Shown: one piece after another, positions 1 to 64,000 of the stretch | How positions within the stretch are numbered: the stretch's first letter is position 1 | Layout: each line of letters starts with the position of its first letter | Source of the DNA: Pseudacidobacterium ailaaui | Lineage (GTDB): Bacteria > Acidobacteriota > Terriglobia > Terriglobales > Acidobacteriaceae | Assembly: GCF_000688455.1 (NCBI RefSeq) | Contig: NZ_JIAL01000001.1 | Location: 1,705,001-1,769,000, forward strand | Direction of reading: 5' to 3' | Length of the DNA stretch: 64,000 nucleotides | The notes under the pieces: model-generated | What the model was told of the DNA's origin: nothing | Databases searched by the model: none | The model's input: only the letters and a program-made list of their open reading frames with translations | Program-made: the position numbers and the translations under genes

Positions 1-1124
1 CCGACCCCGGCGTCATAGGAAACATCGCTGAAGTCATCATTGCCGTTGTTCTTGTAGAGGGCATTGTTTTCGTCGGCAAAATTGGTGACGTAAATGGAGA
101 AGCGTCCGCTGTGGTCGTAGTCGCCGACAGTGACGCCCATAGAGCCCTGCTCGGAGCCGTCGGCACTGACGGCGGTCCCGGATTCAAGCCCAATCTCAGT
201 AAATTTTCCATGGCCGTCGTTTCTGTAGAGAAAATTTGGCGTTGAGTCATTGGCGACGTAGATGTCCGGACGACCGGTGTGATTGAAGTCTGACCAGATG
301 ACGCCAAGACCGAAATATCCATTGGGATCATCCACGCCTGCGGCCTTTGAGACATCAGTAAAGGTGCCATCGCCATTGTTGTGAAAAAGGGAGTCGCCCG
401 CCCCTTTCAGTCCGCGGGGACCGCACTGCACATCAATGCCGCGATATTTGCAGGTAGGCGCCTTGCCGAATCCGGGAAGGTCGTTCAGTTTGAAGTCCAC
501 ATAATTTGTGACCATCAGGTCTACAAATCCGTCGCCGTCGTAATCTCCGAAGGCCGCGCCGGTAGACCAGCGGCCATCAGCGACGCCAGCCTGTTTGGTG
601 ACGTCGGTAAAGGTGCCGTCTCCGTTGTTGCGGTAGAGGACATTGCCTCCGAGGCAGGTGACGTAGATGTCGGGCCAGCCATCGTTGTTATAGTCGCCGA
701 CGGCCCCGCCCATGGCAAAGCATGGAGTGGCAACCCCGGCCCGGGTGGAGACGTCGGTAAAGGTGCCGTCGTGATTGTTGTGGTAGAGTGCGCTGCGGGC
801 CTTTTCACCTTTGAGGGCCATGTCCACGGTAGGCGCATTGGTGAAGTAGATGTCCGGCCATCCATCGCGGTCGTAATCGAGGATGAGCACGCCACCGCTC
901 ATGGATTCGACGATGTATTTCTTTTCCGGAGCAGAAAGGTGCCGGAAGGTGATGCCGGCCTTGTCGGTGATGTCTACTAGCTGAGGCACGGGGCGGTCTT
1001 TGCAGACGCGGGTTTTCACGCCGGGAGGCGGAGGCGAGGCAGGACTGTGCGCCTGGGCAATCAGGCTGGCAGTCCATGCGGCTTGAAGCAGGCAGGCAAT
1101 CAGAGGGCGGAGATGGATGGGCAC
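1..1124 (-). CDS. FG-GAP/VCBS-repeat (CRTAC1-like) secreted protein, C-terminus off the window
   Basis: Only the N-terminal ~374 residues are present; the frame stays open to the left edge. It opens with a hydrophobic secretion signal ([19 protein letters not shown]) and then carries at least five beta-propeller FG-GAP/VCBS blades, each with an Asp-rich calcium loop such as [24 protein letters not shown] and [12 protein letters not shown], followed by [13 protein letters not shown]-type linkers. Such propellers are extracellular or periplasmic binding/adhesion modules, and proteins of this kind are common in Acidobacteriota. No ATG lies upstream in frame; the GTG at 1124, just before the signal peptide and a few bases after an AGGA, is the best start but is uncertain. 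It is divergent from the GH2 gene at 1278. The ligand or role cannot be read from the sequence. Confidence 0.85.
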
Positions 1125-1277
1125 GAATCCTATTGTTGCCAGCCAGGGCCTTGCCTGCAAGTGGCGACGGAAAGCGAGGGTCCCTGTACCGTGCGTTTCT
1201 CTGCTGCAGCAGACGGCCTGAATCATGTATCGTTTTGGGTGTGGAAGTGAAAGCGGTTTCATTCAAACGAGGGACAC

Positions 1278-3602
1278 ATGGACAGGCGTGATTTTATGAA
1301 AGCCAGCGGAGCGTTGCTGGCAGGGGCTGCAGTAGCCAGGCATGGGTTTGCGCAGCATGAGAAGCAAACACACGGAGGTCGTTTGGTGCTGGCCATCAAC
1401 CGTGGCTGGCGCTATCATCCGAAATTTGTCGAGGGCGGCCATGAGGCGCAATTTGACGATTCAGGCTTTGATCGGGTGGTCGTGCCGCATACCAATGTCC
1501 GGCTGCCCTGGCATGGTTTCGATGACAAAGAATATGAATTTGTCTCCTTATATCGGAGAAAGTTCCGTCTGCCCGCGGAGGCGCGGGGAAAGCATGTGTT
1601 TGTGGATTTTGAGGGGGTGATGACCGCCTCGACGGTCTGGATCAATGGTCAGCGTCTGGGCGAATACAAAGGGGGATACACTCCATTTTCCTTTGAACTG
1701 ACGCAGCATGTGGATTTTGATGGAGAAAATGTACTGGCCGTGGATGTGGATTCGACTGAGCGGCCCGATATTCCTCCTTTTGGATACCGGATCGATTATT
1801 TGACTTTTGGCGGAATCTATCGCGAGGTCGCGCTGCGCATCGTGCCCTCAACATTCATCGAGAACATTTTTGCCCAACCCAAAGACGTTCTGAGCGGAAG
1901 CCCTTCCCTGGATGTGCTGTGCTATGTGCAGTCCCTGGAGCCGGAGAGCGGGGCGCTCCAGCTCGAAGCCCTGCTGCTCGATGGCGATCACACCATCGCA
2001 AAGGCGACGCAGACGGTCTCTGCGCCAGGGGCCGTCGGCGAATCTGTGCCTTATACGGTTACATTTGCAAAGCTGAAGGGCATCGAGCTATGGGACCTCA
2101 ACCATCCAAAGCTTTACACCGTCAAGATACGGATGCTGCGCAACGGCCAGATCATCGATGAAGATTCGCGGCGGACCGGCTTCCGCCATGCCGAATTTAC
2201 AGACCATGGATTTGAGCTGAACGGCAGGGTCATCAAGCTGCGCGGCCTGGACCGGCACCAGACGTTTCCCTTTGTGGGGCAGGCCATGCCGGCACGGGTG
2301 CAGCGGCGCGATGCATATATTCTGCGCAAACAATTGCATTGCAATATTGTGCGCACTTCGCACTATCCGCAATCGCGGCATTTTCTGGATGCCTGCGATG
2401 AGTACGGGCTGCTGGTGCTTGAAGAGATTCCCGGCTGGCAGCATATTGGCGATCAGGCGTGGCAGGACCTTTCGGTGGACAATGTAAGCCGCATGATCCG
2501 ACGCGACTGGAACCACCCTTCGATTGTGTTGTGGGGGGTGCGCATCAACGAGTCGCGCGACAATCACGACTTTTATACGCGCACCAACGCCATGGCGCAT
2601 CGGCTCGATCCGACGCGGCAGACTGGCGGTATCCGCTATTTCCAGGAGTCGGAATTTCTTGAAGATGTGTTTACGATGAATGATTTTGGATGGCCGCTGA
2701 AACCGCCGAACCATCCGCGCTATCTGAACACGGAGTTTGTGGGGCACACTTATCCGGTCAAGACGGTCGATGACGACGAGCGGCACCGGGAGCACACCAT
2801 CCGCCATGCGCGCGTGCATGATCAGCTGGCCTCCAACCCACAGTATGCGGGCGGCATTGGCTGGTGCGCCTTTGATTACAATACGCACGATGACTTTGGA
2901 GCAGGCGACCGCATCTGTTACCACGGCGTCATGGACATCTTCCGCGAGCCGAAACCGGCGGCAGGCTTTTACAAATCGCAGTGTGATCCGGAAGAGGAAA
3001 TTGTGCTGGAGCCGGCCTTTCATTGGGCCTCCAGCGATGAGGCCACGCGCTTCAGCATCGCCATGGTCTGCTCCAACTGTGACCATCTGAAGTGGTATGT
3101 CCGAAACGGAGACGAATGGAAGCTGGCGGCGGAGACCGACCCTGACCACGAACAATTTCCGCACCTGAAGTATGCGCCCTTCAGCCTGGACCTGACCAAG
3201 GTGCGGCATCCCTGGGGGGACCTGCGCATTGATGGATATCTGAAGGGCAAGCAGGTCATCTCCCGGACTTTTTCAGGCCGTGGCGTGGACCGCAGATTTT
3301 CTCTGCGTGCCGATGATCAGGAACTGCTGGCCGATGGAGCCGATACAACGCGCGTTGTGATGCGGGTGACAGATGAATTTGATGCCATCCGTCCCTATGC
3401 CAACGATGCGATTGTGCTGACGCTGGAGGGCCCGGCCGAGCTCATCGGAGACAATCCGTTTGCTTTGTTTGGCGGGCAGGGTGCAGTGTGGGTCCGGGCC
3501 AAAGAAGAAGCAGGCACGGTACGGCTGACGGCCCGGCATCCAAGGCTGGGGACGCAGACGGTGGAAATTGCCGTGCGTCCCGCGGCCCAGGAGCAGGCCT
3601 GA
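1278..3602 (+). CDS. Secreted glycoside hydrolase family 2 (beta-galactosidase/beta-glucuronidase type)
   Basis: 774 residues with a twin-arginine leader (RRDFMKASG followed by a hydrophobic alanine-rich stretch), so export folded through Tat is likely. Domain order is GH2 sugar-binding (about 35-180), immunoglobulin-like (about 190-300), TIM barrel (about 305-590) and a C-terminal beta domain. The barrel shows the family signature RTSHYPQSRHFLDACDEYG at about 360, the acid/base Glu in GVRINES (about residue 425) and a nucleophile candidate Glu in NTEFVGH (about 486). GH2 enzymes hydrolyse terminal beta-linked galactose, glucuronate, mannose or related sugars; the exact substrate is not decidable here. 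It starts a plus-strand glycan block with the GT2 and methyltransferase genes and a second GH2 gene. Confidence 0.92.
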   Translation: MDRRDFMKASGALLAGAAVARHGFAQHEKQTHGGRLVLAINRGWRYHPKFVEGGHEAQFDDSGFDRVVVPHTNVRLPWHGFDDKEYEFVSLYRRKFRLPAEARGKHVFVDFEGVMTASTVWINGQRLGEYKGGYTPFSFELTQHVDFDGENVLAVDVDSTERPDIPPFGYRIDYLTFGGIYREVALRIVPSTFIENIFAQPKDVLSGSPSLDVLCYVQSLEPESGALQLEALLLDGDHTIAKATQTVSAPGAVGESVPYTVTFAKLKGIELWDLNHPKLYTVKIRMLRNGQIIDEDSRRTGFRHAEFTDHGFELNGRVIKLRGLDRHQTFPFVGQAMPARVQRRDAYILRKQLHCNIVRTSHYPQSRHFLDACDEYGLLVLEEIPGWQHIGDQAWQDLSVDNVSRMIRRDWNHPSIVLWGVRINESRDNHDFYTRTNAMAHRLDPTRQTGGIRYFQESEFLEDVFTMNDFGWPLKPPNHPRYLNTEFVGHTYPVKTVDDDERHREHTIRHARVHDQLASNPQYAGGIGWCAFDYNTHDDFGAGDRICYHGVMDIFREPKPAAGFYKSQCDPEEEIVLEPAFHWASSDEATRFSIAMVCSNCDHLKWYVRNGDEWKLAAETDPDHEQFPHLKYAPFSLDLTKVRHPWGDLRIDGYLKGKQVISRTFSGRGVDRRFSLRADDQELLADGADTTRVVMRVTDEFDAIRPYANDAIVLTLEGPAELIGDNPFALFGGQGAVWVRAKEEAGTVRLTARHPRLGTQTVEIAVRPAAQEQA

Positions 3603-3696
3603 GCGCGGTCTGAGGCCGTCCTGCATCAGATTTCTCTAACCTATCCTCCATTTTTCCGGCCCAGGTTTTGCATTCTTCACCTCAGTGAGGAATGAG

Positions 3697-5058
3697 ATGC
3701 AGACCCTGGGCCTTTCCATGATTGTGCGCAACGGGGCCGAAGATCTCCGGCAGTGTCTGGCCAGCGTGCGGCCCGTGGTGCAGCAGATGGTGATTGTGGA
3801 CACTGGGTCTACGGACGACTCCCCGGAGGTGGCCCGGGAGTTTGGCGCCGAGCTCGTGTGTGTTCCCTGGACAAACCATTATGCCGAAGCGAGGAATCGA
3901 TCACTGAAGCACATACGGACGGACTGGGTGCTGGTGCTCGATGCCGATGAGGAGCTCTCAGAAGAGGCGCGGAGCGGGATCCCGTCTTTGCTCGATTGCG
4001 GCGGGCAGGTGGGAGGGTTTGCCCTCCAGCAGCGCAATTATCTGAGGCAGCGATATGTGCATTCGCTGGGGGTGCTTTCGCGCGAGATCGCCGGCAGCCA
4101 TCCGCGGGCCACTGGAATGGGGGCCAAGTCTTTTATTGATAATCCCATCTGCAGATTGTTCCGCCGCCATCCGGAGATTTTCTTTGAAGGCCGGATCCAT
4201 GAGATTGTGGAGAACCGTTTCCCGCGGGCCGGTTTCACTCTCACCCTTACTGGCTTTGTCATCCACCACTTCGGCCATCTGGCCGAAAAGGAGCGTCACC
4301 TTGAAAAGCAGGTGCGCTACCGTGAGATTCTCCGTCTGGCGCTTGAGGAGGCCCCGGGCGACAGCCGCTTATGGGTGCAGCTTGCCATCACAGAAGAGGT
4401 GCATTTTCGGAACAGCGACGAGGCGCTGCGGTGTTATCAGAAGGCAGCCAGCCTGGGGTATCCCCGGGCAGATGCCTGGGTAGGGATGGCGCAGATTTTG
4501 CAGAGAAAGGGAGAGAAGGAGGCTTCGCTTGCTGCGTTGGCGCACCTTGCCGACCAGGGGGACGAGGGGGTCCTGAAGCGGGAGTTGAGCGGCGACGCGC
4601 TGCACGATCTGGGGCGACTCGAAGAGGCCCGGCAGATGTACGCCTCTGCACTCAAGCGCACGCGGGAAGACCGGACGGCCTGCGCAACGGGCAGGGACGC
4701 GCAGATTGAAAGCAAGCTGGGTTATGTGGAAGTGCGCCTGGGAATGCATCGGCAGGGATTGAGAAGGTTACGTCGGGCCGTGGCGGCATGTCCCGGTCTG
4801 GCGGACCAGCATGACCGCCTGATCAAGGCCCTGGTGCTGATGGCGCGGGAGGCCGAGGCGGCCGAGGCGGCAGAAGCGGCGCTGCGCGATTGCATGCAGG
4901 AGAGGTTTGTGTCGCGCGCAGCGGCGCTTTATCTTCGCGCCGGGCAAACCAGGGAAGCCGAGCGGGTCCTGGGCCTGGGGCACAATGCCTTTCCTCATTC
5001 TGGGCAATTGCAGGCGTTGTCGGCCTCGATGGGAGCGCCTGCCGCGAGCAAGGAGTAA
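3697..5058 (+). CDS. GT2-family glycosyltransferase with C-terminal TPR repeats
   Basis: 453 residues from the ATG at 3697, chosen because GTGAGGA (3685-3691) sits five bases upstream as a ribosome binding site; a GTG at 3685 is in frame but lies inside that site. Residues 1-~220 are a GT-A glycosyltransferase domain with MIVRNGAEDLRQCL, VDTGSTDDS (nucleotide-sugar binding) and the metal-binding DADEE motif, like the WaaE/KdtX-type subfamily. The remainder is helical TPR-like repeats (for example around 245-290), ending in an alanine/glutamate-rich segment with AEAAEAAEAA. It is cytoplasmic and probably acts on a cell-surface glycan. It is followed by the next gene with only four bases between its stop codon and a TTG start, implying translational coupling. 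Donor and acceptor sugars are unknown. Confidence 0.88.
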   Translation: MQTLGLSMIVRNGAEDLRQCLASVRPVVQQMVIVDTGSTDDSPEVAREFGAELVCVPWTNHYAEARNRSLKHIRTDWVLVLDADEELSEEARSGIPSLLDCGGQVGGFALQQRNYLRQRYVHSLGVLSREIAGSHPRATGMGAKSFIDNPICRLFRRHPEIFFEGRIHEIVENRFPRAGFTLTLTGFVIHHFGHLAEKERHLEKQVRYREILRLALEEAPGDSRLWVQLAITEEVHFRNSDEALRCYQKAASLGYPRADAWVGMAQILQRKGEKEASLAALAHLADQGDEGVLKRELSGDALHDLGRLEEARQMYASALKRTREDRTACATGRDAQIESKLGYVEVRLGMHRQGLRRLRRAVAACPGLADQHDRLIKALVLMAREAEAAEAAEAALRDCMQERFVSRAAALYLRAGQTREAERVLGLGHNAFPHSGQLQALSASMGAPAASKE

Positions 5059-5062
5059 ACCA

Positions 5063-6667
5063 TTGGCAAATTATCTGATTTCCATCATGCGGCCGCCGGG
5101 CTATCTGCACAGCGAGGCCTTTCGCGAAGTGGCCGAGACGCTGCTCTGTGGGTTGCGCAATCTTGGGCACCGGGCGGCCATTGCGGAAAACACGGTGGAC
5201 CCGCAGGTGACCAATATTGTGCTAGGGGCGCACCTGCTTACGGAAAGAGACGGCCGCAGCCTGCCTCCAGGCACGATTCTTTATAACCTGGAGCAGCTTG
5301 GCTCCCCGCATCTGCGGGAAGCCTACTACGCGCTGGCGGAGCGTTACCAGATCTGGGACTACAGCCCGATCAACCTGGCCCTGTGGCAGCAGCGACGCTG
5401 TTTGTTTCCGCCACAACTGGTGGAGATCGGGTATACGCCGGAGCTCAGGCGTATTGCTGCTGCGGAGCAGCAGGACATTGATGTGTTGTTCTATGGCTCG
5501 ATGAATGAGCACCGGCTTGCCGTCCTGCGCCGGCTGCAAGAGGCGGGCGCACGTGTTCATGCCGTGTTTGGCGTGTATGGCCGGGAACGGGACGCACTGA
5601 TTGCACGGGCAAAGATTGTCCTGAACATGCATTGCTACCAGGCCCGGCTGTTTGAGGTGGTGCGGGTCTCCTATCTGCTGGCAAATGGAAAAGCGGTGGT
5701 CAGCGAGAGTGCCTGTGATATGGGAGAGTACGAAAAGGCGATTGCCGTCTTTCCCTATGAGGAGCTGGCAGAGGGTTGTTTGGAGCTGCTGCGGGACGAA
5801 CGGAGGAGAAGAGAGCTGGAAGAGCAGGGCCGCGAATTTTTTTGCAGGCGGCCCATGACCGATATTCTCCGCAGGGTGTTGCCGCCAGCACAAAGGCCGG
5901 AGGACGAGCTGCGCACGCTGTATCTGGACATGGTGCAGAAGTGCCTCATCAACGTAATTTACGAAGACCCCAACCAGAGCCAGTGGGCACCGGCGCAGTA
6001 TGACCGTCAATTGCGCGAATATGGCAGGGACTGGCCCCTGCTGGCCCACAGTATGATTGGCAATGCAAGAATGAGCCAGCTGCGTCAGGCAGTGGAGGCT
6101 GTTCTTCAGCAAGGAGTGCCGGGGGACCTGATCGAGACCGGTGTCTGGAGGGGCGGGGCCTGCATTCTGATGCGTGCGGTCCTGAAGGCCTATGGAGTCA
6201 CCGACAGGCGAGTCTGGGTAGCCGACTCATTCTGCGGATTGCCGCAGCCGGCACCGGGAGTGGAGGCCGATGCAGGAGACATGCACCATACGTTCAAGGA
6301 GCTGGCGGTCCCACTGGAGCAGGTCAAGGCCAACTTTGCCAAATACGGGCTGCTGGACGACCAGGTGTGTTTTCTGAAGGGATGGTTTTCCGAAACATTA
6401 CCCACCGCCCCAATCGAACGGCTTGCCATCCTGCGACTGGATGGAGACATGTATGGCTCTACCATGGATGCTCTGACCAGTCTTTATGACAAGGTCTCCG
6501 AGGGAGGTTTCGTGATTGTGGATGATTTTGGCGCCGTGCGCGGCTGTCAGCAGGCGGTCATGGAATTTCGCTCTGCGCGAGGGATTACAGATCCGATCCT
6601 CAATATAGATGGATACGGGGTCTTCTGGCGGAAAGGCGCAGGCGCGGGGAGGACGCCTACGGTTTAA
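5063..6667 (+). CDS. Fusion: glycosyltransferase-like (GT-B/CgeB-type) domain plus TylF-family methyltransferase
   Basis: 534 residues from a TTG at 5063; AAGGAG at 5050-5055, seven bases upstream and overlapping the end of the GT2 gene, decides this start. The C-terminal ~210 residues are a TylF/MycF-type sugar O-methyltransferase: LIETGVWRGG (SAM-binding loop), VADSFCGLP, LRLDGDMYGST and VDDFG match the family's metal and SAM motifs. The N-terminal ~300 residues resemble the C-terminal half of GT-B enzymes or spore-coat CgeB proteins: DVLFYGSMNEHRL, KIVLNMHCY, LFEVVRVSYLLANGKAVVSE. TylF proteins are normally stand-alone, ~230-250 residues. The fusion suggests coupled transfer and methylation of a sugar on a surface polysaccharide, but the GT half is only recognised by general pattern. 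Confidence 0.8.
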   Translation: MANYLISIMRPPGYLHSEAFREVAETLLCGLRNLGHRAAIAENTVDPQVTNIVLGAHLLTERDGRSLPPGTILYNLEQLGSPHLREAYYALAERYQIWDYSPINLALWQQRRCLFPPQLVEIGYTPELRRIAAAEQQDIDVLFYGSMNEHRLAVLRRLQEAGARVHAVFGVYGRERDALIARAKIVLNMHCYQARLFEVVRVSYLLANGKAVVSESACDMGEYEKAIAVFPYEELAEGCLELLRDERRRRELEEQGREFFCRRPMTDILRRVLPPAQRPEDELRTLYLDMVQKCLINVIYEDPNQSQWAPAQYDRQLREYGRDWPLLAHSMIGNARMSQLRQAVEAVLQQGVPGDLIETGVWRGGACILMRAVLKAYGVTDRRVWVADSFCGLPQPAPGVEADAGDMHHTFKELAVPLEQVKANFAKYGLLDDQVCFLKGWFSETLPTAPIERLAILRLDGDMYGSTMDALTSLYDKVSEGGFVIVDDFGAVRGCQQAVMEFRSARGITDPILNIDGYGVFWRKGAGAGRTPTV

Positions 6668-6710
6668 GATCGAAGATTGGTCCTGCTCTTCTGTCAGGGA
6701 GGTATTGCGG

Positions 6711-9349
6711 ATGGCGTGGAGGCGGATGGTCCTGCTGGCGGTATTCCTGCCGGCCCTGCTCAAACCTGCGCAGGCGGAAACCATTGCGCTTCGTGATGGA
6801 TGGCAGGTGCAGTCGGCGTGTGCATTGCAGGCCGAAGGCCCGCGGATCTCGACAGAGAGGTTTCGTCCCCAGGGCTGGTATCGGACGAGCGTGCCGGCGA
6901 CGGTGCTGGCAGTCCAGGTCCATGCGGGTGTCATCCGGCAGCCTTATTTTGGCACGAACCTGCGCGCAATCCCGGGTACTACGTATCCGGTCGGGCATAA
7001 CTTTGCCAATCTGCCCATGCCGGAAGGCAGTCCTTACCGGTGCGGATGGTGGTACCGCAGAGAATTCGTGGTCCCATCAGCGGGAAAAGGGCGCACTTGG
7101 TGGCTGCGTTTTGCTGGCATCAACTACCGTGCAGATCTCTGGATCAACGGCAGGCGTCTTGCGGACTCCTCACAGGTGGCCGGTGCATATCGCACTTATG
7201 AATGGAACGTGACGGACGCGGTGGTGTACGGCAGGCCGAATGTTCTTGCTGTGGAGGTCTTTGCGCCGACCGAGAAGGACCTCGGCATCAACTGGGTAGA
7301 CTGGAACCCGTGTCCGCCGGACAAGGACATGGGCTTGTGGGGTGCGGTGGATTTGGTGACGAGCGGCCCAGTGGCACTGCGTTCACCGATGGCGGTCACG
7401 CATTTTCCGGGCGCGTCCCTCAGGCGTGCCGACCTGACCGTCTATGCGGAGCTCCAGAATGCAGCGCGGCGCCCGGTGCACGGAGTGGTGAGCGGGACGG
7501 TGGCAGGAATCCGGATTGAGCAGGCGGTGGACCTCAAGCCGGAGGAAGCCAAGACGATTGTCTTTGATCCTGGGAAATACACGCAGCTCCAGATAAAAGA
7601 CCCGCAGCTTTGGTGGCCTTATCCGATGGGCAGGCCGCATCTGGAAGTGCTGGACCTGAAATTTGTGACCGGCGGTAGAGTTTCCGATGAGCAGAGGGTG
7701 CGTTTTGGTCTTCGTGAGATCACGTCGGAGCTCACTGACCAGGGACATCGGCTTTTTCGCGTGAATGGCCGCCCGCTGCTGGTCCGCGGCGCAGGATGGT
7801 CCCCGGACATGCTGCTGCGGCAGGACCCGGACCGATTGCGTGAGGAGCTGATGCTGGTGCGCGACATGTACCTGAACACCATCCGGCTGGAAGGAAAGCT
7901 GGAAACCGAAGACTTCTTCCGCCTGGCCGATGAGCAGGGCATTCTTGTGATGTTGGGCTGGTGCTGCTGCGACCAGTGGGAGCACTGGGACAAATGGACC
8001 CCGGAAAACTATCAGGTGGCCAAAGAGTCATTGCGTTCGCAGATGCTGCGCATCCGCAGCCATCCCAGCTTGCTGGTGTGGCTGAATGGGAGCGACAATC
8101 CTCCTCCCGCCGATGTGGAGCGGATGTATCTGGAGGTGGAGGCACAGACGCACTGGCCAAACCCGGTGCTGTCATCGGCGTCTGCGCGGGCCACCTCGGT
8201 GACTGGTCCCAGTGGCGTAAAGATGACCGGTCCGTATGACTATGTAGCTCCCTCCTACTGGTACATGGACAAAGGAAGTCACGGCGGGCCTGGGGCTTCA
8301 ATACGGAGACCGGTCCCGGGCCTGCGATTCCCAGCCTCAGCAGCCTGAACAAGTTTCTGCCTGCGGCCCAGTTGTGGCCGCCGCACAGTCCATCATGGGA
8401 CCTGCACAACGGCGGAGGAAAGTTCAGGACGCTCGACGTTTTCAACGAGGCCATGGATGCCACCTATGGTACGCCGCGCAATGTGCAGGAGTATGTGCGC
8501 ATCGCGCAGACCATGGCCTACGATGGCGAACGAGCGATGTTTGAAGCGTATGCGCGCAACAAATACACGTCCACGGGCGTGATCCAGTGGATGCTGAACA
8601 ATGCATGGCCTTCCAACATCTGGCATCTGTATGACTACTATCTCGATGCAGGGGGAGGATACTACGGAACAAAGAAGGCCTGTGAGCCGCTCCACGTGCA
8701 ATATTCTTATGATGATCACAGCATTGTGGTCGTCAACAGCACGTACCAGGCATCCCCGTCGCTCCGGGTGAAGGCCACTGTGTATGACATTGGTCTAAAG
8801 AAGCTGTTTGAACAGCAAGCAGGGGTGCGCGTGGCGGCGGATGCCTCGCAGCGTGCTGTGCTGGTCCCGGATTCTGTCTTTTCTGAGGGTTCGAGTTTGT
8901 ACTTTGTGGACCTGTCTTTGAGCAAGGAGTCAGGGGAGACCATCAGCCGCAATTTCTACTGGGTACCCTCGACCTTAACCCGGTTTGACTGGCAGAAGAC
9001 AGACTATACGCATACGCCTGCGGCCCAGCATGAAGACATGCAGGCCCTGGCCCATCTGCCGGACGCCAAAGTGAAGGCGGAAGTCCAGGTTGTTTCTTCC
9101 GGCGGAAAGGAACGCATTGCACTGGGCCTGCACAACGTATCGAACGCACTGGCTTTTCAGGTGGTGGCCACGTTGCGTGACGCTTATGGAGCGGACATCA
9201 CTCCGGCCGTTTGGTCAGACAACTATCTTGCCCTGTTGCCGGGCGAGTCGCGCGTCCTCTCCATTCAGCTGCCTGCTCATGTTCCCAAAGATGCAGTCGT
9301 TGTTGTGTCCGGATGGAACATTCCGAAGCAGACCCTCGCAATCAGGTAA
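6711..9349 (+). pseudogene. GH2 exo-beta-D-glucosaminidase (CsxA-type), interrupted by one frameshift
   Basis: The ATG at 6711 follows AGGGAGGT at a good distance and starts a signal peptide (MAWRRMVLLAVFLPALLKPA). The first frame ends at a stop at 8348; the second frame is open from before 8291 to 9349. Joining them by restoring one G in the run at 8286-8288 gives a continuous protein of about 879 residues, the normal size for exo-beta-glucosaminidases of GH2. The acid/base is the Asp in WLNGSDNPPP (about 461), as in CsxA-type enzymes, and the nucleophile Glu is in WGFNTETGPG, which is the first motif after the break. Without the missing base the product lacks its nucleophile and C-terminal domains. 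It is either a pseudogene or a base-calling error. Substrate by family: chitosan oligosaccharides. Confidence 0.85.
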
Positions 9350-9353
9350 GGCG

Positions 9354-9902
9354 ATGAGACTCTTTACGGCCTTGGCCCTTGATCCGGAAACGGCAGAGGG
9401 GCTGCGCGCGTATGTGGCCGGCTTACGGCAAAAGTTTCCTCTCCTGAAATGGGCGCTTCCCGACGGCTGGCACGTCACGTTGCAGTTTCTGGGTGAAGGC
9501 CGAGAAGACAGCTACGCCGCAATCGTAAAAGAATTACGTGGAGTCTGTGCCGCGCCGGTGAAAGTGCGGCTGGGCCGGCCTGATTTTTTTGCGAGGGCCG
9601 GGATCTTTCACGTTGCCGTCGAAAGAACAGAATCGCTGCTTGCACTTTATGGGAAGACGACCGCGGCCTTGGCGCGCTGTGGCTTTGCTCCGGAAGCGCG
9701 ACCTTACACACCGCACATTACCCTGGCACGGAGGAGAGGCGGCGCGCCCTCTTCGGACTTCCGACGATTGCAACTGGAAGTGGAGAAAAACGCCACCGTG
9801 AAATTCTCATCATTTGTAGCGCATGAATTTTTGTTGTACCAGAGTTTCACCGGGGGACCGGTGTCCCGATACGAAGTGCGCGAGCGGTTCCCACTGTTGT
9901 AA
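9354..9902 (+). CDS. thpR: RNA 2',3'-cyclic phosphodiesterase (2'-5' RNA ligase family)
   Basis: 182 residues, ATG at 9354 five bases after the stop of the GH2 gene. It has the two HxTx motifs that define the 2H phosphoesterase superfamily: HVTLQFLG at about 41 and HITLARR at about 122, plus the N-terminal RLFTALAL strand. ThpR opens 2',3'-cyclic phosphates at RNA ends in the cytoplasm; ligase activity in vitro gave the older name. Length fits the bacterial family (about 175-190). Close spacing suggests co-transcription with the upstream glycosidase and the downstream oxidoreductase, though no functional link is evident. Confidence 0.93.
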   Translation: MRLFTALALDPETAEGLRAYVAGLRQKFPLLKWALPDGWHVTLQFLGEGREDSYAAIVKELRGVCAAPVKVRLGRPDFFARAGIFHVAVERTESLLALYGKTTAALARCGFAPEARPYTPHITLARRRGGAPSSDFRRLQLEVEKNATVKFSSFVAHEFLLYQSFTGGPVSRYEVRERFPLL

Positions 9903-9918
9903 TCTGCATGGCAAGCCT

Positions 9919-11514
9919 ATGTCAGAAACAGCAAAGCATCTAGGGAAAATCAACCCTTCTGTGCCATGGAAGGAGCTGGTGCGCCGTCGCTGGGACGTCA
10001 TCATTGTTGGCGCGGGGCACAATGGTCTTGCCTGTGCCGCGTATCTGGCTGGCGCCGGTATGCGCGTACTGGTGCTTGAAGCGCGAGAGCGCGTTGGCGG
10101 CGCATGCACGATGGAGGAGCCATTTCCTGGGGTGCGCATGTCTCCATGTGCCTATCTGGCCGGGTTGCTGCATCCACGGGTGGTAGAAGAGCTGAACCTG
10201 CCGCAGCGAGGATTTCGCTGGACGCCAGCGGTCAACGGCCTGTTTGTGCCATTTCTGGACGGAACAAGTGTCCAGCTTTGGGATGACGATGCCAGATGCG
10301 AGGAGGAAATCCGCCGGTTTAGTTTCCGCGATGTCGATGGCTGGAAGGCCATGTGCGATGTGATTCGCCGATTGCGTGATGCGCTGCGCCCCGCAGGAGA
10401 TGGGGACCTGTGGATTGGCGAGGCACCCACACGGGAGCAGATTGAAGAGCGCCTGGGTCATGATGAAGAAGCCAAAAAAGTGCTCTTTCACTGGTCGATG
10501 GCCGAGTTTGTCGAGCACTATCTGCAGGATGAGCGTCTGCAGGTAGCCCTTCTCGGGCAGGGGGTCATCGGTACCCATGCCAGTCCATTCGACCCTGGCA
10601 CGGCATCCATTCGTTTCCATCACTCCTCCGGACGCCTGGGTGGGATGCCGGGCATGTGGGGTTACGTGAAAGGAGGCATGGGGATGGTGTCCTTCTATTT
10701 TTGCGATGCGGCCCGGGAGGCGGGTGCCGTGGTAGCGACAGGTGTCCCCGTGGCTGCGATGGTGCCGGGCGAAGGGGTGCTGCTCATGGGAGGCGAGCAC
10801 ATAGCTGCTTCTGTTGTGGTTTCAAATGCAGACCCCAGGCGCGCGCTTGCCATGCTAGGGGACGCGGCCGATCCTGCATGGAAGGCCAGGGTCGAATCCA
10901 TCCCCATGGAAGGCTGTACCGTAAAGCTGAATGTGCTGCTTCGTGAGTTGCCCAATTTCCATGCGCGTCCGGGTACGTGGGAGCCACACCACTTCGGGCA
11001 GATCAATGCACCGCTTTCCAAAGTGGAATGGAAGCAGGGGTTTGCGGCGGCCGAAGCGGGCCGGCTTCCGGAACATCTGTGGTGCGAATTGTATTTCCAG
11101 AGCGTGCACGATGACAGCGTCGCCCCCTCAGGCCTGCATACGATGAGCATCTTTGCCCAGTATGTTCCCTACCGGTTCGCAGAGGGGACCTGGGAGACGC
11201 GGCGTGATGAGGTCCGCAGGCTGGCCTTTGCTTCGCTGGCCAGGTTCTGCAGCAATCTTCCCGCCGCTGTGGTGGATGCACAGGTGCTGGGACCTCCTGA
11301 CATTGAAGAAAAAGTGGGCCTCACCGGTGGACATATCTTTCAGGGAGAGTGTCTGCCGCCATATCTGTGGGCCAACCGCCTGAGCGCGCGGACCCCGATG
11401 CAAGGCCTGTATCTTTGCGGAGCGTGCACGCATCCGGGAGGCAGCGTCATCGGCATCAATGGGCGCAATGCGGCGATGGCGGTGCTGCAGGACCTACAGG
11501 CATCCTGCAAATAA
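9919..11514 (+). CDS. FAD-dependent phytoene dehydrogenase-like oxidoreductase (PYROXD2/CrtI-like)
   Basis: 531 residues. The dinucleotide-binding motif VIIVGAGHNGLACAAYLAGAG lies near residue 27, followed by VLVLEARERVGGAC, which is characteristic of the CrtI/amine-oxidase superfamily. The C-terminal FAD motif is at GLYLCGACTHPGGSVIGING (about 495-515). The sequence resembles the NAD(P)/FAD-dependent oxidoreductases related to human PYROXD2 more than true carotenoid desaturases, and no other carotenoid gene is nearby. The start at 9919 (MSETAKHL) is the in-frame ATG closest to the previous stop; no strong ribosome binding site is visible. The substrate is unknown. Confidence 0.88.
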   Translation: MSETAKHLGKINPSVPWKELVRRRWDVIIVGAGHNGLACAAYLAGAGMRVLVLEARERVGGACTMEEPFPGVRMSPCAYLAGLLHPRVVEELNLPQRGFRWTPAVNGLFVPFLDGTSVQLWDDDARCEEEIRRFSFRDVDGWKAMCDVIRRLRDALRPAGDGDLWIGEAPTREQIEERLGHDEEAKKVLFHWSMAEFVEHYLQDERLQVALLGQGVIGTHASPFDPGTASIRFHHSSGRLGGMPGMWGYVKGGMGMVSFYFCDAAREAGAVVATGVPVAAMVPGEGVLLMGGEHIAASVVVSNADPRRALAMLGDAADPAWKARVESIPMEGCTVKLNVLLRELPNFHARPGTWEPHHFGQINAPLSKVEWKQGFAAAEAGRLPEHLWCELYFQSVHDDSVAPSGLHTMSIFAQYVPYRFAEGTWETRRDEVRRLAFASLARFCSNLPAAVVDAQVLGPPDIEEKVGLTGGHIFQGECLPPYLWANRLSARTPMQGLYLCGACTHPGGSVIGINGRNAAMAVLQDLQASCK

Positions 11515-11561
11515 TTGTGGTTTTTGGATGGACCAGCCGGTATGCTGGCGCGAAGGCCTGC

Positions 11562-12968
11562 ATGGACGAGAAGCCCACATCCAGCCTTGTGCGCGAGCTC
11601 ACTTTCCGCGACCTCGTACTCTTCTATCTGGCCGGCGGGTTAAGCCTGCGCTGGATCGCGACGGCGGCAGCAGCCGGGCCCAGTACAGTCCTCGTCTGGA
11701 TCTTTGCCTGCTGTTTTTTCTTTGTGCCACTGGCCGGCAGCGTGATGGAGCTTTCTGCGCGCTGGCCGCAGGAAGGAGGCCTGTATGTGTGGACCCAGCG
11801 GGCCTTTGGCGATTTTGCGGGGTTCCTCGCGGCCTGGACATACTGGATGAGCAACCTGCCTTACTTTCCCGCCGTACTGTATTTTGGCGCAGGCAGCGCG
11901 TTGTTTGCAGTTGGAAGGCACGGACAGCATCTGGCCAGCAGCAGGACCTACTATCTGCTCTTTGCGCTGGGATGGCTGGCCGTGATCACCGGACTGAACA
12001 TCCTTGGACTGAAGCAGGGCAAGTGGCTGAACAACATCTGTGCGATGGGAGCGTGGACCTCAGTCACAGTGTTAGTCGTGCTGGCCTCTGTGGCGGCGAG
12101 CACGCACGGCGTGGCCACAGATTTTTCACTGCGCCATCTTCTTCCGCATCCCGACCTGCGGAATGCCATCTTCTGGTCCACCATTTTCTTTGCCTTTGGC
12201 GGCTGCGAAACGGGCTCGTTTATGGGTGAGGAGATCCAGGATGCGCGGCGTACCATTCCGCGGGCGCTCCTCTTTGCGGGCGCTGTGATGACGCTCAGCT
12301 ATATGGCCGGTACCGTGGCCATGCTTGTGGCGCTGCCCAGTTCCTCGATCAGCGGAGTGCAGGGTTTTGCTCGCGCCATTGAGTCCCTCAGCGCTGAATT
12401 ACAGTTGCGGTGGCTGGTTGTTCCGGTGATGGGGCTGATTGTCCTGAACAGCGTCGGCGGGGCGGCTGCGTTTTTGTCGTCCACCTCGCGACTGCCCTTT
12501 GTGGCCGGGATAGACCGGTATCTGCCCTCCGCATTTGGCCGCATCCATCGGCGCTGGCGGACGCCCTGGGTGGCGATCGGCGTCTATGGACTGGCCGGGA
12601 TGCTGTGCGCACTGCTCAGTCAGGCGGGGAGTACGGTGCGCAGCGCGTATGACGTCATGGTGAGCATGTCCATCCTTACCTATTTCATTCCTTTTCTGTT
12701 TCTTTTTGCCTCCATGATCCGTCTGCAATGCGGGGCCATTCCTGCGAGCGCCATCCGCATTCCGGGAGGCAGACCGGCTGCGGTAGTGCTGGCCTCCATT
12801 GGCTTGCTGACCACGCTGCTGACCATTGTGCTGTCCATTGTTCCTCCGGATGAGGAGCCGCACAAGCTGCTGGCGATGGCCAAGGTGATCGGCTCCACGC
12901 TGTTTCTGGTAGGGGCCGGAGTGGTTGTGTATCTTGCTTCAGCGCAAAGGCGAAAGCAAACCGCGTGA
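11562..12968 (+). CDS. APC-family amino acid permease
   Basis: 468 residues, almost entirely hydrophobic with about 12 membrane segments. Features of the amino acid-polyamine-organocation family include LVRELTFRDLVLFYLAGG at the N-terminus, SARWPQEGGLYVWTQRAFG after helix 2, FAFGGCETGSFMGEEIQDARRTIPRA in the middle, and SSTSRLPFVAGIDRYLP before helix 9, which is typical of permeases of the glutamate:GABA/YfnA type. It sits in the cytoplasmic membrane. The gene begins 47 bases after the oxidoreductase stop and ends convergent with the CocE-type hydrolase. The transported amino acid cannot be assigned. Confidence 0.9.
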   Translation: MDEKPTSSLVRELTFRDLVLFYLAGGLSLRWIATAAAAGPSTVLVWIFACCFFFVPLAGSVMELSARWPQEGGLYVWTQRAFGDFAGFLAAWTYWMSNLPYFPAVLYFGAGSALFAVGRHGQHLASSRTYYLLFALGWLAVITGLNILGLKQGKWLNNICAMGAWTSVTVLVVLASVAASTHGVATDFSLRHLLPHPDLRNAIFWSTIFFAFGGCETGSFMGEEIQDARRTIPRALLFAGAVMTLSYMAGTVAMLVALPSSSISGVQGFARAIESLSAELQLRWLVVPVMGLIVLNSVGGAAAFLSSTSRLPFVAGIDRYLPSAFGRIHRRWRTPWVAIGVYGLAGMLCALLSQAGSTVRSAYDVMVSMSILTYFIPFLFLFASMIRLQCGAIPASAIRIPGGRPAAVVLASIGLLTTLLTIVLSIVPPDEEPHKLLAMAKVIGSTLFLVGAGVVVYLASAQRRKQTA

Positions 12969-12987
12969 CTGCTCGGACCTTGCATTG

Positions 12988-13018
12988 TCCCTGCGAAGTT
13001 TGGCTTACTTCGCAGGGA
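12988..13018. terminator. Candidate bidirectional terminator hairpin
   Basis: A perfect 12-bp inverted repeat (TCCCTGCGAAGT / ACTTCGCAGGGA, arms 12988-12999 and 13007-13018) with a seven-base loop lies between the convergent permease and hydrolase genes and includes the hydrolase stop codon. There is no T-run on either side, so intrinsic termination is inferred from position and stem quality only. Confidence 0.5.
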
Positions 13019-15137
13019 TGGGAAGGACCAGGTGCGAGGGGTGCTGGGCCGAGCCATAGATGCGCTGGGTGGCCGGTTTGTAGTCAGAGGGCGAGGCGGT
13101 CATGATGTTGGGCACAAAGGTTTGCGGGTTGCGGTCGTAGAGTGGAAACCACGTGCTCTGCACCTGCACCATGATGCGGTGTCCTTTCAGGAAGACGTGG
13201 TCGGCACCGTGCAGGCTGAACTTGTATTCTTCCGGCTGGTTTGCGGGAATGGCTTCAGGGTGCTCATAGCTCTTGCGGTAGCGGCCGCGGAAGATTTCGT
13301 CGGCAATCATCAACTCTGCCCCGGACATTTTGCCCAGCGAGGGATCGTCGGGATAGACATCGATCAGCTTGACGACCCAGTCAGAATCGGTGCCAGAGGT
13401 AGAGGCAAAAAGGTCTGCGACAACGTCGCCGGTAACCGTAACATCATGGTCAAGAACAGGCGTCGTCCAAGTGGCGATGTCTTTGCGGTTGCCCAGAAAG
13501 CGCTGGTCCTGGACAAGCCAGGTGTACCATCCTGAGCCTCCAGGGGCGTAGGTGGCTTCAATGGGACGCCGGCGGTAAGGCACAGGGTCCGCAGGGTCTG
13601 AGACATAGCTGAGGAAGCTGGATGCATCATCGCCCTTTGGCTTGTCGAAGCTGAGCGAGCCATCCGATGCAAGATAAAGGTCGCGCTCAACCGACTCCTT
13701 CGGGGGCCAGTGGCTGTAGCGCATCCAGCGATTGGTCCCGGTCTGGAAAGACGCGGTGTCCTCCAGGTCGAAGCTGCCTTCATCTTTGAGGTAGTGCGCA
13801 AAGAAGGGGGCTTCGATCTGCGCGCGAAACTGGTCGGTGGTGGCGGCGCCAAAATCCAGGTCTCCGAGATGGCGCGTCGTGCGCGCCCATTCTCCGTGGT
13901 TCCAAGGGCCGAGGACGAGAAAGACTTCGTGGTGCGCATCATGCGGCTTGAGAGCTGCGTACTCGGCCTGCGGGCCCCACATGTCTTCCTGGTCCCACCA
14001 CCCGCCGACTTCGAGGGTCGGCACGTTTACTTTGGTCAGGTGGGTCTCCACGGCGCGCACCTGCCAGTAATGGTCATAAGCGGGGTGGTCGAGGAATCCC
14101 TGCCAGGTGGGCAGCACACCGACATTTGCTCTCCTGATATCGCCGGCAAGGGAGCCGGCGGAGAGGAAGAAATCATAGGCGTCTTCCTTCAGCTTGCTGA
14201 AGGCGTTTTCTTTGCTGGTCTCAAGGCCAATGGCATAGTCATATCCATAACTCTGGCGCCATGCGCCATTGTGGAAGAAATCGTCGCCGATCCAGAGGTT
14301 GGTCATGGGGGCCTGCGGCGAGATGGCTTTCACCGCCGGATGCGGGTCGATGCCGGACTCGATGGCTAGAAAGCCGGGATAGGAAATGCCTAGCACGCCG
14401 ACGCGACCATTGTTGTCAGGGACATTTTTGATGAGCCAGGCGACCGTGTCGTAGGCGTCGGTGGTTTCGTCAATCCAGTTTTCGTTTGGGGAGTTGGGGT
14501 CGTGGTGGTCTGCAATGGGGCGGTTCATCAGGAACTTGCCCTCAGAGCCATAGCGTCCACGGATGTCTTCCATGACAAAGATGTAACCGCTCTGCGCCAG
14601 CTCAGTGTAGCGGGAGTTGATGGAATCAGAAGTGGAGCCGTCTACGCCGTAGGGTGTGCGCTGCATCAGGAAGGGAAGGGGCCGGTTCGTGTCCGTGGGG
14701 CGCAGGATGACAGCATGAAGGCGGACCCCGTCCCGCATCGGAATCATGACTTCCTCGCGGCTGTAAGGACGGAAATGGTTATGCTCCGGTTGACCGCTGA
14801 TGCGGGTAGCAGTAGATTCTTCTTTGCCGTGGGGGCCTTCGACGATGTAACGGAGACCGCGGACCTCCCCGCCTGCTCCAGTGAGGAAGACAAAACGCGC
14901 CTTGTTTTCCGGCGCAGTAAAGACGTTCTGTGAGATGGCGTGCAGCGGCGTGCGCGGGATACGGCGGCCTTCAAGAGCAAGGTCCTGCCCTTCCTGGAAA
15001 AAGGAGTAGACAATCTCCGGCTCCGCATCGTCGCGATACTGGCCAACGTATTTACCGGATGATTGCGGATAGGCCAGGGGTGCGGAGCAAAGAGAGGAAG
15101 CCAGAAGGAGGGCGGCGAAACTGTGGCGGAGATCCAT
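13005..15137 (-). CDS. Secreted CocE/NonD-family alpha/beta hydrolase (Xaa-Pro dipeptidyl-peptidase type)
   Basis: 710 residues from the ATG at 15137, with a signal peptide (MDLRHSFAALLLASSLCSA). The catalytic domain shows REEVMIPMRDGVRLHAVILRP, QRTPYGVDG, EDIRGRYGSEG and the nucleophile elbow GISYPG (Ser at about 252), followed by a C-terminal jelly-roll (X-Pro dipeptidyl-peptidase C-terminal domain). These are hallmarks of alpha-amino-acid ester hydrolases, cocaine esterase and X-Pro dipeptidyl peptidases. An unusual ~100-residue segment precedes the catalytic domain. The protein is predicted periplasmic or secreted and hydrolyses acyl or peptide bonds; the substrate is undetermined. An upstream extension of the frame exists but lacks a signal-peptide-like N-terminus. 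It is divergent from the gene at 15298. Confidence 0.9.
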   Translation of the reverse strand: MDLRHSFAALLLASSLCSAPLAYPQSSGKYVGQYRDDAEPEIVYSFFQEGQDLALEGRRIPRTPLHAISQNVFTAPENKARFVFLTGAGGEVRGLRYIVEGPHGKEESTATRISGQPEHNHFRPYSREEVMIPMRDGVRLHAVILRPTDTNRPLPFLMQRTPYGVDGSTSDSINSRYTELAQSGYIFVMEDIRGRYGSEGKFLMNRPIADHHDPNSPNENWIDETTDAYDTVAWLIKNVPDNNGRVGVLGISYPGFLAIESGIDPHPAVKAISPQAPMTNLWIGDDFFHNGAWRQSYGYDYAIGLETSKENAFSKLKEDAYDFFLSAGSLAGDIRRANVGVLPTWQGFLDHPAYDHYWQVRAVETHLTKVNVPTLEVGGWWDQEDMWGPQAEYAALKPHDAHHEVFLVLGPWNHGEWARTTRHLGDLDFGAATTDQFRAQIEAPFFAHYLKDEGSFDLEDTASFQTGTNRWMRYSHWPPKESVERDLYLASDGSLSFDKPKGDDASSFLSYVSDPADPVPYRRRPIEATYAPGGSGWYTWLVQDQRFLGNRKDIATWTTPVLDHDVTVTGDVVADLFASTSGTDSDWVVKLIDVYPDDPSLGKMSGAELMIADEIFRGRYRKSYEHPEAIPANQPEEYKFSLHGADHVFLKGHRIMVQVQSTWFPLYDRNPQTFVPNIMTASPSDYKPATQRIYGSAQHPSHLVLPIPAK

Positions 15138-15297
15138 AAAGAAGAAACATAGCAGAATGCATCGAGAAAGCAGCGATTTTTCCTGGCGCGGGGCAAAACA
15201 AGTGCCAACCGTTTGTCTGTGGCACTGACAAGGGCAATCTTTGGTAATCTGTGCAGCCAGCCGGGGGCCGGGGTAGGGTAGAGGCACGCTTTGAGCC

Positions 15298-15780
15298 ATG
15301 CGTGTTCTTCTTTGCCTTTGTCTCATATCAGGCGTGACCTTTGCCGGGACTGCGCGGAAGTGCTATGCCCCGGAGGAGGCGCTTCATCACGCGAACCAGG
15401 ACGTGTGCATCCAGGCGCATGTCTATGATGTGGTGGAAATGGCCGATGGCACACGCTTTCTGGATGTTTGCCGGCCAGAGCTTCCGGATGGTTCCTGCCG
15501 GTTTACCATTCTGAGCCGGAAAAGGGACCGTAAGCAGGTGGGCGATCTGGAGGGTTACCGCGGGCAGGACATCACCATCCGGGGCACTGTCCATGCTTCC
15601 GAGTCCCAGGGAGTTCTGCTGCTGAATGATGCCCGGCAGTTCCACGGAGGGAAAGAACATTTTGAACCCAATCCGGCTTTGCTGCACGGCTTCTCAGCAG
15701 AGAATGGGGGGCCGGCTTTTTCTGATCCCGCAACACGAGGAGGCGGACGCCGCCGCAGTGTCTTCAAGACCGCACATTAA
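15298..15780 (+). CDS. Small secreted protein of unknown function (possible OB-fold)
   Basis: 160 residues with a signal peptide (MRVLLCLCLISGVTFAGTA). The mature part has two paired strands, VCIQAHVYDVVEMADGTRFLDVC and ITIRGTVHASESQGVLLLND, a pattern reminiscent of small OB-fold proteins such as YdeI/BOF or nucleic-acid-binding cold-shock-like folds, but no family was recognised with confidence. Four cysteines lie in the mature N-terminal half. The last four bases overlap tail-to-tail with the MBL hydrolase on the other strand. It is divergent from the secreted CocE-type hydrolase across 160 bp. Confidence 0.72.
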   Translation: MRVLLCLCLISGVTFAGTARKCYAPEEALHHANQDVCIQAHVYDVVEMADGTRFLDVCRPELPDGSCRFTILSRKRDRKQVGDLEGYRGQDITIRGTVHASESQGVLLLNDARQFHGGKEHFEPNPALLHGFSAENGGPAFSDPATRGGGRRRSVFKTAH

Positions 15781-16406
15781 TTCTGAAGGAAGGGGTTGGA
15801 TTCGGCTTCTTCTTCGATGGTCGTAGCCGGTCCATGGCCGGGAACCACCCGGGTCTTTCCGGGAAGAACGAGCAGGCGGTCATGGATCGAGCGCAGGATT
15901 TTACGGTGGTCTCCTCCGGGGAGGTCTGTTCTCCCGATGGATCCGGCAAAAAGGGTATCGCCCGCGATGAGGAGATCCTGCGGCTGAAAGTAGAGGCAGA
16001 TGCTTCCGGGGGTGTGGCCGGGGGTATGCAGAATCTGGGCCGGGTACTGTTCCAGCCCGATGATGAGGGCATCTTCGGCGCTGGCATCGGGTGGGGCCAC
16101 GTCGGGGGTGGGTACGCCCAGCCATCCGGCCTGCATTTCCATCATCTGCAGGAGCGGGAGGTCATTCTGGTTGAGCAGGATGGGGGCCCCGGTGGCCTGT
16201 TTGAGCTTCTGCGCGCCGCCCACGTGGTCAATGTGCGCGTGGGTCACCACAATCTGCTTCAGTTTGAGGCGATGCAGGCGTAGCCGTTCCAGAATACGGG
16301 AGATCTCATCGCCGGGATCAATGACCAGGGCTTCGCCTGTATTTTCATCGCCCACGATGGTGCAGTTGCACTGGAGGATCCCGACGGGGAAGGTTTCCAG
16401 AATCAT
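15777..16406 (-). CDS. MBL-fold metallo-hydrolase (glyoxalase II-like, YcbL type)
   Basis: 209 residues, cytoplasmic. The zinc-binding motif THAHIDHVGG, downstream His in HTPGHTPGS, Asp in LIAGDTLF and final His in VPGHGP are all present, so both metal sites are complete. The length and the short form without the glyoxalase II C-terminal helical domain match the YcbL/GloC group, which hydrolyse S-lactoylglutathione or related thioesters. It lies 68 bases downstream of dnaJ on the same strand and may be read from the heat-shock operon. Confidence 0.92.
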   Translation of the reverse strand: MILETFPVGILQCNCTIVGDENTGEALVIDPGDEISRILERLRLHRLKLKQIVVTHAHIDHVGGAQKLKQATGAPILLNQNDLPLLQMMEMQAGWLGVPTPDVAPPDASAEDALIIGLEQYPAQILHTPGHTPGSICLYFQPQDLLIAGDTLFAGSIGRTDLPGGDHRKILRSIHDRLLVLPGKTRVVPGHGPATTIEEEAESNPFLQN

Positions 16407-16474
16407 GCAAAATCCTTATGGGACCGGGGGCATGAAGGACGCGAACCGGTCGCTTCGGCCCCTGCACGCGGTCA

Positions 16475-17611
16475 TCAACTGAACATTTCCTTTACTTTGG
16501 AAAACAGGCTGCGGGAGGTGGGCTTGTTTTCCACGGTGAGCGATTCGGAGAGCTGGCGCAGGAGCTCCTTCTGCACTTTCGTGAGCTTCTTCGGGGTCTG
16601 CACCACGACCTGGACGATGAGGTCTCCCCGTCCATGTTCATTGAGGTAGGGAATGCCCTTGCCGCGGATGCGGAATTCCTGCCCGCTCTGCGTGCCCTCG
16701 GGTATGCGGAGGACGGTATCTCCTTCGAGGGTCGGAATGCTGATCTCATCGCCCAGTGCTGCCTGTGGGAAGGACACCGGGACCACACAATGCAGATCAT
16801 TGCCGTCGCGCTCAAAAAAGGCGTGCGGCTTGACCGAGAGCAAAATATAAAGGTCGCCGGAGGGGCCGCCATAGCGTCCCGCATCACCCTCTCCCTGATA
16901 GCGGATCCGCGTGCCCTCTTCCACCCCGGCAGGAACGGTGACCTGGATGGTGCGCTGGCGTTCGACACGGCCATCGCCGCGACAGGTGCGGCATGGGTCA
17001 GAGATGACGGTGCCGGAGCCGGAGCAGGCCGAACAGGTGCGGGCGATGGAGAAGAAGCCCTGCTGAAAGCGGACCTGGCCGCGGCCCTGGCACTGTGGGC
17101 AGACGGACGGTCCGCGCCCGTCGGCGGTGCCGGTGCCGTGGCAGCTTTCGCAGGCCTCCATGCGGCGGACGGTGACCTGGGTCTCCTTGCCGAAGACGGC
17201 GTCTTCGAATTCGATGGTCAGGTCCACTCGAACGTCGCGTCCCCGCTGGGCGCGCGAAGCACGGCGACCGCCCCCGCCCATGTTGAAGACCTCACCAAAG
17301 AAGTCCCCAAAGATGTCGCCCAGGTCCGGCATACCGGCGAAGGGGTCGCCATTGGAGGCAGCTGCACCACTGACGCCCGCATGGCCATAGCGGTCATAGG
17401 CGGCGCGCTTTTGCGGGTCTGAGAGCACCTGGTAGGCCTCGCTGCACTCCTTGAACTTCTCTTCCGCCTCCTTGTTTCCCGGATTGCGGTCCGGGTGGTA
17501 CTTCATGGCGAGCTTGCGATAGGCGGCCTTCAGCTCCTGTTCAGAGGCGCTGCGGGAGACACCCAGAATTTCGTAATAATCGGCTTTTGTCACGTTGGAT
17601 GTCCGGCTCAT
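16475..17611 (-). CDS. dnaJ: Chaperone protein DnaJ
   Basis: 378 residues with the complete type I layout: J domain with the HPD motif ([10 protein letters not shown]) near 40, glycine/phenylalanine-rich linker, four CxxCxGxG-type zinc modules between about 145 and 215 ([32 protein letters not shown]) and C-terminal substrate-binding domains with the GDLIVQVVV strand. DnaJ delivers unfolded clients to DnaK and stimulates its ATPase. The start overlaps the end of grpE by four bases (ATGA), showing translational coupling. dnaK is not in this window. Confidence 0.98.
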
Positions 17612-18198
17612 GCTTCTTTCTGCTGCGGATTGCTGACGACACGGACAAGGGCCGGCCGCAGCAGCCGCTCCTTCATACGATATCCGCGACGGACTTCTTC
17701 AAAGACCTGATGGTCCGGAAGGTCGGCGCGCTCGACTGTCTCCAGGGCCTCATGAAGGTGGGGATTGAACACGGTACCGACAGCTTCCACGGGCTGCACC
17801 TGGAGTGAGCGCAGGGCCTCTTCCATCTGCCGGACGATCAATTCCACGCCCGCGCGAAGCTGTTCGACCGTCCCGGAGGACTTGAGCGCGAGCTGAAAAT
17901 TGTCCAGCACGGGGAGGAACTGCTCGACCGCACTGGCGGTGGCGAAATCGCGGAATTCCGCACGCTCCCGGGCCTCACGCTTGCGGTAATTTTCAAATTC
18001 GGCCTGGAGACGGGCAAGGCGGTCTACCAACGAGTCGCGCTCGGCCTTCAGGCGGTCATATTCCTCTTGTGGAACATGAGATGTTTCCACGGGCACGATG
18101 GGTTCAGGCTGCGTGTTTTCCGCGGTGCTGGCCTGCTGGTCCTCCGGAGCTGTCTGCGGGGCTGTTGTCTGGGGTGCTTCGACTATTTTCCTGCTCAT
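17608..18198 (-). CDS. grpE: Nucleotide exchange factor GrpE
   Basis: 196 residues. A charged, low-complexity N-terminus (Gln, Thr, Pro, Glu rich) is followed by the long coiled-coil helix (about 50-95: [33 protein letters not shown]) and the C-terminal beta domain with [13 protein letters not shown] and [16 protein letters not shown], the GrpE signature. It releases ADP from DnaK. It is the middle gene of hrcA-grpE-dnaJ. Confidence 0.98.
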
Positions 18199-18263
18199 AT
18201 TTCAACCTTTACGCGGGCACGCGAGGGCGCCCGGAATCTGAATTCCTTCTGATGTTCCAGATG

Positions 18264-19334
18264 CTACTGCGGAGGCTGGAAGATCCTGTCTGAAAGCTGG
18301 GCGATATAGGAGACGGCGTTGATCGTCTCCTGATAGCGCATGCGGGTCGGACCAATCACAGCAACGGCGCCGAAGTGGCTTCCATCCAGCCGCGCAGGTG
18401 CGCCAATGAGCACCAAGTCCTGCATTTCCGGTAGGGTCTCTTCGAGCCCCACCACGACGCGGACGGTCTGCTGGCGGGCGTCTACGTAGGCATTCAGCAA
18501 CTCGACGACCCGCTGCCTGGTTTCCAGGGCGCGCAGCAACTGCTGCAGGCGTTCGCGGTCCAGTTCGCTGGCCAGCAGATTGGCCACGCCCTCGACAAAA
18601 AGGCTCTGCCCGCTGGCATCGGTATGCAAGGCGCCCTTACGGTAAAGTTCGCCAAGAGAGCGCATCAGTCGGTCGTACTCGTTCCGTTCCTGTTCCATGC
18701 GTCGGACCAGCTCGGCCCGGATGCGCTCCATGGACCAGCCGTGGAAGTTCTCGTTGAGGAAGCGCGCGGCCAGCTCCAGTTCTGCCTGGCCCAGGTCATG
18801 GTCGAGGACCAGAACACGGTCCAGTACCAGGCCGGCCTTTGTGACGACCACGGCGAGGACGCGCCCGGCTGTGAGGCGGCTGAAGTGGATATGCTCCAGC
18901 GCGTGGAGGTCGGTGACTGGGGCCAGGGCCACGCCGACGCCGCTCGAAATCAGGGCCAGCACATGAGAGGTGCGCTCCAGGAACTGCTGGCTGCTGGTGA
19001 TGCCGGCAAAGCTGTCCTCAATCTGCTCCTGCCTTTGCGGCGTGAGCGGCGCAGAGGCGGTGGTATGAGGAAGCTGGGAGACGTAGAAGCGGAAGGCGCG
19101 GGCCGTGGGAATCCGCCCGGCGGAGGTGTGAGGCTGCTCCAGTAGTCCGGCCTCGTCAAGGGAGGCCATGACGTTGCGGATCGTGGCAGCGCTCATGCCT
19201 TCCTTCTCGCCGCATTTGCGCGCAACGGCCTGCGAGGCCACTGGTTCTCCGGTGGCGATATAGATTTCGATGACGGCGTTGAGCACCTGCCGGTCACGCG
19301 GGCTGATCCGCAGCTCGGAAGACATGGTTTCCAT
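18264..19334 (-). CDS. hrcA: Heat-inducible transcription repressor HrcA
   Basis: About 356 residues. The N-terminal winged helix (LRISPRDRQVLNAVIEIYI, GEPVASQAVARK, MSAATIRNVMASLDEAGLL, HTSAGRIPTARAFR) is diagnostic of HrcA, followed by the GAF-like domain and the C-terminal segment ending VIGPTRMRYQETINAVSYIA. HrcA represses chaperone genes by binding CIRCE inverted repeats. Start is uncertain: ATG at 19334 or 19325, or GTG at 19361; a GGAGGAG at 19353-19359 is too far from the ATGs and overlaps the GTG. No CIRCE element is visible upstream or before grpE. Confidence 0.95.
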   Translation of the reverse strand: METMSSELRISPRDRQVLNAVIEIYIATGEPVASQAVARKCGEKEGMSAATIRNVMASLDEAGLLEQPHTSAGRIPTARAFRFYVSQLPHTTASAPLTPQRQEQIEDSFAGITSSQQFLERTSHVLALISSGVGVALAPVTDLHALEHIHFSRLTAGRVLAVVVTKAGLVLDRVLVLDHDLGQAELELAARFLNENFHGWSMERIRAELVRRMEQERNEYDRLMRSLGELYRKGALHTDASGQSLFVEGVANLLASELDRERLQQLLRALETRQRVVELLNAYVDARQQTVRVVVGLEETLPEMQDLVLIGAPARLDGSHFGAVAVIGPTRMRYQETINAVSYIAQLSDRIFQPPQ

Positions 19335-19512
19335 GGACCACTTTTGGGTGGTCTCCTCCACTTTTTATTTTAAAGCAAGATGAGAGGCCGCAAGGTTTCA
19401 CAGTTTGCAGGGGAGCGATTTGAAGGGGTCAAGTTTCCCGGTTCTGCGCTGTCTTTCGTTTCCTCGACCGTGAAATAATAGGGTTTCGGAACTTCCGCGC
19501 AGGGGTTGATGC

Positions 19513-20058
19513 ATGGCTGCCTATCTTCTGGTTTTATTTGCGATTGTGAGCCGTTATGTGGTGGCGTCGCACCATGACTGGCTGAACTTTACTGCTATTG
19601 GCGGGTCGCTGCTGTTTTTCGGCGCGCGACGTCCGCTGGGACAGATGGTCCTTCCCCTGGCTGCTTTGATGGTGACCGACTATTTCATGACCGTCTCCTA
19701 TTACAGCTATCCCTTCCATGCACAGGACTATCTGGTGACCTGGGCGTGGTATGCGGCGGTGATGGTCCTGGGACGCCTGCTGCTGCACCACCGGGTCTCC
19801 GCCGGAAGGGTAGCGGCGGCGGTGGTCCTTTCCTCGACGACCTTTTTTCTGGCCAGCAACTTTGCGGCATGGTCCATGCTGCAAGGGCTGTACCCGCGCA
19901 GCTTTGGCGGTCTGATGACGGCCTATGGCGCTGGACTGCCTTTCTACCGGAATGATCTGCTTTCGACCGCTTTGGTGACCGGACTCGCTTTTGGCCTGCC
20001 CGCGCTGGCGCACCGCTGGTCCGCCCTCCACTCGGCCGAAGGGCGGCACGTGGCCTGA
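19513..20058 (+). CDS. DUF6580-family integral membrane protein
   Basis: 181 residues with five to six predicted membrane segments. The pattern NFTAIGGSLLFFGARR, PLAALMVTDYFM, ASNFAAWSML and YGAGLPFYRNDLLSTAL matches the DUF6580 family of uncharacterised inner-membrane proteins, distantly similar to energy-coupling S components. Start ATG at 19513 follows GCAGGGG. It stands alone on the plus strand, divergent from hrcA; its function is unknown. Confidence 0.82.
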   Translation: MAAYLLVLFAIVSRYVVASHHDWLNFTAIGGSLLFFGARRPLGQMVLPLAALMVTDYFMTVSYYSYPFHAQDYLVTWAWYAAVMVLGRLLLHHRVSAGRVAAAVVLSSTTFFLASNFAAWSMLQGLYPRSFGGLMTAYGAGLPFYRNDLLSTALVTGLAFGLPALAHRWSALHSAEGRHVA

Positions 20059-20140
20059 GCGGTCTTCGTCTTTGCCCGGCGCAGCGTAGCTTTGCGAATA
20101 TTTCCCGTGCCGCGTGTTTGTTGTACCTTCAGGCTTAGAG

Positions 20141-20437
20141 ATGGAGAGTATGGTCAGCTTTACCGTTCGCATGCGTTTTGCAGAAAAAGACCGCGAGAAG
20201 ATCAGTGAGGTCCTTAAGGAGCTGGCCCCTGCTTCCCGCCAGGAGCCGGGCTGCATCACATACATTCCACACTGGGTGGACGGCGAGGCCTGCACAGTGC
20301 TTATCTACGAACAGTACAAGGACGAGGCCGCTTTGGAGGCGCACCGTGCGACCCCTCACTTCCAGCAATATGCAATTGGCGGCCTGTACCAGATGATGCT
20401 GGAGCGCTCGGTAGAAAACCTGGTTGCGGTCATCTGA
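20141..20437 (+). CDS. Antibiotic biosynthesis monooxygenase (ABM)/quinol monooxygenase-like protein
   Basis: 98 residues, a single ferredoxin-like ABM domain: the first strand SFTVRMRFAEKDREK, EPGCITYIPHWV, LIYEQYKDEAALEAHRATPHF (the H-x-x-T/S-P-H-F pattern typical of YgiN-like proteins) and a final ERSVENL. Members act as small cofactor-independent monooxygenases or heme-degrading enzymes; this one looks closest to the YgiN group. Start could be ATG 20141 or ATG 20150, both in frame. Confidence 0.88.
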   Translation: MESMVSFTVRMRFAEKDREKISEVLKELAPASRQEPGCITYIPHWVDGEACTVLIYEQYKDEAALEAHRATPHFQQYAIGGLYQMMLERSVENLVAVI

Positions 20438-20470
20438 TGCCGCACATGACCCGGGGAGACCAGACCGCGG

Positions 20471-21100
20471 TCATTCAAAGGGCGTTGCCCCGGATACCAC
20501 AGCAGCCTGGCCGGAACGCTGGACCCAGTGCCCATTGTGTTTTTCCAGATAAATCCATTCTCCCTGACTGCACAGATTTCCGCACCAGTCGAGCTGGTAG
20601 ACCAGGGCCGCGCGCTGCCTGGAATCAAAGTAAACATCACTAAAAAATGTGATTCCTGGGTAACCGGCATACTTTTGTTGCAGCGCGGAGCTGGCTGCGG
20701 CCGTGCCCAGTGTCTGCTTCATCTCGCTGATCTCGGCGGCAGAAAGCAGTGTGTAAGGCCGGTCGAGATGGAAGTGCCGGCCGAGCGTGAGCCTCTGATA
20801 TTTGCGGGCATGGAAGTCCGCCAGCGCCTCTTGGAATGGCCGGGGATTGTCAGCCGGGGGCCTGAGCGCCGCATCCGGAGACAGCTTCGGGTTCATATCA
20901 TCAATGTTGATTGTGGTGTCCGCGATGGCCCAGCGCTGATTGTGGTCCGGGCCCAAATTGGCCAGAACGGCGCCGGGCATCAGAAGCGAGTAGATGGCAT
21001 AGACGTCCTGCTGGCGGGAGGCGTGGAGTGGGACCTGGCCCCGAAGTGGCCCCGCGAACAGGACAAGCAAGACCGCAATGGCCGGACGGAGAGTCATCAT
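20471..21100 (-). CDS. Secreted protein of unknown function
   Basis: 209 residues with a signal peptide (MMTLRPAIAVLLVLFAGPLRG). The mature protein has DVYAIYSLLMPGA, RWAIADTTINID, PYTLLSAAEISEMKQ, a tryptophan/cysteine cluster (QLDWCGNLCSQGEWIYLEKH) and GYPGITFFSDVYFD; the last parts resemble periplasmic proteins that end with an observed-value beta sheet, but no known family was recognised. It lies 80 bases downstream of the hypothetical gene at 21181-21630 on the same strand and may share its transcript. Confidence 0.78.
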   Translation of the reverse strand: MMTLRPAIAVLLVLFAGPLRGQVPLHASRQQDVYAIYSLLMPGAVLANLGPDHNQRWAIADTTINIDDMNPKLSPDAALRPPADNPRPFQEALADFHARKYQRLTLGRHFHLDRPYTLLSAAEISEMKQTLGTAAASSALQQKYAGYPGITFFSDVYFDSRQRAALVYQLDWCGNLCSQGEWIYLEKHNGHWVQRSGQAAVVSGATPFE

Positions 21101-21180
21101 CCTATGATGCTGCAGGCCCGCTTCAGGGCAAATGCAGCGAGCACGTATTTTTCAAGCAACCCAATGCAGACCGCATCGTC

Positions 21181-21630
21181 TCAATGCGCGTCGGCGGTGT
21201 CCCAGGGCGTGGCCCCACGCGGAATGGGTTTCGTGTCGCGTCCTTTGACGCGATCGTAAAAGTAGTCCGTACTGGTGGTGCCAATCGACTCGTTGTAGTA
21301 GCTGGGTGCTCCAATGGCCTCCTTCAGCTCTTCGCTGAAACGGTGCAGGGCCTTCAGATGGTCGGCCGTGGCGGTGATTTCCAGACGGCTGGTTTTGAGA
21401 AACTTCTGGAAGCCGCGATCGAGCAGGTGTGCAATTTCGCCTCCCAGCACGATGCCCGGACCTTCCACAATGGAAGCGATATTGCCGTTGCGCGCGAGGA
21501 TGGCGGCGCAGCCATTTTTCTCCACCCGGTATTGTCCTGCGACCCCGGACGCCTCACGGACATCAAACTGGAAGCTGCGAAGGTTCGCGAGGGCCTCGTC
21601 GAAAGTGGTCTGTTTTGTTTTTCTTGGCAT
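21181..21630 (-). CDS. Conserved-looking cytoplasmic protein of unknown function
   Basis: 149 residues from ATG 21630. No signal or membrane segment. A mixed alpha/beta composition with FDEALANLRSFQFDV, GQYRVEKNGCAAILARNG, IVEGPGIVLGGEIAHLLDRG and a C-terminal tail YFYDRVKGRDTKPIPRG. A TTG at 21648 is also in frame but has no added support. The codon use and lack of stops fit a real gene, but no family is recognised. It is divergent from cysM (98 bases between starts). Confidence 0.72.
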   Translation of the reverse strand: MPRKTKQTTFDEALANLRSFQFDVREASGVAGQYRVEKNGCAAILARNGNIASIVEGPGIVLGGEIAHLLDRGFQKFLKTSRLEITATADHLKALHRFSEELKEAIGAPSYYNESIGTTSTDYFYDRVKGRDTKPIPRGATPWDTADAH

Positions 21631-21728
21631 AGTGTCAGGACGCGGCAAAGACCAGACTTGTTAAACTGGATGCAGGCTGCCGCTGTTTTCACTCTCGCAC
21701 ACTTTTGCGGCGCGCTGCAACGTATTGA

Positions 21729-22667
21729 ATGATGGCAACCATGACACAATCGCTGGGGGCGACGCTGCTGGATCGCATCGGGAACACGCCCTTGCTGCGT
21801 TTGGAGCGCATTACCGCGCATCTGTCCGGGGTCCAGGTCCTGGGCAAGGCGGAGTGGGCCAATCCGGGCGGCTCTGTGAAGGACCGCGCGGCGTCTTCCA
21901 TTGTGACGGCGGCCATCAGGCAGGGAAGATTAGGCCAAGGCCAGCACCTGCTGGACGCCACGAGCGGGAACACGGGCATCGCCTATGCCATGTTGGGCGC
22001 GGCGATGGGCTTTCCGGTGACGCTCTGCGTGCCCGCGAATGTGTCCCCGGAACGCAAGCGCATTCTGAAGGCCTATGGTGCAAACGTGGTCTGGACCGAT
22101 CCTGGCGACGGCTCTGACGGTGCCATTCGCAAGGCGCGGGAGATGGCGGCCTCGGAGCCGGAAAAGTATTACTATGCCGACCAGTATGGCAATGACGCCA
22201 ACTGGCAGGCGCACTATCGCACGACGGCCATTGAAATCTGGGAGCAGACGGCCGGACAGCTCACGCATTTTGTGGCCGGGTTGGGCACCAGCGGCACATT
22301 TGTCGGAACCACGCGGCGTCTGAAAGAATTGAATCCAGCAGTACAGTGCATCTCCATGCAGCCCGATTCGCCGTTTCATGGCCTGGAAGGGCTGAAGCAC
22401 ATGGCGACGGCGATTGTCCCGAAGATTTACGACGCATCGCTGGCCGACCGTGACCTGGAAATGCCGACCGAGACCGCTTACCGCATGGCCAAGCGGCTGG
22501 CGCGGACCGAGGGCCTGCTGGTGGGCGTATCGGCAGCCGGAGCGGTGGCTGCAGCGCTGCAAATTGCAGAAGAAGAGGCGGCCCGAGGCCGCGAGGCGAT
22601 GATCGTGACCATCCTGCCGGATTCGGCAGACAAGTATCTCAGCGAACGCTTCTGGGAGGAAGAGTAA
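21729..22667 (+). CDS. cysM: Cysteine synthase (CysM/CysK family, PLP enzyme)
   Basis: 312 residues. GNTPLLRLERI, the PLP lysine in NPGGSVKDRAA (about residue 44), the cofactor/substrate loop TSGNTGIAYAM, and the glycine-rich phosphate loop GLGTSGTFVGTTR are all present. The stretch YYADQYGNDANWQAHY is typical of O-phosphoserine or CysO-dependent CysM-type enzymes. It sits directly upstream of a JAMM protease, a MoaD/ThiS-like sulfur carrier and a MoeZ-like activating enzyme, the same gene set that makes cysteine from a protein thiocarboxylate in mycobacteria. Inferred role: sulfhydrylation of an activated serine with carrier-bound sulfur. Start could also be the adjacent ATG 21732. Confidence 0.9.
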   Translation: MMATMTQSLGATLLDRIGNTPLLRLERITAHLSGVQVLGKAEWANPGGSVKDRAASSIVTAAIRQGRLGQGQHLLDATSGNTGIAYAMLGAAMGFPVTLCVPANVSPERKRILKAYGANVVWTDPGDGSDGAIRKAREMAASEPEKYYYADQYGNDANWQAHYRTTAIEIWEQTAGQLTHFVAGLGTSGTFVGTTRRLKELNPAVQCISMQPDSPFHGLEGLKHMATAIVPKIYDASLADRDLEMPTETAYRMAKRLARTEGLLVGVSAAGAVAAALQIAEEEAARGREAMIVTILPDSADKYLSERFWEEE

Positions 22668-22672
22668 AAGCA

Positions 22673-23125
22673 ATGCTGAAGCTCAGCGGACCAATCTACA
22701 ACGCACTGCGGAAACATGGTGAAGAAACCTATCCGCATGAGTGTTGCGGTGTGCTGCTGGGCCGCTCCCATGAGGGCGTCAATGAGGTGGTGGAGGCCGT
22801 CCGGGCCGGCAATACCCGCACCGATTCGGCGCACAACCGCTACAGCATCGCCCCGCAGGAGCTGGTGCGCATCCAGCGGCAGGGGCGCGAGCGCGGTCTG
22901 GACATCGTAGGCTTCTACCACTCGCACCCGGACCATCCGGCGCAGTGGTCAGCGACAGACTTTGCGGAAGCCCACTGGCTCGGCTGCTCCTATGTGATTA
23001 CTGCAGTCGAGAAAGGCATTGCAAAACAGACCAACTCGTTCCTGTTAACGGGAACGACCGAGGAAAACAAGTCCTTTGAGGACGAGGTCATTCAGGTAGA
23101 GGAACTGGTAGCGGAACGATGTTGA
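22673..23125 (+). CDS. mec: JAMM/Mov34 (M67) metalloprotease, Mec-like
   Basis: 150 residues, one JAMM domain. The conserved Glu in YPHECCGVLLG, HSH in GFYHSHPDHP and the SATD that follow form the full E / HxH-x7-S-x2-D zinc signature. In Mycobacterium the equivalent Mec releases cysteine from the CysO-cysteine adduct; in other bacteria (QbsD) a JAMM enzyme trims residues after the Gly-Gly of the sulfur carrier. Here the carrier gene follows within 90 bases and encodes one extra residue after Gly-Gly, so either or both roles are plausible. The start is five bases after the cysM stop. Confidence 0.92.
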   Translation: MLKLSGPIYNALRKHGEETYPHECCGVLLGRSHEGVNEVVEAVRAGNTRTDSAHNRYSIAPQELVRIQRQGRERGLDIVGFYHSHPDHPAQWSATDFAEAHWLGCSYVITAVEKGIAKQTNSFLLTGTTEENKSFEDEVIQVEELVAERC

Positions 23126-23215
23126 CCGCCGGGTCACCCCGCTCCCTGCGCAGAGGCGTCCGTGCCTGCTGTGTCTGCTTCCATGAAATGGACCGAAGAA
23201 AGGATTTGTACTCTC

Positions 23216-23491
23216 ATGAAGATTTTCATACCTACCCCATTGCGCGCCTATGTGAACAAGCAGGATGCTGTGCAGGTGGATGCAAAGACCGTTGGTGAGG
23301 CGCTGCAGGTGCTTACTGAGCAGCATCCCGACCTGAAGAAGCACCTCTACTCGGACGAAGGCAAACTGCGGGCCTTTGTCAACGTGTATCTGAATGACGA
23401 AGATGTGCGGTATCTGCCCGAGAAAGAAGCCACCAGCGTAAAGGAAGAAGATTCGCTTTCGATCATCCCTTCCATCGCAGGCGGGTACTAG
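23216..23491 (+). CDS. cysO: MoaD/ThiS-family sulfur carrier protein (CysO-like)
   Basis: 91 residues from ATG 23216 with AAAGGA eleven bases upstream. The ubiquitin-like beta-grasp fold is indicated by KIFIPTPLRAYV, VGEALQVLTEQHPDL, RAFVNVYLNDEDVRYL and VKEEDSLSIIPSIAGG. The protein ends Gly-Gly-Tyr rather than Gly-Gly, so the Tyr must be removed before the C-terminus can be adenylated and thiocarboxylated. The neighbouring JAMM protease is the obvious candidate for this trimming. Partner genes cysM, mec and moeZ flank it. Confidence 0.92.
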   Translation: MKIFIPTPLRAYVNKQDAVQVDAKTVGEALQVLTEQHPDLKKHLYSDEGKLRAFVNVYLNDEDVRYLPEKEATSVKEEDSLSIIPSIAGGY

Positions 23492-23538
23492 GCCCTCCAG
23501 GCAATCACGCTTCGGCGTATCATTTTGGGAGAAATTTC

Positions 23539-24723
23539 ATGCCAACATGCACAGAAGAAACGGTGGCCCAGCCACAGCTTACAAATGAAGAAATCGCCCG
23601 CTATTCGCGGCACCTGATTCTGCCCGAAGTCGGCCTGGAAGGGCAGAAAAAGCTGAAGGCGGCAAAGGTCCTCTGCGTCGGTACCGGCGGACTCGGCGCG
23701 CCGCTTGCCTACTATCTTGCCGCAGCCGGCATCGGGACGCTTGGTCTGGTGGACTTTGACAAAGTGGATGAGAGCAATCTTCAGCGCCAGATCATCCACA
23801 GCACCAAAGATGTGGGCCGCCCCAAGATTGACTCGGCGGCAGAAAAGCTCCAGGCGCTGAATCCGTATCTGAAGATTGTGAAGCATGAGACGATGCTCAC
23901 CAGCGCCAACGCACTTGAGATTATCAAGGACTACGACATCGTTGCCGATGGCACCGACAACTTCCCCACGCGCTACCTGGTCAATGACGCCTGCGTGCTC
24001 AGCGGCAAACCCAATGCGTACGCCTCGATCTTCCGCTTTGAAGGGCAGGCCAGTGTCTTTGCCACCGAAGAGGGCCCGTGCTACCGCTGCCTTTATCCTG
24101 AGCCGCCACCACCAGGACTTGTTCCCTCCTGCGCAGAGGGCGGTGTGCTCGGTATTCTGCCCGGGCTGCTTGGGGTGATTCAGGCAACGGAGGTCATCAA
24201 GCTGGTCCTCGGCAAGGGTGAGCCACTCATTGGCCGCCTGCTGCTGGTCGATGCACTGGGAATGAAGTTCCGCGAACTGAAGCTGCGCAAAAATCCAGAC
24301 TGCCCAGTCTGCGGAACGCATCCGACTGTGAAAAAATTAATTGATTACCAGCAATTCTGCGGGATTGTTCCCGAAGAAGAAGTGAAGGCGGCACCTGTGC
24401 AAAACGGCATTCCACAAATTACACCCAAAGAATTGAAGCAGCGTCTCGACGCGGGAGAGAACATCTTTGTCCTCGACGTGCGTGAGCCGCATGAATACCA
24501 GATTGTGAACATCGGCGCCTCCCTGATTCCGTTGGGCGAGCTACCGAACCGCATCAGTGAACTTGACCCCAACCGCGAGATCGTTGTCCATTGCAAGTCG
24601 GGTGGACGCAGCCAGAAGGCGGCCGAGTTCCTGCAGAAGAGCGGATTTAAAAACGTGTCCAACCTGGCCGGCGGCATCACTGCGTGGGCCAATGATGTAG
24701 ATCCCAAGCTGCCAAAATATTAA
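23539..24723 (+). CDS. moeZ: MoeZ-like molybdopterin-synthase/sulfur-carrier adenylyltransferase with rhodanese domain
   Basis: 394 residues. Residues ~15-260 form a ThiF/MoeB E1-like domain: VLCVGTGGLGAPLAYYLAAAG (ATP loop), DFDKVDESNLQRQ, DGTDNFPTRYLVND, and zinc ligands CYRCLYP and CPVCG. Residues ~285-390 are a rhodanese with the active-site cysteine in VHCKSGGRS. Such proteins adenylate the carrier's Gly-Gly end and then pass it persulfide sulfur, giving the thiocarboxylate. The start follows GGGAGA at a good spacing, 47 bases after the carrier gene. The last four bases overlap tail-to-tail with mrdA. Confidence 0.93.
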   Translation: MPTCTEETVAQPQLTNEEIARYSRHLILPEVGLEGQKKLKAAKVLCVGTGGLGAPLAYYLAAAGIGTLGLVDFDKVDESNLQRQIIHSTKDVGRPKIDSAAEKLQALNPYLKIVKHETMLTSANALEIIKDYDIVADGTDNFPTRYLVNDACVLSGKPNAYASIFRFEGQASVFATEEGPCYRCLYPEPPPPGLVPSCAEGGVLGILPGLLGVIQATEVIKLVLGKGEPLIGRLLLVDALGMKFRELKLRKNPDCPVCGTHPTVKKLIDYQQFCGIVPEEEVKAAPVQNGIPQITPKELKQRLDAGENIFVLDVREPHEYQIVNIGASLIPLGELPNRISELDPNREIVVHCKSGGRSQKAAEFLQKSGFKNVSNLAGGITAWANDVDPKLPKY

Positions 24724-26711
24724 GGCAGTTTTGCATCGGCCAGTGTGGGCGGCACATTGAGATAGAAGTGTCCGCCCCACAGGGCATCGTTCTTCTCTTT
24801 GCCGGTCAGGACTGGTTTTCCTCCGTTCAGCTCCCGCGCCACGGGGTCGTTCCAGATGGCCCCTACGTCTACTTTGGCCGGAGTTTTCGCCACCAGGTTA
24901 TGGTTCAGCCGCCTCTGCTTGTTCACATAGGCCTCGATGACGCGGGCCGCCAGACGGCCAGCGAGGCGGCCGTGCTCTCCTGCTTCAAAGAGTGTGCAGA
25001 CGACAATGTCAGGATTGCGTCGCGGGGTAAAGCCGACAAACCACGCGTTGTCGTGAACGGAGTGCGAATGTCCCAGCCGCGCGGCCAGGGCATTGCTCAT
25101 CGTCTGCGCGCTGCCGGTCTTGCCGGCAAAATCAATTCCTTCCAGGTGTGCGCTGGGGTCAGTTCCGGCGGGACTCATGACCTCGACCATGGCATCGGTG
25201 ATGGTCTCCCAGCTTTGCGGATCGAGGGGGACAACTTTGTCCCCGGAGCCGGGGTAGGTGTCCAGAATGGCCTTCCGGTAATCGGGAGGCAGCTCATCAG
25301 GAAACACGATATGGGGACGTTTCAGGACGCCGCCGGAGGCAATGCCTCCGATGGCGCGGGCCATTTGAATTGGCGTAGCGGCCACGGCGCCCTGGCCGAT
25401 GCCCACCGAGATGGTCTCTCCGGCAAACCATTTCTGGTGAAAGTTGCGCATCTTCCACTCTTCTGAAGGCATGGTGCCGGCCGCTTCATTGGGAAGGTCC
25501 ACGCCGGTCTTTTCTCCGAGGCCGAAGGCATGTGCCCATTTTGCGATCTTCTCGATGCCCAGCTTTTCTGCCAGCGTGTAGAAGAAGACGTCGCAGGACT
25601 GGTAAATCCCCTTGGTGATATTCACTTCGCCGTGGCCGCCATGGACCCAGCACTTAAAGTAGCGTCCGTAGAAGACCGCGCCGCCGCTGCAATGGACATT
25701 GAGGTCCTGCGCCACACCTTCTTCAAGACCAGCGGCAGCCATGATGATCTTGAAGGTGGAACCGGGAGCAAGCTGGGCCTGAATGGCCTTGTTCAGCAGA
25801 GGATGCTCAGGGTCTGTGATGAGTTTGTTCCATTCCTCGCGTCCGATGCGGACAGCAAAGTCGTTGGGATCAAAAGCGGGCCTGCTGACCAGGGCCAGGA
25901 TTTCGCCGGTGTGCGGGTCGATGGCGATGATGGAGCCGTTATGGCCCTCCAGGGCGTTTTCTGCTGCGCGCTGAATATCAATGTCAATCGTAAGCCGGAG
26001 GCTTTTGCCGGGGACGGCATGTTCGGTGCCCAGCTTCCCGACCTCACGTCCGTGGCTGTCCACGATCACGTCGCGCGATCCGTCCTGTCCGCGAAGAATT
26101 GCGTCATAGGACTGCTCGACACCGGACTTGCCGACCACGTCGCCCGGCTCGTAATAAGCGTAACGTGGGTCGTTCAGCATCTCCTCGCTGACCTCACCCA
26201 CATAGCCAATCAGGTGTGCGGCAAATCCGTCTTTGGGGTAGAGGCGGCGCTGCTCCTCGACTGTTTCCAGTTCGGGGAACTCATCGCGGTGGGCCTCAAT
26301 GAACTCCTGCTCATCCGGCGTAATGTCCTGCTTGAGGGGCAGCGGCTGATACTTGGGCGCCGTCTGGTATTTCTTCAGAATGGCCTCAATCTGGTCTACG
26401 GTCATGTGGAGGCCACGGGCGATGCGCGGAAGGTCTGACATGTAGTCATGTCCCTGCTCGCGCACCAGGAAGCAGGAGACTGAGGGATAGTTGTCCACCA
26501 GAAGGCGGCCCTCGCGGTCAAAGATCTTTCCGCGCGGAGCCAGAATGGGGACTTTGCGGATACGGTTGGCCTCGGCCAGAGCACGGTAATTTTCCGCCCC
26601 CACCACCTGTAATCGCCAAAGCCCGAAAATGAGGACCAGAAAAATGCCCACAATCGCGTACTGGACGACAGTGAGTTTGAGAGATGGGAGCTTCTCTTCC
26701 CGGTTGAGCAT
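24720..26711 (-). CDS. mrdA: Penicillin-binding protein 2 (peptidoglycan transpeptidase)
   Basis: 663 residues. One N-terminal membrane anchor ([19 protein letters not shown]), PBP dimerisation domain (about 45-240, with [19 protein letters not shown]) and transpeptidase domain with SxxK in APGSTFK (Ser about 318), SCD in YQSCDVFFY and KTGSAQ near 531. This matches elongation-specific PBP2, which cross-links side-wall peptidoglycan in rod cells. rodA and mreCD, often neighbours, are not in the window. The ATG at 26711 is preferred over an in-frame TTG at 26720. Confidence 0.96.
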
Positions 26712-26839
26712 GGTGGGCAACTTCTACCTTCAGGATACCCGGAAACCGGAGTCACCGGCGCTGTTTCTTTGCCCCGCGGGATCAACTTTGGCGCGACAGG
26801 GTTTGTTTGCGTTGTGTACTCTGGGTGGGACTGCGACCC

Positions 26840-27664
26840 ATGAAGCTTTATCGAACAACCCGCGGGGTGCTGGTCGAGGAACAAGGGCGGTTTTTCCCGC
26901 TCCATGTTGGGGGGTGGGACGAGCTCATTGCCGGGGGCGACCTGCAGGCAGCGGCCCGCGCCGCAATCGGGGGCAGGCCCGCAGATGGACCGGGTCCGGG
27001 TACAGTCCTTGCTCCTATCGAGGGCCAGGAGGTATGGGCCGCTGGCGTTACCTACTATCGCAGCCGCGACGCCCGCATGGAAGAAGCAAAAGATGCCGGA
27101 GGGGGTGGCTTTTACGACCGTGTTTACACGGCAGAGCGTCCGGAGCTCTTCTTCAAGGCCACCGGTTCACGGGTTGTCGGACCGGGCGGGCCGGTGCGCA
27201 TTCGTTCCGATGCATCGTGGTCGGTCCCCGAGCCGGAATGGGTGGTCCTGCTGGGGCCGGATGGCAAGATCATGGGCCACACGATTGGTAACGATATGAG
27301 TTCGCGCGATATCGAGGGGGAAAATCCGCTCTACCTGCCCCAGGCAAAGATCTATACCGGAAGCTGCGCCCTGGGGCCGTGTATTCTGCTGGATTCGGCC
27401 CCACTTGCGAAGGAGACCGGGATTTTTCTGGAGATCGAACGGCAGGGAGAAACGGCATTTTCCGGGAAAACCACGCTCGCCGCCATGAAACGGGAGCTGC
27501 AGGAACTTGTCGCATATCTGTTCCGCGACAATAGCTTTCCCCACGGCGTTTTTCTGATGACGGGCACCGGGATTGTTCCGGATGCGACATTTACTCTGCA
27601 ACGTGGAGACGTGGTCCGCATCCGGATGGACGGTATTGGCACGCTGGAAAATCCAGTGGCCTGA
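26840..27664 (+). CDS. Fumarylacetoacetate hydrolase (FAH) family protein
   Basis: 274 residues. The FAH fold is shown by [25 protein letters not shown], the metal ligands in [11 protein letters not shown] and the [10 protein letters not shown] motif, GPCILL and [27 protein letters not shown] at the C-terminus. Members hydrolyse or decarboxylate acylpyruvate and similar carbon-carbon bonds using a bound divalent metal. The substrate here is unknown; it is convergent with the SGNH gene and not clearly linked to the amino-sugar locus. Start ATG at 26840; upstream in-frame codons lack a binding site. Confidence 0.9.
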
Positions 27665-27682
27665 TGCGCAAACAGGACGCGG

Positions 27683-28438
27683 CTATTTCTGCAGGGCCTG
27701 CCGGATGGCGGCTTCGGCCAGAGGCGCCATGATTTCATATCCTCGGGCAGTCGGATGGACCCCATCGGAAGAAAGCCCGGGGCGCATTCCACCGCTGGCG
27801 TCGGCCATGGCCGAGTAGTAATCAAGATAGACCAGTCCCTCCCTGTCGCATAAATCCTTGAGCATCTGGTTCACCTGACGGATTTCTTCCGCGGGCTGAA
27901 TGCCGGGTCTCCAGGGATAGGCGGCAGCGGGAAGGATGGATGCGATGACCATCCGGATGCCGTTGGCCCTGGCGATAGCAGACATCGAAGCAAAGTTATC
28001 GAGAATCATCTGCGGCGAAGAGGGGCCGGTGTTCCCCGCAATATCGTTGGTCCCTGCCAGCACCACTACCACAGCAGGATGCAGATGGACCACGTCCTGC
28101 TGAAAGCGCACGAGCATCTGCGGAGTGGTCTGGCCGCTGATGCCGCGGTTGACGTAGTGTTTGTCCGGAAAGAAAACGCCGGTGAGTCGTCCCCAGGCAT
28201 CGGTGATGGAGTCGCCGTAGAAGACCACGCGCGGAGCTCCGGCGGAGACGGCAGGGAGTGCGGCATTTTCCTCCCGATAGCGGGCAAGCCCTGCCCAGTC
28301 GTCCAGTTTCGCACGCATCTGCTCCATCTGTTTACAGTCGCAGGCAGTAGAGGACTGCGGCGTCTGCGCAGGAAGTCCTGGCGTGCCGATGAAAGCAAAA
28401 CAGCAAAGGGTCACTTTCCAGCAAAAGGATTTTTTCAT
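27683..28438 (-). CDS. Secreted SGNH/GDSL-family esterase
   Basis: 251 residues with a signal peptide (KKSFCWKVTLCCFAFIGTPGLPA). The block I nucleophile is in VVFYGDSITDAWG, block II Gly in NRGISGQTT, block III Asn in LAGTNDIAG and block V Asp/His in SSDGVHPTARGY: the complete SGNH set. Members of this type remove acetyl groups from carbohydrates or lipids. It sits 59 bases downstream of the SIS-domain gene on the same strand, so a role in deacetylating imported or extracellular amino sugars is a reasonable guess, not a proof. Confidence 0.9.
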   Translation of the reverse strand: MKKSFCWKVTLCCFAFIGTPGLPAQTPQSSTACDCKQMEQMRAKLDDWAGLARYREENAALPAVSAGAPRVVFYGDSITDAWGRLTGVFFPDKHYVNRGISGQTTPQMLVRFQQDVVHLHPAVVVVLAGTNDIAGNTGPSSPQMILDNFASMSAIARANGIRMVIASILPAAAYPWRPGIQPAEEIRQVNQMLKDLCDREGLVYLDYYSAMADASGGMRPGLSSDGVHPTARGYEIMAPLAEAAIRQALQK

Positions 28439-28497
28439 TCCGCCATTATCGCTCCAGGACGTTGACCTATGCCTGTGCTACCAGATGGCTGATGTGG

Positions 28498-29616
28498 CTA
28501 TTCCTCGACCACGGCCTTGACCAGGTTCCGCGGGCTGTCCACGTCGACGCCATGCAGGATGGCAGTGTGGTAGGCAAAGAGCTGGAGGGGCACCACTTCG
28601 AGAATGGTCAGCAGATACTCACTGGCGTTGGGGACGGAAACCGTGAAGTGCGCGATCCGGGGCACTTCGTCATCACCTTCCGTGGCGACGGCGATGATCT
28701 CTGCTCCCTGTGCCTGCATGTCTTTCATCAATTGCACCGTCTTTTCATAGCGCAGGACGGAGTCCGGGTCATTGCGGTCCTGGGTGGCCAGCATGAGGAG
28801 AGGGGCATCTTTGGTGACCAGCGCATTGGGACCATGCTTTAGTTCTCCTGCGGGGTAGCCTTCGGCCTGGACATAGGCGGACTCCTTCAGCTTGAGGGCG
28901 CCTTCACGAGCGATGGCGTAGTGGATCCCGCGTCCCAGAAAGAGAAACCCCTTCGCGCCTTTTGTCTGGGTGGCGATGTTGAGCAACTGCTCGTCCCATT
29001 GCGCAAGGGCGCCTTCAAGCAGCCCCGGGAGTTCTTTTAGCTGTTCGATATGCGTGGAGACAGAGTGGGTCGTCATGCGTCCACGAAGACGGGCCATCGC
29101 AAGCGTCAGCAGATAGAGCACGGCAAGCTGCGTGGTAAAGCTTTTTGTGGCGGGGATGGCCTTTTCTTTGCCGGCCACGGTTGGAAGAGAAGCATCGGCT
29201 TCTCGCGCCATCGTGGAAGCGGGGTTATTGGTAATGGCCACGGTGGAAAGGCCGCGCGATCGGCCTTCGCGCAAGGCCGCGAGTGTATCGGCGGTTTCGC
29301 CAGACTGCGAGATGACGATGACGCCAGGGTCCTGGAGCGTATGCGTTGAGCGATAGCAGTATTCGCTGGCGTACTCTACGTCCACGGTAAGCCCTGCCAG
29401 GTCTTCGAGCATAATTTCCCCGGCCAGCCCGGCATGGCGGCTGGAGCCGCTGGCGGCGATCACAATACGCTGGTGCCCGCGCAAAGCATCGGCCACGGCA
29501 GCAAATGCTTCAGGGGCGAGCGTCTGGTCTGAAACATAGTTCTGAATCGTGGCTGACAATGCTTCTGGCTGCTCATAAATCTCACGCAGCATTGCATGGG
29601 GAAAGGTTCGAGACAT
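28498..29616 (-). CDS. SIS-domain protein, glucosamine-6-phosphate deaminase-like (GlmS isomerase-type)
   Basis: 372 residues with two SIS sugar-phosphate domains: ASGSSRHAGLAGEIMLED (about 60), SQSGETADTLAALR, KSFTTQLAVLYLL, and the second domain FLGRGIHYAIAREGALKLKE with EGYPAGELKHGPNALV. The tail (HGVDVDSPRNLVKAVV) resembles the GlmS C-terminus, but the glutaminase domain is absent. Stand-alone GlmS-like isomerases of this size act as glucosamine-6-phosphate deaminases (NagB-II type). Start ATG 29616 with AAGAGAA upstream. A candidate operator lies at 29643-29659, just before the gene. Neighbours (TonB receptor, NanE, UTRA regulator) fit amino-sugar catabolism. Confidence 0.87.
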   Translation of the reverse strand: MSRTFPHAMLREIYEQPEALSATIQNYVSDQTLAPEAFAAVADALRGHQRIVIAASGSSRHAGLAGEIMLEDLAGLTVDVEYASEYCYRSTHTLQDPGVIVISQSGETADTLAALREGRSRGLSTVAITNNPASTMAREADASLPTVAGKEKAIPATKSFTTQLAVLYLLTLAMARLRGRMTTHSVSTHIEQLKELPGLLEGALAQWDEQLLNIATQTKGAKGFLFLGRGIHYAIAREGALKLKESAYVQAEGYPAGELKHGPNALVTKDAPLLMLATQDRNDPDSVLRYEKTVQLMKDMQAQGAEIIAVATEGDDEVPRIAHFTVSVPNASEYLLTILEVVPLQLFAYHTAILHGVDVDSPRNLVKAVVEE

Positions 29617-29642
29617 GGCTTTATTTTCTCTTAAAAGCAACC

Positions 29643-29659
29643 TGTATGGACAGCTATAC
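29643..29659. promoter_or_regulatory. Candidate operator upstream of the SIS gene
   Basis: TGTATGGACAGCTATAC is a near-palindrome (GTAT...ATAC ends) 27-43 bases before the SIS start codon. It matches 14 of 17 positions of the element at 33234-33250 before the TonB-receptor gene, giving consensus TGTATRGACARCTRTAC. A GntR/UTRA regulator is encoded close by and is the likely binder; this is inference. Confidence 0.55.
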
Positions 29660-29675
29660 CGCTAAAAATTTCTGC

Positions 29676-29706
29676 AAAAAAAAGAAGGCGCGGAAAACTC
29701 CGCGCC
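29676..29706 (-). terminator. Rho-independent terminator of the TonB-receptor gene
   Basis: On the minus strand an 8-bp GC-rich stem (arms 29699-29706 and 29687-29694, four-base loop) is followed by a run of eight T (29683-29676). It lies 21 bases after the receptor stop codon, and separates the receptor transcript from the SIS gene. Confidence 0.85.
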
Positions 29707-29727
29707 GCGATGGAAGCAAGACTTCTG

Positions 29728-32700
29728 TCAGAAGGAATACTTGAGGGCCAGCTGGATATGGCGCTCGGTGGAGGTGGTGCCGGTAATCTGCCCGAATGAA
29801 GAAGCCGTTACGTTGTTGTTGGGGGCCTGATAACTGGCGATGTTGAAGGCGTTGAAGAAGTCGCCGCGGAAGTTGAGCGTGTGCTCCTTCCATAGGGCGA
29901 AGGACTTGGACACCGACATGTCAATCTGCTCAAAACCGGGGCCGCGCAGTGACATCGGCCGGACGTTACCGAAGGTATTGCTGGGCTGGGCGCTGAAAAC
30001 GCAAGGCTGTCCCAGCGAGTTAATGACCTGGTCTGACGCACACGCCGTGCCCTGGAGCGCCGTGCCCCAATACGCATTCAGGGTACGATTGCGTACATGC
30101 AGAGGCAGGTTCTGATTCGGGCGCGCCGAGCCGGTGAAGGCAAATACCTTGCTTGAGTAGTTGGCCGGAGAGCTGGCGGTGACGGGGAAGGCCGTATAGG
30201 TCACGTTCGTGCCTGACAGCTTCCAGCCGCCAATCACCGCATCCAGTACGCGGTTCATATTGCCGCCAAACTGCTTTCCGCGGCCAAAGGGAAGGTCATA
30301 GGTCCCGGTGACGCTCAATGCATGACGAATGTCAAAGCCGGCCGGGCCCCATTCCGCAGCCATGTCATAGGCATTCTGTTGATAATATTGGCCACTGATA
30401 TTGGAAACGCCGTAGTAGCCAAAGCTGTCGGTCAGAGATTTTGCATAGGTGTAGTTGGCTGTAAGTTCCAGGCCTGCCGTCAGGCGCTGCCGGTAAATGG
30501 CCTGCAGGGCATTGTAGTTGCTGGCGGCATTTGTGGCACTGATTTTGATGACGCCACTCTGGCCCACGATGTTGGCATAGGGGGCCGTTGCTCCCGGATA
30601 GGGCAGCTGGTTGCCCCAGTAGGGGTTGGTGAGATGGTGTCCAAGAATGCCGACATATCCCACTTGCAGAGAGGAAGCCGAACTGACCTCATACTCTGTG
30701 GTCAGGGTAACTTCCTGTGTGGAGGAGGGCTTCATGTTTTTGGGCCACACGTAGAAGGTCGTGGTGGGCGGTGTGGTAGTGGGGAAACCATTGGATGCCT
30801 GATAGTAGACACCCGGATTGTATGTGCTGCCGGACCCGCTCGGCGCTGTTCCCTGCTCTTCAAAGTCCGTATGGAAGGGCGGGTTTTGGGTCAGGCGGAG
30901 GTTGGCTCCCATGCCCTCAAAATAGCTGGTAATTCCATAGCCGCCGCGGATGACCCAGCGCGGAGTAAATTGCCAGGCAAAGCCAAAACGCGGCTGTACC
31001 TGCGCATAGTAAGGATCATAGAGAGCGCGGCTGTTTCCATCCACGCCGGCATATTCAATCTGCTTGGTCGTCATATTGATGTTTGCCATCTTGTTGTTGA
31101 CCTCATAGATGGGCTGGTCATACTCCCAGCGGACGCCAAGGTTCAGGGTAAAGGAGGGGGTGACTTTGAAATCGTCCTGGACGAAGATGCCGTCACGCCA
31201 CTGGCGCTGGCCGGTCAGGCCCGTGACGTTGCCAATGGCGACGTCATAGGAGCGGTCCAGAAGGAAATCGGCAAAAGGATAGGGATTGGCCGAACCTGGC
31301 AGGGAGGAGTACTGGCCGTTGTAATTGAAGGAGCCCAGCTCACCATCATTCCCCGGATAGAAGCTGTTCTGCTGATAACGGGTGAACTGCACACCAAACT
31401 TAAAGAGATGACGCCCCTTTTGCCAGGTGAGGTTGTCGGCATACTCAAAGACGTTGTCCACAAAGACCTCCGGCGTCGGGTTGGTGCCAAAGCTTTGCGG
31501 ATATCCGGTGGTGTTGCTGGTGGAGAAGGACTGCAGGCTGAAGCCCTGTGTCAGTTGTGCTTTGCTGGGGATGCCGACCTTGGCGTTTCCATCAAACCCA
31601 AAGATGCCGCTGGGATCGGTGGTGACGCCGCTGTTGAACTGGATGCGCGCATAGGAGGCGCGTGCATAGTTGACGACGGCAGGAGAAAAGGTATGTGTCC
31701 AGGTGATGTTTCCCAGATGGTCAGGATAGTTGGATGCGCTGGGGAAGATGACCGGGACCGGATCGCTGACGGTCGCATTCTGCGCATATCCCTGCGAGTA
31801 ACGCGAAGAGATGACGTCCTTGTCGCGCAGGTGCCAGTCAATTTTCACATCGCCCTGATCATTGCGCACGAAGGTGTTGCTGGGGCCGACATAGTTGTTA
31901 AAAATGCCCAGTGGGTCTGTGGTTGCATTGTTGGGCGAGGGGTACGCCTCCGGATGTGCAGCAAGAAACAGCGCCACCGGGTTGTTCACCGGTATCTGGT
32001 TATTGGGATAGGGAGTTGGCTGGCCATTGGTAAGGTGCTGCGTATCATAAAGCTGAATGCCCTTGACGGTCAGCAGTGACGAAAGATCTCCCTTGAGAAA
32101 CGCCGGAGGCGCAAGACTGAAGGTGGACTGGCCGCCGGTATGCTCCCGCACACCCTGATAATCCACAAAGAAGAAGAGCTTGTCCTTCACGATGGGGCCA
32201 CCAAAGGTGCCGCCAAAGATGGTTTGGGTGTAGGGGTTCTTGGCGATGGGAACTACGTTGTTCTTGTTCGTCCAGCTATTGGCATCCAGATTGTAATTCT
32301 GCAGAAAGCCAAAGGCGCTGCCGTGGAAGCTGTTGCTTCCGCTTTTCATCACCATAACGACTTCCCCGCCATTCACATTGCCGAACTCGGCATTGGCGTT
32401 CGAGGAGATGACACGCACCTGGTCCAGAGCGTCCGGGCTGGGGCTATAGCCGATCGTATTGTTGATGTTTTCATTGATTTCCTGCCCGTCCAGCAGGTAG
32501 TTGTTGGATTGCTGGCGGCTGCCGTTGACATTCGGCTCATTGGTGTCCTGCGTCGAGCGCTCAGTGGAGTTTGCGGTGCCGAAGGAGCCATAGCCGGTGG
32601 AGACGGCGCCGGGAGTGAAGACGGTGATCTGCGCAAAGTCGCGGCCATTCAGCGGCACGCTGTTGATGGTGTTTTCCGTGAAGGTGGCGCCATTGGTGGC

Positions 32701-33108
32701 ATTTTCCGTCTGCAGGATGGGCTGATAGTCTTCACTGACGGTAACGGTGGTGCTGGCCTGGCCTACGCTGAGAGGAATGTCAATCTTGGCCACCTGATCA
32801 ATTTCCAGAGAAAACGGGCCATAAGTTGCAGTCTCGAAGCCCGGGGCCTCCACGGTGAGCTTGTACTGCCCAATCTGAAGAAAGCGGATCGAGTATTCGC
32901 CAGCCTGATTGGTGGTGGTTTCCGTGTTGACTCCGGTTGCCACATTGGTCGCCGTGACTTTTGCTCCGGACACAATCGCGCCGCTGGGGTCGGTGACGGT
33001 CCCGCGTACAGAACCTGTCACGGTCTGGGCCATTGCCGGCAAACAGGGCAACAGCAGGATACATATCAGCAACAGCGGCCATAGCGAACGGCGTATGGAT
33101 GCTTGCAT
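29728..33108 (-). CDS. TonB-dependent receptor, Oar-like, with carboxypeptidase-regulatory-like N-domain
   Basis: 1126 residues. A signal peptide (SLWPLLLICILLLPCLPAMA) precedes a carboxypeptidase-regulatory-like beta domain (about 30-115: GSVRGTVTDPSGAIVSGAKV, GEYSIRFLQIGQYKLTVEA), then a plug domain (NSVPLNGRDFAQITVFTPG, NNYLLDGQEINENIN) and a long beta-barrel ending in an aromatic residue (ALKYSF), the usual outer-membrane insertion signal. Acidobacteria use many such receptors to import oligosaccharides. Here its neighbours suggest an amino-sugar-containing ligand. It is preceded by a promoter/operator region at 33234-33263 and followed by a clear terminator. Confidence 0.93.
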   Translation of the reverse strand: MQASIRRSLWPLLLICILLLPCLPAMAQTVTGSVRGTVTDPSGAIVSGAKVTATNVATGVNTETTTNQAGEYSIRFLQIGQYKLTVEAPGFETATYGPFSLEIDQVAKIDIPLSVGQASTTVTVSEDYQPILQTENATNGATFTENTINSVPLNGRDFAQITVFTPGAVSTGYGSFGTANSTERSTQDTNEPNVNGSRQQSNNYLLDGQEINENINNTIGYSPSPDALDQVRVISSNANAEFGNVNGGEVVMVMKSGSNSFHGSAFGFLQNYNLDANSWTNKNNVVPIAKNPYTQTIFGGTFGGPIVKDKLFFFVDYQGVREHTGGQSTFSLAPPAFLKGDLSSLLTVKGIQLYDTQHLTNGQPTPYPNNQIPVNNPVALFLAAHPEAYPSPNNATTDPLGIFNNYVGPSNTFVRNDQGDVKIDWHLRDKDVISSRYSQGYAQNATVSDPVPVIFPSASNYPDHLGNITWTHTFSPAVVNYARASYARIQFNSGVTTDPSGIFGFDGNAKVGIPSKAQLTQGFSLQSFSTSNTTGYPQSFGTNPTPEVFVDNVFEYADNLTWQKGRHLFKFGVQFTRYQQNSFYPGNDGELGSFNYNGQYSSLPGSANPYPFADFLLDRSYDVAIGNVTGLTGQRQWRDGIFVQDDFKVTPSFTLNLGVRWEYDQPIYEVNNKMANINMTTKQIEYAGVDGNSRALYDPYYAQVQPRFGFAWQFTPRWVIRGGYGITSYFEGMGANLRLTQNPPFHTDFEEQGTAPSGSGSTYNPGVYYQASNGFPTTTPPTTTFYVWPKNMKPSSTQEVTLTTEYEVSSASSLQVGYVGILGHHLTNPYWGNQLPYPGATAPYANIVGQSGVIKISATNAASNYNALQAIYRQRLTAGLELTANYTYAKSLTDSFGYYGVSNISGQYYQQNAYDMAAEWGPAGFDIRHALSVTGTYDLPFGRGKQFGGNMNRVLDAVIGGWKLSGTNVTYTAFPVTASSPANYSSKVFAFTGSARPNQNLPLHVRNRTLNAYWGTALQGTACASDQVINSLGQPCVFSAQPSNTFGNVRPMSLRGPGFEQIDMSVSKSFALWKEHTLNFRGDFFNAFNIASYQAPNNNVTASSFGQITGTTSTERHIQLALKYSF

Positions 33109-33233
33109 AGAATCGGACCTCCGGTTTGAGGAAAGATGTTGGACATCGCCGCAACGGGACTTGCGCCCGTTTCTGCAGCAGGAATTTTTAGGAGGCCGTT
33201 TTTTGAGTAGACGACCCCCTGGATTTCACTTAA

Positions 33234-33263
33234 TGTATAGACAACTGTACTGTCTAGCAACAA
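33234..33263 (-). promoter_or_regulatory. Candidate promoter with overlapping operator for the TonB-receptor gene
   Basis: On the minus strand a TTGTTG (33263-33258) and TATACA (33239-33234) are separated by 18 bases. The operator-like TGTATAGACAACTGTAC (33234-33250, plus-strand reading) covers the -10 position and matches the element before the SIS gene. It also overlaps a TAGACA-N7-TGTCTA dyad (33238-33256). The layout suits repression that is lifted by an amino-sugar phosphate; no direct evidence. The transcript would have about 120 untranslated bases. Confidence 0.5.
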
Positions 33264-33332
33264 AAAAGCGCAAGCAGACGAAAATTTATCTCCCCGATAA
33301 AGCGTGGTTTGCGGCGGTGAAACCAGGCGGGG

Positions 33333-34019
33333 TCAGTTTTTTATGGCTTCAAGGAAGCGTGTCGTGATCCAACCGGGTTGGGTGATGGCGGCACCCACGA
33401 CAACGGCAAAGGCCCCAAGGTCCAGTGCTTTCCGCACATCCTCGGGAGAGCGGAGATGTCCTTCCACAATGACGGGAATCCTGAGGGATTTGACCAGCTG
33501 CGCCACCAGTTCCCAGTCCACTGAGCGCCTGCCTGCGGTTTCCGGCGTGTATCCATACATGGTTGTGGCTACGGCGGCGGCGCCGGCCTGCTCGGCAGCC
33601 AGTGCTTCTGGAAGCGTTGCGATGTCGGCCAGCACGGGCGTGTGCAGTTCGCTGGCGATGCGGTGGACCATCTCCGGCCACGGTCCCAGGGTCGTCGGGC
33701 GGTTGGAGCTGCAATCGACTCCGATCACGTCGGCGCCAGCAAGGGCGACGGAGCGGGCGGAGGCGAAGTCCGGGGTAATCAGCGGTTGGCCCTGGCGAAA
33801 GTGCTTCAGGATCCCGATGATGGGCAGCGAAGTCGCTGTGCGGAAGGCGGCAATGTGTTCCGGGCCGTTGGCGCGCAGGCCGCCTGCTCCGGCACTGAGC
33901 ACGGAGAGGGCGATGCGCCGCAAAGTTTCGGTGTGGTCAAGAGGATCTCCGGGAAATGCCTGGACCGATACAATGAGTTTATTTTTTAAGCTGGCCGGAA
34001 ATGCGGCTGGTAGTGTCAT
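33333..34019 (-). CDS. nanE: N-acetylmannosamine-6-phosphate 2-epimerase
   Basis: 228 residues, TIM-barrel. KLIVSVQAFPGDPLD, GAGGLRANGPEHIAAFR, LPIIGILKHF, ADVIGVDCSSNRP, LADIATLPEALAAEQAGA, TMYGYT and IPVIVEGHLRSPEDVRKAL are close to NanE of sialic acid catabolism, including the lysine and glutamate of the active site. It converts ManNAc-6-P to GlcNAc-6-P in the cytoplasm. No nanA or nanK is in the window. It is divergent from the UTRA regulator and upstream, on the same strand, of the TonB-receptor and SIS genes. Confidence 0.93.
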   Translation of the reverse strand: MTLPAAFPASLKNKLIVSVQAFPGDPLDHTETLRRIALSVLSAGAGGLRANGPEHIAAFRTATSLPIIGILKHFRQGQPLITPDFASARSVALAGADVIGVDCSSNRPTTLGPWPEMVHRIASELHTPVLADIATLPEALAAEQAGAAAVATTMYGYTPETAGRRSVDWELVAQLVKSLRIPVIVEGHLRSPEDVRKALDLGAFAVVVGAAITQPGWITTRFLEAIKN

Positions 34020-34094
34020 ATATAGCTGCCGGGGATGAATGCATCTTAAATGATTCCGTCACTTCGGCAATCCGCAAGGACTGAGGGGAACAAA

Positions 34095-34871
34095 GTGGTC
34101 AAGGGCCGTACACCAAGCCAGGTAAGTTTTCATCCATTGGACAAAAACGGTTTCATCCCGCTCTATTACCAGATCCAACGCGCTCTGATGGAGAAAATCC
34201 AGTCCGGAGAGCTCTCCGAGGGCGATCCGCTTGCTTCCGAGGAAGAACTTTCTCGCCAGTATCAGGTGAGCCGTATGACGGCGCGTCAGGCGCTGCATGG
34301 GCTGAAAACCAGCGGCTACGCTTTCAGCGAAAAGGGCCGGGGCACCTTTGTGACGCGACCGAAGCTGGAAAAGAACATCATGCATTTGCAGGGGTTTACC
34401 GAGGAGATGCGGCAGCGCGGCATGAAACCAAGTTCCCGTCTGTTAGAGCAGGCCGTGATCACTCCGAATGATGACCTGGCCCAGCGGCTCAAGCTTGAGA
34501 AGGATGACAAAGTGCTGCATCTGCGCCGCCTGCGCCTGGCAGACGGGACCCCCATGGCCATCGAGGATTCACATATTCCGCTCAAGCACTTTCCCGGGCT
34601 TGAGCGTCTGGATTTTTCCCGGCACTCCCTTTACCAGACGCTGCGTGAGCGCTACGGCGTGCGCGTGGGCTACGCCGATGAAACCATTGAGGCGCTGGCC
34701 GCCACCAAGCAGGAGGCCGAATTGCTGACGATTCCTCGCAAGGCCAGCATTCTTTCCATCACGCGCGTGATCATGACCACACAGGAGACGCCGGTCGAAG
34801 CGGCCTGCTCGCGTTATCGTGGCGATCGCTACCGCGCTTCCATCCGGGTTCCGATGACGGCCATTGAATGA
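34095..34871 (+). CDS. GntR-family (HutC/UTRA) transcriptional regulator
   Basis: 258 residues from a GTG at 34095 supported by TGAGGGGA at 34082-34089; an ATG at 34050 is in frame but has no binding site. The N-terminal winged helix (IPLYYQIQRALMEKI, LSEGDPLASEEELSRQYQVS, TARQALHGLKTSGYAF, GRGTFVT) is GntR type, and the C-terminal ~150 residues form a UTRA effector domain (MHLQGFTEEMRQRGM, KLEKDDKVLHLRRLRLADG, and the final RYRGDRYRASIRV). UTRA regulators such as NagR/DasR bind GlcNAc-6-P or GlcN-6-P. It is the natural candidate for the shared operators at 29643 and 33234. Confidence 0.93.
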   Translation: MVKGRTPSQVSFHPLDKNGFIPLYYQIQRALMEKIQSGELSEGDPLASEEELSRQYQVSRMTARQALHGLKTSGYAFSEKGRGTFVTRPKLEKNIMHLQGFTEEMRQRGMKPSSRLLEQAVITPNDDLAQRLKLEKDDKVLHLRRLRLADGTPMAIEDSHIPLKHFPGLERLDFSRHSLYQTLRERYGVRVGYADETIEALAATKQEAELLTIPRKASILSITRVIMTTQETPVEAACSRYRGDRYRASIRVPMTAIE

Positions 34872-34885
34872 TCGGCTGAACAAGC

Positions 34886-36004
34886 ATGAAGGAGTGGGAC
34901 GCGATTGTCGTCGGTGCTGGTCCCGCAGGCTGCGCCTGTGCCTATGACCTTGCCATCCGCGGGAGGTCTGTTCTGCTGCTGGACAGGGCGGTCTTTCCGC
35001 GCCGGAAGGCGTGTGCCGGCGGTCTGACTGTCAAGACGCTGCGCGCTCTGCGGTATCCCGTGTCGCCTGTGGTGCGCTGCAATGTCCAGAAGATTCATCT
35101 GGAGCGACCCGGTTACGCGCCCATGGTGGTGCGAAGTGGCAAGACCATCTGTGTAATGACGGTGCGCGAAGAGCTGGACGCCTACTGCCTCAGAAAAACG
35201 CTGGAGGCCGGGGCCAGCCTACAGAAGATTCACAGCATCCAGCGCATTGTCCGGGATGCACGTGGTGTTTCAGTTGTCACGCCGGAAGGTGAATGGCGGG
35301 GCCGTTTTCTGATAGGGGCCGATGGAGCAAACAGTACGGTGCGCCGTCTCATAGGCGATACGGGCTGGTTTCGCAGAGGCTTTGCTTTAGAGGCGCACGT
35401 TGTCACGGGCGAGCAAGACACAGGCCTGGTTTTTGATTTCTCCCCGGTCGAGAATGGGTACGGGTGGGTCTTTCCCAAAGGAGACCACCTGAACATCGGG
35501 CTGTATGCGGCAGGTCCTGTGTTGGGAATGGGCCGAAGCAAGCTGGCTGACTACATTGCCGGCCGTTCCGGCGCTGGGGCCAAGGCGGCAGACTTTTCCG
35601 GGCAGCATCTTGGATTCGGGGCCGCAGGGCACTCCCCGGCTGAGGACCGCGTGTTTCTGGTGGGAGATGCCGGGGGATTTGCCGATCCGCTGACCGGGGA
35701 GGGTATCTACGGCGCTGTTGTCAGTGGACAGGCTGCGGCTTCTGCGGTCCTGTCCGCCCTGGAACATGGCGTCGATGCGAAAGAGAGCTTTGTCGCGCTC
35801 ACAGCAAAGCTGCGGGCCAATCTTGGCCTTGCCGAGCGGCTGGCAGCTTCTTTCTACCGACAGCCTGAAAATGGCCTCCGTGCGATGCGTCTCCCGCTTG
35901 TCCGCAGTGCGGTGCTGCGCAGTTATGCGGAGGGGTTCAATCTGTTCCGGATTACAAAAATGGTACGCCGCGTTTTCCCGTCCATTGCGGGCGAGCGGGG
36001 ATGA
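34886..36004 (+). CDS. Geranylgeranyl reductase-type FAD-dependent oxidoreductase
   Basis: 372 residues. The FAD-binding motif VVGAGPAGCACAYDLAIRG begins at residue 8; KACAGGLT near 45 is the marker of the geranylgeranyl reductase family, and VFLVGDAGGFADPLTGEGIY (about 258) is the second FAD motif. Family members reduce isoprenoid double bonds of quinones, chlorophyll or archaeal lipids, or act as hydroxylases. The start is 15 bases after the regulator's stop, so the two are probably one transcript, but a link to amino-sugar use is unclear. Confidence 0.86.
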   Translation: MKEWDAIVVGAGPAGCACAYDLAIRGRSVLLLDRAVFPRRKACAGGLTVKTLRALRYPVSPVVRCNVQKIHLERPGYAPMVVRSGKTICVMTVREELDAYCLRKTLEAGASLQKIHSIQRIVRDARGVSVVTPEGEWRGRFLIGADGANSTVRRLIGDTGWFRRGFALEAHVVTGEQDTGLVFDFSPVENGYGWVFPKGDHLNIGLYAAGPVLGMGRSKLADYIAGRSGAGAKAADFSGQHLGFGAAGHSPAEDRVFLVGDAGGFADPLTGEGIYGAVVSGQAAASAVLSALEHGVDAKESFVALTAKLRANLGLAERLAASFYRQPENGLRAMRLPLVRSAVLRSYAEGFNLFRITKMVRRVFPSIAGERG

Positions 36005-36621
36005 CATCCGGGAAAAATCTGTGCATGGTATGTGTGCGGCTTGATATGCTTCAAGCAGTGAAGCTGAAAGACCTCCCTCTTCCTAAACTCTGTTTTTCTG
36101 CAACGTTGGGGCTGCTGCTGGTTCCCGGCGGCTGTATGCGGAAGCCCTCTGCCGAGAATCCTGAAGCGGCAAAACAAGCACAACAGGCCCAGGCCAGCAA
36201 AAAGGCCCAGATGGATGCTGCGCGGGAAACCCTGGATGCGGTACCGCCTCCGGCAAAAAGCCGTTATATGGCGGTCCATGAGGCTGCCAACTGGAACAAT
36301 CCATTTCTGATTGTGGGCAGTGAGAACCTTACGCTCCGCGTGGAGTATCCCGACCCGGTGCATAGCAACGCATTGCCCAGTACGATGCTGAAGCCGGCCA
36401 GGGCGCGCCGTCAGGAGCTGACGATTCGCATCGCCGACCTCCCCGACGCGCTCAGCTCGCTGCCTGCCGAGGAATGGCCCTACGGAAGAGTGGTGGCGGT
36501 GGAAGAAGACCCGGCCGAGACCCCCTCGAACCGTCTCCAGGTGCGCAGAAACATTGAGACGACGGTACAGATGCTGAACAATCTGGGTGTGGTCGTTTAC
36601 GAGTGGCCCTTCAAGGGCTGA
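36001..36621 (+). CDS. Putative lipoprotein of unknown function
   Basis: Up to 206 residues; ATG 36001 overlaps the oxidoreductase stop by four bases (ATGA). A lipoprotein signal is visible: FSATLGLLLVPGGC, with Cys at about 45 if the first ATG is used. This is a long N-region, so ATG 36046 or GTG 36058 may be the real start. The mature protein has an alanine/glutamine-rich helix (AKQAQQAQASKKAQ) and a small beta-rich domain (NPFLIVGSENLTLRVEYP, YGRVVAVEEDP). No family recognised. Probably anchored in the periplasm. Confidence 0.72.
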   Translation: MTSGKNLCMVCVRLDMLQAVKLKDLPLPKLCFSATLGLLLVPGGCMRKPSAENPEAAKQAQQAQASKKAQMDAARETLDAVPPPAKSRYMAVHEAANWNNPFLIVGSENLTLRVEYPDPVHSNALPSTMLKPARARRQELTIRIADLPDALSSLPAEEWPYGRVVAVEEDPAETPSNRLQVRRNIETTVQMLNNLGVVVYEWPFKG

Positions 36622-36622
36622 G

Positions 36623-37561
36623 TCAGCGGACCAGACGAAGCGATGGCGGCTGGCGTTTTGCCCGATGGAGAGTCGCTCTAGTGTTGCTGTGCACAACGGC
36701 CAGCTTTTCGCGGTCCAGGATCTTGCGCAATTGGTTGCGGGCGTGCGTTGCCCAGGGACCGATAGGGTCCAGTTTTAGATAGGCCGTCCAGTGGCGCAGT
36801 GCTTTTCTCCGCTGGCCGGTCCGCTCATAGGCAAGGGCCAGGTTGTAGTGGGCGTCCGCATAGGTAGGCACCAGGCGAATGGCGGTGGTGTAGGCTTCAA
36901 TCGCTTCGGGCAGCTTCTTCAGCTCATCCAGAACATTGCCCAGATCAAAATAGGCCAGAGCATATTCCGGGTCCGCCAGAGTGGCCTGACGATAGAGGTG
37001 TTCAGCCTCGGTGAACTCGCGCTGATGATAAAAAATCGTGCCCAGGTTGATGCTGGCGGGCGCATGAGAAGGATCGAGGGCAAGAATTTCGTGATAGATG
37101 CGGACTGCGTCGCCGGTCTTACCCGTCTCCTCGCACCGTACCGCCTCCAGAAAAAGACGGGTTGTCTGGGCTTCCCGCTGGGTGGGGGTCAGAATGGAAC
37201 CGCTCACGTTGGCGGGATCATGGCTATGCTCGCCGTCAAAATCAAAGACAAACTGGCGGGCAATGGGTTCCATGATGACGCCGGAGTGCCGGAAGATGAG
37301 CCGGGACCCGCGCCGCACGGTGCTGGCCTCAAGCAGAGGATTGGCCATTCCGGAGACTGAGCGCATGGCAGAGATCGAGGCGCGGATACTGGCCGCAGAG
37401 AGGCGCGTGGCGCGAAGGTCGCGCAGCTTGCGCAACTGGACAAGGTCCTGAAAGCTATAAGTTTCCCTGGGAGCTATAAGTCCGCTGCGCTCCCATCCGC
37501 GCAACTGCCTGGGATGGATGCGCAGGATGCGCAGCACATCCTGACGGCTATATCCAGTCAC
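36623..37561 (-). CDS. MerR-like HTH / TPR fusion protein, probable regulator
   Basis: 312 residues from a GTG at 37561 with GGGGGAG nine bases upstream. Residues 1-70 look like a MerR winged helix (YSRQDVLRILRIHPRQLRGW, SFQDLVQLRKLRDLRATRLS). A linker follows (VRRGSRLIFRHSG), and residues ~130-285 contain three to four TPR repeats (PASINLGTIFYHQREFTEAE, ALAYFDLGNVLDELKKLPEA, ADAHYNLALAYERTGQRRKA). MerR DNA-binding heads with TPR tails are seen in Acidobacteria and myxobacteria-like genomes, but targets are unknown. It lacks the coiled-coil/effector domain of classic MerR proteins. Confidence 0.85.
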   Translation of the reverse strand: MTGYSRQDVLRILRIHPRQLRGWERSGLIAPRETYSFQDLVQLRKLRDLRATRLSAASIRASISAMRSVSGMANPLLEASTVRRGSRLIFRHSGVIMEPIARQFVFDFDGEHSHDPANVSGSILTPTQREAQTTRLFLEAVRCEETGKTGDAVRIYHEILALDPSHAPASINLGTIFYHQREFTEAEHLYRQATLADPEYALAYFDLGNVLDELKKLPEAIEAYTTAIRLVPTYADAHYNLALAYERTGQRRKALRHWTAYLKLDPIGPWATHARNQLRKILDREKLAVVHSNTRATLHRAKRQPPSLRLVR

Positions 37562-37725
37562 AAACCGCGTCTCCCCCTGTTCTGAGGCGATTATGCGTTG
37601 TCAAGGAAAAACACACAAGGGGTTGTATATGAAAATCAGTGGATAACCAGGTACTGAATCCGAATCCCAACCCCCTTTCCCAGGCGCTTTGGCCGTTCAG
37701 GGCCATCCATAGGTGGAATTTCCGC

Positions 37726-37752
37726 TTGAAAAGCGTATTGAAATACGATAAC
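37726..37752 (+). promoter_or_regulatory. Candidate promoter with internal palindrome for the GlsB-like gene
   Basis: TTGAAA (37726-37731) and GATAAC (37747-37752) could be -35 and -10 boxes 15 bases apart. Between them lies CGTATT-GA-AATACG (37734-37747), a perfect 6-bp dyad suited to a repressor. The start codon is about 80 bases downstream. Confidence 0.35.
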
Positions 37753-37829
37753 GTTCCATCCACTTCAGTAATCCGCAGGAAGGCGCTGTTGAGGTCCCCT
37801 GCGTAAACCAGGACGGAAGGGAGAATTGC

Positions 37830-38087
37830 ATGTTCGTAATTATCTGGTGGATCATCGTCGGCCTGATTGCAGGATGGATCACCGGCAAGATCATGAAGGG
37901 TAGCGGCTATGGTGCGCTGATGGACATTGTCATCGGCATCATCGGGGCGCTGATTGGCGGATTCATTATGCGCCAGCTGGGCTTCGCAGGCCAGGGAGGC
38001 ATGATTTACACCATTCTGGTGGCTGTGCTGGGCGCAGTCATCCTCACCCTGTTGCTGCGGCTGATCTCCGGGAGAAGAGCCACCTAG
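37830..38087 (+). CDS. GlsB/YeaQ/YmgE-family stress-response membrane protein
   Basis: 85 residues, three membrane helices. IIWWIIVGLIAGWITGKIMKG, ALMDIVIGIIGALIGGFIM and ILVAVLGAVILTLLLRLI are the typical segments of the transglycosylase-associated family, small inner-membrane proteins often induced by stress. The start follows GGGAGAA. The function is not known beyond family membership. A strong hairpin terminator follows at 38115. Confidence 0.93.
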   Translation: MFVIIWWIIVGLIAGWITGKIMKGSGYGALMDIVIGIIGALIGGFIMRQLGFAGQGGMIYTILVAVLGAVILTLLLRLISGRRAT

Positions 38088-38114
38088 CCGCGCTCTTTTC
38101 CCTGCGAAATTTTT

Positions 38115-38150
38115 CGGGGCAGACGTGTCCGGACCTGTCTGCCCCGTTTC
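38115..38150 (+). terminator. Rho-independent terminator after the GlsB-like gene
   Basis: A perfect 10-bp stem (CGGGGCAGAC at 38115-38124, GTCTGCCCCG at 38137-38146) with a 12-base loop, followed by a T-rich stretch (TTTCTGTGTTCTTG). It lies 28 bases after the stop codon, in a convergent gap. Confidence 0.8.
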
Positions 38151-38167
38151 TGTGTTCTTGTTGCTGC

Positions 38168-38998
38168 TTAACTGGAAAGGCCCAGCTTGCGGAAGGCCGC
38201 TTCTGCCTTCGCAGCAACGGCCTCAGAGTTTTCTTCGAGCGAGTAGTGGATTTCAAGCACTCCGGCGGGGGTCCGAGGAGCGGACCGCAGTTCGCTCATG
38301 GTCTCTTCCCATGGCACTGTACCGTCGCCCGGCCAGAGGTGCTCATCGCGACCGCCTTTGTTGTCGTGCAGATGCGATGAGTAAATGTGCGGGCGTAGTT
38401 CGCTGAGGACGGGAGCAACGCCCTCCCCAAGGTGTGCGTGTCCAACGTCAAGGCAGACGCCGATGTCGCCAAAGTGGCCCACATTGAGGATTTCCAGAAT
38501 ATTTTGCGGCTGGGTCACCTCGTTCTGGATGTTCTCAACCAGCAGCTTGACGCCCAGGGGGTTGGCAAAAGCCCGGAGATGTTCCAGCGCGGTGAGCGAA
38601 TTTTCCAGCGACCGCGTATTCCAGGTGTCCTCTCGCTCGCCCAGATGGAGGATGAGATAACGGAAGGGGACCTGCTCGGCGACCTCCAGCGCTCGCTTGA
38701 TTTCATCCATGGCCTCGACACGCCGTGATTTTTCCGGGTGGATGACATTGACGGCTGGTGCACCGCCGCGTCCCATCTCCAGGTCGGGGAAGAGAGGTGC
38801 ATGCATGGAGAAGGGTTCCACCGGGTTGGATTTGAACCAGTCGGCCATCTCCCGAACATGGGCACGGCTGGTGTAGTCAAAGTGCTGCCGGGCCGCAAAA
38901 AGCTCTACACCCTGTGCCCCGGCGCGGGCAAAGAGTTCCAGAAATCCAGGATGCAAACGGTGGCGCAGGAAGATGTGCGTGGAAATGACCTTAAGCAT
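38168..38998 (-). CDS. Sugar phosphate isomerase/epimerase-like TIM-barrel protein (AP endonuclease 2 superfamily)
   Basis: 276 residues. Metal-site residues of the xylose-isomerase-like barrel are visible: LILHLGERE, LLVENIQNE, GVCLDVGHAHLGEG, IYSSHLHDNKGGRDEHLWPGDGTVPWEE. These match the sugar-phosphate isomerase/epimerase (IolE/Hyi-like) group, binding a divalent metal. No export signal. The substrate is unknown, and it is separate from the amino-sugar locus. Confidence 0.87.
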   Translation of the reverse strand: MLKVISTHIFLRHRLHPGFLELFARAGAQGVELFAARQHFDYTSRAHVREMADWFKSNPVEPFSMHAPLFPDLEMGRGGAPAVNVIHPEKSRRVEAMDEIKRALEVAEQVPFRYLILHLGEREDTWNTRSLENSLTALEHLRAFANPLGVKLLVENIQNEVTQPQNILEILNVGHFGDIGVCLDVGHAHLGEGVAPVLSELRPHIYSSHLHDNKGGRDEHLWPGDGTVPWEETMSELRSAPRTPAGVLEIHYSLEENSEAVAAKAEAAFRKLGLSS

Positions 38999-39033
38999 AT
39001 GAAGGCAGTGCGTGTGCTGTTTCTATCTTCTCA

Positions 39034-39741
39034 TTAAACCGGAGGCGCACCGTCCACGATGTGCACACCTGCCGGAGGCTGGAAAAGAAAAGCGCTGTCC
39101 GGGGCCGGAGCATTCGGGACCTCGTCACTGAAGAGAAAAGTGTTGACAATGCCATCCGTCTCCTCAATCCGCATGGACTGAATGGTACCGTCTGCACGCG
39201 CGGTAATGGAGACCGAGGCGATGCGCTGTTCCATCCCTTTGGGAACACCCATGAGGACATAGCTTCCATTTTCTGCCGGAGCCAGGCGCAGGGAGCCGAG
39301 CTCCTTCTCAAGCTGCGTATGTCCCAGCAGAAAGCGCAAGGGAGAGCGGAGGTCGTCGAGTTTTTTTACCGGAACCCGCGGGACCTCCGTGTCTCCGGGA
39401 GAATAAAAGTAGGCATTGTGCCCATCCAGCACAAAGAGCTTGCCGGCTGGGGTGGAATAGGTCCAGCGCATTTTCTGCGGCTTTTTCAGCAGGAGTACTC
39501 CGCTTTCGCTACGGTGCATGCCCATCCCATCGAACTTCTGCGTAAAGTGTACGGACAGAGAATGCAGCGAATTGTAGTGCCGGTCTACGACGGCTGCGAA
39601 AGCTTGCGGGCTAACAACCTGGGCATGCACACGCGAAGAAAGGCAAAGTGCAGCGAGCAGCAGAAGCCCACGTCGCTTTGCCGAGAAGCACAGGCGATGT
39701 CCTGCGCCTTGCCATCGGCTTTCCCGCTTTTGCCGGCCCAT
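39034..39741 (-). CDS. lolA: Outer-membrane lipoprotein carrier protein LolA
   Basis: 235 residues from ATG 39741, with a Arg-rich N-region and signal peptide (RRGLLLLAALCLSSRVHA). The mature domain has the LolA pattern YNSLHSLSVHFTQKFDG, ESGVLLLKKPQKMRWTY, GKLFVLDGHNAYFYSP, RIEETDGIVNTFLFSD and the C-terminal FLFQPPAGVHIV. LolA ferries lipoproteins through the periplasm to the outer membrane. It is slightly larger than the E. coli protein. Upstream in-frame codons to 39825 are unlikely to be used because they precede the signal sequence. Confidence 0.9.
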   Translation of the reverse strand: MGRQKRESRWQGAGHRLCFSAKRRGLLLLAALCLSSRVHAQVVSPQAFAAVVDRHYNSLHSLSVHFTQKFDGMGMHRSESGVLLLKKPQKMRWTYSTPAGKLFVLDGHNAYFYSPGDTEVPRVPVKKLDDLRSPLRFLLGHTQLEKELGSLRLAPAENGSYVLMGVPKGMEQRIASVSITARADGTIQSMRIEETDGIVNTFLFSDEVPNAPAPDSAFLFQPPAGVHIVDGAPPV

Positions 39742-39898
39742 TTTCTCGTATTCTGTTAAATTTTTCAAAAATAAGGACCTGAGAAGAATGATGGAAAAAA
39801 GCGGCGTTCCGGCCGGAGATGGCACTCGAATGCGGTCCTCTCCGCGGAGCTTTCTTACGGGCGAACCTGGCCGCCCGGGGGGGCATACGAAGTAGGCC

Positions 39899-40456
39899 CT
39901 ACTGGATCGGTACCGTACAGTTAGTGCCCCCCGCCGGATCGGCTTTAATTTCCCCGGTCATATCAATACAGAAGCCGCGGTGCCCGGTTTTGCCTACGGC
40001 CTGAGGGACCGCAGTGGCCTCATAGCTGGTGTACATGTCCTGATTATTCACCGTGGTTTTCTGGCAGTTGGTGATGTTGAAGGTGTATCCAGCCTTGGAG
40101 CCGGAGGCCAGATCGCGCTGAAGTAATTGTGCACTTTGCGCACTGGGAGGCCCGGCGCTGGCGTCACCGCCAAGGGCCTGCAGGGAGCAGGCAAAGCCAT
40201 TGGCTGGGTAGTTGGTCTGGTACTGGATCTCCGCCTGATAGATGGCGCGCAGGGACTGGATGGCCGAAGTCTCGTTGGCCTGGCTGCGAAGATTGAGCAT
40301 ATTCGGGATAGCAATGAGCATGAGGATGAGCATGATGGAGATAACAATGAGCAGCTCCATCAAGGTGAACCCAGACTCAGGAAGGTTGCATCCGTCATAC
40401 CGCCTGCGGCGCGGGGAAAGAGATTGGGTCAGCAGAGTGATCAAAGATTTGTGCAT
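39899..40456 (-). CDS. Type IV pilin / pseudopilin-like prepilin
   Basis: 185 residues from ATG 40456. A 30-residue leader is followed by the class III prepilin site (PESG, then FTLMELLIVIS, with Glu five), cut by PilD, and a hydrophobic helix. The mature part has the usual helix-plus-loop layout (LRSQANETSAIQSLRAIYQAE, IQYQTNYPANGFACS) and several cysteines. Similar proteins are pilin subunits or GspG-like pseudopilins. It lies apart from the assembly operon at 49.8-56.3 kb but could be its substrate. It has a longer leader than usual. Confidence 0.86.
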   Translation of the reverse strand: MHKSLITLLTQSLSPRRRRYDGCNLPESGFTLMELLIVISIMLILMLIAIPNMLNLRSQANETSAIQSLRAIYQAEIQYQTNYPANGFACSLQALGGDASAGPPSAQSAQLLQRDLASGSKAGYTFNITNCQKTTVNNQDMYTSYEATAVPQAVGKTGHRGFCIDMTGEIKADPAGGTNCTVPIQ

Positions 40457-40881
40457 GTTGGGTGATACTTTCCGCCTGTCGAGAGAAATGCTAAATGAAT
40501 AAGACGCGCAACGCCAGCCAAGCGCTCCATCAAAGGGCCTGGGATGCAGAATTCCGAAACTGGCCAGGCTGGACGCTGGCAGCGAACAGGAGTCCCCATC
40601 GCCCGTATGGTTTTCTGGAGCAATCGAGGAGATTGAAATACGGAATTCCATACATAAAAGCGGTGCTCTCTGCAGCCTGTATTTACGATTTCGTAAATAT
40701 ACTCATCTGCAAACTATTCTTTTTGAGCACTTTGCACTCTCATTTCAACGCAGTTAACGGTTTGGTACATCTGTTGCATAGTTCATTATTAGTTTAAAGG
40801 GCTGCGGCATTCGTTGTCCGTAGGTTCCGTATTCACACAAGTCAATTTTTTGCCGTAGTTCCTGGGACAGGGGGAAATGGT
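40457..40881. other. 425-bp intergenic region between divergent pilin and TonB-receptor genes
   Basis: No convincing gene is seen. AT-rich stretch at 40640-40800 includes the perfect palindrome at 40680-40699. The start region of the receptor has GGGGGAAATGGT before its ATG. Promoters for both genes must lie here but no textbook -35/-10 pair stood out. Confidence 0.6.
40680..40699. promoter_or_regulatory. 20-bp perfect palindromic operator candidate
   Basis: TATTTACGA-TT-TCGTAAATA: nine-base arms (40680-40688, 40691-40699) with a two-base spacer, embedded in AT-rich sequence 183 bases before the TonB-receptor start. Length and symmetry are typical of a homodimeric repressor site (TetR, GntR or LacI class). 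No cognate regulator gene is adjacent. Confidence 0.6.
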
Positions 40882-43800
40882 ATGAAGAGTTGTTCTTGTG
40901 GGCGGCGCCTTCAGGCGCTCATCTTTGGCCTTGTGTTTCTCTCGTTCTGTTGGTTTCTGCCAACGCAAACGGCTTCCGCGCAAAATGTATATGCGGCAAT
41001 CCACGGTACGGTGTCTGACCCTACCGGCGCGGTGATCCCGAATGCTAATGTCACGGTACTCAACACCAGTACGGGGATATCTTCCCAGCAGACGACCGAT
41101 AGCAAGGGCTACTACATTTTCCCGCAGCTGGCCATTGGCGGCCCGTATTCGATTACGATCTCTGTTTCCGGGTTTCAGACATTCAAGGTTGCTGGACTGA
41201 CGTTGCAGCTCAATGATAATCGCGAGGTCAATGCGGTCCTCAGGCCGGGCGAGGTCTCGCAAAGTGTAGAAGTGAATGCTGCGGCCGTACAGGTAGAAAC
41301 CTCGGATTCTCAGGTAAAGGACACAATTACGGGCAGCCAGATTGTCCAGCTTCCTTTGCTGGGCCGTGATGCCACGGTCCTGCAAAAGATCAGCCCGGGC
41401 ACGGTCGAGTCCTCAGACCGTTTTGGCAATTATTCGGCGAATGGGTCCCAGACCCAGGAAAACAGTTATTTGCTGGATGGGGCCGACGTCAACGATGCGC
41501 CTCTTCAGACCCAGGCACTCATTATCAATCCGGACGCAATTCAAGAGGTCACTTTTGTAACGGGCACGCAGAACCCGGAGTATAACCGCAATTCAGGCGC
41601 CATTATTAACCAGACGATCAAGAGCGGCACCAATTCTTTCCATGGAGATGCCTTCGAGTTTTACCGGGACACCTTCCTCAACAATGGAAACTACTTTTCT
41701 ACTTCAAGGCCTGTATTTCACCAGAACCTTTTCGGAGGGACGCTGGGTGGTCCGGTCCTCAGAAACCGGTTGTTCTTTTTTCTCGCTTACCAGGGACTGC
41801 GGAATGCAACAGCGGCCACAACCGTCACGAGTGTGCCGACAGATGCGCAGCTGGGACGGAACAGCTCTGGCTATGCAGACCTGACCAACGACAACAATGT
41901 TGCGAACAATGGGACCAACGGCACGGTAGGACTGACGTCAAACCCCCTTCCCTTTGCTTTGCAGGGACCGAATGGGACCTGCCTGGCGGGGACACCGTGG
42001 AACAGTTGTTTTTCGGGGCCTGCGATCCATGTGCCGGTCACAAATTTCAACTCCATCTCTTCGACCTTGCTCAATAAATATGTGCCTTCTCCGAACTACA
42101 ACGGGGCCTTTTATAACTTCAACGCCGCCAGTACGGCAGGCGCGGACCAAGGAGTGGTGCGGGTCGACGCAAAGCTGACGGACAACGATGCCCTGTGGGC
42201 CTCAAGCATCTTTCAGTCCAATCCCAGCGTCAACGCGCTGCCGTTTACGGGCGCTACCCTGCCGGGGTTTGCTCAGGATGCTGCACGGCACATCAAGATA
42301 TTCAGCGCTTCGTGGACGCATACCTTCAACCCCACGACTTTAAATGAGCTGCGGGCCGGGTATTATCGCTTTAATTTCGCCGCGGTCGAACCAGTGGCGG
42401 TCCAGCCGCCTTCGAGTCTCGGGTTCCAGATTAACCCGCAGAATCCAGCGGCCGCTTCGATTCCGAAGATTAGTGTCACGGGATACTTTACGCTCGGTTT
42501 CAGCAACAATGGACCGCAGCCCCGGCTGGATGCAAACGAAGACTATGCTGACAATTTCACCAAGATTGTCGGAAACCATAATCTGATGTTTGGAGCGCAT
42601 GTGGAGCGCTTTACGGTGCACAATCCGTTTTATGCCAACCTGAACGGGAATTACGGCTTTAGCGGCAGCGGCGCCTTTACCTCAGGCGATCCCTTGCTGG
42701 ATTTTCTGGTGGGTATTCCCAGCTCATACGCGCAGGGTTCGGGTGCGGAGATTGATGCCCGCTCGTGGGAGATCTACGGCTACGCGCAGGACAACTGGAA
42801 AATCAATAGCTCGTTTACGTTGAATTTTGGCACCGGGTACGACATTGAGACCCCATTCGCCAACCTGCAATACGGAGGAAAAGCAGTCATCTGCTTTACG
42901 CCGGGTGCGCAATCCAAGGTATTTCCCACGGCCCAGCCGAGCCTGCTTTATCCTGGCGACCCCGGTTGCAACAACATGGGTGGTGCGACTACAAAATACG
43001 ACCATTTTTCTCCTCGCGTGGGTTTCGTATGGTCGCCCTCAGGAGAGGCAGGATGGCTGACGGGTCCATCCGGAGCACACAAATTTTCAGTTCGCGGTGG
43101 ATTTGGCTTGTACTTCAATCGGGATTCGGAAGAGGCCCAGTTGCAGAACCTGGAAGATCCTCCCTTTGGGACCACCAGCACCGGGGCCACAGATGTGGGC
43201 GGCAGCCCGAGTTTTGCCAATCCTTTCCAGGACGTTGCAGGACGAGCGGGCATGTCGGAACCAAACAAATTTCCTTACAGCTTCCCCACTGCCGGACAGA
43301 CCATCAACTTTTCGCAGTTTGTGCCTTATGATCTGAGCACCATCTCGCCTTCCTACGATGTTCCGTATGCCTATAACATGATGCTTCAGATACAGCGGGA
43401 ACTGCCCGGCAATCAGGTGTTGACGGTTGGCTACATCGGGTCACTCGGGCGGCATCTGGTCAGGGCATATGAAGCGGACCAGATTACTCCAAGTGGACAT
43501 GCCGCCGCCGTGGCAGCTTGTAATGCCATGGGAGAAAGTTCCTGCTTGTCCAACCTGGCGGCACACCTTTCTTTAACGGCCCCGCAATGGTTTACTGAAA
43601 CCTCAGGGAATTTCCTCTCAGTCGGGCAGGTCCGTACCGATGGCTCCTCCAATTACCACTCGCTGCAGGCGAGCCTGAATAAGCAGCTAAGTCATGGTCT
43701 GTATTACATCCTGTCTTACACATACAGCCATGCTCTGGACAATGGGTCCAGCTTTGAAAGTTCAGGCTTTGCCAACGGCAATGACCTTGCAGGTACAAAC

Positions 43801-44454
43801 TGGGTTCCGGGGTTCCAGTATCTTAGCTATGGAAACTCGGAGTATGACGCACGGCATCGTTTTGTAGCGGCCTATGGTTATACCGTACCGCTGCCCCAGT
43901 CCTGGAAGGAAAACTACTTTGTAAACGAAATCCTGGGTGGATGGAACCTCTCTGGCATCACCACGCTTCAAACCGGGAACCCGGTTTCGATCGGTGATAT
44001 TGGGCTGAACTCGTCGCTGTATTGTAATGATGCCAGTTTTGCCTTCTACGCCTGCCCTGATACACCTGTGACCTCGACCTTCCACATTGCTGTAAAAAAC
44101 CCGCGGTCGGCCGGCAATTACTGGTTTGACCCCTCTGTATTTTCGCCCGAACCTCTGGGCACCTTCGGAAATGTGAAGAGGAATTTCTTCCATGGTCCTG
44201 GATTCAATTACACGAACATGGCCCTCTTCAAAGACTTTCCTTTGGGCCGTGCGGACAGCCCCAGGTATATCCAGTTACGGCTGGAGAGCTTTAACGTCTT
44301 CAACCATGCAAACTTTGCCGGGCCAGACGGGAATCTAACGGACGGTCCGCTGTTTGGAAAAATCACTTCTGTGATTACTCCGGTGGCGGACGGTGGCGCG
44401 GGAGATCCGCAACCAGGCCGTGCAGTGCAACTGGCTGCGAAGATCTATTTCTGA
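40882..44454 (+). CDS. TonB-dependent receptor, Oar-like, with carboxypeptidase-regulatory-like N-domain
   Basis: 1190 residues. Signal peptide (LIFGLVFLSFCWFLPTQTASA), carboxypeptidase-regulatory-like domain (about 35-120: AAIHGTVSDPTGAVIPNANV, GYYIFPQLAIGGPYSITI), plug (QLPLLGRDATVLQKISPG, NSYLLDGADVNDAP, SGTNSFHGDAFEFYRDTF) and a large beta-barrel ending in KIYF. Same family as the receptor at 29.7-33.1 kb but clearly diverged. Ligand unknown; such receptors bind glycans or peptides. A symmetric operator candidate at 40680 suggests control by a repressor. The gene is monocistronic and convergent with the M16 protease. Confidence 0.93.
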   Translation: MKSCSCGRRLQALIFGLVFLSFCWFLPTQTASAQNVYAAIHGTVSDPTGAVIPNANVTVLNTSTGISSQQTTDSKGYYIFPQLAIGGPYSITISVSGFQTFKVAGLTLQLNDNREVNAVLRPGEVSQSVEVNAAAVQVETSDSQVKDTITGSQIVQLPLLGRDATVLQKISPGTVESSDRFGNYSANGSQTQENSYLLDGADVNDAPLQTQALIINPDAIQEVTFVTGTQNPEYNRNSGAIINQTIKSGTNSFHGDAFEFYRDTFLNNGNYFSTSRPVFHQNLFGGTLGGPVLRNRLFFFLAYQGLRNATAATTVTSVPTDAQLGRNSSGYADLTNDNNVANNGTNGTVGLTSNPLPFALQGPNGTCLAGTPWNSCFSGPAIHVPVTNFNSISSTLLNKYVPSPNYNGAFYNFNAASTAGADQGVVRVDAKLTDNDALWASSIFQSNPSVNALPFTGATLPGFAQDAARHIKIFSASWTHTFNPTTLNELRAGYYRFNFAAVEPVAVQPPSSLGFQINPQNPAAASIPKISVTGYFTLGFSNNGPQPRLDANEDYADNFTKIVGNHNLMFGAHVERFTVHNPFYANLNGNYGFSGSGAFTSGDPLLDFLVGIPSSYAQGSGAEIDARSWEIYGYAQDNWKINSSFTLNFGTGYDIETPFANLQYGGKAVICFTPGAQSKVFPTAQPSLLYPGDPGCNNMGGATTKYDHFSPRVGFVWSPSGEAGWLTGPSGAHKFSVRGGFGLYFNRDSEEAQLQNLEDPPFGTTSTGATDVGGSPSFANPFQDVAGRAGMSEPNKFPYSFPTAGQTINFSQFVPYDLSTISPSYDVPYAYNMMLQIQRELPGNQVLTVGYIGSLGRHLVRAYEADQITPSGHAAAVAACNAMGESSCLSNLAAHLSLTAPQWFTETSGNFLSVGQVRTDGSSNYHSLQASLNKQLSHGLYYILSYTYSHALDNGSSFESSGFANGNDLAGTNWVPGFQYLSYGNSEYDARHRFVAAYGYTVPLPQSWKENYFVNEILGGWNLSGITTLQTGNPVSIGDIGLNSSLYCNDASFAFYACPDTPVTSTFHIAVKNPRSAGNYWFDPSVFSPEPLGTFGNVKRNFFHGPGFNYTNMALFKDFPLGRADSPRYIQLRLESFNVFNHANFAGPDGNLTDGPLFGKITSVITPVADGGAGDPQPGRAVQLAAKIYF

Positions 44455-44468
44455 AGCCTGATCAGGGA

Positions 44469-44503
44469 TGGAGTGCGGATCGAGGACGGCGATCAGCACT
44501 CCA
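44469..44503. terminator. Candidate bidirectional terminator hairpin
   Basis: Between the convergent receptor and M16 genes: outer stem TGGAGTGC/GCACTCCA (44469-44476, 44496-44503) and inner stem GATCG/CGATC (44478-44482, 44490-44494) separated by one mismatch. It overlaps the M16 stop codon. There is no T-run, so function is inferred from position. Confidence 0.5.
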
Positions 44504-45767
44504 ACTGACTGCGCGTGAGTTTGACGCCGTCCAGACGGCCGAGCAGGGTGACGGCGACCAGCTCCGGCTGGAAGAGCTGGTTAGCCATCGCCATGACCTG
44601 ATCTTCTGTAATGGACTCGACGCGGTCCAAAATCTCCTGCATACCAAAGAAATGGTCGAAATACATCTGCTGGCGCGCCAGGTTGGACATGCGCGACATC
44701 GAGCTTTCGAGTGAGAGCAGCAGGTTGCCCTTGAGCTGGTCTTTGGCGCGACGGAGCTCGTCGGAAGGCAGCGGTTCGGTCTTGAGGCGGCGGAACTGCT
44801 CCATGACCAACTGCACCACCTGGATGGCGCGGTCGGCCGATGTGCCAGCGTAAACACAGAGTGAGCCTGTGTCCCGGTATGGGTTCAGGTCGCTGTAAAT
44901 GGAGTAGGCCAGGCCGCGTTCTTCGCGCACGGTCTGGAAGAGGCGCGAACTCATGCCCCCGCCCAGGATGGTATTCAGCACCAGAGTGGCATAGCGGGTT
45001 TCATCAGCGATGGGCGGAGCAGGCACGCCCAGGCAGAGCTGTACCTGTTCCAGGGCCTTCTTGTTCCTGAGGATGATGCGGGCCGCCGTACGGGGCGGGG
45101 CCTGTGCCGTCACAGGGGTCCCGGCAGGCAGCGATTCAAAGCGGCGGGTGACCTGCTCGACGAAAGCGTCATGGTCGATGTTTCCCGCGGCGGAAAAGAT
45201 CATATTGCCGCCATGGAAGCGCTGTCCGTAAAAATCAAAGAGCGTGTCACGCTCAAAACGGCGCACGGTCTCGCGGGTGCCAAGGATCGGGCGCCCCAGC
45301 GGATGGTCTTTCCAGAAGTTCTGCGTAAAGATTTCATGGACGAGATAGTCAGGGTTGTCCTCGTCCATCTTGATTTCTTCAAGGATCACGCCGCGTTCAC
45401 GGGAGATTTCATCGCTGGAGAAGACAGGATTGAGCACCAGGTCGGAGAGGATGTCGAGGGCGACCGGGACGTGCTCGTCGAGGACCTTGATGTTGAAGCA
45501 GACCGTCTCCTTGCCGGTAAAAGCATCAAGATTGCCGCCGATGGCGTCCACTTCGCGAGCAATCAACTGTGCGGAGCGGGACTTGGTACCTTTAAAGACC
45601 ATGTGCTCCACGAAATGGGAGATTCCATTGATCTCCGGTGTCTCGTGACGAGAGCCGGTGCGGATCCATACGCCCATGGCGACGGAGCGGATGTGTCCCA
45701 TCTTCTCGGTGAGGATGGTCAGCCCGTTGGGCAGGGTGGTACGGCGGATATTGCGTTCGTTGTCCAT
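44493..45767 (-). CDS. M16-family zinc metallopeptidase (insulinase/processing-peptidase type)
   Basis: 424 residues. The inverted zinc motif HxxEH is in GISHFVEHMVFKGT (about residue 50) with the downstream Glu at DEISRERGVILEEIKMDED region; the C-terminal half has the non-catalytic M16 domain with GGGMSSRLFQTVREERGLAYSIYS. No signal peptide, so it is cytoplasmic or exported by another route. Members degrade small peptides. Length fits the single-chain, 45-kDa bacterial type. It is divergent from rlmN. Confidence 0.94.
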   Translation of the reverse strand: MDNERNIRRTTLPNGLTILTEKMGHIRSVAMGVWIRTGSRHETPEINGISHFVEHMVFKGTKSRSAQLIAREVDAIGGNLDAFTGKETVCFNIKVLDEHVPVALDILSDLVLNPVFSSDEISRERGVILEEIKMDEDNPDYLVHEIFTQNFWKDHPLGRPILGTRETVRRFERDTLFDFYGQRFHGGNMIFSAAGNIDHDAFVEQVTRRFESLPAGTPVTAQAPPRTAARIILRNKKALEQVQLCLGVPAPPIADETRYATLVLNTILGGGMSSRLFQTVREERGLAYSIYSDLNPYRDTGSLCVYAGTSADRAIQVVQLVMEQFRRLKTEPLPSDELRRAKDQLKGNLLLSLESSMSRMSNLARQQMYFDHFFGMQEILDRVESITEDQVMAMANQLFQPELVAVTLLGRLDGVKLTRSQLEC

Positions 45768-45835
45768 CGTGCTTTACATGGATGCTGCCGGGGCGTCAGG
45801 GAGATTCGGTGAAGGTTGCGTTATGCTGTCTCTAT

Positions 45836-46975
45836 ATGCCGCCGGGCAGGAAAAACTCTGTTACTATTTTAGACGCTCCGGCATCCCCTGCGTTCCAGAC
45901 TCTTTTTGGCCTTAATTTTCAACAACTTGCACAGCTAACCCAAGGGCTTTCCGCCCCGAACTACCGGACCAGACAGCTTGCCGATGCTCTCTATCGTCAG
46001 TGGGTTGAAAGCCTGGATGAGGTCTCTACATGGCCCAGATCACTGCGCGAATCCCTGGCCGCAGCCGGATATCGCGTCGGATTGCCGCAGATTGTGGAGG
46101 TGTTCCGGTCCGTGGACGGAACAGAGCGCTATCTGATTGCTGCGGGTGATGGTCAGACGGTGGAGACAGTCTGGATGCCGGAGGGTGATGGCGGCGAGCA
46201 GGGCGATGGATCCGAGGCGCAGAATGATTTCCGGCGGGCAACGATCTGCGTCTCCAGCCAGATTGGCTGTGCAGTGAACTGCCAGTTCTGCCTGACAGCC
46301 AAGCTGGGCATCCTGCGCAATCTTACAGCAGGAGAGATTGCCGGGCAGGTGGTGGCCGTACTGAAGCGGCAGAGGTTTGCGATCGGCAGGCAGCGCATCA
46401 ATCTTGTTTTTATGGGAATGGGTGAGCCGTTCCTGAACTATGACGAGCTGATGGCGGCTGTGCGTCTGCTGGTGGAAGAAGTCGGCATCCCGGAATCACG
46501 GATGACCGTTTCCACTTCAGGGATTGTGCCGGGCATTCTGCGCTTTGCACAGGAGAAGGTGAGGCCGAAGCTGGCGATCTCACTCAATGCACCAAATGAC
46601 GGGATACGTTCGGAAATCATGCCCATTACCCGCAAGTGGAAGATTGCCGAGATCATAGAAGCAGTGCGGCAGGTCCCGCTGCGGCCCAAAGAAAAGATCA
46701 CCTTTGAATATGTACTTCTAGGGGGACGGAATGATCGTCTGTCAGACGCCGATGAGGTGGTGCGCCTGGTGCGGAAAGCCAACCTCCCTCTGAAGGTGAA
46801 CCTGATTGTCTGGAACCCAGGGCCGGAGATGCCGTTCCATATGTCGGATGCGGAGACAGTCGCACAGTTTCAGCAGCGCATTCGGGCGGGCGGTGTTCCG
46901 GCCTATGTCCGACGCCCTCGCGGTCGGGACATTTATGCCGCTTGCGGGCAGTTGAAGCGGACCGTGGAACTGTGA
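45836..46975 (+). CDS. rlmN: Dual-specificity RNA methyltransferase RlmN (23S rRNA A2503 / tRNA A37)
   Basis: 379 residues from ATG 45836. A radical-SAM cluster CAVNCQFC (Cx3CxxC) at about 130, GMGEPFLNYDEL, SISLNAPND-type segment (LAISLNAPNDGIRSEIMP), and the C-terminal catalytic cysteine in YAACGQL match RlmN. It methylates C2 of A2503 in 23S rRNA and A37 in some tRNAs, needing the second Cys. Close to the E. coli length (384). Upstream in-frame codons to 45782 are not needed. Confidence 0.95.
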   Translation: MPPGRKNSVTILDAPASPAFQTLFGLNFQQLAQLTQGLSAPNYRTRQLADALYRQWVESLDEVSTWPRSLRESLAAAGYRVGLPQIVEVFRSVDGTERYLIAAGDGQTVETVWMPEGDGGEQGDGSEAQNDFRRATICVSSQIGCAVNCQFCLTAKLGILRNLTAGEIAGQVVAVLKRQRFAIGRQRINLVFMGMGEPFLNYDELMAAVRLLVEEVGIPESRMTVSTSGIVPGILRFAQEKVRPKLAISLNAPNDGIRSEIMPITRKWKIAEIIEAVRQVPLRPKEKITFEYVLLGGRNDRLSDADEVVRLVRKANLPLKVNLIVWNPGPEMPFHMSDAETVAQFQQRIRAGGVPAYVRRPRGRDIYAACGQLKRTVEL

Positions 46976-47018
46976 GGAAATGCCGCTCCTGCCCTAAGGA
47001 GAACTCTGCGGGTGCCTG

Positions 47019-48713
<1,695 letters not shown>

Positions 48714-48873
48714 TGAGAAAATTGTAGCGGGGATTGAACCCGGGTAGCGAAGGGGTTAATCTTCAGACTATGGTTCCCGTCTTTCCATCTGCTGTCAGGC
48801 GTTTCTGTCGCCGCTAAAGTCTGCGGTTTTTGGGCCTATTTTTTCCATTTTTCAGATTTTCAGGAAGGTCGAT

Positions 48874-49779
48874 ATGAGGACCCGTAGAACAGGTGTTTTT
48901 GCCGGAGTGTTGTTTCTGGCTGCGCTTTTTGCCACCGCTCAGGCCGTGGACACTCACTGGAGAGAGGAGCTTCTGCAATGGCGCGAGCAGCGGGCCAGGC
49001 AGCTTTCTGCTCCGGATGGCTGGCTGAGCCTGGTGGGGCTGGAATGGCTGAAACCTGGGCCGAATTCCTTTGGGTCGGCGGCAGACAACCGCCTTCGGCT
49101 GCAAGCACCGGTGGATCCGCATCTGGGGGTACTGGAGTTGCGCGGACAGCAGGTGTTTCTTTCCGCTCCTGCGTCCTCGCTGCTTGTGGATGGCGCCCCG
49201 GCGAGTCCGGGAAAAATCGAGACCGATGGCAGTCATCCTACGATCATGAGGGCCGGCACGCTGACACTTCTGGTGATCCATCGCGGCGACCGCTACGCAC
49301 TGCGCATCAAGGACTCTCAGGCAGAGACCCGTATCCACTTTCAGGGGCTTCACTGGTATGCTCCGGACCCGCATTATCGCATTCTGGCAACGTGGGTTCC
49401 CTTCCACCCACCGCAAGAGGAAGCCATTCCGACCATCATCGGAACGACGCTGAAGCTGCCGGTACCGGGCATCGCGGAATTTACACTGGATGGACAGGCA
49501 GTGCAGCTAGAGCCGGTCCTGGAGGAGCCGGAGGCCCGACAGCTTTTCTTCATTCTGCGCGATACGACGAGCCGCTCCACGACTTATGGCGCAGCGCGTT
49601 TTCTTTATACAGATTTTCCGGACCACGGCCTTGATCATCCCGGACATCTGGTGTTGGATTTTAACCGGCTGCAGAATCCTCCCTGTGCCTATACTCCCTA
49701 TGCGACCTGCCCGTTGCCTCCGGCAAGAAACAGGCTTTCGATCGCATTGCCGGCAGGAGAGATGCGCTATTCGCACTGA
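48874..49779 (+). CDS. DUF1684-family secreted protein
   Basis: 301 residues with a signal peptide (TGVFAGVLFLAALFATAQA). WREELLQWREQRARQLSAPDGWLSLVGLEWL and the C-terminal FNRLQNPPCAYTPYATCPLPP with NRLSIALPAGE are diagnostic of DUF1684. Function unknown. AGGAAGG precedes the ATG. It is divergent from tgt (160 bp) and convergent with the pseudopilin gene. Confidence 0.92.
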   Translation: MRTRRTGVFAGVLFLAALFATAQAVDTHWREELLQWREQRARQLSAPDGWLSLVGLEWLKPGPNSFGSAADNRLRLQAPVDPHLGVLELRGQQVFLSAPASSLLVDGAPASPGKIETDGSHPTIMRAGTLTLLVIHRGDRYALRIKDSQAETRIHFQGLHWYAPDPHYRILATWVPFHPPQEEAIPTIIGTTLKLPVPGIAEFTLDGQAVQLEPVLEEPEARQLFFILRDTTSRSTTYGAARFLYTDFPDHGLDHPGHLVLDFNRLQNPPCAYTPYATCPLPPARNRLSIALPAGEMRYSH

Positions 49780-49804
49780 AGCAGCAAGCCATGAAAGCAA
49801 GGGG

Positions 49805-50704
49805 CTAGGGTTGCGGAGATGAGGGCGCGGAAGGGGAGGTAGTTCCTGGGCTGGAGCTGAAGGGGCTGGAAGTACTGCCCGATGCTCCGCTGCTTCCTGG
49901 GGTAGAAGAGCTGCTCCCGTTCAGATTAGTAGTTCCTCCGAAGAAATTGGCCCGCTGCATCTCTTCCAGAGGATCGTAAACGAACTCCCACTCGTTGTAA
50001 TGCTTCTGTTGTTTGTACTCCTTGATGGAAGCCTTTTCCAGAGGGATGGCCACGCCCACAATCGGTGTTCCTCCGAAGGTCTGGCTCCCGCCGGAGCTGG
50101 AGCTGCCGCTGCTGGGAGAACTGCTGCCGGGCGAGGAAGTCCCTGCTGTACTGCTGTTCCCATTTCCAGCAGAAGAGGAACCGTCGGAGGAGCTGGAGTT
50201 GCTGCCGTCAGAGGATGTCGTGCTGCTGGACGAGGACGTCGGAGACGAGCTGAAGAGACCCGAAGGGCTTTGCTGGATACTGCCAAATCCCGTCCCCTGC
50301 GGCGTGCCTCCCAGGACGCTGCTGCCCGCCGTCCCGGTATTGGAGAGTGGTTGACCGAAGAGCCCCATAGCTTTTACATGCGCCTGGCCAAAACGGATGA
50401 CCTTCCAGTCATCTTTACCGGTCATCGGGTCCAGGTAGCGCTTGCGCAGAAAGCGGATGTTATTTGTGTTCGTCAGTTCATCGATGGAGCCCAGATAGCG
50501 CCCGAACCTCCGGTAGTAGAGCCGGATGGCCTGACGGTATTGCAGACCGCGGTGAATCAGCTCCTCTTCCTTGTCCCGGCGAATGGCGGCAGCAATGCGC
50601 GGCGCAGCCACGGCCAGAGCTATCAGGATGAGCGCCACCATGAAGATGACGGCAAGCAGGATGAACCCTGATTCTCTGTTTGCGGATTGGTGCGGGCGGC
50701 CCAT
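49805..50704 (-). CDS. Pseudopilin-like protein with serine-rich low-complexity regions
   Basis: 299 residues from ATG 50704. ESG followed by FILLAVIFMVALILIALAV is a class III prepilin-like signal without the usual Glu at +5, then IRRDKEEELIHRGLQYRQAIRLYY, as in GspG-type pseudopilins of acidobacterial secretion operons. Two low-complexity stretches of Ser, Thr, Gly and Pro (about 150-205 and 260-295) are unusual for pseudopilins, which are normally short and globular. It is the last gene of the pil/gsp operon. An in-frame TTG at 50722 is an alternative start. Confidence 0.82.
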   Translation of the reverse strand: MGRPHQSANRESGFILLAVIFMVALILIALAVAAPRIAAAIRRDKEEELIHRGLQYRQAIRLYYRRFGRYLGSIDELTNTNNIRFLRKRYLDPMTGKDDWKVIRFGQAHVKAMGLFGQPLSNTGTAGSSVLGGTPQGTGFGSIQQSPSGLFSSSPTSSSSSTTSSDGSNSSSSDGSSSAGNGNSSTAGTSSPGSSSPSSGSSSSGGSQTFGGTPIVGVAIPLEKASIKEYKQQKHYNEWEFVYDPLEEMQRANFFGGTTNLNGSSSSTPGSSGASGSTSSPFSSSPGTTSPSAPSSPQP

Positions 50705-50718
50705 AAGGAAGTTTGCGG

Positions 50719-51327
50719 TCAATTCTGTGTCAACGGCAGCGGTTGTGCATTGTGGTAGGGGATGTCTTCAATCTCCACAGAGAACGGGTTGATCTTCAGC
50801 ACCCGATAGCGGTGGTCGACCACATCGCCTTCTGAGGCAATGAAGACGTCATCCCCATGGAGCAGAAAGGCCTTGCGTGTTCCGTCCTTGTGCGCCTCAT
50901 AGCCGAAGAATTTCAAATCAATGGGCGGAGGGGGGGGCGGCCCCTGCGGAAGCTGCGCTGCGCGCTGGCTGGGACGGATGGGAGCATGGACCCGTTCAAT
51001 GACGGGAGGCGCAGAGAACTGAGAAAAGATGTTGCGTCCCGTGCCGGTGTATTCGAGTGACTCGGCCTGGGCCATCCACTCTGGATGCAGTGTCGGGTCG
51101 AGGTTGCCCCCTGCTCCGGGAAGCTTTGTAGCGGCGTGCTCGCCCGTTGTTGCGCGGGCCACAGCAGCGGGGGGCGTGGGCCGCGCCGCGGAAGGCGCAG
51201 GCGGGGGAGCTGGGCTTCCTCCGAAGAAATCCACCAGGAAGCGGACCAGCAACACGAGTACGACTGCACCCAGGACGCCGGCGAGCACGACCTTTTTTTT
51301 GTCTTCCGAACCAACTTTCAGGGCCAT
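50719..51327 (-). CDS. PilP/GspC-like inner-membrane protein
   Basis: 202 residues with one N-terminal membrane segment (VVLAGVLGAVVLVLLVRFLVD) after a short cytoplasmic tail, a Pro/Ala-rich linker, and a C-terminal beta domain (DLKFFGYEAHKDGTRKAFLL, DVFIASEGDVVDHRYRVLKI, NPFSVEIEDIPYHNAQPLPL) like the HR/PilP domain that links the inner-membrane complex to a secretin. It lies between pilO-like and the pseudopilin; stop of pilO-like is adjacent. Assignment rests on layout and neighbours. Confidence 0.72.
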   Translation of the reverse strand: MALKVGSEDKKKVVLAGVLGAVVLVLLVRFLVDFFGGSPAPPPAPSAARPTPPAAVARATTGEHAATKLPGAGGNLDPTLHPEWMAQAESLEYTGTGRNIFSQFSAPPVIERVHAPIRPSQRAAQLPQGPPPPPPIDLKFFGYEAHKDGTRKAFLLHGDDVFIASEGDVVDHRYRVLKINPFSVEIEDIPYHNAQPLPLTQN

Positions 51328-51951
51328 TCAGCGCACCTCCGGAGGGCCGAGCAGTGCGGCCTCTGCATGAGACTGCGCCGGTTCAAGCGTGGCCGGGGGC
51401 AGTCCGCTGCCGGAGCGCAGGTACGTGGTCATGCGCAGACGCACATTGACCAAACCGCCTTGCTGCCCATTGAATGCAATCTGGTTGATGATGAAGAAGA
51501 CGTGATTTTTATCGCGTTCAATCCCATTGATGAACCGCATCAGTGGAGCATATTCGCCGCTCAGGCTGGCATCAATGCGGACTTCGGTCAATCCGTTGAT
51601 GGCTGGAGAAGGCGTGTATTGCGCGCGGGTGAGCCGGACGCTGTTTTTGGCCGCCAGAGCACCCAGCTCACCGGCCATCGTGGAATAGTTAGGCGAAATC
51701 CTCTGATCAAAGAACTTGTCTGCATCGGTACGCGCCTGGTCCACCTTCTTGGGAAGGCCCTCCAGGTGCGACATCTGCGCCTGCAGCTGCATGTAAGTCA
51801 TGTGCAGGGACCCATATTCTTCTGATTGGTCAGAGCCGGCGTCATGCCAGGCGAAGAAGAGCCGGGTCAGCAGAAACAGGTCAAGGGCCAGAAGGATGGC
51901 CACACCGGCCACATGCAGATGAAGCAGGGTAAAGAAACGGCGCAGGTTCAT
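51328..51951 (-). CDS. pilO: PilO/GspM-like pilus assembly protein
   Basis: 207 residues: a single membrane helix (GVAILLALDLFLLTRLFFAW), a coiled coil (GSLHMTYMQLQAQMSHLEGLP) and a ferredoxin-like periplasmic domain (EYAPLMRFINGIERDKNHVF, VNVRLRMTTYLRS), the layout of PilO. It partners PilN in the inner-membrane alignment complex. It overlaps pilN-like by four bases and abuts the next gene. Confidence 0.8.
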   Translation of the reverse strand: MNLRRFFTLLHLHVAGVAILLALDLFLLTRLFFAWHDAGSDQSEEYGSLHMTYMQLQAQMSHLEGLPKKVDQARTDADKFFDQRISPNYSTMAGELGALAAKNSVRLTRAQYTPSPAINGLTEVRIDASLSGEYAPLMRFINGIERDKNHVFFIINQIAFNGQQGGLVNVRLRMTTYLRSGSGLPPATLEPAQSHAEAALLGPPEVR

Positions 51952-52598
51952 TCCGCCGCTCCTTTCCGTGATTGCCGTGCATCCGGGGGCAGGGTCTCGC
52001 CCGCGGAGGAAAGCGGACGGTAATCGGCCAGGATGTCAAAATTTACATCGTTCGACGCGCTTACGGGCATGGACTGGCTGGTCTGGTTGGATGTGGCCAG
52101 TGCTTCTCCGGCCAGCCGCGGAGAAGCGAAGTGCCTGGACCGCTCCAGGTTCTTTACCAGTTCGAGGGCCCGCTCGCGCTGTCCGGTGACCCTCATGCGG
52201 ATGGTGACCCGTCCATCGGGCGACATCTGCGGGTCAATACTCTGTACCTGCACTCCGGCAGGCAGCACAGTTTCAAGGTCTGTCATCGTGGCCGTCCAGG
52301 AGAAGGACTTTTGCCGGAAGAGTCCATTCAGGAAATCCGATTGCTCCAGGACGGCGGCATTCTGCGGCTGGCGCATGAGCGCCTGGTAGCTTTGCTGCTG
52401 GCGCTGGAGCTGTTCCACGCGTTCCTGCATCGCGCGCACGTGGGCCGTGGCCGCGGCGGCGCGCTGTTTTTCAAGGTGCTGGAGCCAAGCCAGGGGCAGG
52501 GCGAGCGCGGCAAGGATGAACATCCACAGGCGCAGACGGGTGTAGATGGGACGCAGCTCGACATAAGGCCGCGAAGCGAGATTGATCGTGATGCGCAT
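51948..52598 (-). CDS. pilN: PilN-like pilus assembly protein
   Basis: 216 residues. ITINLASRPYVELRP is the conserved PilN N-terminal motif that contacts PilM, followed by a membrane helix (LWMFILAALALPLAWL), a coiled coil (AMQERVEQLQRQQQSYQALM) and a ferredoxin-like domain (SIDPQMSPDGRVTIRMRVTG). It is immediately downstream of the PilM-like gene with no spacer. The tail is polar and serine-rich, longer than in classic PilN. Confidence 0.85.
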   Translation of the reverse strand: MRITINLASRPYVELRPIYTRLRLWMFILAALALPLAWLQHLEKQRAAAATAHVRAMQERVEQLQRQQQSYQALMRQPQNAAVLEQSDFLNGLFRQKSFSWTATMTDLETVLPAGVQVQSIDPQMSPDGRVTIRMRVTGQRERALELVKNLERSRHFASPRLAGEALATSNQTSQSMPVSASNDVNFDILADYRPLSSAGETLPPDARQSRKGAAE

Positions 52599-53495
52599 TC
52601 AGCCTGCCAGCGCTCCTATGACCCCGGCCAGAAAGCACCGGGGAAGGTCTTTGGATTCAGCCACTGCAGCGGCAGGGACCAGGTCGCGGATACGAAACTG
52701 CTCCTGCTCCAGAATACGCGCCAGCCCGGCCGCCCCGCCGGGACCGGCGTAAAAGATTTCCTGCGGAGTTGTGGCCAGAGTGTCCTCAAAGTAGGCGAGT
52801 GATACGGCCACCGCCTGACGCAGGTCCTCTGCCTGTCGCGCCTCCTCCGCCGGAAGGTCCAGGCTGCGATGCAGCAGGAGTTCTTCTCCCCGTGTGATGG
52901 CGGTCGTAACCGAATGACCATTCCGATTGACCACCAGGGCCGGGTCTGGCTGCGTCAACGCCGCCAGAGAAGCCAGTGTGGCGGGAAGGACCGCGCCCGG
53001 TTCAAGCCCCGCCCTACGGGCCACTTCTTCATATTCTGCCAGCACAGCCTGCGGCATGGCGGTCACCAGAACATGGGCCTCTTCGGCCGTCTGCCGCATC
53101 ACCTGATAGCTGATGGCGGCGTCATCGGTATCAAAGGGAACAAGTTTCCGCAGGCGGAAACGCACGACTGCAAGGGCCTCGGCCGGCTTTGCCGGGAGCG
53201 TATCGAAATCAAGCAGCAGGACCCGGGCCGCAGCATCCGGGACCACGAGCGTGAGATTTCTTTCGCGCGATCCGAGGTCCTCAACTGCGCGCCGGAGCGC
53301 GGCGGCGGCCGCGGCCTTGTCAGCCAGGTTGGCGGCTTTCAGCGAAGGCGCAAGGGCGCCTTCCGGAAGCGGGACAAACGCCGCCGCAGGCTGGCCGGCC
53401 TGCGCCAGGTGCGCGGCCACAATGCCCTGCGGCAGAAACTCGCAGGCAAGCGGCGGGCGGCGATGTGTGTCTGGCATCAGGAAGGAGAAGGCCAT
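52599..53495 (-). CDS. pilM: PilM/GspL-like actin-fold pilus assembly protein
   Basis: 298 residues, cytoplasmic. Divergent actin-like fold: LACEFLPQGIVAAHLA, RFRLRKLVPFDTDDAAISYQ, VTAMPQAVLAEYEEVARRAG, and DPALVVNRNGHSVTTAITRG. Shorter and more diverged than classic PilM, but its position between GspE/PilB and PilN is decisive. It binds the PilN N-terminus. The start overlaps the ATPase stop by one base (TGATG). Confidence 0.82.
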   Translation of the reverse strand: MAFSFLMPDTHRRPPLACEFLPQGIVAAHLAQAGQPAAAFVPLPEGALAPSLKAANLADKAAAAAALRRAVEDLGSRERNLTLVVPDAAARVLLLDFDTLPAKPAEALAVVRFRLRKLVPFDTDDAAISYQVMRQTAEEAHVLVTAMPQAVLAEYEEVARRAGLEPGAVLPATLASLAALTQPDPALVVNRNGHSVTTAITRGEELLLHRSLDLPAEEARQAEDLRQAVAVSLAYFEDTLATTPQEIFYAGPGGAAGLARILEQEQFRIRDLVPAAAVAESKDLPRCFLAGVIGALAG

Positions 53496-55120
53496 CAGCG
53501 TGTTGCCTCAATAAATGTAACTTTGTTGATTTCCTTGAGCGTAGTGATCCCGCGCCGCACGCGGTCCAGAGCCGACTCGCGCAGAAAACGCATTCCTTCT
53601 TTCGCTGCCAGTTTCCGCACTTCGGAGCTGGGTTTTTTGTCCAGAATCATCTCGCGGATCGGATCGGTCAGGTCAAGCAGTTCGTGGATGGCCGTCCGTC
53701 CGCGATAGCCTGTGCCGCCGCATTCTATACAGCCTGCGCCTTCGCGGAAATCAAAGTCACGCCACTCGGCGGGATCCAGTCCGCTGTTGATGAGGGTCTC
53801 TTCGTCGTAGCGCACCGTGTGGCCACAGTATTCGCAGATGGTGCGCACAAGCCGCTGGGCCAGAATGCAGTTGAGCGCAGAAATGAAGTTATACGGCTCC
53901 ACGCCCATGTTCAGGAACCGTCCCAGCACGTCGAAGACATTGTTGGCGTGGACAGTGGTAAAGACAAGGTGTCCGGTCAGTGCAGAGTTGATGGCAATCT
54001 GTGCCGTCTCCTGGTCGCGGATTTCGCCGACCAGGATCTTGTCCGGGTCGTGGCGCAGAATGGAGCGCAGGCCGCGGGCAAAAGTGAGGCCCTTCTTTTC
54101 ATTGACCGGAATCTGCGTGACGCCGCGAATCTGGTACTCGACCGGGTCCTCAATGGTGATGATTTTGTCTTCATCGCTCTTGATTTCATTGAGCGCAGCA
54201 TAGAGCGTGGTCGTTTTGCCCGAGCCAGTGGGCCCGGTGACGAGCACCATTCCGTAAGGCTCACGAATGTAGCGGCGGAAGCGCCGGAGGTCGTCTTCAG
54301 CGAAGCCGACGACATCGAGGGTAAGACGGCGGAACTTCTCGCTCATGGACTCTTTGTCGAGCACGCGGAGCACGGCATTTTCGCCGTGCACGGTCGGCAT
54401 GATGGAGACGCGGAAGTCAATCAGGCGGCCCTTGTAACGTACGCGAAAACGGCCGTCCTGCGGCACGCGGCGTTCGGCGATGTCGAGCTCACTCATGACC
54501 TTGATGCGGGAAAGGATGGTCGAATGGTGTTCGCGGGCGATGGGCGCCATTGCCTGCTGCAGCACGCCATCAATGCGATATTTGACGATGACGCCGTCAT
54601 CGTAGGTCTCGATGTGAATGTCTGAGGCGCGGCGTTCGAGCGCGGTGAAGATGGTGGTGTCCACCAGGCGGATGATGGGGCTGATGTCTTCCTCGGTGGT
54701 CAGCTTTTCGATGGTAAGATTTTCGTCCGCATTGTCTTCGCTGGAGAGCACATCGAAGGTCAGACCTTCGGATGCTTCTTCCAGAACGCGCTGTGACTGC
54801 TCGGTCTTTTTGAGCAGGTCCGTAATCTGCGATAGCGTGGCCACGCGGGTGACAATGCGCTGGCCGAGGAGGCTTGAAATCTCGTCGAGCACCATGAGGC
54901 GGCTGGGGTCGCTGACGGCGATCACCAGCCGGTCTTCCATTTGCTCAAGCGGAACGAAATTGTAGCGAAACATCATGTCCACGGGCACGGTGCGGAACAG
55001 GTCGTGCTGGATGCGGAAATGCTTCAGGTCTACAAATTCGCAGTGGTAGCGCGCAGCCAGACGCCTGGCGTGCTCTGCTTCGTCCTGCTCCACGGGAATG
55101 AATGCTGGTGCCTGTGCCAT
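53495..55120 (-). CDS. Type II secretion / type IV pilus assembly ATPase (GspE/PilB)
   Basis: 541 residues. N-terminal GspE/MshE-like domain (YHCEFVDLKHFRIQHDLFRT, YNFVPLEQMEDRLVIAVSDP), then AAA-type ATPase with Walker A GPTGSGKTTTLYAALNEI, Asp box (DIHIETYDDG), Walker B GEIRDQETAQIA and His box; zinc site CEYCG and CIECGGTGYRGR. It powers pseudopilus or pilus growth from the cytoplasm. It is nine bases downstream of the GspF/PilC gene. Confidence 0.95.
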   Translation of the reverse strand: MAQAPAFIPVEQDEAEHARRLAARYHCEFVDLKHFRIQHDLFRTVPVDMMFRYNFVPLEQMEDRLVIAVSDPSRLMVLDEISSLLGQRIVTRVATLSQITDLLKKTEQSQRVLEEASEGLTFDVLSSEDNADENLTIEKLTTEEDISPIIRLVDTTIFTALERRASDIHIETYDDGVIVKYRIDGVLQQAMAPIAREHHSTILSRIKVMSELDIAERRVPQDGRFRVRYKGRLIDFRVSIMPTVHGENAVLRVLDKESMSEKFRRLTLDVVGFAEDDLRRFRRYIREPYGMVLVTGPTGSGKTTTLYAALNEIKSDEDKIITIEDPVEYQIRGVTQIPVNEKKGLTFARGLRSILRHDPDKILVGEIRDQETAQIAINSALTGHLVFTTVHANNVFDVLGRFLNMGVEPYNFISALNCILAQRLVRTICEYCGHTVRYDEETLINSGLDPAEWRDFDFREGAGCIECGGTGYRGRTAIHELLDLTDPIREMILDKKPSSEVRKLAAKEGMRFLRESALDRVRRGITTLKEINKVTFIEATR

Positions 55121-55129
55121 AGTACGTCC

Positions 55130-56326
55130 TTATGTCTGAAAGCCACTTGCCTGGCTGAGGGAGATGATGGGCAGATAGAGCGCGATGAGAATGATGACAA
55201 CCACCACGCCCATCACAATCAGGATGGCGGGCTCAATGAGCGAAAGCGAAGCAGTCAGCGCGGTCTGCACATCTTCTTCGAAAAATTCAGCTACGGAATT
55301 GAGCATCTGCGGCAAGGCCCCGGTGGACTCGCCGACTTCGATCATCTCAGTGGAAAGCTCAGGGAAGACCCGGGTCCCTTCCAGGCTCCGCGCCAGGCTT
55401 TTGCCCTCGCGCACGCTGGTGACGGAGGAGAACACGGCCTTTGCAATGCGCTTGCTGGAGATCGAACGTGCTGCGGTTTCCAGCGAGGGCACCAGAGGAA
55501 GACCGCCAGAGAGCAGCGTGGAGAGGGTGCGGGCAAAGAGCGCCACCTGATACTTGAGCCAGATCTTCCCGAAGATGGGAAGACGAATGCGTACACTGTC
55601 GATGCGTTCCGCGCCAGAGTCTGTGCGACTCCAGCGGAAGAGGAGATAGCCGATGAGGGCAAGCGCTGGGAGCACGTAGAACACATATTTCTGCGCCGCA
55701 TTGCCCAGCGCCAGCAGATACAGCGTAATGGAAGGCAGTTTGGTGCCAATCTGGTCGTAAAGCTGGGCAAAGCGGGGGACCACGAAGCTGATGAGAAAGA
55801 TAAACAGTCCGAAGACAAGAGTAATCAGCAGTGCCGGATAAATCAGCGAGGCCTGGAGCTTTTTTCTGAAGGCCAGAGACACGCGCTGGAAGGCCAGATA
55901 GCGCCCGAGGACCTCTTCGAGATTGCCGCTGCGCTCGCCGGCCAGCAGCGTGGTGGTATAAATCAGGGGAAAGCCACCCTGTGCCTCAAAGGCCGCGGAG
56001 ATGGATTCGCCGGTGCGCACGCGCGCGGCCACATTCTGCAACTGCGCCGCAAAGGCGGTGTTTTTTTGGTTTTTGGCCAGCATTTCAAGCGAGCCCAGAA
56101 TGGGCAGGCCGGCGCGAATCAGCGTGAGGAACTGCTGGTTGAAAATCAGAAACGTCTCAAGTTTGACCTTTTTGCGGACCGTGGACAGCCCTCGCGGCTT
56201 GACCGAATAGACATAGTAGCCGGCTTGGGCAAAGCGCTGGCGCAGCTCCTCAGCGGAGGCAGCCGACTGCACCTGCTCCTGCACGTGTCCGCGCTCATCG
56301 GCCAGCTTGATGACAAACTCTGCCAT
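55130..56326 (-). CDS. Type II secretion / type IV pilus inner-membrane platform protein (GspF/PilC)
   Basis: 398 residues with two GspF domains and three membrane segments. FLIFNQQFLTLIRAGLPILGSL, FPLIYTTTLLAGERSGNLEEVL, RLPIFGKIWLKYQVALFARTL, FPELSTEMIEVGESTGALPQML and IVMGVVVVIILIALYLPI are typical. It is the platform on which the ATPase drives pilin insertion. First gene of the seven-gene operon running leftwards; start ATG 56326. Confidence 0.95.
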   Translation of the reverse strand: MAEFVIKLADERGHVQEQVQSAASAEELRQRFAQAGYYVYSVKPRGLSTVRKKVKLETFLIFNQQFLTLIRAGLPILGSLEMLAKNQKNTAFAAQLQNVAARVRTGESISAAFEAQGGFPLIYTTTLLAGERSGNLEEVLGRYLAFQRVSLAFRKKLQASLIYPALLITLVFGLFIFLISFVVPRFAQLYDQIGTKLPSITLYLLALGNAAQKYVFYVLPALALIGYLLFRWSRTDSGAERIDSVRIRLPIFGKIWLKYQVALFARTLSTLLSGGLPLVPSLETAARSISSKRIAKAVFSSVTSVREGKSLARSLEGTRVFPELSTEMIEVGESTGALPQMLNSVAEFFEEDVQTALTASLSLIEPAILIVMGVVVVIILIALYLPIISLSQASGFQT

Positions 56327-56444
56327 GTTCTACCAAAATACCAGTTTTGCAGGCCGGACTCGCCTTTTGGAACTCTGTTTCCAGAGGGGCTTGGGGCCGC
56401 TTTTCAGGGTCTAATGAAAAGGACGCGCGAGGGGCCGGTTCCGC

Positions 56445-57614
56445 TCATTTTCTGGCAGGAAGTTGGCCCAGCTTGCCGATCCGGCCATGCGGACCAACGG
56501 CCCAGGGCAGGCTCAGTGCATTCCAGTTGCCGCTGTCAAGGGGCTGCCAGGTCTTGCCGCCATCGTAGCTGATATCGGAGCCATTGGTGCCGACGGCGAT
56601 CCATAGCGCCTTCTTAAAATCGCCCACGGAGGCCGACTCTGGAACGATCTGGACCGCAGAGCGGTAGCCGCCGGGAGGTTTAGCGGCCGGCGTCCAGGTC
56701 CGGGTGGTTTCGTCCCACCAGGCAGCGGTACCCTGCCGCTCATCAGGACGGGTGTAATCTCCTCCCACGGCCACTGCATGATGGATGGTTTCATCTCCGT
56801 CAAGAACAGCAAGCGAGAAGACCCCGGCCGCGCTGCCGGAAGCCAAGGGAAGCCGCGTCGAAGCCACCCTCCAGTGGAGCCAGCAACGGGCCGGTTCGCG
56901 GTGATACGTCCTGGGGTCGCACTCGCTTTGTCCGGCAAAAACATAGGGGCCGGCCCTTCCTCCGGTGCCGAACCAGTAGATAAAGTTCCCGTCATCCAGA
57001 GAATGAAGCACCTGTGCGGCAAAGACGATCGAGGAGTTGCTTGCGGCAAAGGCGCCTACGCTGGAGGGGTCGGCGGCCAGCCCCGGGACCGTCGAGGAAG
57101 TGACGCGGGCCCAGTGCTGGCCCCCATCGCTGGTGCGGAGAAGGGTCAGGGACCCCCTTACGGCATCCCCAAGGATGATGCCCTGCCGTTCGTTGGCGAA
57201 CTCGACGGCGTCCCAGAAGCCGTCCTTGTCGGGGTTCGTGTAGAGCAAGATCCAGTGTGAGCATCCGTCGGTGGTTTTGTAGAGACGAGACTGGTCACCG
57301 GGGCCGCTGGACATCACGATGGCAGTTTGTGCGTCCCGGGCCCAGACGCCGCGGAAGTCGAGCTTTTCAGCCCCCGGTGGCATGGCGCAGCTCTGCCACA
57401 TGTAGCCGCCGTCTTCTGTGCGCAGGACGGTCCCGTTCGTTCCGCTGGCCCAGGCAACGCCGCCGCCGACTGCATAGATGCCGCGCAGACCCGCCGTGGT
57501 GCCGCTGTTTTGCATCTCCCACGGGCCGGACTTAGGGGCCTGCGCGGGGGCAATGACTGAGAAAAGGACGAAGGCCAGAAGCGAGGAGGCCGCCCTACTG
57601 GTTGATGTCTTCAA
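56445..57614 (-). CDS. Secreted BNR/Ycf48-like beta-propeller protein
   Basis: About 389 residues from a TTG at 57614 with GGAAGG six bases upstream; no ATG is available. A signal peptide (AASSLLAFVLFSVIAPAQA) and several BNR/Asp-box repeats (VLRTEDGGYMWQS, LYKTTDGCSHW, LLRTSDGGQHWARVT, DISYDGGKTWQPL) indicate a periplasmic propeller like the photosystem-II assembly factor Ycf48 or plant photosystem-like proteins; function outside photosynthesis is unknown. The start overlaps the small membrane protein gene. Confidence 0.82.
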   Translation of the reverse strand: MKTSTSRAASSLLAFVLFSVIAPAQAPKSGPWEMQNSGTTAGLRGIYAVGGGVAWASGTNGTVLRTEDGGYMWQSCAMPPGAEKLDFRGVWARDAQTAIVMSSGPGDQSRLYKTTDGCSHWILLYTNPDKDGFWDAVEFANERQGIILGDAVRGSLTLLRTSDGGQHWARVTSSTVPGLAADPSSVGAFAASNSSIVFAAQVLHSLDDGNFIYWFGTGGRAGPYVFAGQSECDPRTYHREPARCWLHWRVASTRLPLASGSAAGVFSLAVLDGDETIHHAVAVGGDYTRPDERQGTAAWWDETTRTWTPAAKPPGGYRSAVQIVPESASVGDFKKALWIAVGTNGSDISYDGGKTWQPLDSGNWNALSLPWAVGPHGRIGKLGQLPARK

Positions 57615-57936
57615 AAGCAAACCTTCCCAGATAAAAAGGATGCGAAACCTGCGGCTTATTGTCGACAGGATTTACGGGATAGGTGTCTGGCGTGTTTGTG
57701 GGAAATCCCCAGACCTTCCCCGTGCGCATATCAATGACCACGCGGCCATAAAGCTGTTTGCTGCCGTCGGGTGCGCGCAGCATTTGGGTCCCGGGCTCAA
57801 AATAGTACGGATAAGGCGCCATGGAGAAAGATTGCGCCCGCACCGGATGGGGCGCCAGATAAGGCCGGAGGGCAATGACCACCAGTGCCATCGCAATGAT
57901 CAGCAGCAGAAGATTCGTAAAGATGTTTCGTTGCAT
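57595..57936 (-). CDS. Small membrane protein of unknown function
   Basis: 113 residues from ATG 57936: one N-terminal membrane segment (FTNLLLLIIAMALVVIALRPYL) and a short periplasmic domain (YPYYFEPGTQMLRAPDGSKQ, YGRVVIDMRTGKVWGFPTN) with repeated Tyr/Pro. Lies between the RluD-type gene (30 bases) and the BNR protein (20-base overlap), so probably co-transcribed. No family recognised; similar small proteins with a 'MRTGKVWGFP' motif are common in Acidobacteria. Confidence 0.78.
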   Translation of the reverse strand: MQRNIFTNLLLLIIAMALVVIALRPYLAPHPVRAQSFSMAPYPYYFEPGTQMLRAPDGSKQLYGRVVIDMRTGKVWGFPTNTPDTYPVNPVDNKPQVSHPFYLGRFAFEDINQ

Positions 57937-57966
57937 GGGCCGGCTTCCCTCCATTCTCTCCGCCTT

Positions 57967-58968
57967 CTACTTTGGCCGGACGGCCTCGACCAGCGCAAGG
58001 AATTTCTCCAGCTCCTCGGGCAAGGGTGCGGAAAGTTCCAGGACCTTTCCCGTGCGGGGATGTGCAAAGGACAGCTCTGCGGCATGAAGAAAGTTCCGGT
58101 CCAGGACCACGGGCGCAGGTACGGGCTGCTCCTTGCGGCGGCCCGGTGGGGCGGCGATGCGCGCTGGGGCTCCGTAGAGCGTGTCCCCGACAATGGGGTG
58201 CCCGAGGGAGGCAAGATGCACGCGGATTTGATGGGTCCGTCCCGTCTCGATCCGCACACGGACCAGGGTGAATTTTCCCAGACCCGACTCGATGCGCCGC
58301 AGTACTTCATAGTGCGAGATGGCGACGCGGCCGCCGGTGGAGCGGCGTGTGGTCATGCGCGTCCGGCGGACCAGATCGCGACTGATGGCGGCATGGATGG
58401 TGCCGGTGTCCTGCTTGAGGTGGCCGTGCACCAAAGCGATGTAGGTTTTGCGGACCTGCCGGCGGGAGAACATCTCCGCCAGCTTGAGGTGGGTGGCATC
58501 ATTGCGGGCAATCACAATCAGCCCGCTGGTCTGTTTGTCCAGACGGTGCACAATCCCGGGGCGGAGCTCTCCGCCGGCGGAGGAGAGCTGGCGGTAATGG
58601 TGCAGCAGGGCGTTGACCAGTGTGCCGCGGTTCCGCACCTCCTCGGTCGCGCCTGACCCGGCATGGACCATCATTCCAGCCGGTTTATTGATGACGGAAA
58701 GGTCAGCATCCTCGTAAACAATCTCTAGTGGAATCTCTTCGGCAAACGCCCGCAGCGGTGGGGGTACCGGGTCCCCCAGGACTTCCACCCGCTCGCCTCC
58801 GCGCAATTTATAAGAGGGCCGTGGCGTCTTACCATCCAGCAAGACCTGGTTCTGGGAAAGCAACATCTGCACCCGCGAGCGGGAGATGCCGGAAAGCTGG
58901 GTGGTCAGCCAGGCGTCCAGGCGCTGGCCTGCGGCTTCCGGCGGGACAATTGAAACGGTCTGCGGCAT
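57967..58968 (-). CDS. RluD-family 23S rRNA/tRNA pseudouridine synthase
   Basis: 333 residues. N-terminal S4 RNA-binding domain (QRLDAWLTTQLSGISRSRVQMLL), then the RluA-type catalytic domain with the Asp in HRLDKQTSG (about 140), YIALVHGHL, VRIETGRTHQIRVHLASLGHPIVGD. It most likely makes pseudouridines in helix 69 of 23S rRNA (RluD) but RluA/RluC specificity cannot be excluded. First gene of a three-gene minus-strand group. Confidence 0.93.
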   Translation of the reverse strand: MPQTVSIVPPEAAGQRLDAWLTTQLSGISRSRVQMLLSQNQVLLDGKTPRPSYKLRGGERVEVLGDPVPPPLRAFAEEIPLEIVYEDADLSVINKPAGMMVHAGSGATEEVRNRGTLVNALLHHYRQLSSAGGELRPGIVHRLDKQTSGLIVIARNDATHLKLAEMFSRRQVRKTYIALVHGHLKQDTGTIHAAISRDLVRRTRMTTRRSTGGRVAISHYEVLRRIESGLGKFTLVRVRIETGRTHQIRVHLASLGHPIVGDTLYGAPARIAAPPGRRKEQPVPAPVVLDRNFLHAAELSFAHPRTGKVLELSAPLPEELEKFLALVEAVRPK

Positions 58969-59076
58969 GAAAGAACATGATAACGGGGCGTCCGGTCATG
59001 GGACCTTCCGTGAGGGAGGGCCTCTTTATTTCATCTATCAACGTTCTTTATGCTGGCCATGGACCTCCGGCCCGGG

Positions 59077-59091
59077 TTATAAGCTGTATAA
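59077..59091. promoter_or_regulatory. LysR-box-like dyad upstream of the LysR gene
   Basis: TTATA-AGCTG-TATAA (59077-59091) contains a T-N11-A core (LysR box) 46-60 bases before the regulator start codon, a position suited to autoregulation. It could alternatively contain a -10 box. Confidence 0.4.
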
Positions 59092-59136
59092 ACAAGCCCT
59101 TTTGCCAAGCAAATCAGAAGAGGAAGTTGTGCGTGC

Positions 59137-60051
59137 ATGGACTTTGAGCAGTTGAAGACCTTCCTGGAAGTAAGCCGGCTGAAAAGCTTTTCCCGGGCAG
59201 CCGATAAGCTGGGCGTGACCCAGCCTGCGATTTCGGCGCAGATCCGCTCCCTGGAAAATGAAGTCGGGGCCCGTTTGTTTGATCGCGATGGCGGAAAGGT
59301 CACCTTCACCGCTGCCGGACGCCTCTTTGAGCCATTTGCCGAGCATTGCCTCCAGGCCTCGAACCACATCATGGTGGCCATTGGGGAGCTGCACCGCTCG
59401 CCACGCGGGGAGATCTCCATCAGCGCCAACGAGGCCACCAGTCTTTATGTGCTGCCGGTGGTGTTTGCCCAATTCAAAAAGCAATACACCCGCGTAAACC
59501 TGTCGATTGTACGTGCCGACCGCTCCCGGACACTGGAGGCGGTCCTGAATCGGGAGGTGGATTTTGGGGTCGTTTCGCTGCCGGTGAAGGACCCTCGTCT
59601 GCTCATTGAGGTCATTCACAAGGATGAGCTGGCGCTGGTGGTCCCCAAGACGCATCCGCTGGTCAATCGTGAGCAGATCAAGTTTGCGGAGCTGCTCCAG
59701 TATCCCTTGCTGCTGCCGAAGCATGGCCGCCAGCGCGAGCAGATTGACGATCTTTTCCGGACGCACGATGTCCACCCGCGAGTGGCCATGGAAGTGGATT
59801 CAAGCGAGCTGTTGAAGCGACTGATCGGCGCTGGCCTGGGAATGGGTTTTCTGCCCCGGTCCAATGTTCGCGATGACGAGCGGGCCGGGCTTTTGAAGAT
59901 GCTGAAGGTGGAGGGCGTGCGGCTGAGCCGCGAACTGGCGCTGGTCTTCAGAAAAGACAAAACCCTGACGCGCGCAGCACAGGCTTTTCTGGAAATTGCG
60001 ACGGGAAGGGCCAGACCGATTCTGCTCCAGGCGGGGCAAAAACCGAGATGA
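59137..60051 (+). CDS. LysR-family transcriptional regulator
   Basis: 304 residues. N-terminal LysR helix-turn-helix (LKTFLEVSRLKSFSRAADKLG, VTQPAISAQIRSLENEVG, FDRDGGKVTFTAAGRLF) and a periplasmic-binding-like effector domain (EISISANEATSLYVLPVVFA, REVDFGVVSLPV, LALVVPKTHPLV, GLGMGFLP). The protein resembles CysB/Cbl/CbbR-like members but the effector and targets are unknown. It faces purS convergently; no divergent partner gene is present, contrary to the common arrangement. Confidence 0.93.
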   Translation: MDFEQLKTFLEVSRLKSFSRAADKLGVTQPAISAQIRSLENEVGARLFDRDGGKVTFTAAGRLFEPFAEHCLQASNHIMVAIGELHRSPRGEISISANEATSLYVLPVVFAQFKKQYTRVNLSIVRADRSRTLEAVLNREVDFGVVSLPVKDPRLLIEVIHKDELALVVPKTHPLVNREQIKFAELLQYPLLLPKHGRQREQIDDLFRTHDVHPRVAMEVDSSELLKRLIGAGLGMGFLPRSNVRDDERAGLLKMLKVEGVRLSRELALVFRKDKTLTRAAQAFLEIATGRARPILLQAGQKPR

Positions 60052-60104
60052 AGGAGAGGCCGGGAAGCATGAGGACGCCGTGTGGCCTCTTCCCCCAGTG
60101 CTGA

Positions 60105-60356
60105 TTACCTGGCTTCTTCCAGGCGGTAGGAAAACTCCTCAATCACGGGGTTGGTCAGCACTTCTCTGGCGATTCGTTCTACTTCCGCTTTGGCGGTGCC
60201 GGCGTCAAGAGAGCCATCCAGGTCCAGAACAAAATATTTTCCCTGACGGACGTCCTGGATTCCCTGATACTGCATCTTTTTGAGTGCATTGTGGATGGTC
60301 TGCCCCTGAGGGTCGAGCACCGTCCGCTTGAGCGTCACATAGACATGGGCCTTCAT
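60105..60356 (-). CDS. purS: Phosphoribosylformylglycinamidine synthase subunit PurS
   Basis: 83 residues, ferredoxin-like. HVYVTLKRTVLDPQGQTI, NALKKMQYQGIQDVRQGKYF and VLTNPVIEEFSYRLEE match PurS, the small subunit that bridges PurL and PurQ in purine synthesis. purQ and purL are not in the window. It begins 80 bases away from the divergent pyrophosphatase start. Confidence 0.95.
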   Translation of the reverse strand: MKAHVYVTLKRTVLDPQGQTIHNALKKMQYQGIQDVRQGKYFVLDLDGSLDAGTAKAEVERIAREVLTNPVIEEFSYRLEEAR

Positions 60357-60436
60357 GATTTGTGATTATAAAGCGCCGGGCGTGGTACCGCGCGTGGTCA
60401 TCGAACTCTAACAGGAATTGCGTACACTGGAAACGA

Positions 60437-60991
60437 ATGGTCAATTATCTGGAACTCCCGATTGGTGACAAGGTCCCCGAGGTGATCAACAGCGTGATTG
60501 AGATCCCTTTTGAGGGCATTAACAAGTACGAGTACGACAAGCAGCTGCATGTCTTCCGTCTCGACCGCAACCTGTATTCGCCTGTGCATTATCCCGGTGA
60601 CTATGGTTTTATTCCTTCAACCTTAAGCGACGACGGCGATCCGCTGGACGTGCTGGTGCTGGTCGATGCTCCCAGCTTTCCCGGCTGCGTGATGCAGGTC
60701 CGCCCGATTGGCCTGCTGGAGATGATGGACCAGGGGGTCCTGGATGAAAAGGTCCTTGCTGTAGGCCGGAACAATCCGCGCTACAAGGACGTCTGGAATT
60801 ACTCAGAGATCTATCCGCACATGCTCAAGGAGATTACGCACTTCTTTTCCATCTACAAAGACCTGGAAGGCAAACGCGTGGAGATCCGCGGATGGCATGA
60901 TGCCTCCTATGCCCGCGACCGGGTCCTGCGTGCGGCGGAGAACTTTGTAAACAATAAAGAAAAAAAGCAGGCTGAGGCGACAAAACGGTAA
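60437..60991 (+). CDS. ppa: Inorganic pyrophosphatase (family I)
   Basis: 184 residues from ATG 60437. VIEIPFEGINKYEYDKQ, FRLDRNLYSPVHYPGDYGFIP and the metal-binding active-site motif DDGDPLDVLVL, followed by DEKVLAV and KDVWNYSEI, are the family I set. Soluble, hydrolyses PPi to drive biosynthesis. A lysine/glutamate-rich tail (NKEKKQAEATKR) is slightly longer than the minimal enzyme. Upstream codons to 60362 lack support. Confidence 0.96.
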   Translation: MVNYLELPIGDKVPEVINSVIEIPFEGINKYEYDKQLHVFRLDRNLYSPVHYPGDYGFIPSTLSDDGDPLDVLVLVDAPSFPGCVMQVRPIGLLEMMDQGVLDEKVLAVGRNNPRYKDVWNYSEIYPHMLKEITHFFSIYKDLEGKRVEIRGWHDASYARDRVLRAAENFVNNKEKKQAEATKR

Positions 60992-61020
60992 TCCGGGCGG
61001 GTGCCGTTTCCCATGCCCCG

Positions 61021-61045
61021 GCCCGGCCAGATTGCTGGGCCGGGC
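61021..61045 (+). terminator. Weak hairpin after the pyrophosphatase gene
   Basis: An 8-bp GC stem (GCCCGGCC/GGCCGGGC, 61021-61028 and 61038-61045, nine-base loop) lies 29 bases after the ppa stop. There is no T-run. The rest of 60992-61289 shows nothing recognisable. Confidence 0.35.
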
Positions 61046-61289
61046 AGCCCGGGCGTATGTACGGACCATGCGGGTCCATACCGATACAAAACAGTTGGGC
61101 TGTTTAAAGTGCTGTGCTTCCTTTCTAGCTCAGGTTGACTTGTGACTGAAGCTCAATTTCCAGGCGACACGTTTGCGGCGCCGTTCGCCAGCAACGGCGC
61201 ATGTTCAGTCCAATCGCTGGCTTACCCACTCTATCTCACTTTAGGCTCTGCTTGCGGCTTTTTGCCATTTCTTCCATGGGCGGTTTTCC

Positions 61290-63797
61290 TTAGGAGCGTT
61301 TATGGAGTATGCCGTGGTGCTCGGCAACTTCAGTTTTTTGCGTGAATTTCAGGTCGAATTTCCGGTCAAAACCAATGCTGCCGGAAACCACACCGGCAAC
61401 GTTTCCTCGGGAGATCTGAGATTTTTCCAGAACGAGCTGCGCATTGTGGATCGTGCCGCTGGCGCTCCACTGGTCGAAGTGTTCGAGCACTGCGGGAGTG
61501 GCGCCCAGCGAACCCTGTCTCCAGTCCCACTGGAAGCTGCCCTGGGCAGAGTGCTGCAAGTCTTCAGCCGAGTATCCCGAAAGGCTAAGGTGCATTTGCA
61601 GACCCACGGTGCCCGATGCTCGTTCCCCGTGCCATAGGTTGGCGATGGCCGTTGCACTGGCATGGGTCAATTGCGCGTCGAAGCTGTAGAGCGGCACGTC
61701 GGATGCATCCAGCGTTCCGGTGGCGTGGAGAACACCGTTGAGGGCATGGCCGTCCAGGGAAAGAAACTGTACCCTGCGTCCTGCAATCCGCAGATGGCTG
61801 CTTGCCTCATGCACGGCCAGCGGTCCCAGAGTGAAGGTGTTGGTCTCAACAGTACCCTCCAGCGACGGCCACTGGGGCCGGTCGTGTTCCAGCCGGGCGA
61901 GGATCTGCTGCAGGAATTCATTGTGCTCCCCCGCCCCGAGAAGCGCCGATTGCAGAGAGGCGGCGTCCAGTTGCTGTGCCGTAAGGAGAAACTGTGGTGT
62001 GCAGCTCTGGCCGGAGCAGCGCAAGGGTAAGGTCAGGGCCAAAGTGAAGGGGACCTTCTGGAACACGGCCGACACAGGAGAGAAGACGATCTGCGATGGG
62101 GAAAAGACTGCCTGCGCAGAGAGCACCTCAACCGGTCCGGAAAGAAACGCGGCCCGGTACAGAGTATTTTTGAAGTAAAGAACGCCCTGGGTGGAGGCCG
62201 TCGGTACAGGATTTTCTGAAATGCTGATGGGCTGTACCCAGGGGCCCTGCACCGTCAGATTCATCTCTGCGCTGCCCTGGGGAGCAAGTGCTGGCAGGAT
62301 GCCGGATGCCAGATGCAGTCCTGCTGCTAGAGGACGAAGGCGCGCAACGGATGCAGTCCCTTGGAGGGTAAGGGTAAACCCTGAAGAACGAAAGCTGCCG
62401 GACAGGTTCAGAGGAGCGGACCCGCCAAGGGAAAGAGCGGCAGTCTCAAGCTGGAGCGATGCGGGAGATGGTGGAGGCGCCATCGCCTTCTTTTTTCTGC
62501 GCGGGGCCGGCTGGACCGGTGGCGAAACGAGATGCAGAGTCGGGAAGATGAGCGGGGCATCCATCTGTGGGAGGCGGAAGGACAAATGCTCGACAGAGAT
62601 GGATCCGGAAAGCTGATGGGCATAGTCCAGGTCTCCCTGCACCGTACCTGAAACCTGAACAGAGGCGGCAAAGCTGTTGCGGACCAGCCGCAGGGCGGAC
62701 AGAGCAAAGGCCGCCGGTACATCCTGGACGTGAAGATGAAGGGCCGGAGCGGGGTGCTCGACGTCCGGGACTGAGCCGGTCAGCAGCAGGTGACCGCCGT
62801 GGATGGGCCAGAAGCAGGTCAGATCATGGAGGGCATGCTGCGGCTGCTGGTAGGCACCTTGGCAGGTGGCGTCCACCTGAAAAGGCTCCAGAGGGGAAAA
62901 CTCCTGCCGGTGGATGTCCGTCATGCGGATGCGTGTTTTGAACTGCGGCGCGGCAATGCTGCCGGTAATGTCACCTGTCATTTCAAGGTCCCCGCGCCAG
63001 CCAGATTCAGTGCCAAAGAGAAGGCGGCTAATCTGCCCGAGCGGTGCGCTGGTCCACTCAGCGTGAAGATGGACGGGCATATTGCCCAGTTCGGTGGCCC
63101 GCTGGAGGGAGCCTTCCACGCGCAGGGTCCCGGTATCGGCCAGGTCCAGATCAATGTCAGTGCGCACAGGTTGGGCCTCCAGCCGGATACGCCATTCGTC
63201 AGGATTTTCCAGCCACATGGCAAAGTCTGCGTTCAAAAGAGAGAAGGGCTTCTTCTCCTCCCCGATCTTGAAGTTTACGCGCGTGTTGGTGGCTTCAATA
63301 TAGGGAAAGCGCGGCGACTGGCCCGCGTGCCTTTGTGCTGTGGGCGCATTGGGAATGTGTGAGGCCTGAAGGAGGACGGTCCCAAGGTTCCATCGCCCGG
63401 AAGCATCCCGGACAATGTTGACGCTGGCCTGGTCCAGGCTGATCCGTCCGATTTCGAGACGCCCTCGCCAGAGCGAGCTCAGCCGGATGGAGGCGTCCAC
63501 GCTGGGGGCGCGCAGCGCCGGCTCGGCGCCGAAGGAAGGGTCCTCTTCCACGATAAAGTCGCCCAGCTCAAGGCCGGGACGCGGCAGCAGGCGCAGAGTC
63601 ACCGAAGAAAGATGGACCGGACGGCCAATGGCGCGGCTGATGGCGGCGGCGATCTGGCCCTGGTAGCGGTCCAGATTGATCAGGGGCGGCAGAACGATGG
63701 CAAGCGCCAGCATTGCAACTGCGGCAAGGAAGATCCAGAATTTTTTTGGCGGCTTACCGTGGGTCTGGCTCATGATGCTCACTGCTGATTGCAACAT
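61290..63797 (-). CDS. AsmA-family envelope protein
   Basis: 835 residues. An N-terminal membrane anchor (FWIFLAAVAMLALAIVLPPLI) is followed by the AsmA pattern NLDRYQGQIAAAISRAIGRPVHLSSVTLRLLPRPGL split over several strands, ending with FTLGPLAVHEASSHL and ASGTVGLQMHLSLSGYSAEDL near the C-terminus, where AsmA proteins have a beta-rich C-domain. AsmA-like proteins form bridges that move phospholipids between membranes. A proline-rich basic stretch (QPAPRRKKKAMAPPP) sits in the middle. Start ATG 63797 or 63773. Divergent from the DUF503 gene. Confidence 0.87.
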   Translation of the reverse strand: MLQSAVSIMSQTHGKPPKKFWIFLAAVAMLALAIVLPPLINLDRYQGQIAAAISRAIGRPVHLSSVTLRLLPRPGLELGDFIVEEDPSFGAEPALRAPSVDASIRLSSLWRGRLEIGRISLDQASVNIVRDASGRWNLGTVLLQASHIPNAPTAQRHAGQSPRFPYIEATNTRVNFKIGEEKKPFSLLNADFAMWLENPDEWRIRLEAQPVRTDIDLDLADTGTLRVEGSLQRATELGNMPVHLHAEWTSAPLGQISRLLFGTESGWRGDLEMTGDITGSIAAPQFKTRIRMTDIHRQEFSPLEPFQVDATCQGAYQQPQHALHDLTCFWPIHGGHLLLTGSVPDVEHPAPALHLHVQDVPAAFALSALRLVRNSFAASVQVSGTVQGDLDYAHQLSGSISVEHLSFRLPQMDAPLIFPTLHLVSPPVQPAPRRKKKAMAPPPSPASLQLETAALSLGGSAPLNLSGSFRSSGFTLTLQGTASVARLRPLAAGLHLASGILPALAPQGSAEMNLTVQGPWVQPISISENPVPTASTQGVLYFKNTLYRAAFLSGPVEVLSAQAVFSPSQIVFSPVSAVFQKVPFTLALTLPLRCSGQSCTPQFLLTAQQLDAASLQSALLGAGEHNEFLQQILARLEHDRPQWPSLEGTVETNTFTLGPLAVHEASSHLRIAGRRVQFLSLDGHALNGVLHATGTLDASDVPLYSFDAQLTHASATAIANLWHGERASGTVGLQMHLSLSGYSAEDLQHSAQGSFQWDWRQGSLGATPAVLEHFDQWSASGTIHNAQLVLEKSQISRGNVAGVVSGSIGFDRKFDLKFTQKTEVAEHHGILHKRS

Positions 63798-63835
63798 ATC
63801 ATCCCGTAAAGATGAAATGGCGCTACTGTAGAGGT

Positions 63836-64000
63836 ATGCCTGTTGCCGCCATGACCATCGAAGTCCGGATCGAGAGTGCCCAGTCGCTCAAGGACCGAAG
63901 GCAGGTGGTGCGCAGCCTGAAAGAGAGGCTGCGGAACGGATTTAACGTTTCCGTTGCGGAGATGGACCAGGCCATAACCTGGCAGTCGGCCACCCTCGGC
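63836..64000 (+). CDS. DUF503 (YlxP-like) protein, truncated by the window edge
   Basis: Only the first 55 residues are visible. MTIEVRIESAQSLKDRRQVV, RSLKERLRNGFNVSVAEMD and QSATLG are the conserved DUF503 segments. YlxP-type proteins are often encoded near rbfA and infB and are thought to bind RNA or ribosomes. Start ATG 63836 (MPVAAMTIEV) is preferred; ATG 63812 and 63851 are also in frame. Confidence 0.86.
   Translation, partial: MPVAAMTIEVRIESAQSLKDRRQVVRSLKERLRNGFNVSVAEMDQAITWQSATLG

Follow-up and report, generated by a model that had tools for sequence, protein, structure and literature searches.

A cysteine cluster with a precursor-like sulfur carrier and a single JAMM protease that probably matures all four carriers of Pseudacidobacterium ailaaui

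Sulfur carriers are usually regarded as ready once translated. In the stretch of the Pseudacidobacterium ailaaui genome analysed here (64,000 nucleotides; the window), a carrier with an extra Tyr behind its Gly-Gly lies beside a JAMM protease, a cysteine synthase and an activating enzyme. Is this carrier made as an inactive precursor, and does the JAMM protein both mature it and release cysteine? Our answer, which we consider probable on sequence comparison, is that it does, and that the same protease also matures the other three carriers found in this genome.

The cluster and its capped carrier

The features of the locus are as follows.

21729..22667, plus strand: cysM, a CysM-like PLP-dependent cysteine synthase (312 aa; PF00291, 4.7e-69)
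22673..23125, plus strand: JAMM/M67 metalloprotease (150 aa; PF14464, 1.7e-24)
23216..23491, plus strand: ThiS/MoaD/CysO-type sulfur carrier (91 aa; PF02597, 3.5e-11)
23480..23488, plus strand: predicted mature Gly-Gly end plus Tyr cap (from the carrier's own sequence and relatives' tails)
23539..24723, plus strand: MoeB/MoeZ-like E1 adenylyltransferase with a C-terminal rhodanese domain (394 aa; PF00899, 4.9e-83; PF00581, 8.1e-20)

Open reading frames and Pfam matches confirmed the single plus-strand cluster of cysM, JAMM, carrier and E1-rhodanese genes described in the first-pass annotation, with successive gaps of 5, 90 and 47 nt. This is the gene set expected of a CysO-type pathway. Because 49 of 53 JAMM-adjacent carriers drawn from across the phylum had cysM at the locus as well, the clustering is not a matter of chance. 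A MetY-type partner, as in HcyS-HcyD-MetY, was absent from the cluster, the partner being the CysM-like PF00291 protein, and no ClpS match was found among the five flanking genes scanned, two of which lacked any Pfam match.

The cysteine synthase scored 349 bits against TIGR01138 cysM, below the cut-off of 394, and its best solved chain was 2bht, an E. coli-type CysM. The Arg that binds O-phosphoserine in mycobacterial CysM was not evident at the aligned position. No match reaching the cut-off for serine acetyltransferase (cysE) was found in the window genome, which fits O-phosphoserine as the substrate of CysM. A second gene passed the cysK cut-off (377, cut-off 351), so the cluster need not be the only route to cysteine, and the presence of this second cysK-type gene leaves the missing cysE without an explanation. 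The E1-rhodanese protein is one of two ThiF-family proteins encoded in the genome; it scored above cut-off for PRK08762 MoeB (485, cut-off 449) and PRK05690 MoeB (308, cut-off 266) and below it for PRK07878 MoeZ (515, cut-off 647).

The Gly-Gly-Tyr end of the carrier read as expected: the protein terminates in SIIPSIAGGY, encoded at 23480-23491 by GGC GGG TAC TAG for the last three residues and the stop. Its best solved chains are 4n6e_B and 3dwg_C (the latter CysO; alignment over carrier residues 3-90), and in both the last residues are the Gly-Gly that aligns with positions 89-90 of the carrier. The carrier lacks the free Gly-Gly end of the CysO-type pathway, and the locus instead combines a residue after Gly-Gly with a linked JAMM gene, as in QbsE-QbsD and PtmS2-PtmS1. 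The JAMM protein has a complete E-HSH-x7-S-x2-D motif, is the sole Prok-JAB match in the 3.69-Mb genome and has 2kcq as its best solved chain. The motif E-HxH-x7-SxxD was intact in 175 of 176 distinct JAMM relatives, the remaining one being incomplete within the short stretch covered.

Could the pair instead serve ubiquitin-like tagging, with the carrier attached to proteins and the JAMM protein acting as deconjugase, like archaeal SAMP1 and its desampylase? The carrier narrowly passed the NCBIfam SAMP1 cut-off (62.0, cut-off 60), so that cut-off-based annotation would label it "SAMP1," and the JAMM protein matched desampylase at 86 bits. That match falls short of the desampylase cut-off of 130, so only one protein of the SAMP1-desampylase pair is recognized, and the frequency of cysM beside these genes fits the making of cysteine. 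We give tagging a very small probability.

Capping and JAMM presence across genomes

The Tyr is no peculiarity of this carrier: of 146 distinct standalone relatives, 145 extend 1 to 32 residues beyond Gly-Gly and a single one has no extension. A further 28 carriers run on, 27 of them demonstrably in frame into E1; in the remaining one (L190), undetermined bases precede the E1 match. Tyr is one of many caps among the relatives, and fusion of the carrier to E1 is common. This pool of 146 and 28 includes loci found with JAMM as the query, which makes the 117-carrier and ThiS comparisons below the fairer tests; the locus sample comprised 30 loci and 60 regions among the matches listed.

For the first of these comparisons, 117 of 118 carrier match rows entered the counts, the one left out being the window genome's own carrier beside its threonine-synthase gene (ThrC-linked), which was read separately. 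A carrier counted as JAMM-adjacent when the stretch covered gave a tblastn match above 45 bits to the window JAMM, a criterion by which distant JAMM genes can be missed; a strong JAMM match meant an E value of 1e-15 or better, weaker JAB matches being counted as absent. The Gly-Gly finder sought Ala/Ser-Gly-Gly; 4 of 117 carriers had none and were counted as unclear, and in two (L059 and L109) it placed the end at a Gly-Gly too early in the sequence, though both continue past Gly-Gly on either choice.

Tails of acidobacterial carriers were correlated with the JAMM gene. Beside JAMM, 52 of 53 carriers in the phylum draw were blocked (22 tails and 30 E1 fusions), the lone exception being a ThrC-linked carrier that shares its locus with another carrier. 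Where a genome lacked a strong JAMM match, free Gly-Gly was the end of 19 of 20 carriers, mostly of other types. The contrast is large (Fisher 2.5e-15, ignoring kinship and carrier type) and is partly one of carrier type, as the carriers without JAMM were mostly ThrC-linked or MoaD-like. A capped carrier in a genome lacking JAMM, which the first-pass annotation had held to speak against trimming, was sought and appeared in 1 of the 20, a fusion in a 650-contig draft (L036). A second blocked carrier without a JAMM match was the fused MoaD-MoaE of a 350-contig draft (G186).

ThiS, which the searches placed away from the JAMM gene, followed a similar pattern. Within the window's family, 40 of 42 genomes had a blocked ThiS, as against 10 of 19 other JAMM genomes (two of the 10 being ThiS-ThiG fusions) and 0 of 15 genomes without a strong JAMM match; outside the family alone, the difference remained significant (Fisher 0.0007). 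Free ThiS was found in 2 of 42 family genomes and 9 of 19 JAMM genomes outside the family; among the other carriers of JAMM genomes outside the family, 16 of 44 without an adjacent JAMM were likewise free. Since free carriers are this frequent in genomes with a JAMM gene, JAMM does not force capping. One JAMM-linked carrier (L290) also lacks a cap.

These comparisons bear on whether the JAMM protein only releases cysteine, Mec-like, from carrier-Cys while another protease removes the Tyr. Mec is reported to free cysteine from CysO-Cys, and in a Nonomuraea cluster a JAMM motif adjoins a carrier with free Gly-Gly. However, the capping of ThiS also tracks JAMM presence, though there is no amino acid to release there, and blocking in genomes without a strong match was limited to 1 of 20 carriers and 0 of 15 ThiS. 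We therefore think release alone quite unlikely. The cap, its link to JAMM and the need for trimming, as first proposed for this carrier, are supported by the comparison across relatives.

The window genome itself holds one JAMM gene, two E1 genes and four carriers that we found: the cysteine-cluster carrier, ThiS, MoaD (as a MoaD-MoaE fusion) and the ThrC-linked carrier, whose tail contains seven Cys. That all four (4/4) are blocked suggests a single protease as their shared on-switch. The MoaD-MoaE arrangement is common in the family: matches spanned both domains in 68 of the 77 genomes with a match (80 searched), and all 30 of the 30 that were read form one frame.

Length and composition of the tails

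Are the caps simply neutral, with stops drifting downstream at no cost because a JAMM protein already exists? The tail sequences are hypervariable, carrier-E1 fusion in many relatives means that tails may be remnants of fusions that have since split, and a single base change separates 14 of 30 one-residue cap codons from a stop, compared to 18 of 61 sense codons generally. Under drift, however, tails should be about 30 residues long and zero-length ends common. The observed mean was 7.8 residues, zero length occurred in 1 of 146, and one-residue tails made up 21% rather than the 3% expected under chance stops. In addition, Cys makes up 16% of the tail residues, only in the coding frame and mostly as TGT codons. 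We consider neutrality unlikely. Mutation of a stop may account for how some caps arose, the TAC here included, but not for the longer tails or the Cys pairs.

Spacers of at least 40 nt accompanied Cys tails (67/110 versus 6/22); short spacers may come from recently split fusions. An RNA attenuator behind the Cys tails was rejected, as the spacer gave no fold signal (mean z of -0.63 for 28 CC tails and -0.58 for 71 others). Rfam returned nothing but four tRNAs at ten loci and no match in window positions 20000-26000. Cys is frequent in the ThrC-linked tails too (19 of 88 residues in 10 distinct tails), with no preference for TGT (13 TGC, 6 TGT), so a role at the protein level is as possible as one at the codon level.

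One could go further and propose that the family's carriers are born inactive, with the caps as a control point at which one JAMM switches on cysteine, thiamine, molybdenum cofactor and the threonine-synthase-linked pathway, and that in many relatives tandem TGT Cys codons before the stop couple carrier completion or E1 translation to charged Cys-tRNA, as a cysteine sensor. We offer this extended scheme with considerably more doubt than belief. The window's one-residue cap has no TGT Cys codons, so the sensor part would concern relatives.

Proposed mechanism and known systems

In the mechanism that we favor, the JAMM protein would first cleave behind Gly-Gly with loss of the Tyr, as the comparison suggests. 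The exposed Gly would then be adenylated by E1 and receive sulfur from the rhodanese domain to form the thiocarboxylate, by homology with MoeZ. CysM would couple this thiocarboxylate to an activated serine, which may be O-phosphoserine, to yield carrier-Cys, as in the CysM-CysO pair. The JAMM protein would finally free cysteine and regenerate the carrier, a step that we infer from homology to Mec. The first and last cuts fall on a nearly identical bond, Gly-Gly plus one residue, and thus a single active site can serve both. ThiS, MoaD (from MoaD-MoaE) and the ThrC-linked carrier are probably freed by the same JAMM, which would make it a gate on all thiocarboxylate sulfur transfer. If the family caps or fuses nearly all its carriers and relies on one JAMM, thiamine, molybdenum cofactor and carrier-based cysteine would share a single gate, a logic close to ubiquitin precursor processing.

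How does this compare with known systems? In HcyS-HcyD of Wolinella, one JAMM (HcyD) trims the C-terminal residue and releases homocysteine, with MetY as the partner; a JAMM with both jobs is therefore already known for homocysteine. The window cluster differs in having CysM in place of MetY. The mycobacterial CysM-CysO-Mec-MoeZ system has the same four activities by family, but its CysO chain (3dwg_C) ends in free Gly-Gly and the window carrier in Gly-Gly-Tyr. QbsE-QbsD and PtmS2-PtmS1 likewise combine an extension beyond Gly-Gly with a JAMM gene in the cluster; these serve secondary metabolites, whereas the window cluster has cysM. A one-residue Cys cap has been reported for PtmS3, and loss of a Streptomyces JAMM stops formation of a product whose sulfur is proposed to come from capped carriers.

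The first-pass annotation had singled out the arrangement as lying outside Actinobacteria. It is indeed present in Acidobacteria but is not new there: operon class 4c of Iyer et al. (2006) comprises ThiS/MoaD, E1-rhodanese, JAB and cysteine synthase, the same gene set as here, with Acidobacteria tabulated. The same source suggests that JAB may release ThiS or MoaD from fusions with other proteins, and its class 4c passages do not mention short caps after Gly-Gly. In our literature search on carriers, from which most subscription papers fell outside coverage, PMC1779556 was the one paper among those listed to treat the cluster in Acidobacteria. An Actinobacteria-only arrangement is rejected by the other phyla listed in class 4c and by plasmid and replicon examples (3 of the 26 matching plasmid records were examined), namely a Campylobacterota plasmid that encodes a cysteine synthase and an M67 protease as well as a carrier with the end Gly-Gly-Ile, and a Burkholderia replicon with a carrier ending Gly-Gly-Arg-Ser and a JAMM-like motif upstream. 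The actinobacterial subtype adds ClpS and a helical protein; ClpS gave no match among the flanking genes scanned in the window. In D. radiodurans, DRJAMM cuts MoaD-MoaE and so frees MoaD. MoaD is fused to MoaE in the window genome too, but the Deinococcus protease is reported to act on one fusion, whereas here up to four carriers would share one JAMM. Capped carriers needing a clustered JAMM are thus already known, and what is new is the comparison of capping with JAMM presence.

A capped sulfur carrier and its relatives in one genome

All four genes proposed by the first-pass annotation for a plus-strand cysteine cluster (cysM, JAMM, carrier and E1-rhodanese) were found:

21729-24723, + strand: CysM-like PLP enzyme, JAMM (M67-type) protease, ThiS/MoaD-family carrier, and E1 with rhodanese domain

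Mycobacterial CysM has an Arg that binds O-phosphoserine. The window JAMM is at most 95% identical to its nearest named records, from Acidobacteriaceae. The carrier (23216-23491) ends Ser-Ile-Ala-Gly-Gly-Tyr. Its best matches among solved structures, 4n6e_B and 3dwg_C, end in Gly-Gly, aligned with residues 89-90 of the window carrier. It also exceeds the NCBIfam SAMP1 cut-off (62.0 bits, cut-off 60), a name that is likely a misannotation for this bacterial protein.

Does the JAMM have other potential substrates in the same genome? This genome (one contig, 3.69 Mb, completeness rating 100%) was found to contain one Prok-JAB gene, that of the cluster, two ThiF-family genes, and four ThiS-family carriers, all with residues beyond Gly-Gly. 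These are the Tyr of the window carrier, LPTGSLP after the GGG of ThiS, MoaE in one frame with MoaD, and a 26-residue tail with seven Cys on a carrier overlapping a gene that matches threonine synthase (TIGR00260) at 285 bits, over the cut-off of 167. A second cysteine-synthase gene (41% identity, over the cysK cut-off) adjoins a Cys/Met-metabolism PLP enzyme gene, and the best serine acetyltransferase match in this genome, at 44 bits, fell short of the cut-off of 211.

Two loci were noted. At L003 (1420-1773, minus strand; genome C1 around 2668299), a carrier overlapping a threonine-synthase gene has Gly-Gly and a Cys-rich tail, whose end, RCCSYCGQExCxCY, recurs in another genus (L093). A second E1-like gene (L007, 1216-2241, minus strand; 341 aa), without a rhodanese match, adjoins none of the four carriers.

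Blocked carrier ends and the presence of a JAMM

We then sampled 149 Acidobacteriota genomes evenly; 76 had a carrier match, and Prok-JAB matched in 119, passing its cut-off in 92. From these genomes, 117 carriers were read. Blocked ends were seen in 52 of 53 carriers with a JAMM in the same stretch (tblastn match to the window JAMM, >45 bits): 22 had short tails, and 30 ran on in frame into E1. The sole free end belonged to a second, ThrC-linked carrier of the same locus. Where the genome had no strong JAMM match (E of 1e-15 or better), 19 of 20 carriers ended at Gly-Gly, mostly being of other types than the JAMM-adjacent group. The 44 carriers from JAMM genomes with none adjacent were mixed (20 tails, 16 free, 4 run-ons, 4 unclear). 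The three groups spanned 21, 9, and 16 families, respectively, and the counts ignore kinship. ThrC-linked carriers had tails in 12/12 cases in the window's family (13/13 counting its own one) versus 1/6 in other JAMM genomes and 0/4 without a strong JAMM match.

ThiS allowed a like-for-like comparison, its matches lying apart from JAMM matches in the genomes listed. Of 76 ThiS genes read, blocked ends were found in 40/42 from the window's family, 10/19 from other JAMM genomes, and 0/15 without a strong JAMM match; within one family (f19) the figures were 3/4 for JAMM genomes versus 0/2 for others. These comparisons support the claim that the Gly-Gly-Tyr carrier needs trimming by the JAMM.

In two JAMM genomes (L380 and L386), both counted among the blocked ThiS, the frame goes on after GGG into ThiG-like sequence; these ThiS would also need cutting. 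The ThiS of L318 runs on into a protein, roughly 300 residues long, whose Cys pairs resemble those of a zinc ribbon. At L109, a MoaD-like carrier passes Ser-Gly-Gly into a 753-aa frame with a translational-GTPase-like motif, AHVDHGKTTL.

Of 80 genomes searched in the window's family, 77 had a MoaD-MoaE match; it spanned the two domains in 68, and all 30 read were single frames. A JAMM match was present in 78 of the 80; in one of the other two, a draft of 350 contigs (G186), MoaD-MoaE is still fused, which counts against a JAMM that cuts after Gly-Gly and serves all carriers.

From these sequence comparisons, trimming of the window carrier by the JAMM is well supported, and moderate support exists for a JAMM that would serve every carrier of its genome. 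By homology, the JAMM may also free cysteine.

Shape and composition of the caps

Pooling loci gave 174 distinct CysO-type carriers, 28 run-on and 146 standalone. E1 followed in frame in 27 of the run-ons, the remaining one entering undetermined bases, and only one standalone carrier (L290) lacked a tail. Carriers were conserved as far as Ala-Gly-Gly and hypervariable beyond. Tails averaged 7.8 residues versus about 30 if stops fell by chance, and their absence was very rare; tails so short yet almost always present suggest selection for a short cap, beyond mere tolerance. The commonest first tail residue was Cys (33/145), which would be a gene-encoded form of the natural carrier-Cys intermediate.

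Cys made up 178 of 1134 tail residues (15.7%), compared with 50/2200 in the other two frames of the same DNA, 273/8181 downstream, 2/583 in fused linkers, and 0/12410 in carrier bodies. In the final ten residues of CysM, E1, and JAMM at the same loci it reached 0.2%, 0%, and 1.4%. When a single tail was repeatedly drawn from each cluster of related carriers, the Cys content was 10.8-21.7% (53 clusters, 32 with a Cys tail). Tails used TGT 130 times and TGC 48 times, versus 237 and 1860 in operon genes; other pyrimidine-ending codons leaned more weakly to T (tails, 191 T and 352 C; genes, 13430 T and 46550 C). TGTTGY fell in the Cys frame in 63/63 tail occurrences, related tails not being independent, and 16/145 tails ended Cys-Cys-Arg. 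ThiS tails of the window's family had Cys at 9/125 residues. Cys-rich disposable tails of the cysteine carrier were seen across L018-L301 (e.g., L144, L161, L189, and L268).

Cysteine-codon attenuation has been reported in mycobacteria, as relayed in a citing paper. A search for RNA structure in the spacers behind the tails found none, and Rfam gave no regulatory match in ten loci or at 20000-26000 of the window. The Cys tails may have a role at the protein level.

Comparison with known systems

The idea of a JAMM with two jobs has a precedent: HcyD is reportedly such an enzyme. An Aliarcobacter cibarius plasmid (pACIB; L362) encodes a cysteine synthase, an M67 protease, and a Gly-Gly-Ile carrier; genes nearby specify a sulfate transporter and an encapsulin whose cargo is cysteine desulfurase.

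The arrangement had been marked as worth a check outside Actinobacteria; it was already known there, since the operon list in PMC1779556 includes Acidobacteria, and that paper suggests that JAB may free fused ThiS or MoaD. Elsewhere, PMC6006322 describes carriers capped with MV or C and clustered with a JAMM whose mutant loses product, and PMC8832034 and PMC2948915 describe MoaD-MoaE cut by a JAMM and Ubl-E1 fusions common to archaea and bacteria, respectively. The mycobacterial pathway is outlined in PMC3227635. Among CysO cysteine modules, the window's cluster is a variant with a capped carrier.
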